Of a stretch of 23,521 nt of DNA, positions 1 through 23,521 are shown in pieces. The stretch's first letter is position 1. Each line of letters opens with the position of its first letter. Where the stretch lies: the NCBI GenBank assembly GCA_001824325.1, contig MHXC01000042.1, forward strand, positions 1 to 23,521, given 5' to 3'. The notes beneath the pieces are model-generated. The model ran no database searches and was not told where the DNA came from. It saw nothing but the letters and a program-made list of their open reading frames with translations. Position numbers and translations under genes: made by a program. Source of the DNA: Parcubacteria group bacterium RIFCSPHIGHO2_01_FULL_47_10b (lineage in GTDB: Bacteria; Patescibacteriota; Minisyncoccia; 2-01-FULL-47-10).

Positions 1-476
1 ATCAATGGCACTCCCGCACGGTTATAGTCAACCAACGAATGTTGCCCCTCATGCTGCAACCGTCCCGTATCTTCTTCAATATGAATACGGCGTATTCGGA
101 CCGTTGTACCCGCTCCGCCCTCCTCTTGATTGCGATTGCTCTGGTCAGCTAATAAAACAGTCATCCGCCCCTCAAAACACAACGGCTGATCGTACTGCGT
201 AATTTGATACCCCTTGGGTAAATCCGGATAAAAATAGTTCTTGCGGTCGAACTTGCTATGCGTATTGACCGAGCATCCAAGCGCGATACCGGTTTTTAAT
301 ACAAGGTCAATGGCTTTCTGATTGGGTACGGGTAACGTCCCCGGGTGCCCCATGCAGATCGGACATACATTTGTATTAGGCGTTGTATCGTGCGGATCAT
401 TGGCGCACGAACAGAACATTTTCGTGGCCGTTGCCAGCTGCACATGGATTTCGAGCCCAATCGTCGGCTTTACCAT
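1..476 (-). CDS. gatB: Asp/Glu-tRNA amidotransferase subunit B, N-terminal part (runs off window start)
   Basis: GatB binds misacylated Glu-tRNA(Gln) or Asp-tRNA(Asn) and activates it for transamidation by the GatCAB complex. About 158 codons are present, read from ATG at 476; the C-terminal part lies outside the window. The N-terminus shows the family signature IGLEIHVQL, then two paired-cysteine motifs, CSCAND and CPICMGHPG, which match the four-cysteine zinc site of bacterial GatB. Next come the conserved KFDRKNYFYPDLPKGYQ stretch and, near the edge, IHIEEDTGRL. An in-frame TAA (500-498) lies only seven codons upstream, and no closer ATG fits, so the start is firm. The gene begins 37 bases after rplK ends. 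Its partners gatC and gatA lie near 9.6-11.4 kb on the same strand, so the three subunits are split between two loci. Confidence 0.96.
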   Translation of the reverse strand, partial: MVKPTIGLEIHVQLATATKMFCSCANDPHDTTPNTNVCPICMGHPGTLPVPNQKAIDLVLKTGIALGCSVNTHSKFDRKNYFYPDLPKGYQITQYDQPLCFEGRMTVLLADQSNRNQEEGGAGTTVRIRRIHIEEDTGRLQHEGQHSLVDYNRAGVPL

Positions 477-513
477 AAGTATATATGAAATCCCTAGTTA
501 CTCTGATAGCTCA

Positions 514-939
514 TCACTCTACAATATCAACGCCCATAGAACGCGCTGTCCCCTCAATAATCTTCATGGCTCCTTCGACATCATACGCATTCAGATCTTC
601 CATCTTTGTTTCAGCGATCTCGCGTACCTGTGCGCGGGTTAATTTCGCTACTTTTTTCGAGTTCGGTTCGCCCGACCCCTTTTCAACTTTCGCCGCATTC
701 TTAATCAACTGCGCTGCGAGAGGCTTTTTGATAATAAATTGAAAACTGCGATCCTCATAGACCGTAATAACAACCGGAACCACCTCACCCATGCGGGCTT
801 TTGTGGCTTCGTTGAACTGAACGCAAAATTGTTGAATATTAATACCTGCTTCGCCAAGCGCCGGGCCTAAAGGAGGCGCCGGATTTGCCTTGCCTGATGC
901 AATTTGCACTTTCAACTGTTTGAGAATTGCTTTTGCCAT
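514..939 (-). CDS. rplK: 50S ribosomal protein L11
   Basis: L11 (uL11) forms the base of the ribosomal GTPase-associated centre together with 23S rRNA. The 141 residues match the family's usual length. The N-terminal domain has the [14 protein letters not shown] signature followed by [10 protein letters not shown]. The C-terminal RNA-binding domain includes [21 protein letters not shown] (broken here only by wording) and ends in [12 protein letters not shown]. The stop is TGA at the expected end of the protein, which argues against UGA being recoded in this organism. The gene lies 43 bases after nusG, as in the common secE-nusG-rplK order. What follows is gatB instead of the usual rplA. There is no clear Shine-Dalgarno sequence before the ATG. 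Confidence 0.98.
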
Positions 940-982
940 ACGTTCATTGCGTTACGATATTACGATTACCGTATTACGAAAT

Positions 983-1528
983 TTACAATTTTTTAATCTC
1001 GAGATAATCCAACTCGACCGGCGTTTCTCGGCCAAACATATTCACCAGAACCTTGACATTGCCGTGCTTATCATCAACTTCTGAAATTTTCCCATCCATA
1101 TCTTTGAACGGTCCAGAGTTGATTTTTACCATATCTCCAATAACTACATCAATTTTGTGCTCTGGTTCTTCCACTTTCATTCGCTCGATGATACCAAGCA
1201 TCTCTTTATCAGTAATGGGCACCGGCGTGTTGCCTGATCCCACGAACCCGGTGACACGCGGCGTGTTACGTACCACGTACCACGACTCATCGCTCACCAC
1301 CATTTCAACTAGTACATATCCCGGATATACGCGCTCCTCTTCAATAACTCGCTTGTTGCCCTTAATTTTGATCTTCCGTTCAGTCGGTACCAACACATTA
1401 AAAATCATGCCCTGCATGTTCATGGAATCGATGCGCTGGCGTAAATTGCGCGCTACGCTATCCTCATAGCCAGAATAGGTATGAATCGCGTACCATTGTC
1501 GTGTATTGTCAGTAATCTGCTTTGGCAT
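983..1528 (-). CDS. nusG: Transcription termination/antitermination factor NusG
   Basis: NusG binds RNA polymerase, alters pausing and elongation, and links transcription to Rho or to the ribosome. The 181-residue protein has the bacterial two-domain layout. An NGN domain starts at about residue 10 (QWYAIHTYSGYEDSVARNL) and includes ERVYPGYVLVEM and TPRVTGFVG. A linker follows, then a C-terminal KOW domain from about residue 128 (GDMVKINSGPFKDMDGKI) to LVNMFGRETPVELDY. Length and motifs are ordinary. The ATG lies one base after the secE stop codon, so the two are probably co-transcribed and translationally coupled. No Shine-Dalgarno sequence is visible. Confidence 0.98.
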   Translation of the reverse strand: MPKQITDNTRQWYAIHTYSGYEDSVARNLRQRIDSMNMQGMIFNVLVPTERKIKIKGNKRVIEEERVYPGYVLVEMVVSDESWYVVRNTPRVTGFVGSGNTPVPITDKEMLGIIERMKVEEPEHKIDVVIGDMVKINSGPFKDMDGKISEVDDKHGNVKVLVNMFGRETPVELDYLEIKKL

Positions 1529-1529
1529 A

Positions 1530-1721
1530 TTATACGATGAATTGCAATACGGTTTGAAATACGAAATCGAGTATGCCTAGAAGCGCCGCCACGGCAATCG
1601 ACATAGCGATAACAACGCCTGTTTGCTTGATTGTTTCATCCCTGCCCGGCCACTGGACTTTGCTCAGTTCAGCGCGTGAAGCCTTGAGATATTCAACGGT
1701 TGCCTGAAAAATTTTGTTCAT
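1530..1721 (-). CDS. secE: Preprotein translocase subunit SecE (short single-TM form)
   Basis: SecE clamps the SecY channel in the cytoplasmic membrane. At 63 residues this is the minimal one-TM form typical of many bacteria, unlike the longer three-TM E. coli protein. The amphipathic N-terminal helix contains the diagnostic motif ELSKVQWPGRDET (about residues 18-30). One membrane segment follows, roughly residues 34-58. Its place directly before nusG is strongly conserved in bacteria. A candidate promoter lies just upstream (1734-1761). Confidence 0.96.
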   Translation of the reverse strand: MNKIFQATVEYLKASRAELSKVQWPGRDETIKQTGVVIAMSIAVAALLGILDFVFQTVLQFIV

Positions 1722-1733
1722 AGTGATAGGTGT

Positions 1734-1761
1734 ATCGTACTAGTTTACGGCAGAAAGTCAA
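1734..1761 (-). promoter_or_regulatory. Candidate promoter for secE-nusG-rplK
   Basis: On the minus strand there is TTGACT (1756-1761), a 16-base spacer and TACGAT (1734-1739), matching the sigma-70 consensus at 5/6 and 4/6. It lies in the short gap between gyrB and secE. A transcript from it would have a leader of only a few bases, which fits the absence of a Shine-Dalgarno sequence before secE. Confidence 0.4.
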
Positions 1762-1786
1762 CATATTGAGCACTGCGCCTCGCGCT

Positions 1787-3739
1787 TTATACATCCAAAA
1801 ATGCCACTTCCTTAGCGTGCGATTGAATGAATTTACGCCGCGGCGCCACTTCGTTACCCATCAAAATATCGAAGTATTGATTCGCTTCCTGCGCATCATC
1901 AACAGTGACAAGTTTTAATACGCGCCGTTCTGGATCCATCGTTGTTTCCCATAACTGCTCCGGGTTCATCTCGCCCAACCCCTTATATCGCTGAATATCA
2001 ACTTTCTGGGGCTCTGCAAAGCGGCTTAATGTATCTGCCCGCTCGCTCTCCGAATACGCATACTCGATCTGTTTGCCAAATGTCATCTTATACAATGGTG
2101 ACTGTGCGACATAAATATTTCCCGCATCGATAAGTGGCTTAAAGTAGCGATAAAACAACGTGAGTAATAATGTTTCTATGTGCTCGCCGTCAACATCGCG
2201 ATCAACCGTGATAATGACTTTGTGATAGCGAAGTTTTGTGATGTCGAACTCGTCCGCGATTGCGGTGCCGAGCGCTACTACTAAGGCCTTGATTTCAGAA
2301 AATTCGAGAATGCGGTTCAGCCGTGCCCGCTCAACGTTGAGGATTTTACCTCGCAATGGGAGGATTGCCTGGAAGCGTGGGTTGCGGGCTTGTTTGGCCG
2401 ACCCACCGGCACTGTCACCCTCCACGATAAACAGCTCGCTCTTCTCCGGATCTCGGGTTGAACAATCGGTCAATTTTCCTGGGAGTGTCAATCCGGACAA
2501 CACGCCTTTTTTCAAAATAGTATCCCTCACTGCGCGAGCTTTTTGCCGCGCTTTCTGCGACAGGAGCGCCTTGCTAATGATTCGACTTGCTTGCTGTGAA
2601 TCCTGCTTAAATAATTTATACAGCTGCTCACCAACGGTGGTTTCCACAATCGTACGGACTTCGGCATTGCCGAGCTTGGCCTTGGTTTGACCTTCAAATT
2701 GAGGCTCTCGCAGACGCACCGAAACAACTGCAGTTAGTCCTTCTTGTACGTCCTCACCCGTTAGCTTGTCGTCATCTTTCCCGTATAGTTGTGCTTCTTC
2801 ACCATATTTATTTAACGTGCGCGTTAACGCAGTACGGAATCCTGTCAAATGTGTGCCACCCTCCACGGTATGAATGTTGTTAGCGAAACTTAATTGGTTA
2901 CTTTGGAATCCCTCGCTATATTGGAACGCAATATCAACCTGGACTCCCTGAGATTCCTCGACGACCGAAAAGATAGCATAGCTTTCCGTATTTTCGTTTT
3001 TGTTGAGATGACGGACATATGACGAAGTACCGCCTTCAAAATAAAACGTGTAGTCAGTTGGTCGGTCTTTGTCCGCGCCGCGCCGTGAACGCTCATCTAT
3101 AATACGGATCCGCAGTTTTCTCGTCAAATATGCCTGTTGCCGCAAGTGGTCAAGAATGGTTTTTAGACTAAACGATGCCTCTTTCAACCCACCCTCCTCC
3201 TTCATAAATATCTGTGAGTCAGGCTCAAACTCAACAATTGTTCCCATATGGTCCGATGTACCAATTTCCTTAACATCGGCTTTCGGAACGCCTCGCTCAT
3301 AGACCTGTTCATATGCCTTCCCGTCGCGATGTACTTCCGTGCGCAACCACACCGACAACGCATTCACTACGGATACGCCAACCCCATGCAAACCGCCTGA
3401 TACTTGATATCCTTCTCCACCGAATTTACCGCCTGCATGCAACGTTGTCATGACGGTCTCAAGTGCCGATTTTTTTGTCTGCTCGTGGATATCTATGGGA
3501 ATTCCACGCCCATTGTCATCGACCCGTACCCGGTTATTATCCAGCAATGTCAACACGATATTCGTCGCAAATCCAGCCATCGCTTCGTCAATACTGTTGT
3601 CGGCAACCTCCCATACTAAATGGTGTAATCCATTTACATCAGTGGACCCAATATACATACCCGGTCGCTTGCGCACCGGATCCAATCCCTCCAATACTTG
3701 AATATCTTTCGCTGAATATGAGGATGGTTTTGCAGTCAT
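1787..3739 (-). CDS. gyrB: DNA gyrase subunit B
   Basis: GyrB is the ATPase and TOPRIM subunit of DNA gyrase, which introduces negative supercoils. The N-terminal GHKL ATPase has VLEGLDPVRKRPGMYIGST, DNSIDEAMAG, DNGRGIPIDIH and VSGGLHGVG. The transducer carries the QTK loop (EGQTKAKLGN). The TOPRIM domain has EGDSAGGSAKQARNPRFQ and the metal-binding stretch VDRDVDGEHI. The C-terminus has QRYKGLGEMNP, typical of GyrB. I use ATG at 3739 (650 residues); a TTG nine codons upstream (3766), three bases after the pheT stop, is possible but adds no conserved sequence. The aspartates of the metal motif are kept, but the usual TDADVDG is VDRDVDG here. ParE is less likely given the motifs. No gyrA is in the window. 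Confidence 0.95.
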   Translation of the reverse strand: MTAKPSSYSAKDIQVLEGLDPVRKRPGMYIGSTDVNGLHHLVWEVADNSIDEAMAGFATNIVLTLLDNNRVRVDDNGRGIPIDIHEQTKKSALETVMTTLHAGGKFGGEGYQVSGGLHGVGVSVVNALSVWLRTEVHRDGKAYEQVYERGVPKADVKEIGTSDHMGTIVEFEPDSQIFMKEEGGLKEASFSLKTILDHLRQQAYLTRKLRIRIIDERSRRGADKDRPTDYTFYFEGGTSSYVRHLNKNENTESYAIFSVVEESQGVQVDIAFQYSEGFQSNQLSFANNIHTVEGGTHLTGFRTALTRTLNKYGEEAQLYGKDDDKLTGEDVQEGLTAVVSVRLREPQFEGQTKAKLGNAEVRTIVETTVGEQLYKLFKQDSQQASRIISKALLSQKARQKARAVRDTILKKGVLSGLTLPGKLTDCSTRDPEKSELFIVEGDSAGGSAKQARNPRFQAILPLRGKILNVERARLNRILEFSEIKALVVALGTAIADEFDITKLRYHKVIITVDRDVDGEHIETLLLTLFYRYFKPLIDAGNIYVAQSPLYKMTFGKQIEYAYSESERADTLSRFAEPQKVDIQRYKGLGEMNPEQLWETTMDPERRVLKLVTVDDAQEANQYFDILMGNEVAPRRKFIQSHAKEVAFLDV

Positions 3740-3769
3740 GCGGGAGTGAAAATTACCTCTTAGCAAATA

Positions 3770-5962
3770 CTAACGAATTACGGCATTGTACATGTCGCGT
3801 AATTCCTGTTCGATCGCCCGATGCGCTTTGTTTACTTCAGCGTCGGTGAGTGTTCGGGATCGATCGCGGTACACAATATGATAGGCAACGCTTTTCTTTC
3901 CAGCGCCTACCTTTGTACCTTCATAATAATCGAATAACGATATAGATTCAACTATTGTCCCGCCTGCCGTTGTCATAGTATCAATAAGTGACTGTGATGG
4001 CACACTATTATCTACTTCAATCGCAATATCTCTCTTCGTCGGAGGAAATACTGGTGGTTCTTTATACAACGCAACGCGCATAGATGCGTCTTGAAGTACC
4101 GCAACATCGAGTTCGGCAACTGCCGTTGTTCCCTGATTATTTAAACCTCCGGCGTTACCCGCAATATCATAGTGCTGCATGGTTGCTTTGTTCGGCTGCG
4201 CGATGATTCCGGCCGGACGACCTGCAATAACAATCTGCGCGACAACGCCCTGATCGAACCATGACTGCGCTGCCTGCTTCTTGTCACCAACTGACTCGTA
4301 TCGCACATCAGTGATGCCGAAATTGGCACACATAGCATCAATAGCTCCACGCAATGCAAAAAACGCCGGAGCACGATGTATATAACTACCATCCGTAACT
4401 TTCTGTGACGTAGTTGCTTCGCTGTCGAACCATGCAAGTCCAAGGCTCCATCGTTCCTGCTCGAATATTTTTCCAATCTCACACAGCTGAAATCGATCGC
4501 ATTGCTTTTGATTCTCCGCGATAGCTCGAAGTAGGCACGGCAATACGCTGTGACGGACATATGCATGGCGATGGCTCAGCGTATTCTGGAGTGCGAGCCG
4601 AGAAATAATTGATTCATCGGTTGTGGTAAGTTCAACATCATCTCGATTGACGAGTGTATATGAATATATCTCGTCGAACCCGCGATTAACAAGTGATCGA
4701 CGTAATTCGTTTCGAAACGTGAACGCAGGATTTGGTTCCGGAGTTTGCACGACGACAAGTGGCAAAGTCGCTGGAATAGCTTCATATCCGATCATTCGTC
4801 CAATTTCCTCGACGAGGTCTACGTCTCGTGTAAGGTCGAGTCGCCAAAACGGTGGTTGTATAGTAAGCGCTTGAGAGCCGCCCTGCTCTGCGTCTGTCAC
4901 TTTGCATCCTAACGCACCGAGTATATCTGTAATTCGCTCTTCTGGAACAGCAATGCCGAGTAGCTTCCCCGGCTTTGCACGGTCGAGGCGCATGGTTGTC
5001 TGTTGTGTTTTCGCATCCTGCATTCCTGGCCACTGATCTACAACAGGTAAGGAGCGAATGGTATCTCCGCACACAGTTCGCAAAAGCTCAACGGCGCGAG
5101 CTAACGCAATGCTTGGTAAGTATTGACTGACTCCAGCGCTGAATCGCGTTGAGGCGTCTGTTTTTAATTTGATTGCGCGGCTCGTTGTGTATATGAGCTT
5201 TCGATCAAAATGCGCCGCCTCGAGCACAATCGACGTTGTGTTATCGCTAATACCAGAACCAACGCCACCCTTAATTCCTGCTATTGCAAGTGGTTTTTTA
5301 GGAGTTGCGATGACGAGGTGCGTGGGCTGCAAAGTATAGGTAATACCATCAAGACCCGTAATTTTTTCGTTTGCTTTCGCGCGTCGCACGATGATATGCG
5401 CATGATCGTCACCCTCGTGGGTAGGCTCACTGCCCTTCGTATCCTTCAGTAATGCAAGATCAAACGCATGGATCGGATTTCCCACATCCAGCATTACATA
5501 ATTCGTAATGTCTACAATATTGTTAATAGCCTCAAGTCCAAGCGCCCGCAACCGATTCTGTAACCATGTCGGCGATTTTGTCACCACGACCTGTTCGACG
5601 ACTTGGCATGCGTACCGGGGGCAATCGGTGACGTTTTCGATTGTCACCTTGATGCGTGGTGATGTTGACGTGCCTTGCGCACTATCGGCCTTATTGAATG
5701 GCTGACGGTATGTTTGTGCGGGCGCAAATGGATAGACTGTCTGGTTGGCATCGATAGCCGCATTCACCTCTCGTGCAATTCCTTGATGCGAATAGCAGTC
5801 TGGCGCACGGTTTGGCAACACATTAATATCCAACACAGTGTCATCCCCCACTTTTTCGATAGTCTCGATTTCAAAACTATGCATTGCTAAAATATCCGCC
5901 ACATCTTGAGGGCTCACTGCGTATGCCAGATACTCTTTCAGCCAGTTATATGAAAACCGCAT
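3770..5962 (-). CDS. pheT: Phenylalanyl-tRNA synthetase beta subunit lacking the EMAP-like domain
   Basis: PheT pairs with PheS in the (alpha-beta)2 enzyme that charges tRNA-Phe; the beta subunit carries editing and tRNA-binding modules. The 730 residues begin with the B1 part (SYNWLKEYLAYAVSPQDV) and pass at about residue 40 directly into DDTVLDINVLPNRAPDCYSHQGIAREV. In E. coli PheT that motif comes only after about 110 residues of EMAP/OB-fold tRNA-binding domain (B2), so B2 is absent. The editing B3/B4 region follows (DITNYVMLDVGNPIHAFD), then B5 and the inactive synthetase-like core (RDVDLVEEIGRMIGYEAIP). A C-terminal FDX-ACB domain starts near PPVFPPTKRDIAIEV and contains RSRTLTDAEVNKAH. 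The reading frame is open throughout, so this is a domain loss, not a frameshift. It follows pheS by 20 bases. Confidence 0.95.
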   Translation of the reverse strand: MRFSYNWLKEYLAYAVSPQDVADILAMHSFEIETIEKVGDDTVLDINVLPNRAPDCYSHQGIAREVNAAIDANQTVYPFAPAQTYRQPFNKADSAQGTSTSPRIKVTIENVTDCPRYACQVVEQVVVTKSPTWLQNRLRALGLEAINNIVDITNYVMLDVGNPIHAFDLALLKDTKGSEPTHEGDDHAHIIVRRAKANEKITGLDGITYTLQPTHLVIATPKKPLAIAGIKGGVGSGISDNTTSIVLEAAHFDRKLIYTTSRAIKLKTDASTRFSAGVSQYLPSIALARAVELLRTVCGDTIRSLPVVDQWPGMQDAKTQQTTMRLDRAKPGKLLGIAVPEERITDILGALGCKVTDAEQGGSQALTIQPPFWRLDLTRDVDLVEEIGRMIGYEAIPATLPLVVVQTPEPNPAFTFRNELRRSLVNRGFDEIYSYTLVNRDDVELTTTDESIISRLALQNTLSHRHAYVRHSVLPCLLRAIAENQKQCDRFQLCEIGKIFEQERWSLGLAWFDSEATTSQKVTDGSYIHRAPAFFALRGAIDAMCANFGITDVRYESVGDKKQAAQSWFDQGVVAQIVIAGRPAGIIAQPNKATMQHYDIAGNAGGLNNQGTTAVAELDVAVLQDASMRVALYKEPPVFPPTKRDIAIEVDNSVPSQSLIDTMTTAGGTIVESISLFDYYEGTKVGAGKKSVAYHIVYRDRSRTLTDAEVNKAHRAIEQELRDMYNAVIR

Positions 5963-5982
5963 AATAAAATGTTGAAATAAAG

Positions 5983-7125
5983 TTACGAAAATTGCCGAAT
6001 AACCCGTAAATCACCGACATACAATAATCGCATATCTGGAATCTGGTGCTTGATCATGATCAAGCGTTCGATGCCACCGCCAAAGGCAAATCCCTGGATT
6101 TTTGCAATTTCACCCGCGCTATAGCCGGCGTGCTTATAGACCTCGGGGTGTACCATACCGGCTCCCATAACTTCCAGCCACCGCCCCTGGAACCACATAA
6201 ATACTTCAAAGCTGGGCTCCGTAAATGGGAAAAAGCTGGGTCGTAGACGCACTTTAATTTGCTCGCTTGTGACGTTCGTCTTGCTTCCTTGAGCGCTTTG
6301 AATGTCGCAAAATAATGTATTAAAAAATACCGTGAGTATACCTTTAAAGTTCGCAGCGCTAATATTAGGTCCCACCATCATTCCCTCAATCTGGTGAAAT
6401 TCGAACCCGTGCGTGCGATCAGCGTTTTCAAACCGATAGGTACGGCCCGGGACAACCATACGGAATGGCGGCTTATGTGTTTCCATATAGCGAACTTGTC
6501 CGGGGCTGGTATGCGTGCGTAGCAGCCTTCGACTGTCATTCTGATTTGCAATACGCCCTGCGCGACCGATCTCGCCCGCTTCTTGCATCCAGAATGTGTC
6601 CCATAAATCCCTCGACGGATGATCTGCTGGCACATTCAATGCATCAAAATTATAATACGGTGACTCTATATCTGGTCCCTCAACAATATCGAAGCCCATT
6701 GAACTAAAGATGTCGGTCACGCGCTCAATCATTCGGCTTACGAGGTGTATATGTCCGACTGGCGTTGAAACCCCCGGTAATGTGACGTCGATAGTATGCG
6801 TTTTCAGTGCTCGCTTCTCTGCTATACCTACGCCGTGCTTCTTTTGCGCTTTCTCGAAGAGCGCTACGAGTTCCGTTCGGACCGCATTGGCTTCTTGAGC
6901 TACTGCTTTTCGCTTTGCTTCAGGAAGTTCCTTGAGTGACTGAAACACCTCGCGAATTGCCCCTTTCCTGCCGAGATAATCCCGCTCCCATTGATCAAGA
7001 GCTACAGACGTTTTTGCTGCTGCAAGTTTTTTGACAGCAGCTTTTTTTAGCGCCAATATCGGAGTTTTCACGACTTTCTTCTGTTGTTTACGCTTCGTTA
7101 CCATAATTCGTTTATTCATGCTCAT
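5983..7125 (-). CDS. pheS: Phenylalanyl-tRNA synthetase alpha subunit
   Basis: PheS is the catalytic class II subunit that activates phenylalanine. A lysine-rich N-terminal extension (about 35 residues) leads into a coiled-coil arm (DYLGRKGAIREVFQSLKEL). The catalytic domain has motif 1 around ERVTDIFSSMGFDIVEGPDIE, with NFDALNVPADHPSRDLWDTF after it. Motif 2 is at RTYRFENADRTHGFEFHQIEG and motif 3 at GFAFGGGIERLIMIKHQIPD, ending DLRVIRQF. The start is uncertain: ATG at 7125, 7119 or 7104, or TTG at 7143. I choose 7125; the sequence AGGG lies 4 bases before 7125 and 10 before 7119, so 7119 is nearly as good. Either start overlaps the end of the upstream membrane-protein gene, indicating coupling. 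Confidence 0.96.
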   Translation of the reverse strand: MSMNKRIMVTKRKQQKKVVKTPILALKKAAVKKLAAAKTSVALDQWERDYLGRKGAIREVFQSLKELPEAKRKAVAQEANAVRTELVALFEKAQKKHGVGIAEKRALKTHTIDVTLPGVSTPVGHIHLVSRMIERVTDIFSSMGFDIVEGPDIESPYYNFDALNVPADHPSRDLWDTFWMQEAGEIGRAGRIANQNDSRRLLRTHTSPGQVRYMETHKPPFRMVVPGRTYRFENADRTHGFEFHQIEGMMVGPNISAANFKGILTVFFNTLFCDIQSAQGSKTNVTSEQIKVRLRPSFFPFTEPSFEVFMWFQGRWLEVMGAGMVHPEVYKHAGYSAGEIAKIQGFAFGGGIERLIMIKHQIPDMRLLYVGDLRVIRQFS

Positions 7126-7474
7126 GCGACCCTGCCAACGCAAGGTCTACGAATACTATCATACCAAAAAAAAGCACTCCGGTCAGAATAGTAAGAGTTC
7201 GTCCTTGCTGGAACGCTAACAATCCAACAACAAGACATGCAAGCAAAAACGTTCGGCGTAGCACTACGGGCAATCTGCTCTGTCCTCTGCCAGCAATCAA
7301 TGTATAGAAAAAACCGATTACGCCGAACATCGATGCAAGTATGCTTAGATAGAAAAACAAAAAACCAATAAAATCCAGTGCGCTCGGATCTAGAGAGGTA
7401 ATAAAAAAATAGGCGGCGGCAAAGCCCAACCCCGCACATACCAATAATCCGATCAGCGCAATTACTCGGTTCAT
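7112..7474 (-). CDS. Four-TM membrane protein of unknown function
   Basis: I do not recognise this 120-residue protein. It has four hydrophobic segments: about residues 4-26, 35-60, 72-88 and 93-114. A basic loop (AGRGQSRLPVVLRR) lies between segments 2 and 3, which by the positive-inside rule probably faces the cytoplasm. The C-terminal tail is short and charged (GSHEHE). There is no signal peptide distinct from TM1 and no enzymatic motif. Its last codons overlap the start of pheS, and tRNA-Asp lies 33 bases upstream, so it is probably co-expressed with pheS-pheT. The tight coupling and clean hydrophobic pattern argue that it is a real gene. Its link to PheS may be only positional. Confidence 0.75.
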   Translation of the reverse strand: MNRVIALIGLLVCAGLGFAAAYFFITSLDPSALDFIGFLFFYLSILASMFGVIGFFYTLIAGRGQSRLPVVLRRTFLLACLVVGLLAFQQGRTLTILTGVLFFGMIVFVDLALAGSHEHE

Positions 7475-7507
7475 GTGGTTCGTTAACTATAGTCGATTTC
7501 GTTACTA

Positions 7508-7581
7508 CGGGGACGACCGGGCTCGAACCGGCAACCTCCACTGTGACAGAGTGGCGATCTAACCAATTGATCTACGCCCCC
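7508..7581 (-). tRNA. tRNA-Asp (anticodon GUC)
   Basis: A complete 74-nt cloverleaf on the minus strand. The acceptor is GGGGGCG/CGTCCCC with one G-U pair, the D stem GATC/GATC, the anticodon stem CCACT/AGTGG with loop CTGTCAC (anticodon GTC), and the T arm GCCGG-TTCGAGC-CCGGT. The discriminator base is G, as expected for tRNA-Asp. CCA is not encoded. Its 5' end is only five bases after the stop codon of the LAGLIDADG gene. Confidence 0.97.
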
Positions 7582-7586
7582 ATTCG

Positions 7587-8273
7587 CTAATTCCACAATT
7601 GTATTATATTGTAAAATGCATTACGTTTCCGCTCCAAATAATACCGATATGACACATTCTTGTACATAAATTCGAATAAAGCAATACTATCGTACGCTGC
7701 AAATGCTAATTCGAATCCTCCCCCTGGTTTCACTTGCAATGAACCACCTGTTACTATCTTTGCTGCCTGAAGCTGTTTATGGAGTTCTTTGAGAAAAACG
7801 CGACTACCGCTGGTAAAGCGTGAATGGAATGCTCGTCCAATCGTATTATTCCGATTCTTTCTTTTGTATTCAACGTACACAACCCCTCCGTCACCATCAA
7901 AGTATCCTCTCACCAGATGTTTTAGATGCTGTCTCGGTATATATGTAGGAAACTCGATCCGTAAACTTTTATTTGGGATCACTCCGTACATGGAAGTCAG
8001 TACCATCACCATATGCTTGCTGCCGATTTGAAGTGTATATGCTTTCTTTCGGTGCTGATATTTCCCTTTCCTAGTACGAACTCCGATGCGATGCTCCGAC
8101 TGCAAAATGCTTCGAATTTTCCCAATGATCTCTTTGTCTGTCGACGTAAATCCGAGATAATGCGATCCACGAACATTGATGTTCACATAGCCATCGGCCA
8201 TCAAAAATCCAAGCACATACGCCATGTGCGGCGACCATGTATCGAAAAATGTTTCATCGACATACTTGCGCAT
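7587..8273 (-). CDS. Free-standing LAGLIDADG homing endonuclease
   Basis: The 228-residue protein has two LAGLIDADG helices: AYVLGFLMADGYV at residues 18-30 (acidic residue D27) and HLVRGYFDGDGGV at 119-131 (acidic residue D128). Two motifs about 100 residues apart indicate a single-chain, pseudo-dimeric endonuclease able to cut an asymmetric site. Basic stretches suited to DNA contact lie around residues 66-78 (RTRKGKYQHRKK) and 137-142. The frame is intact and both motif acids are present, so it may be active. It is not inside an intron or intein: it sits between complete tRNA-Met and tRNA-Asp genes, with a promoter of its own directly upstream. A group I intron without an ORF lies in the tRNA-fMet gene about 420 bases upstream of its start. 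LAGLIDADG maturases or regulatory relatives are an alternative role. Confidence 0.9.
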   Translation of the reverse strand: MRKYVDETFFDTWSPHMAYVLGFLMADGYVNINVRGSHYLGFTSTDKEIIGKIRSILQSEHRIGVRTRKGKYQHRKKAYTLQIGSKHMVMVLTSMYGVIPNKSLRIEFPTYIPRQHLKHLVRGYFDGDGGVVYVEYKRKNRNNTIGRAFHSRFTSGSRVFLKELHKQLQAAKIVTGGSLQVKPGGGFELAFAAYDSIALFEFMYKNVSYRYYLERKRNAFYNIIQLWN

Positions 8274-8279
8274 TCTTTC

Positions 8280-8308
8280 ATTATACCCTGCGTAAAATTA
8301 ATTTTCAA
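8280..8308 (-). promoter_or_regulatory. Near-consensus sigma-70 promoter of the homing endonuclease
   Basis: On the minus strand: TTGAAA (8303-8308), a 17-base spacer and a perfect TATAAT (8280-8285). The ATG begins seven bases after the -10 box (six bases, GAAAGA, lie between), which is where transcription would be expected to start. The mRNA is therefore predicted to be leaderless or nearly so. Confidence 0.65.
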
Positions 8309-8337
8309 AATACCGACATGATTTGTTGTGTATTCTT

Positions 8338-8409
8338 TACCAGGGGCGGGAGTTGAACCCGCAGTCTTGGACTTATGAAATCCCTGCTCAGCCGTTGAGC
8401 TACCCTGGC
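8338..8409 (-). tRNA. tRNA with anticodon CAU (probably elongator Met)
   Basis: A complete 72-nt cloverleaf: acceptor GCCAGGG/CCCTGGT (first pair G-U), D arm GCTC-AACGGCT-GAGC, anticodon loop TTCATAA, T arm GCGGG-TTCAACT-CCCGC, discriminator A, no encoded CCA. The anticodon stem has a G27-A43 mismatch and a T-G pair at 31-39. It lacks the three consecutive G-C pairs and the unpaired 1:72 position of initiators, so it is an elongator. A CAU anticodon could also be tRNA-Ile2 modified by TilS; I cannot exclude that from sequence alone. Confidence 0.9.
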
Positions 8410-8454
8410 GTCAGTGTCGTATATTCGTACGCCATTTTTGCTTCTAGTACTTGA

Positions 8455-8482
8455 ATTCTAGCAATAATATGTACATTTGCAA
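8455..8482 (-). promoter_or_regulatory. Candidate promoter for the CAU tRNA
   Basis: TTGCAA (8477-8482), a 16-base spacer and TAGAAT (8455-8460) on the minus strand, matching the consensus at 4/6 and 5/6. It would start transcription about 35-40 bases before the tRNA 5' end at 8409. The -35 box overlaps the closing stem of the hairpin-rich spacer, so only one of the two readings may be right. Confidence 0.3.
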
Positions 8483-8600
8483 GCGTTTCAGCTACGAGGA
8501 CTATGCCTAAACAGGCTTGGTCAGATTGTCCTCTAGGCCTTGCAGCCATCCTTTGATTTTTCTTCTTAAATCAATGCTCCTTCGGACCATATGCAAATGT
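8473..8600 (-). ncRNA. Hairpin-rich spacer, candidate structured RNA
   Basis: The 240 bases between the two Met-type tRNAs hold no convincing gene but several nested inverted repeats. The 9-base arms at 8473-8481 and 8592-8600 are complementary and could close the element. Inside, read on the minus strand, are a 7-bp hairpin (TTGATTT/AAATCAA, 8553-8559 with 8568-8574), a hairpin with GNRA loop GCAA (8536-8547), and a 6-bp stem (GAGGAC/GTCCTC, 8496-8501 with 8528-8533) that contains a GCCT/AGGC hairpin. The GNRA loop exists only on the minus strand, which is the coding strand of all neighbours. I recognise no known RNA family. It could be a tRNA-precursor spacer or the remnant of a mobile element. 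Confidence 0.25.
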
Positions 8601-8611
8601 TTGTACAACTC

Positions 8612-8638
8612 GAAATAGGCCAGCTACTGGCCTATTTC
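8612..8638. repeat. Perfect 12-bp hairpin with 3-base loop after tRNA-fMet
   Basis: The 12-base arms at 8612-8623 and 8627-8638 (GAAATAGGCCAG/CTGGCCTATTTC) pair perfectly across a 3-base loop, 11 bases beyond the tRNA-fMet 3' end. On the minus strand it is preceded by an A run and has no T run after it, so it is not a classical terminator for the tRNA. On the plus strand a T run follows after a six-base gap, but no plus-strand gene needs it. A processing or stability hairpin for the tRNA precursor is one possibility. Confidence 0.5.
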
Positions 8639-8649
8639 TCTGAATTTTT

Positions 8650-9035
8650 TTGCGGGGGAGGGATTCGAACCCTCAAACCTTCGGGTTATGCAGTTACCAT
8701 CTACAGCTTTCGCTGCCCCATCGATACAAATATCATAATGACATAGTAACCGATGATTGTTTGTGGTCTGGACTATCCCTTGTCGCTGCATAAAGTTAGC
8801 GTTGTTGGCGAACTCCATACATAGCGACCCCACCGTCTAGTCTCTACACCTTCTAATCATCTCGCTCGATCAAATGGTCGAACAAACGATTAGCTTGGCT
8901 CGGGATCACCAATTCGTAAAAATTTCCTCAATTCTTCAAATAGGCTTCCCCGAATTTGATGGGTTTCTTACCTAGCTATTACTAACCAGGAGGCCCAATT
9001 TGAGCCCGACGTGCTGCCGGTTACACCACCCCGCG
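8650..9035 (-). tRNA. Initiator tRNA-fMet (CAU) split by a group I intron
   Basis: The two exons, 9003-9035 (33 nt) and 8650-8690 (41 nt), join to a full initiator tRNA. The 5' exon starts CGCGGGGTGG and ends GTCGGGCT; the 3' exon starts CATAACCCGAAGG and ends CCCCCGCAA. Initiator hallmarks are present: the unpaired C1-A72 position, three consecutive G-C pairs in the anticodon stem (G29-31 with C39-41), anticodon loop CTCATAA, discriminator A. The match to E. coli tRNA-fMet over the acceptor and anticodon arms is very close. The 11:24 pair is U-A, whereas E. coli initiator has A-U. CCA is not encoded. The intron lies between U33 and C34. No second uninterrupted copy is in this window, so splicing may be essential for translation initiation. 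Confidence 0.94.
8691..9002 (-). ncRNA. Group I intron (IC3-like) in tRNA-fMet, 312 nt, no ORF
   Basis: A self-splicing ribozyme by its core elements, read on the minus strand. The 5' exon ends in U and the intron in G, as group I splicing requires. P1 can form between exon GGGCU and the guide GGCCU just inside the intron. A Q-like CCCGAGCCAAGC is at 8893-8904, the R element GAGACTAGACGG (P7 5' side) at 8833-8844, and the S element AAGGGATAGTCC (P7 3' side) at 8770-8781. P8 is 8824-8828 with 8782-8786, and a GAAA-capped hairpin (CAGC-GAAA-GCTG, 8704-8715) lies near the 3' end. Order and wording of these elements strongly resemble the cyanobacterial tRNA-Leu intron. There is no endonuclease ORF inside. 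Confidence 0.92.
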
Positions 9036-9082
9036 GTGTAGCTTCTGTCTATGTTTGGGATAAGCACCTTCCACGCACACCA

Positions 9083-9547
9083 CTACAGTATATCCCATTC
9101 CTTCAGCACCCGCTCGATACGATTCACCGTTTGACGCGCAAGGAGCTGATCGATAGTTCCCTGTTGTTGCTCTACGTATTCCCGCGTCTTGTGTGCTCGC
9201 CAGAGTTCCTCGACGCTCGGCCTACCCTTGCGATACGCCATGCGCAATCGATCATCCATTGTCTTCCCCTCAAATTGACTCTTGATCAATATCCGATCAA
9301 CCAGTTTATCCGCTTCAGTAATAGCCAATTGTAGCGCATAACGGTCATCAGAGTCAAGCGAACGCTGGATGTTTTCCCACTCTTTCATTGCCTTTGTTTT
9401 ACTATATCCTGGCTCGTCTTCCATAACGACCCGCCAAATAAACAATAGCTGTCGCACTTTGAACGTAGCCAAAATAATCACCGCGATAAACGTTACTATG
9501 CTTATGACCGTGAATATCCTCCGCAGTACGAAAATCGCCTCCTCCAT
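9083..9547 (-). CDS. Single-TM helical protein of unknown function
   Basis: I do not recognise this 154-residue protein. It has one N-terminal membrane segment (about residues 12-33) followed by a charged, mostly helical cytoplasmic region. That region contains KEWENIQRSLDSDDRYALQLAITEADKLVDRIL and ends in RIERVLKEWDIL. The repeated EW-rich helices suggest helical packing or oligomerisation, not catalysis. It follows gatA by 47 bases on the same strand and precedes tRNA-fMet by the same distance. The ATG at 9547 is directly followed by GAGGAG, so no Shine-Dalgarno lies ahead of it. An intact frame with a sensible TM pattern and no overlap with other genes supports it as real. Confidence 0.75.
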   Translation of the reverse strand: MEEAIFVLRRIFTVISIVTFIAVIILATFKVRQLLFIWRVVMEDEPGYSKTKAMKEWENIQRSLDSDDRYALQLAITEADKLVDRILIKSQFEGKTMDDRLRMAYRKGRPSVEELWRAHKTREYVEQQQGTIDQLLARQTVNRIERVLKEWDIL

Positions 9548-9594
9548 AATGCAAATTATTCGCTACAATTAATTAGTGTTCCTATTATTTTTGT

Positions 9595-11049
9595 TTATTG
9601 CCCTTTATTGAGCGCATCGAGCTGCCGTGCAACAGCCAATACCGTTGCATCATCCCCATACCGTCCCCAAATCTGCATGCCCACAGGTAATCCCTGCGAC
9701 AATCCGCATGGCATCGAAATCGCCGGAATTCCAGCCAAGTTTGCGCTCACGGTATAAATATCCTCCAAATACATCGTCGTTGGGTCATCAGTCTTCGATC
9801 CAATCGGAAATGCAGGGTTCGGCGTTGTGGGCGTAATGATAATATCAACCTCGCGAAAAGCCTTGGCCAAACCCTCGCGCAGCATGTTTCGCGCTTGCTG
9901 GGCTCGCACATAATATCGATCTGCGTATCCAGCCGATAATACAAACGTTCCTAATAAAATACGTCGCTTCACTTCAGCGCCGAATCCATCCTCGCGCGTA
10001 AGTAAATATGATTCTATAACATCGCTGCCAACCCCTGCCGATCCATCTCCTTCGATACGCGTACCGTAACGTACCCCATCAAAACGCGCCAAATTAGAAG
10101 AACATTCAGCGGGCATAATGATGTAGTAGGTAGCAATCGCTTCTTTGGTCGCGTGCGGGAGCGTAATATTCGTTATCGTAGCTCCCTGTTTCTTCAGCAT
10201 AGTGATTTGGTCGTGCACTGCTTTCTTGATCTCATCATCAAGTCCGTCAGTAAAAAATTCTTCGGGTACGCCAATCCGCAATGCATTAAGGGGAACGTCC
10301 TTACGAGAGCGAAACTGCGGTAATCGGACATTGGCATCAAGTCCGTCTTGTCCAGCCATCACCCCCATTATTACTTCGATATCTTCGACACAGTGCGCCA
10401 ATACGCCCACCTGATCTAAAGACGGTCCTGATGAAAGTAATCCGTGCCGACTCACTAGTCCGTATGACGGCTTATACCCGAAAACTCCGCAAAAACTCGC
10501 TGGTTGGCGACACGATCCCCCCATATCAGTGCCAAGTGCCGCAAGACACATGTCGGCCTTAACTGCTGCTGCCGATCCGCCGCTTGATCCTCCAGGAACC
10601 CGCTCCGGATCAACGGGATTCTTTACTCCTCCAAAATATGAAAATTGCGACGACGAACCCATGCCAAATTGATCGAGATTGGTTTTGCCAATAACAATTG
10701 CCCCGGCCTCCTCTAATCGATTAACTGCCGTTGCAGTATACGATGCCGTATATGATGCAAGAATTTTTGAGCCAGCAGTGCAGCCCAATCCTTTGACCAA
10801 AATATTATCTTTTACCCCCAGAACCACGCCCTCCATGCCTGATAATGCATCGTCGTGGACGATTTTAGAGTCGGTTTCTTTCGCTTTTGCGATAGCTCTC
10901 TCGCCGCACACGCTGATAAACGCATTTAGATCATTATGCTCATCAATTGATTGCACATATGCTCGCGTCAATTCCTCGCATGATATCTGCTTGTTTTGCA
11001 ATGCTTCCTGTGTCTGTCGTATTGAGTTAAACCGAGGATGATTCGACAT
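9595..11049 (-). CDS. gatA: Asp/Glu-tRNA amidotransferase subunit A
   Basis: GatA is the glutaminase of GatCAB: it releases ammonia from glutamine for transfer to misacylated tRNA. The 484 residues are the usual length for this amidase-signature enzyme. The Ser-cisSer-Lys triad is visible as K80 (GVVLGVKDN), S155 in the glycine-serine stretch VPGGSSGGSAA, and S179 in TDMGGSCRQPASF. The residue after the nucleophile motif is Cys where Ile is common (GGSIRQP), a mild variation. The C-terminal part has PTTPNPAFPIG and NLAGIPAISMPCG, both typical. The ATG lies three bases after gatC ends, so the pair is coupled. The substrate specificity (Gln, Asn or both) depends on which tRNA synthetases are present, which this window does not show. 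Confidence 0.97.
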   Translation of the reverse strand: MSNHPRFNSIRQTQEALQNKQISCEELTRAYVQSIDEHNDLNAFISVCGERAIAKAKETDSKIVHDDALSGMEGVVLGVKDNILVKGLGCTAGSKILASYTASYTATAVNRLEEAGAIVIGKTNLDQFGMGSSSQFSYFGGVKNPVDPERVPGGSSGGSAAAVKADMCLAALGTDMGGSCRQPASFCGVFGYKPSYGLVSRHGLLSSGPSLDQVGVLAHCVEDIEVIMGVMAGQDGLDANVRLPQFRSRKDVPLNALRIGVPEEFFTDGLDDEIKKAVHDQITMLKKQGATITNITLPHATKEAIATYYIIMPAECSSNLARFDGVRYGTRIEGDGSAGVGSDVIESYLLTREDGFGAEVKRRILLGTFVLSAGYADRYYVRAQQARNMLREGLAKAFREVDIIITPTTPNPAFPIGSKTDDPTTMYLEDIYTVSANLAGIPAISMPCGLSQGLPVGMQIWGRYGDDATVLAVARQLDALNKGQ

Positions 11050-11052
11050 AGC

Positions 11053-11373
11053 TTATGCGTCTTTATCAATGATCTTTTTTACGCGAATGAATCGTCCGTT
11101 ATGATCTGGCGAAGCAGCTATAAGTTCGTCCGATGTAATGCGAAAATCCTGCCGCGTTTCATCGCCTCTTGTAATGCGCTCGTTCGATTCTTCCACTACA
11201 TCTTCTTCTTCGTTTTTTTCTTCTTCATCATCATCGGAGCTCCGCCTTGTCGCCGGCAATGTCTCCACAAGCGCGACAATCTTGTTCAGATCAATAGTTA
11301 AGGCGGACGCCTCTGCGTCGCTTAACTTGAGTCGAGCAAGTAGCCCGATATGTTTTACGTCGTTTATTTCCAT
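11053..11373 (-). CDS. gatC: Asp/Glu-tRNA amidotransferase subunit C with acidic insert
   Basis: GatC is the small subunit that wraps around and stabilises GatA in GatCAB. The 106 residues start with the family pattern VKHIGLLARLKLSDAEA and a helix ending in ALVETLP. The C-terminal part FRITSDELIAASPDHNGRFIRVKKII matches the usual PDxxxGFFRVPKVI ending. Between them, in place of the usual short VDTEGVEPT loop, lies an acidic low-complexity stretch at about residues 46-62 (SDDDEEEKNEEEDVVEES). The gene sits three bases from both gatA and ligA. The termini and the context make the call firm despite the odd centre. Confidence 0.93.
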   Translation of the reverse strand: MEINDVKHIGLLARLKLSDAEASALTIDLNKIVALVETLPATRRSSDDDEEEKNEEEDVVEESNERITRGDETRQDFRITSDELIAASPDHNGRFIRVKKIIDKDA

Positions 11374-11376
11374 ATA

Positions 11377-13443
11377 TCAGTTAATCATAGCGAGAAACTG
11401 GGCTTCATTCAAGGTCTTCACTCCAAGAGCGCGCGCCTTGTCATATTTTGATCCCGGGCCAAGTCCAACCACAACGTAATCAGTCTTCGCAGATACCGAC
11501 GAACTTACTGTACCCCCTCGTTGCGTTATCGCATGCTGTGCTTTCGCGCGGCTTAACCGTTCCAATGATCCAGTTAAAACAAATGTCTTATTATTGAAGA
11601 TTTGCGATTTTTGGTGTCGTTGTTCACGAATAATACGCACTCCTCGATGTTCGAATTCCTGAAGCTCCTTCCGATTTGCTGCATGTGCAAAAAAAGCCAC
11701 GATACTCTGGGCAACGCGCTCTCCAATACCATGGACGGACAGTAATCCCTCGAGCGTTATCGAATCCATGGCACGCAACAACTCCCGAATCGATCGGATC
11801 GCGCCTTGCGAACGCTCAAGATATCCCACAAATAAACTAGCTGTCTGATCTCCAACCAAAGGTATTCCCAGCGACCGAATAAGTGCTCGAAGCGTTACTC
11901 GTCTTGCCCGCTCAATGGCTGCCACTAAATTATCAGCTGACTTTTCTGCAAACCGTTCGAGTTCGAGAAGCTCTGCTTTCTGTAGGCCAAAAATGTCTGA
12001 CCGTTTCGTTACCAGCCCAACATCAGCAAAATGCTCAACTATTTTCGTTCCTAGTCCTTTGATATCCAATCCTCCCTTACCAACAAAATAGGTGAGCTCC
12101 TCCAAAAATATCGTACGGCAGCGAGGATTCGAGCACACATAATCGACATAGTCGCTATCCTCTTTATGAACCGGCGCACCACATGATGGACATTTTTTTG
12201 GTGGCTTTATGGCTTGCGCATGTGGCGGCCGCAACCCTTTCAAGACCTGCTTGACCTGCGGAATGATATCCCCTGCCTTATGAATAATAACAGTATCCCC
12301 AATTCGGATATCGAGTCGTTGAATTTCATCAAAATTATGCAAACTTGCGTGCTGGACTATGGTACCATGCACTTTCACCGGTTCAAAAACCGCCACAGGA
12401 GTAATTTTTCCCGTCCTTCCCACCTGGTAAGTCACGTCTTTAAGCACTGTTGTCGCTTCCTCTGGCGCGAACTTCAACGCCAATGCCCAGCGGGGTGACT
12501 TACCAGTATATCCGACGCGTCGTTGTAGTTCTATATCATTTATTTTTACCACCACTCCATCAATCCAGTAATTCTCTTGCGAGCGCCTCGTCCCCCATTC
12601 CTGCCATGCATTGCAAACGCCTTCCAGAGAACGCTGCACGCTCACATAGGGATTCACCTTGCACCCCAGTTCTCGCAAAAATTGGAGCTTGTCCGATTGT
12701 TTCGCTGGAATGGGAATGCTCGCATTGCTACACTCATACACCACACAGTCGAGCTTTCGCTGCGCTGCGATACTTGGATCAAGTTGTCGAATTGCGCCTG
12801 CGGACGCATTTCGGGGATTTGCGAAAAGTGGCTCCCCAGACTTGGCCCGACGCTGATTCAATTTTTCGAATTCGTCCTTGTGCATAAATATTTCTCCTTC
12901 GATAAAAATGTCAATCTGTTTGTCCAACCGAAGTGGAACCGCCTCGATCGTACGGATCGAATGTGTGACATTTTCTCCGATGAATCCATCCCCGCGCGTT
13001 GCAGCTGATTGCAAAACACCTTCCCGATAGGTGAGCGCAATATGTAAGCCGTCGATTTTCGGTTCGATTTCATATTCGAACTGCGCTGGCTTCGTTGCAT
13101 CATCAGAAAGCAAGTTACGATTCCGTTCTTCCCAGCGCAACGCATCTTCGCGCGTAAAAGCATCATCAAGCGACCACTGACGAGTTTCATGCCGAATTTT
13201 TTCAAATTTTTGAAGCGCAACACCTCCGATTCGTTGGGACGGCGAGTCCGGCGTTATGAGTTCGGAAAACTGTTTTTCTAATTGTACAAGCTCGTTTTTC
13301 AGCGAATCATTCGCCGCATCAGAGATCTCCTGCGTATCGAGTACATGGTATAAATACCGATGATGTTCAATCTCTTTTCGTAACTGTTCTATGCGCTTTT
13401 TTGCGCGCTCCCTCTCTAGCGACTTGGAATTGGTGGCTGCCAT
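11377..13443 (-). CDS. ligA: NAD-dependent DNA ligase
   Basis: LigA seals nicks in replication and repair using NAD+. Using ATG at 13443 gives 688 residues, close to the usual 670. In order: domain Ia (EHHRYLYHVLDTQEISDAAND), the adenylation domain with catalytic Lys129 in EPKIDGLHIALTYREG, then ATRGDGFIGENVTHSIRTI, an OB fold, a four-cysteine zinc finger (CPSCGAP ... CSNPRC), helix-hairpin-helix repeats (SVHGIGERVAQSI), and a C-terminal BRCT domain (FVLTGSLERLSRAKAQ). The conserved domain Ia motif DAEYD is DAAND here, so the tyrosine equivalent to E. coli Tyr35, which contacts NMN, is Asn45. A longer start 19 codons upstream would overlap the previous gene and adds nothing conserved. Confidence 0.96.
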   Translation of the reverse strand: MAATNSKSLERERAKKRIEQLRKEIEHHRYLYHVLDTQEISDAANDSLKNELVQLEKQFSELITPDSPSQRIGGVALQKFEKIRHETRQWSLDDAFTREDALRWEERNRNLLSDDATKPAQFEYEIEPKIDGLHIALTYREGVLQSAATRGDGFIGENVTHSIRTIEAVPLRLDKQIDIFIEGEIFMHKDEFEKLNQRRAKSGEPLFANPRNASAGAIRQLDPSIAAQRKLDCVVYECSNASIPIPAKQSDKLQFLRELGCKVNPYVSVQRSLEGVCNAWQEWGTRRSQENYWIDGVVVKINDIELQRRVGYTGKSPRWALALKFAPEEATTVLKDVTYQVGRTGKITPVAVFEPVKVHGTIVQHASLHNFDEIQRLDIRIGDTVIIHKAGDIIPQVKQVLKGLRPPHAQAIKPPKKCPSCGAPVHKEDSDYVDYVCSNPRCRTIFLEELTYFVGKGGLDIKGLGTKIVEHFADVGLVTKRSDIFGLQKAELLELERFAEKSADNLVAAIERARRVTLRALIRSLGIPLVGDQTASLFVGYLERSQGAIRSIRELLRAMDSITLEGLLSVHGIGERVAQSIVAFFAHAANRKELQEFEHRGVRIIREQRHQKSQIFNNKTFVLTGSLERLSRAKAQHAITQRGGTVSSSVSAKTDYVVVGLGPGSKYDKARALGVKTLNEAQFLAMIN

Positions 13444-13453
13444 ACATATCAGT

Positions 13454-13813
13454 TCAGTACCTCGCTTCAAGTGACCGCTGGACAGTGCCAAACGATCCAA
13501 TGGATTTAATCACACGGCCCGGACTCGTTCCTGAAACCGTATATTGATACGAAGCGGTATTGGTAAGGCTTGCCCCGGGGTACGCCCCTTCTGTAAGACC
13601 ACCCGGTGTCTTTCGATCAATAGATAACGCATACTCTACCCCTGCATCTGCAGCATAAAACGCAACAGTGGACTGAACGATTGCTCGCGACAGTTTTAAT
13701 TCCTTCAAAAATACGGCAGCAAAACTCAACGAAATCACTAGTGCAATCGATAACACAAAGAGTGATAGGATGAGAATAACGCCGGACTGATTTTCAGAAT
13801 TGGGCTTGTGCAT
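13454..13813 (-). CDS. PilX-like minor pilin / pilus-associated protein
   Basis: This 119-residue protein has a short polar leader ending in Gly11, then a hydrophobic helix (VILILSLFVLSIALVISLSF) of the type seen in PilX proteins, which lack the glutamate at mature position 5. An extracellular part follows, with FYAADAGVEYALS (the AADAGxE pattern is common in PilX-like proteins) and a small beta-rich C-terminus (TASYQYTVSGTSPGRVIKS). It closes the run of four pseudopilin genes and lies seven bases after the PilW-like gene. The likely role is as a minor pilin that primes or caps the pilus. The family call rests on the N-terminus and the position; the rest is divergent. Confidence 0.7.
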   Translation of the reverse strand: MHKPNSENQSGVILILSLFVLSIALVISLSFAAVFLKELKLSRAIVQSTVAFYAADAGVEYALSIDRKTPGGLTEGAYPGASLTNTASYQYTVSGTSPGRVIKSIGSFGTVQRSLEARY

Positions 13814-13820
13814 GGTTGTT

Positions 13821-14429
13821 TTATGGAGTTACATCGAGACTGCGCTGAGTAACTGTGGTTTGTAATCGCATAGTGGATGCATCTTGGAATGCTAAATTTT
13901 TACTCGACACATCGATATTGATTGTGATGCTTGGTTGGTGGTTCGGATTCTCTCCAACATCGTCAAACAACTTTGTGAATGTGAGTGAGTTAATGAAAAT
14001 CTCATTTGATGTAACCGCGCCCTGGGAATCGACTGAACCGTCGGTATCTTCGTCAACTTGCTTCATGAGCTGCCCATTGGAAACCCAGTATCGGATACAG
14101 TCACCCTCATCGCTCTTAAATGCAATATCATTTGCGCCACTCACAACATAATTTCGATCGGAATTACAAGGAGCAATATCGACGGGATTCATTGGTTGGG
14201 CAAGCCGCAACTCCTTGCCCATTATCTCAAGGGCAAACCTAATATTGTCTTGCACATTTTGAAGCGCAATCGCCCGACGCTCTCCTTTGATTACCTGAAC
14301 CAGGGTCGCACCCAAAGTAATCACAATAATTCCCATAATCGCCGTGGCTACCAAAAGCTCGATGAGCGTGGTTCCGTGCTGTTGTTTTTGTTGCTGCTGC
14401 TGTGTGCGATTGCGTATTATGTGTTTCAT
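13821..14429 (-). CDS. PilW-like type IV minor pilin (glutamine-rich leader)
   Basis: A prepilin of 202 residues. The class III signal is GTTLIELLVATAIMG: cleavage is expected after Gly19, with glutamate at mature position 5, followed by a hydrophobic helix to about residue 45. The rest (NIRFALEIMGKELRLAQP and a beta-rich C-terminus with two cysteines) fits PilW/PulJ-type minor pilins. The leader is unusual: residues 10-17 are QQQQQKQQ, encoded by a CAG/CAA run. PilD (15492-16280) would process it. It is 24 bases downstream of the PilV-like gene and probably part of one transcript with it. Confidence 0.8.
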   Translation of the reverse strand: MKHIIRNRTQQQQQKQQHGTTLIELLVATAIMGIIVITLGATLVQVIKGERRAIALQNVQDNIRFALEIMGKELRLAQPMNPVDIAPCNSDRNYVVSGANDIAFKSDEGDCIRYWVSNGQLMKQVDEDTDGSVDSQGAVTSNEIFINSLTFTKLFDDVGENPNHQPSITINIDVSSKNLAFQDASTMRLQTTVTQRSLDVTP

Positions 14430-14453
14430 TTTTTTGAAAAAAATAGCACCACG

Positions 14454-14945
14454 TTATTTCCAGTTATACAGACGGTCCTCCACAGCGATTGACCGCTGCT
14501 TCCCACGCTCGCTCCATGATACGCTGACTTCAACCTTAATTTGCGTCGGGTCTACGACTGAAATAACAATGCCACGCTTAAATAGACTTGGGCTGCCAGT
14601 GCTGTATTGATAAGCTCCGGTCGTCGGATCAACGCGCAAAAACGAATCGTATTCAATACCAAGGTTATTGCTTGCATACGCAACACTGTAGGTTCCTGGT
14701 GTAATACCCTCTAGCCAATCAGGTGCATCCTGCAACCAATTCGTATCACGGATTCGTCGAACGATCTCAACGCCTTCAGTTGCTAGATTCGATGCGACAA
14801 ATGTATTTGTACTTGATTCTGCAGCGCGAATATTTGCTGCAGACAAGGCCAATAAACCAGCAAATCCAAAGCCAACGATGGCAATCGTAACTAAGGCCTC
14901 TAAAAATGTAATGCCGCGCTGATTGTGTGAATTATTAATTTGCAT
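14454..14945 (-). CDS. PilV-like type IV minor pilin
   Basis: A 163-residue prepilin with a short polar leader ending in Gly11, then ITFLEALVTIAIVGFGFAGLLALS (glutamate at mature position 5). NTFVASNLATEGVEIVRRIRDTNW follows; an A-x-x-L-A-x-E-G/A-x-E pattern at this place is typical of PilV/PulI-type minor pilins. The C-terminal half is beta-rich (RGIVISVVDPTQIKVEVSVSWSE). It overlaps the previous gene by 11 bases, pointing to translational coupling. Family assignment within the minor pilins is less certain than the prepilin call itself. Confidence 0.82.
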   Translation of the reverse strand: MQINNSHNQRGITFLEALVTIAIVGFGFAGLLALSAANIRAAESSTNTFVASNLATEGVEIVRRIRDTNWLQDAPDWLEGITPGTYSVAYASNNLGIEYDSFLRVDPTTGAYQYSTGSPSLFKRGIVISVVDPTQIKVEVSVSWSERGKQRSIAVEDRLYNWK

Positions 14946-15507
14946 CGATCAAATTAACCCTATTAAACGTAATAGTGCGAGTGCGACTGGGGTCTGATTG
15001 CAACGCAAGTGTCACTACTGCCTCGGATAAAGCCGGCGAGCCATTAATGATTCCTCGTGCATGGGGAGGCGTATACACAATACTTGTCGAATCTGTTGGT
15101 GATACTGATGTAATTGCAAGCAAATTATCGAGTGGGACAATCTTCACAATACCATCAACGCCCAAGCTGTCATATTGTCCTTCTGTCTTACCAACTCCGC
15201 TACCTGAATCAGCAAATAAGATAATAGTACTTGGACGAGCAAAAAACACCCCGTACGCAGCAGGAACTGCCCCGTTGAATGGCGTGCCTTCAAATGGCGC
15301 GGCCGACGATGCGAGCGATTGTACCGTTCGAACCTCTGCCATAATGTTTTGCACATTTGAATCAAGCGTAAATTGACGACCATCATTCCCAAATCCGAAT
15401 AAAACAAGACCCCCGAGGATCGCGATAATGGCTATTGTTACCACTAATTCAATGAGGGTAAATCCTTGTGTGCGGGAGTTCTTAGTTGTCTTCAATACAT
15501 ATACCAT
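14935..15507 (-). CDS. GspH/FimT-like pseudopilin
   Basis: A 190-residue prepilin. The leader ends in Gly15 and the mature protein would begin FTLIELVVTIAIIAILGG, with glutamate at position 5. After the helix, DSNVQNIMAEVRTVQSLASSA is the kind of helical stretch found in GspH/FimT proteins, which precedes a beta-rich globular domain (YGVFFARPSTIILFAD ... ALQSDPSRTRTITFNRV). The start overlaps the end of pilD by 16 bases. Its probable role is as a minor pilin in the initiation complex of the pilus. Confidence 0.8.
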   Translation of the reverse strand: MVYVLKTTKNSRTQGFTLIELVVTIAIIAILGGLVLFGFGNDGRQFTLDSNVQNIMAEVRTVQSLASSAAPFEGTPFNGAVPAAYGVFFARPSTIILFADSGSGVGKTEGQYDSLGVDGIVKIVPLDNLLAITSVSPTDSTSIVYTPPHARGIINGSPALSEAVVTLALQSDPSRTRTITFNRVNLIDAN

Positions 15508-16280
15508 TGCATCAATTGACTTATATCGAAATAAAACGAAAGAATGCCGATGAGCAATGTTCCCCCAACTAAAAATGGACCAAACGGGATCTGTGAGGAC
15601 AACTGCTTCTGCTGCCGTGCTATTAATACCAACCCCACTGCAGCTCCCGAAACAAATGCCACAAACATCGCAGAAATAGTCAGTACTGGTCCTAATAAGA
15701 CCCCGATCAACAGCGAAAATTTCACATCCCCCAATCCCATTCCCCTTCCCTTTGTCACTACATGTATTATATAGAAAAAAAGGGCTGCCGAAAAGCCCAC
15801 ACCTACCCGAATAAGAAATTCATCCGGATAGAGCACCGCAATTCCAATCGCCGTAACAACGAATAACGGGTACAATACAACATTCGGAATCAAGTAATGA
15901 TCGAGATCGTAGAGAAAAATAATCCCGAGTCCCGCGATTACAACAAACCATAGCGCGATCGACAACCACGACAGCGGGTCGTCGAGCACAAACAATCCAC
16001 CTGCGGCTGCAGCAAAAAGAATGCCCATAACGACTTCGACCCCGAAATATCGGACTGCGATAGTCTTCTTGCATGTTAAACAGCGTCCCCGTAACACCAG
16101 GTAGCTTACCAGCGGCACCAGCTCAAACCACTCCAGAACATGCCGACAATCAGCACAATGCGATCGCCCTCGTGCGATCGGCTCGCCAGTGTGTAATCGC
16201 AAAGCGACGACATTCACAAAACTACCAATGTGGGCGCCGAAAACGAATGCTACTCCAACGACAAATGTCATTATGTCCAT
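15492..16280 (-). CDS. pilD: Prepilin leader peptidase / N-methyltransferase
   Basis: PilD cleaves prepilin leaders after the glycine and methylates the new N-terminus, in the cytoplasmic membrane. I use ATG at 16280 (262 residues); the longer frame to 16364 runs into the terminator region and has no conserved sequence. The N-terminal cytoplasmic domain has two CxxC pairs (C42/C45 in HCADC, C67/C70 in CLTC), as in bifunctional enzymes with zinc. The aspartyl protease sites are in LYDLDHYLIP (about residue 125) and GMGLGDVKFS (Asp185, GxGD motif). About seven hydrophobic segments are visible. It lies between the major pilin and the pseudopilins, all of which are its substrates. Confidence 0.96.
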   Translation of the reverse strand: MDIMTFVVGVAFVFGAHIGSFVNVVALRLHTGEPIARGRSHCADCRHVLEWFELVPLVSYLVLRGRCLTCKKTIAVRYFGVEVVMGILFAAAAGGLFVLDDPLSWLSIALWFVVIAGLGIIFLYDLDHYLIPNVVLYPLFVVTAIGIAVLYPDEFLIRVGVGFSAALFFYIIHVVTKGRGMGLGDVKFSLLIGVLLGPVLTISAMFVAFVSGAAVGLVLIARQQKQLSSQIPFGPFLVGGTLLIGILSFYFDISQLMQWYMY

Positions 16281-16300
16281 ACGCCCTATTCTAACACACA

Positions 16301-16385
16301 GACAAACAAAAAGATTGGCACCGTGGAAAAGATTACGTGTGGCGTGGTAATTCCGCGCCCGCAATCTCCTCTACGGTGCCAATCT
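16301..16385 (-). terminator. Rho-independent terminator after the major pilin gene
   Basis: On the minus strand, 13-base arms at 16373-16385 and 16312-16324 (GATTGGCACCGT/ACGGTGCCAATC plus one more pair) form a strong stem. A TTTTTGTTTGT run follows at once. The loop is long (48 bases) and can itself pair through AGATT/AATCT. It begins 17 bases after the pilin stop codon and ends 20 bases before pilD. It probably ends most transcripts from the pilin promoter, keeping pilin output high and pilD and the minor pilins lower. Confidence 0.75.
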
Positions 16386-16401
16386 AATGCTAGATGCTGG
16401 A

Positions 16402-16845
16402 TTAACTACCAACACGAACGTCGTAAACCGGATCTGCCCCAGGAAAACCGTTGGTATAATTTATCCCTGTTGGCGTTGAATTTGCATCAGCATCCCCAGA
16501 TAACGCAGAATGAGCGGTATCCTCTAGGGTAATGCCTAGGTGATATGCTGTCGCCGGATCAGTGTTTACAGCATAACTATAGCTATTTCCTTGCGGATCA
16601 ACGGGAACAGCGCCGATCTGGCCATCAGTTACTAAGCTAGCCAATGCTTGGGGATACTCATTATTACTATTGTTATATAACTCCAATGCCAATTGCAAGG
16701 AATTAATGTCTGATAATCGCTTTGAATCTCGTGCATCTGCCTGTGGTGAGCCGAGTGATACGAATAACACAGCACCAAGAATGCCGATGATTGCGATGAC
16801 GATTAACAACTCAATTAGGGTAAAGCCTTGATTGAATTTCTTCAT
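16402..16845 (-). CDS. pilA: Major type IV pilin (PilA/GspG-like)
   Basis: The 147-residue prepilin has a six-residue basic leader plus Gly7, with mature start FTLIELLIVIAIIGILGAV and glutamate at mature position 5. DARDSKRLSDINSLQLALELYNN follows; this stretch and the NEYPQALASL after it are typical of GspG-type pilins and pilins of Gram-positive and CPR bacteria. The C-terminal half is polar and ends in DPVYDVRVGS. I call it the major pilin because it alone in the cluster has a dedicated promoter, a perfect Shine-Dalgarno and a strong terminator. It has no cysteine pair, so no D-loop disulfide. Confidence 0.9.
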   Translation of the reverse strand: MKKFNQGFTLIELLIVIAIIGILGAVLFVSLGSPQADARDSKRLSDINSLQLALELYNNSNNEYPQALASLVTDGQIGAVPVDPQGNSYSYAVNTDPATAYHLGITLEDTAHSALSGDADANSTPTGINYTNGFPGADPVYDVRVGS

Positions 16846-16852
16846 CTCACAC

Positions 16853-16863
16853 TCACCTCCTTT
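16853..16863 (-). promoter_or_regulatory. Perfect Shine-Dalgarno of the major pilin gene
   Basis: The sequence AAAGGAGGTGA on the minus strand is complementary to the conserved 3' end of bacterial 16S rRNA over at least ten bases. GGAGG lies 10 bases before the ATG. Most other genes here have no visible Shine-Dalgarno, so this marks pilA for high expression. Confidence 0.85.
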
Positions 16864-16894
16864 CGGTTGTTGTTTGCGTGTATCACGTACATAC

Positions 16895-16923
16895 AGTATA
16901 CTCGTTTACCATACGCTTCACAA
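16895..16923 (-). promoter_or_regulatory. Promoter of the major pilin gene
   Basis: On the minus strand: TTGTGA (16918-16923), 17-base spacer, TATACT (16895-16900). The -35 box lies just beyond the last codons of pilC. Transcription would start near 16888, giving a leader of about 43 bases that contains the strong Shine-Dalgarno. Confidence 0.6.
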
Positions 16924-16925
16924 TA

Positions 16926-18146
16926 TCATAGTGCGCCGACATTTGTAATGACCGAATACATGGGGATAAGTACCGCTCCTACCATGAGCCCAACCCCCAC
17001 GCCCAGCACCACAATCAACATTGGCTCAATCAATGACGAAAGCGTCGCGACCGTATTCTCAACTTCCTGCTGGAAAAAATCAGCAATCTTCTGCAATATT
17101 GAATCAAGCTTGCCGCTCTTTTCTCCGACTGCCACCATTTGGGTCAACAGCGGCGAGAACTGTACTGGGTACTGCCGCAACGCTGACTCAATGCTTTTTC
17201 CTGTTTTGACTTTACTTGCCACGTCCTCGACTATCTCCGAATACACCTTGTTATCTACAACATCAGCTACAATCTGCAACGCTTCCAATATCGGGAGCCC
17301 TGAGCGCACAAGAGTTGCCAAATTTTCAGCAAAACGCGCTTGGTATACTTTCTTAAATAATTGCCCAAACACGGGTAGCTGCAGCTGAATTTCGTGCCAC
17401 GCGCGCAATCCCTGTGGCGTCTTCACCGCATATAAAAGAGACCCGGCGCCACCGACAAGTATTACAAGAATAAGCCATAACCAATCTACAACAAAACCGC
17501 TTACCGCAGCCAGTATCCGAGTAAATAGCGGCAATTCCCCGCCTGAAATCTGTTCAAGTGTATTCAATAATTGCGGTAACACGAACACAAAAATGACAAG
17601 ACCGACGATAACAAAAACGCTGACAATAAAGGCGGGATAGGTCAACGCGCTCTTTATCTTCTTTTTGAGCGAATACTCCTTTGCGAGGTGATCAGCTAAA
17701 AACAATAGAGTTTCCTGAAGGCCGCCAGATACTTCACCCGTCCGTATCATGCTTACATAAAAATTGCTAAATGTTTTCGGATGCTGCGCGATCGCCTTAG
17801 AAAACGGTAAACCGCCGTCAATATCATTTGCAACTGTCAGTAATACCCGTCGAAATGGTAAATTCATCGTTTCCTCGCCCAAAATGCGAATTGACTCGAC
17901 GAGTGGCACCCCTGCCTCAAACAACGAGGACAACGATCGCGAGAATATAACCAATTCCTTTGGAGGTGTTGGGAATAGCGCAGCCAGGTCAAAATCAAGC
18001 ATCCCGCTGCCAGTCTTTTCTTTCAACGATAAAACAGTAAGTTTGTTGTCTTGTAAAATTTCCAGCGCGCCTGCTCGGTTGCTGGCTTCGACAACGCCGG
18101 ACTGCAACCCTCCTTTTGGCCCTTTGGCCTTGTATTCAAATTTCAT
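16926..18146 (-). CDS. pilC: Type IV pilus inner-membrane platform protein
   Basis: PilC (GspF family) is the membrane platform that couples the motor ATPases to pilin insertion or removal. The 406 residues match the family. A short N-terminal domain (KFEYKAKGPKGG) is followed by two GspF repeats. The first begins LVIFSRSLSSLFEAGVPLVESIRIL and the second FAENLATLVRSGLPILEALQIV. GEVSGGLQETL and GEKSGKLDSIL are equivalent positions in the two repeats. Membrane segments lie at about residues 170-193, 218-238 and 375-397. It starts two bases after pilT ends. Confidence 0.97.
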   Translation of the reverse strand: MKFEYKAKGPKGGLQSGVVEASNRAGALEILQDNKLTVLSLKEKTGSGMLDFDLAALFPTPPKELVIFSRSLSSLFEAGVPLVESIRILGEETMNLPFRRVLLTVANDIDGGLPFSKAIAQHPKTFSNFYVSMIRTGEVSGGLQETLLFLADHLAKEYSLKKKIKSALTYPAFIVSVFVIVGLVIFVFVLPQLLNTLEQISGGELPLFTRILAAVSGFVVDWLWLILVILVGGAGSLLYAVKTPQGLRAWHEIQLQLPVFGQLFKKVYQARFAENLATLVRSGLPILEALQIVADVVDNKVYSEIVEDVASKVKTGKSIESALRQYPVQFSPLLTQMVAVGEKSGKLDSILQKIADFFQQEVENTVATLSSLIEPMLIVVLGVGVGLMVGAVLIPMYSVITNVGAL

Positions 18147-18148
18147 GG

Positions 18149-19228
18149 TCAGTTTTTAGTGATATATCGTTTTAAGTTCTCTTGATCAAATGCATATGGT
18201 AATGCTGATTCGAGCGAAATTTCATGCATATGGACGAGATTTGCCAACGATCGGTCAAGGCTAATCATCCCCTTGTCTAAGCCTGTGGTTATTACCGTAT
18301 CAAGTTCGTGGATTTTATTCTCACGGATAAGATTCCGTACTGCGGCGGTAGAAACCATAACCTCAACAGCTGGGATCAGTCCTCCTTCGATGCGTGGCAA
18401 CAACCGTTGGGAAATAACGCCAATAAGCGTTGACGCCACCTGCGTCCGGATCTGATTTTGCTGCTCTGCGGGAAAAATATCGATAATACGATCAATAGTC
18501 TGCGCGGCATTATTGGTATGCAAAGTACCGAAAATGAGATGACCAGTTTCTGCAGCCGTTATTGCAGTCGAGATTGTTTCTCGATCTCGCATCTCTCCCA
18601 CCATTATAACATCTGGGTCTTGTCGAAACGAGTGTCGAAGTGCAGATGCGAAACTTAGCGTATCGCTGTGCACTTCTCGTTGGTTAATGATACACCGATC
18701 TTGAATAAAAAGATACTCGACTGGATCCTCGATTGTCACTATATGCTTACTTTGCGTCTTATTAATAATATCGATAAGTGACGCCATTGTGGTTGATTTT
18801 CCATGTCCTGTTGGCCCTACAATTAATACCAGTCCTTGCGCCTGTTGCGTGAACTTGCTTAATACAATAGGTAGATTCAGCTCCTCCAATGTCTTAATCT
18901 CCTGGGGAATAAACCGTAATGCCAGTGCATGATAGCCGCGCTCCCGATAGACGTTAATGCGGTACCGGGCTTTGCCTTGAAAATCATACGATAAATCCAT
19001 CTCTTTATGCTCCTCGAAAAGTTCAATCTGCTCTTTGGTCAAAATTGCTTCGGCGAGTTCTTTCGTATCCTTTGGTGTTAATACCGGACGCTTCACCAAT
19101 GGCACTAAGCTCCCGTCGATGCGAAGCGTGGGATGGCGGCCAGCCACAAGATGCAAATCAGACGCCTCCTGCTCTGCAGTGGTAACCAATAAATCCTCAA
19201 GCTCATATTTTCGGGCTGTTTCTGTCAT
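18149..19228 (-). CDS. pilT: Type IV pilus retraction ATPase
   Basis: PilT powers pilus retraction (twitching, DNA uptake) as a hexameric ATPase. The 359-residue protein has the PilT layout: N-terminal PAS-like region (ASDLHLVAGRHPTLRIDG), Walker A GPTGHGKST at residues 138-146, Asp box (TIEDPVEYLF), Walker B (DPDVIMVGEMRD), His box (TGHLIFGTLHTN), and a C-terminal AVRNLIRENK, the motif linked to retraction activity. The Walker A loop has His142 where Ser is usual (GPTGSGKST); Lys and Ser/Thr that contact phosphate are kept. It starts five bases after the response-regulator gene. Confidence 0.96.
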   Translation of the reverse strand: MTETARKYELEDLLVTTAEQEASDLHLVAGRHPTLRIDGSLVPLVKRPVLTPKDTKELAEAILTKEQIELFEEHKEMDLSYDFQGKARYRINVYRERGYHALALRFIPQEIKTLEELNLPIVLSKFTQQAQGLVLIVGPTGHGKSTTMASLIDIINKTQSKHIVTIEDPVEYLFIQDRCIINQREVHSDTLSFASALRHSFRQDPDVIMVGEMRDRETISTAITAAETGHLIFGTLHTNNAAQTIDRIIDIFPAEQQNQIRTQVASTLIGVISQRLLPRIEGGLIPAVEVMVSTAAVRNLIRENKIHELDTVITTGLDKGMISLDRSLANLVHMHEISLESALPYAFDQENLKRYITKN

Positions 19229-19233
19229 TGGGG

Positions 19234-19623
19234 CTATACGTTGTTCTGAGCGTTTAATATCGCTTTCGCTTTTTCAACAACTTCCTTTGGAGTATAGTGC
19301 GCCTTTATTATATAATCAGCAGCGCCAAGCTTCAGGCCTTGCTTTATATTCTTTTTCTGACCAAGGTTGGTTAGCAACAAAACAGGGATCATCTTTGTCT
19401 CCGGGTCTTTTTTCAGCGTTTCTAATACTTCAAAACCATCCATTTTTGGCAAAATAATGTCGCATAATACTAATACCGGCTTCTTCTCCTTAATAAGCCG
19501 AAGCCCCTCTTCCCCATTATGAGCAACCTCGAAAGCATATCCCTCAACTTGGAACTTAGTGGCATACATTTCTGAGATGAAGTCGTCATCCTCCACAAGT
19601 ACGACTAATTTTTCATCGGCCAT
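19234..19623 (-). CDS. CheY-like single-domain response regulator
   Basis: A stand-alone receiver domain of 129 residues. The acidic pocket (D12, D13 in VEDDDFI), phosphoacceptor Asp55 (LCDIILPKMDGFEVL), Thr85 (LLLTNLG) and Lys107 (IIKAHYTP) are all present, so phosphorylation is expected. There is no output domain. It lies between pilB and pilT, five bases from pilT. That position suggests control of pilus extension or retraction, comparable to PilG/PilH in Pseudomonas, but this is inference. No histidine kinase is in the window. The ATG has no Shine-Dalgarno sequence. Confidence 0.93.
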   Translation of the reverse strand: MADEKLVVLVEDDDFISEMYATKFQVEGYAFEVAHNGEEGLRLIKEKKPVLVLCDIILPKMDGFEVLETLKKDPETKMIPVLLLTNLGQKKNIKQGLKLGAADYIIKAHYTPKEVVEKAKAILNAQNNV

Positions 19624-19661
19624 AATATGTGATTAGTTAATAATTGTAAATACACATTGTT

Positions 19662-21422
19662 TTAATCCCCTGCAACCTCATATATTTGTTCCAAGCTTGT
19701 AACACCTTGCAATACCTTAATAAAACCATCTTGTTGCATTGTGACCATGCCTTGGCGTTCTGCTTCTTTTCGAATCATGTCTTCTGAAGGTTTACTGATA
19801 ATGATTTCCTCCAGTTCAGGCGTAACTGCCAATGTCTCGTAAACAGCGATCCTCCCCTTAAATCCTTTATTGCCGCACGTAGCACATCCTTTTGGTTTGT
19901 ATATCTTCTTTACTGACTCGATGCCCAGTGCTTTTCGCTCATTTGCATCCAAAAACGTCAGTTCGCTTTGCATTTTTTTGATACGTTCCGCACTTTCTTT
20001 ATCCAGCTCCTTACATTTTTCACATAGACGCGGCGCTAGTCGTTGGGCAACGCACAGAGTTAAGCTCGCGGGAAGCAAAAAATCGTCAACGCCCATATCC
20101 AACAACCGCGGAATCACGCCAAGGGCATCATTCGTATGTAACGTCGAATATACCTGATGTCCGGTCAAAGCGGCATGGACAACCAGCTCAGCAGTTTCTT
20201 GGTCGCGCACCTCTCCCACCATTATAACATCAGGATCCTGCCGTAGTATACTTCGCAAACCAGATGCAAATGTATAACCGATTTCAGGGCGAAGTTGTGA
20301 CTGGTTGATGCCTTTCAAATAGTATTCAACCGGATCCTCAAGCGTCACAATATTCACCTGCTCCTTATTCACGATACTCAGCATCGAGTAAAGCGTCGTT
20401 GTCTTTCCTGACCCTGTTGGTCCCGTGATTAATATCATACCAAACGGCGCCTCCATAGCCTTCTTGATATTCTCCAGATTTCGCGTATGTAAACCAAGGT
20501 CCTGTAATGATAGTATACCTCTGGACGAATCAAGGACGCGCAATACAATCTTTTCTCCTTCGGTCGTAGGGAATGATGACACACGATAATCAATCCCCCA
20601 GGTTTCCGTTGTTGAATGAATACGTCCATCTTGCGGGACGCGTGACTCGTCAATTTTTAAATTGGCGAGAATCTTTATGCGAGTTACGATGCCGCTCAAA
20701 ACACCTTTTGGCAAATTAAATGCGGTGCGCAATGTGCCGTCAACGCGATAGCGTACTGCGACTTTATCTTTGTATGGCTCAATATGAATGTCGCTTGCCC
20801 TTGATTCAACTGCATAATTCAGCATCACGCTCACAATCTTCGTAATAGGCGTCTGCTCGGTGAGCGTCTCCATGCCTCCCGGCGCAGTCTTAGCTTTCTT
20901 TTTTTCATCGGCTTGGCCCTGTTGCTCATACTGCTCAAATTCAGTACCGAAGTGCTCAACTGCCTCCTCAACCTGAGTCACTGCGCTTGCATATCGTTTT
21001 GTTAGAGCGTCAAAGTCAGTCTTAGAAATAACGAACTTTTTGATATGCAGGCCATTCGTTTTTGCAATAAAATCAAGGGCACTCTCTGCTTCTAGGCTCT
21101 CAGGATGTACCATGCCCACTGATAATTCGTCGCCCTCCTTTTTGAGGGCAATAATAGCATATTGCTGGGCAGTATTTTCCGGTATTAACTCCAAAATATC
21201 CGGTGACACTAATTCGTCATCGGTAAGTTCATAGAGAGGGAGTCCAAGGACAGCGCTTTTTGCCTTCGCAATATCGTCGTCGTTCGCTAAGTTATTCTGA
21301 AGTAAGTATGCCTCAATACCACCGCCTTGCTGCTGCGCCGATGAAATGATGGTAGATATTGTATCTGAAGATAATGCATGAGCAGCCGAAAGCTGCTGTA
21401 ATAATTCTTCATTGTATGGCAT
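19662..21422 (-). CDS. pilB: Type IV pilus assembly ATPase
   Basis: PilB drives pilus polymerisation at the cytoplasmic side of the platform. The 586 residues contain an N-terminal MshEN/T2SSE_N domain (to about residue 145) and a charged linker (QADEKKKAKTAP). The ATPase core follows: SRASDIHIEPYKDKVAVRYRVDG, Walker A GPTGSGKTTT at 334-343, Asp box TLEDPVEYY, Walker B DPDVIMVGEVRD, and His box TGHQVYSTLHTND. Two CxxC pairs (C467/C470 and C513/C516) form the zinc site of assembly ATPases, which PilT lacks. This separates it from the retraction ATPase downstream. Confidence 0.97.
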   Translation of the reverse strand: MPYNEELLQQLSAAHALSSDTISTIISSAQQQGGGIEAYLLQNNLANDDDIAKAKSAVLGLPLYELTDDELVSPDILELIPENTAQQYAIIALKKEGDELSVGMVHPESLEAESALDFIAKTNGLHIKKFVISKTDFDALTKRYASAVTQVEEAVEHFGTEFEQYEQQGQADEKKKAKTAPGGMETLTEQTPITKIVSVMLNYAVESRASDIHIEPYKDKVAVRYRVDGTLRTAFNLPKGVLSGIVTRIKILANLKIDESRVPQDGRIHSTTETWGIDYRVSSFPTTEGEKIVLRVLDSSRGILSLQDLGLHTRNLENIKKAMEAPFGMILITGPTGSGKTTTLYSMLSIVNKEQVNIVTLEDPVEYYLKGINQSQLRPEIGYTFASGLRSILRQDPDVIMVGEVRDQETAELVVHAALTGHQVYSTLHTNDALGVIPRLLDMGVDDFLLPASLTLCVAQRLAPRLCEKCKELDKESAERIKKMQSELTFLDANERKALGIESVKKIYKPKGCATCGNKGFKGRIAVYETLAVTPELEEIIISKPSEDMIRKEAERQGMVTMQQDGFIKVLQGVTSLEQIYEVAGD

Positions 21423-21432
21423 ATCAGCAAGA

Positions 21433-21729
21433 CTAGTACGTATACGGAACGAACGGATTGCTTCGGCCCAATGCAGACGATCCCATTGATTGACTCACAG
21501 GTACATCGCCATGGGTTCGTAATGATTGGAGAATTGAAGCATTAAACGAATTTGATGGATCTAAAACGCCTTCAAGCGTTGTCGCTGTCTGGTTGATCGC
21601 ATCAACAGAGCTGATTTCTTTTAGCGCTGTTGAGAGCGCGTTTTGATACACATTCCGTCCCAATACAACGCCAAGAATAATGAGCATGATGAGCAACAGC
21701 AATAGCAGAAATGATTGTCCCTTACTCAT
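21433..21729 (-). CDS. Small membrane-anchored protein in the PilP position
   Basis: A 98-residue protein with one N-terminal membrane segment (about residues 5-24), a helical middle and a short proline-containing tail (GRSNPFVPYTY). Its place directly after pilO is that of pilP in proteobacteria, and PilP proteins have a similar RDPFxP motif. However, it lacks the lipobox and the C-terminal beta domain that binds the PilQ secretin. It may be the reduced form expected where no secretin exists. It overlaps the pilO stop by 8 bases, so it is clearly part of this operon. I give no gene symbol because homology to PilP is not shown by the sequence alone. Confidence 0.7.
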   Translation of the reverse strand: MSKGQSFLLLLLLIMLIILGVVLGRNVYQNALSTALKEISSVDAINQTATTLEGVLDPSNSFNASILQSLRTHGDVPVSQSMGSSALGRSNPFVPYTY

Positions 21730-22282
21730 TGTTGCTTGTGGTTATGAAATAAGTAGTTGCGTCAACATTGAAAGATGTCAATCCAAACGTTCCCGCCTCA
21801 GTGATAACAGGGGTAAACGAGTATTGTTCGATGTTAATAAGTGGTATATTCGTTTCCAATTCAGTCAAAAAATCTTTAAAATACCCGTACAAGCCCGTTA
21901 GGTTGATCTTGAAGTGAAGCGCCTTCACATTCCCAACCTGCGTACCTTCAACCGCAGACACTGACCCAAGGGAAATACTATCAAGTACCATGCTTTTACT
22001 CGCAGCGATAGAATCGAGTTCTGCAAGTAGTGTAGGCACATCCTGTTCGAGTGGAACCGCTATATTAAATTGCTTTCCGTTTTCAATGAGCTGCGCTCGC
22101 CGAGCTTTAAGCTGGTTCTCAACTTGTAGCAACTTCCGTAACGCCTCATCCTCTTTTTTTCCCATTTCAAAATTCTCGCTCTCCACGTTTATCATTGCGT
22201 ATACACGAACCACTCCAAAGACTACTACAAAAAATGTAGCGAGAAGGAGTAGTAAATTGATAAGAAGTTGTCGCTTCGCCAT
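21722..22282 (-). CDS. pilO: PilO-like pilus alignment protein
   Basis: PilO pairs with PilN in the inner membrane and links PilM to the rest of the machine. The 186 residues have one N-terminal membrane segment (about residues 6-30), then a coiled-coil region (EALRKLLQVENQLKARRAQLIENG). A ferredoxin-like domain follows (VPTLLAELDSIAASKSMVLDSISL, then ALHFKINLTGLYGYFKDFLTELETN). Phe/Tyr at GLYGYFKDFL and the following LINIEQYSF fit PilO. It starts 14 bases after the pilN-like gene. The call rests on topology, fold pattern and operon position. Confidence 0.85.
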   Translation of the reverse strand: MAKRQLLINLLLLLATFFVVVFGVVRVYAMINVESENFEMGKKEDEALRKLLQVENQLKARRAQLIENGKQFNIAVPLEQDVPTLLAELDSIAASKSMVLDSISLGSVSAVEGTQVGNVKALHFKINLTGLYGYFKDFLTELETNIPLINIEQYSFTPVITEAGTFGLTSFNVDATTYFITTSNNE

Positions 22283-22296
22283 ACCAGTTATCTTAT

Positions 22297-22887
22297 TTAC
22301 TTTGCTTTATTTGTGGCTGTGTTCGATTTCAAAACAACGGTCGGTTTCAAAACGATTTGCATAGAAAAATCAACGCCTCGATCAGTAGATAGTGTTGCCC
22401 CTGAAATCGAGACATCTTGTACATCCAGTTTATCAGCCTTTAGTAAAGCGAGTTGCTGGGCTAATATTGTATATGCCGCAGCCTTTCCACTTAAACGAAT
22501 GGTGTTGGTTTTTCCATCATAATTTAGACTGCTAAATGAAACTGTAGGAAGTGTTTTACCCTGCAAGAACGCCAACACCTCGGAACTTGTTCGATATGTT
22601 CGTAATAATTCCTTTAGTGCCACCTGCTGCTGAATGCCATTTTGTACGAATGCTTCAAGATTGTTGTCTCGCTGCGTCTGTAGTTCTTTCACTCCCTCCC
22701 ACTTTCGCACCGCCTGCCCATGGATATTTTTTTGTAATACAAAAAGACCTAGCAACACCAAAACTACAAGAAGAAAAATTAAGAAATTTACAATGGTTCC
22801 CAGCGATAAAGAAGCCAAGACTTTCCGCGTCTGATTCTTGGACTTAAGTTGCTGGTTTCCAAAAACGCTATTTGTTGAGTCCGCCAT
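22297..22887 (-). CDS. pilN: PilN-like pilus assembly protein
   Basis: This 196-residue protein has a short cytoplasmic N-terminus, a membrane segment at about residues 32-51 (TIVNFLIFLLVVLVLLGLFV), a periplasmic-type helical region, and a fold of the Fimbrial_N kind (PTVSFSSLNYDGKTNTIRLSGKAA ... DVQDVSISGATLS). In PilN the conserved N-terminal INLLP motif binds PilM; here no clear INLLP is visible (the tail is MADSTNSVFGNQQLK), so the PilM contact may differ. A good Shine-Dalgarno (AGGAGAGG) and a promoter lie just upstream. Confidence 0.78.
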   Translation of the reverse strand: MADSTNSVFGNQQLKSKNQTRKVLASLSLGTIVNFLIFLLVVLVLLGLFVLQKNIHGQAVRKWEGVKELQTQRDNNLEAFVQNGIQQQVALKELLRTYRTSSEVLAFLQGKTLPTVSFSSLNYDGKTNTIRLSGKAAAYTILAQQLALLKADKLDVQDVSISGATLSTDRGVDFSMQIVLKPTVVLKSNTATNKAK

Positions 22888-22912
22888 AAAATCCTCTCCT
22901 CATTATGAATAT

Positions 22913-22941
22913 AGTATACCCTACTCTGATTTCATTGCCAA
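22913..22941 (-). promoter_or_regulatory. Internal promoter before pilN
   Basis: TTGGCA (22936-22941), a 17-base spacer and TATACT (22913-22918) on the minus strand, each 5/6 to consensus. The -35 box is formed by the last codons of pilM. Transcription would start near 22906, leaving about 20 leader bases that contain AGGAGAGG five bases before the ATG. It could express pilN and downstream genes separately from pilM. Confidence 0.5.
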
Positions 22942-23521
22942 GCCGACAGCAGCAGCAAACGATGAGCCCAGCTCCTGCATAGTGGTTTTGAGCTCCTGTG
23001 GATAAGTAACGTGCTGCCACGGATCCCCAAGAATAATGGAAACTTTGAGTCGCTCCTTGAAAAACTCCAGCAGTCCGTTCATGCTTGTCGTACCTCCGGT
23101 CAACACCACTCCCTTCACATTCAGTTGTTGCTTCAACTCATAACTGGCCATAACCCGATTTACCTCTGTCACTATTTTGTCGAGAATCGGATACAACGGC
23201 TTAATCGCCTCTTGGTCACCACCTGTAACTTCAAGCCCATGCTCACGCTTAAAACTTTCGGCCCGCTTAAAATTTACGTTCAAAGTTTTCGCAATGGTCT
23301 TTGTTAGACTCAATCCTGCGGTATCAATGTTATGGCTTAATTCTATTATGCCATTTTTTACCACATTGATGCTTGAATTGAGTGAACCGATGTCGAGTAT
23401 GATGTGTGGCTCTGGGTTCTCGGCGAGTAACGCACGGCTTAAACTAAAGGTTTCTATTTCGAGCGATTGCAAATCCAATTTCGCTGCTCCTGCTAATGCC
23501 TGATACCGCTCGATTACTCCC
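22921..23521 (-). CDS. pilM: PilM, actin-like pilus ATPase (C-terminal part, runs off window end)
   Basis: PilM is a cytoplasmic actin-like protein that binds the PilN tail and connects the pilus membrane complex to the motor. The window holds the last 199 codons; the frame continues open to the edge at 23520 (GVIERYQALAGAAKLDLQSLEIETF), so the TTG at 23478 is not the true start. FtsA/PilM family motifs are visible. HIILDIGSLNSSINVVKNG is the second phosphate-binding loop, and KGVVLTGGTTSMNGLLEFF is the adenosine motif. It ends with SSFAAAVGLAMKSE, typical of PilM C-termini. The gene stops 33 bases before pilN, with the pilN promoter overlapping its end. Confidence 0.94.
   Translation of the reverse strand, partial: GVIERYQALAGAAKLDLQSLEIETFSLSRALLAENPEPHIILDIGSLNSSINVVKNGIIELSHNIDTAGLSLTKTIAKTLNVNFKRAESFKREHGLEVTGGDQEAIKPLYPILDKIVTEVNRVMASYELKQQLNVKGVVLTGGTTSMNGLLEFFKERLKVSIILGDPWQHVTYPQELKTTMQELGSSFAAAVGLAMKSE

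Follow-up and report, generated by a model that had tools for sequence, protein, structure and literature searches.

Group I introns in the gene of the initiator tRNA, tRNA-fMet, are known from the cyanobacteria Synechocystis PCC 6803 and Gloeobacter (Biniszkiewicz 1994 and Paquin 1997, as cited in PMC8450103 and PMC3610870). A PD-(D/E)-XK endonuclease is placed in P1 of the Synechocystis intron by PMC3073962, and a passage of PMC5733544 mentions an ORF in the fMet introns of Dermocarpa, Scytonema and Synechocystis. PMC8450103 attributes the lack of an fMet or Ile2 prediction in 36 bacterial genomes to group I introns, naming the fMet genes of Gloeobacter and Synechocystis, and describes tRNAscan-SE as missing such intron-split genes in other genomes. 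For CPR bacteria, an excerpt of PMC8172020 reports group I introns in the tRNAs of circular, mostly CPR genomes, and PMC11270868 deals with rRNA introns, the word "tRNA" being absent from its main text. A 2025 preprint, cited in PMC12641178, concerns by its title group I introns in Patescibacteria tRNA genes, i.e. the same host phylum and type of gene as those considered here, and may already cover such genes.

The window (the whole stretch of DNA analysed, 23,521 nt from a Parcubacteria group bacterium) contains a split tRNA-fMet gene followed by two further tRNA genes and an endonuclease-like ORF, all on the minus strand:

9035-9003, minus strand: tRNA-fMet 5' exon, bases 1-33, 33 nt, ending GGGCT at the junction; sequence CGCGGGGTGGTGTAACCGGCAGCACGTCGGGCT
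9002-8691, minus strand: group I intron, 312 nt, starting CAAATTGGGCC and ending GGTAACTG, without a long open frame
8690-8650, minus strand: tRNA-fMet 3' exon, C34 to the discriminator A73, 41 nt, CCA not encoded; sequence CATAACCCGAAGGTTTGAGGGTTCGAATCCCTCCCCCGCAA
8409-8338, minus strand: elongator-type tRNA-Met(CAT), intact, the next gene 3' of fMet (RF00005, ARAGORN)
8273-7587, minus strand: LAGLIDADG_3 homing-endonuclease-like ORF of 228 aa (PF14528, E 1.7e-10), outside the intron
7581-7508, minus strand: tRNA-Asp(GTC) (RF00005, ARAGORN)

The exon and intron coordinates on the minus strand given in an earlier note, which was made from the letters of the window, are exact to the base. ARAGORN missed the split gene in the window and called the neighbouring tRNA-Met and tRNA-Asp alone; when the exons were joined, the product was called as tRNA-Met(cat). 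The dinucleotide CA stands on both sides of the junction, so that cuts after U33, C34 or A35 would yield an identical tRNA. Among these three cuts, only that after U33 gives a 5' exon ending in U together with an intron ending in G. The insertion point between U33 and C34, which the earlier note had regarded as possibly off by one or two bases, is thus the only one of the three to satisfy the U-G rule, and the U at the 5' splice site and the terminal G of the intron are both present as it had described. The ten cyanobacterial fMet loci that were read share the gene and the U33|C34 site with the window and resemble it at the 3' terminus of the intron, and the likeness to cyanobacterial core wording pointed out in that note is borne out by a homologous core; the site is given as "anticodon loop" only in the cited cyanobacterial passages, and the exact U33|C34 position is our own reading. 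However, the window copy differs from the cyanobacterial fMet introns in its host phylum, in being without an ORF and in standing separately in the tree.

The joined tRNA displays a C1 x A72 mismatch and three G-C pairs (GGG/CCC) in the anticodon stem, both features of initiators. In the E. coli initiator tRNA, pair 11:24 is of the initiator type, A11-U24. The corresponding pair in the window is U11-A24, not A-U, and the variable loop of the joined tRNA has one extra base compared with the E. coli initiator. Both are small deviations from the "near-textbook" initiator of the earlier note. The pattern of the 3' exon has a single match in the window, and 0 of 100 shuffles contained it.

The intron was matched by the Rfam covariance model RF00028 over positions 9012-8749 with 51.1 bits (E 1.8e-10), i.e. 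1.1 bits above the gathering score of 50, and the model check proposed in the earlier note thereby came out positive. Subgroup IC3 is the usual label for group I introns of tRNA genes. The helices below were picked by eye from the group I layout, and their pair counts are a pairing check, not a blind test; the blind test is model R1, described further on.

9007-8991, minus strand: P1, exon GGGCU (9007-9003) with guide GGCCU (8995-8991), 5/5 pairs
8963-8958 with 8834-8829, minus strand: P3, 6/6 pairs
8954-8949 with 8904-8899, minus strand: P4, 6/6 pairs
8945-8939 with 8914-8908, minus strand: P5, inside P4, 6/7 pairs
8842-8838 with 8775-8771, minus strand: P7, 5/5 pairs, enclosing P8
8828-8823 with 8787-8782, minus strand: P8, 6/6 pairs
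8755-8751 with 8723-8719, minus strand: P9, 5/5 pairs
8715-8712 with 8707-8704, minus strand: GAAA-capped hairpin CAGC/GCTG, similar in many other fMet introns

In addition, P2 pairs at 8/8 and P6a at 6/6 positions. The U33.G pair of P1 sits at the 5' splice site, and the P1 loop is 7 nt long. P10 appears short (UG with CA), the guide reading UUG against AUG in some relatives, such as L060, L063 and L073 by our own reading. The longest stop-free stretch of the intron in the three forward frames is 48 codons, and tblastn with the intron ORF of locus L065 as query found no PD-(D/E)xK (I-Ssp6803I-type) ORF anywhere in the window.

The assignment made in the earlier note, a group I intron between U33 and C34 of tRNA-fMet, is accordingly supported by RF00028, by model R1, and by the pairing of junction and helices. 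Judging from sequence comparison, we place at roughly 0.93 the probability that the only fMet gene found here carries a U33|C34 group I intron of a widespread fMet (CAU-tRNA) family, and that this intron would be excised to leave a normal initiator tRNA. The intron transcript would fold into the usual P1-P9 ribozyme, with the end of exon 1, GGGCU, pairing with the internal guide and U33 making the U.G pair of the 5' splice site. Attack by guanosine would release exon 1, which would in turn attack behind the terminal G, and the exons would be ligated as ...GGGCU-CAUAACCCG..., a normal initiator tRNA with the expected spliced junction ...GTCGGGCT-CATAACCC.... Splicing before or alongside tRNA maturation would then be needed for translation to start. 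The window copy, without an ORF, is probably just inherited now; movement of the family by homing is suggested by relatives whose P1 loop holds a PD-(D/E)xK-type ORF.

The window genome comprises 1.01 Mb in 66 contigs and is 92.8% complete. Among the best 120 of 4798 relatives of its PheT protein, those named beyond "bacterium" are Patescibacteria, Parcubacteria or Nealsonbacteria, in line with the CPR host presumed earlier; among the relatives listed, the best-scoring non-self match has 36% identity and the highest identity is 38%. The search for another fMet gene, suggested in the same note, returned none in the 92.8%-complete assembly: among the 46 RF00005 hits the elongator is the sole CAT tRNA, and a BLAST search of the window genome with the split gene recovered the gene itself and a tRNA-Leu 3' half, with no other fMet-like sequence. 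ARAGORN, applied to stretches covering all 46 RF00005 hits, called no tRNA-Phe; it also left uncalled L055:1-161, an odd tRNA-like sequence with an unclear anticodon arm, which reaches 33.8 bits with RF00005. A tRNA-Phe(GAA) gene is present at L009:1141-1406 (minus strand), where it is split after U33 by a 265-nt group I intron (RF00028 91.4 bits) that, like the intron of the window, ends in G. However, this intron lacks the fMet-type 3' end and reaches only 24.9 bits with R1. No intact tRNA-Phe gene was found in the window genome by RF00005 or ARAGORN and, given that the sole CAT tRNA is an elongator, fMet and Phe are each represented, among the genes found, by a split copy alone.

RF00028 gave 10 matches at E <= 0.001 in the window genome, 6 of them over gathering, and these are the fMet and tRNA-Phe introns, seven that fall in the 23S region and one next to 16S sequence; the rRNA intron loci are L010 and L011, on contigs C33 and C65. 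The same genome has a tRNA-Ile(TAT) and no CAT tRNA was found besides the elongator Met, and Ile2 seems to be replaced. For Thr, ARAGORN on the RF00005 stretches gave CGT only, a gap that may come from the assembly. Between the split tRNA-Phe and a tRNA-Gly, at L009:353-1009 (minus strand, contig C43), is an ORF of 218 aa whose product has an HTH domain (PF13384, E 4e-06); it ends 6 nt before tRNA-Gly, a layout equal to that of the LAGLIDADG_3 gene in the window.

Named genomes were scanned for a tRNA 3' exon AACCC.AAGG in which position 33 is not T, and 80 loci of at least 115 were listed. GCAT stands at the junction in 38 of the 80; L090, with a GCAT junction but without an intron core, was set aside as doubtful, and the remaining 37 are credible, homologous introns at U33|C34, with the 5' exon junction read in 32 of them. 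By record title the 37 loci fall into at least 11 phyla, although most are metagenome bins whose titles can err. Among those listed, Cyanobacteria account for 10, Nitrospirota for 7, Omnitrophota for 6, Acidobacteriota for 4, Rhodothermota for 3 and Methylomirabilota for 2, with one each from Actinomycetota, Pseudomonadota, Thermodesulfobacteriota, Bacteroidota and Eremiobacterota. Of the 38 GCAT loci, 20 score at or above the gathering threshold of RF00028 and the rest stay below it (e.g. L056, 46.9 bits). An ORF of the I-Ssp6803I type lies inside five of the six long introns of the named set (L065, L074, L076, L108 and L132). We take the L065-type ORF to belong to the PD-(D/E)xK family, a name that follows the description of the Synechocystis intron mentioned above. 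At locus L100 the junction reads ACAT, a 5' exon lies some 0.6 kb upstream and RF00028 gives no match. The scan also returned uninterrupted fMet-like genes with C33 in place of U33 (GGGCCCAT), hosted by Magasanikbacteria, Kuenenbacteria, Parcubacteria, Weissella/Leuconostoc and some archaea (L062, L077, L113 and L121; Weissella/Leuconostoc loci such as L061, L066 and L067).

A covariance model, R1, was built from the intron 3' half and tRNA 3' exon of 32 fMet introns, with the window excluded and with L081, L085, L117 and L120 (Acidobacteria with a shortened 3' half), L090 and L094 omitted. R1 scored the window at 107.6 bits over 8852-8646, to which the tRNA 3' exon in the model contributes. 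The intron of L172, a cyanobacterial tRNA-Leu named from its sequence, reached 73.2 bits, and other cyanobacterial group I introns gave 20.2 bits (L179) and 17.4 bits (L173). Within the window genome, besides the tRNA-Phe intron, the elongator tRNA-Met gave 16.8 bits, and the rRNA loci returned no match at E <= 1. The gap between the window and the other introns thus places the former in the fMet intron lineage, not just among group I introns in general.

R1 was then run against 379 genomes of the window's phylum. Matches at E <= 0.001 occur in 302 of these, the inspected rows below 60 bits being mixed. At 89.6 bits or more, 22 genomes remain, which were classified by exon reading: 12 have the intron in fMet (the window's and 11 others, the 5' exon having been read in 9 of the 11) and 10 in a different CAU tRNA, again at U33|C34 (L192 and L194-L202). 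These ten are presumably tRNA-Ile2-like, by comparison with the consensus of that tRNA. Since the loci classified were the top 22 and the next eight (L203-L210), 12 of 379 is a lower bound for fMet-intron genomes. At L203 (genome G006, of the window's class) an fMet intron lies between U36 and A37 (RF00028 78.3 bits), and the joined exons give tRNA-Met(cat); at L204 (G485) and L207 (G497), tRNA-Thr(UGU) is split after U33 (81.2 and 77.9 bits, respectively), the joined exons being called tRNA-Thr(tgt) by ARAGORN. L209 has an intron in a tRNA left unnamed, and at L205, L206, L208 and L210 the R1 match falls on an intact tRNA-Met. The fMet loci L183, L185 and L188 encode a protein 63-65% identical to the L065 intron ORF. 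The rarity implied by the earlier note is not supported, the site being occupied in at least 11 phyla and in at least 12 of the 379 genomes of the window's own phylum.

The exact 3'-exon pattern was also tried as a measure of prevalence in the window's class and was rejected: the interrupted form was found in 1 of 383 genomes, the window's, and the uninterrupted control in 9 of 383. Initiator anticodon stems vary in this class and render the exact pattern too insensitive, and R1 was therefore used instead. Two relatives of the class, L016 and L018, have initiator anticodon stems without the GGG/CCC triple. A DNA search with the whole split gene against 55 genomes (the window's and 54 relatives) found no other intron copy; this is a weak test, as G006, which has another fMet intron (L203), is among them.

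In the tree that included the Patescibacteria rows, the window grouped with L189, L190 and L191 (98/88), the fMet introns of genomes G452, G557 and G537, which all belong to one family of another Patescibacteria class. These introns share with the window the tRNA and the 3'-side junction; for two of them the 5' exon was read as well. The cyanobacterial rows, with one exception among the ten, stand apart from the window in a starred group (96/97), and a special tie to cyanobacteria is not supported. In the tree built without the Patescibacteria rows, the window had a long branch and was placed with Omnitrophota introns. Its branch length is 0.54-0.93, which could reflect relaxed constraint. Measured along the branches, L076 (Desulfococcaceae) is the closest single row at a path length of 1.05, followed by L190 at 1.09, and the highest identity of the window to any tree row is 67%, to an Omnitrophota row. 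The trees rest on about 206 columns and omit L059, L081, L090, L094, L117 and L120, and the rRNA introns were dropped as too distant; the few columns and the long branches make finer claims of ancestry unsafe. The remaining Patescibacteria fMet rows require six changes on the drawn tree, of which the starred branches force two. Six changes would fit repeated movement or loss, without proving either. The favoured reading is that the window intron represents a Patescibacteria sub-lineage of an old mobile family.

The LAGLIDADG_3 gene of the window ends 4-5 nt before tRNA-Asp. Its relatives number 300 at E <= 0.001, and the 120 listed include some named as Patescibacteria homing endonucleases; relatives at E <= 1e-10 occur in 25 of 239 phylum genomes. 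A same-strand tRNA lies within 100 nt 3' of the match in 21 of the 30 loci examined, at -36 to +6 nt of the stop in 20 of these. Frames of at least 100 aa end -41 to +10 nt from a same-strand tRNA start in 21 of 28 cases, against 1 of 97 controls (the remaining ORFs of 100 aa or more at these loci), and the tRNA anchors of these 21 frames are Asp (11), Leu (5), Cys (4) and Phe (1). The loci concerned are:

window 7587-8273, minus strand, and L212, L213, L215-L218, L220-L222, L224-L226, L230-L232, L234-L237 and L240: tRNA-anchored LAGLIDADG_3 loci

A limited literature search, covering sources in part, yielded no report of a tRNA-anchored LAGLIDADG family.

Several other explanations of the split gene were weighed against the main reading. 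Recent acquisition of the intron from a cyanobacterium, one reading of the "lateral transfer" raised earlier, would account for the site, core and similar 3' terminus shared with cyanobacterial fMet introns, and the sporadic distribution and the ORF-bearing relatives fit lateral movement in general. However, the grouping with the Patescibacteria introns L189-L191 (98/88), the separate cyanobacterial group of nine of ten rows (96/97) and the best identity to an Omnitrophota row (67%) argue against it, with the caveats of about 206 columns, a long branch and L076 as the nearest row by path, and such a transfer is regarded as very unlikely. Only marginally less so is a dead relic in a pseudogene, with initiation served by an unassembled fMet copy. 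The long branch and an RF00028 score barely over gathering fit this explanation, and a second fMet gene could be missing from an assembly that is 92.8% complete; conversely, the core helices and both exons are intact, no other fMet sequence was found, and the same genome has yielded tRNA-Phe, too, as a split gene only. A chimera of the assembly, in which two tRNA halves were joined by chance, would draw on the fact that this is a single draft assembly of 66 contigs, but what lies between the halves is a full-length member of the very family expected at exactly U33|C34, which leaves this explanation scarcely credible.

It is also conceivable, albeit improbable, that the fMet intron and the LAGLIDADG_3 gene form one element, the gene, which lies 0.4 kb downstream, acting in trans to mobilise the intron (collaborative homing). 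The gene and the intron share cluster and strand both in the window and in G557 (L219), and the fMet intron of G537 has a homologue of the gene 1.9 kb away, on the opposite strand; of the three introns that cluster with the window, two come from G557 and G537. Genomes with a homologue also carry an fMet intron in 4 of 25 cases (the window's, G109, G537 and G557) compared with 12 of 379 overall, an overlap that is weak, as two of the four come from one family and the window genome is included by design. Against this, no regular co-occurrence of the two was found: a strong R1 match is present in only 2 of the 30 homologue loci (flanks of about 1.5 kb), most of the family having no fMet intron nearby, and in G109 the two are 28 kb apart. 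The homologues are, moreover, anchored to tRNA-Asp, -Cys, -Leu and -Phe genes. In L183, L184, L185 and L188, tRNA-Met and tRNA-Asp come next after an intron-bearing fMet gene, and the 0-243 nt between Met and Asp leave no room for a LAGLIDADG_3 gene in these four clusters. The LAGLIDADG_3 gene is thus read as a putative tRNA-anchored element independent of the intron, and a looser link is possible.

A wider proposal is put forward tentatively, at odds clearly short of even. Patescibacteria tRNA clusters may be hot spots for two independent selfish systems, namely the U33 group I introns of CAU, GAA and UGU tRNAs and a perhaps undescribed LAGLIDADG_3 family at the 5' ends of Asp, Cys, Leu and Phe tRNAs, whose frame often enters the tRNA and for which the tRNA start would serve as both target and shelter. 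Both would meet in the fMet-Met-Asp cluster of the window, where the nuclease could carry the split fMet gene along by co-conversion.

Returning to the main reading, the window intron is ordinary for its family, and fMet group I introns are already known from cyanobacteria; what is added here is a copy in a divergent Patescibacteria genome. The case is raised a little by the number of group I introns gathered in a genome of 1 Mb and by the failure of the searches to recover intact fMet and tRNA-Phe genes from it, which makes it probable that translation in this organism depends on several ribozymes. As the split fMet gene is missed by ARAGORN, and such genes elsewhere by tRNAscan-SE according to PMC8450103, genomes of this kind can seem to be without an initiator tRNA. 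The distribution of the intron, in at least 11 named phyla and at least 12 of 379 genomes of the host phylum, provides material for testing how one intron site has spread across bacteria.
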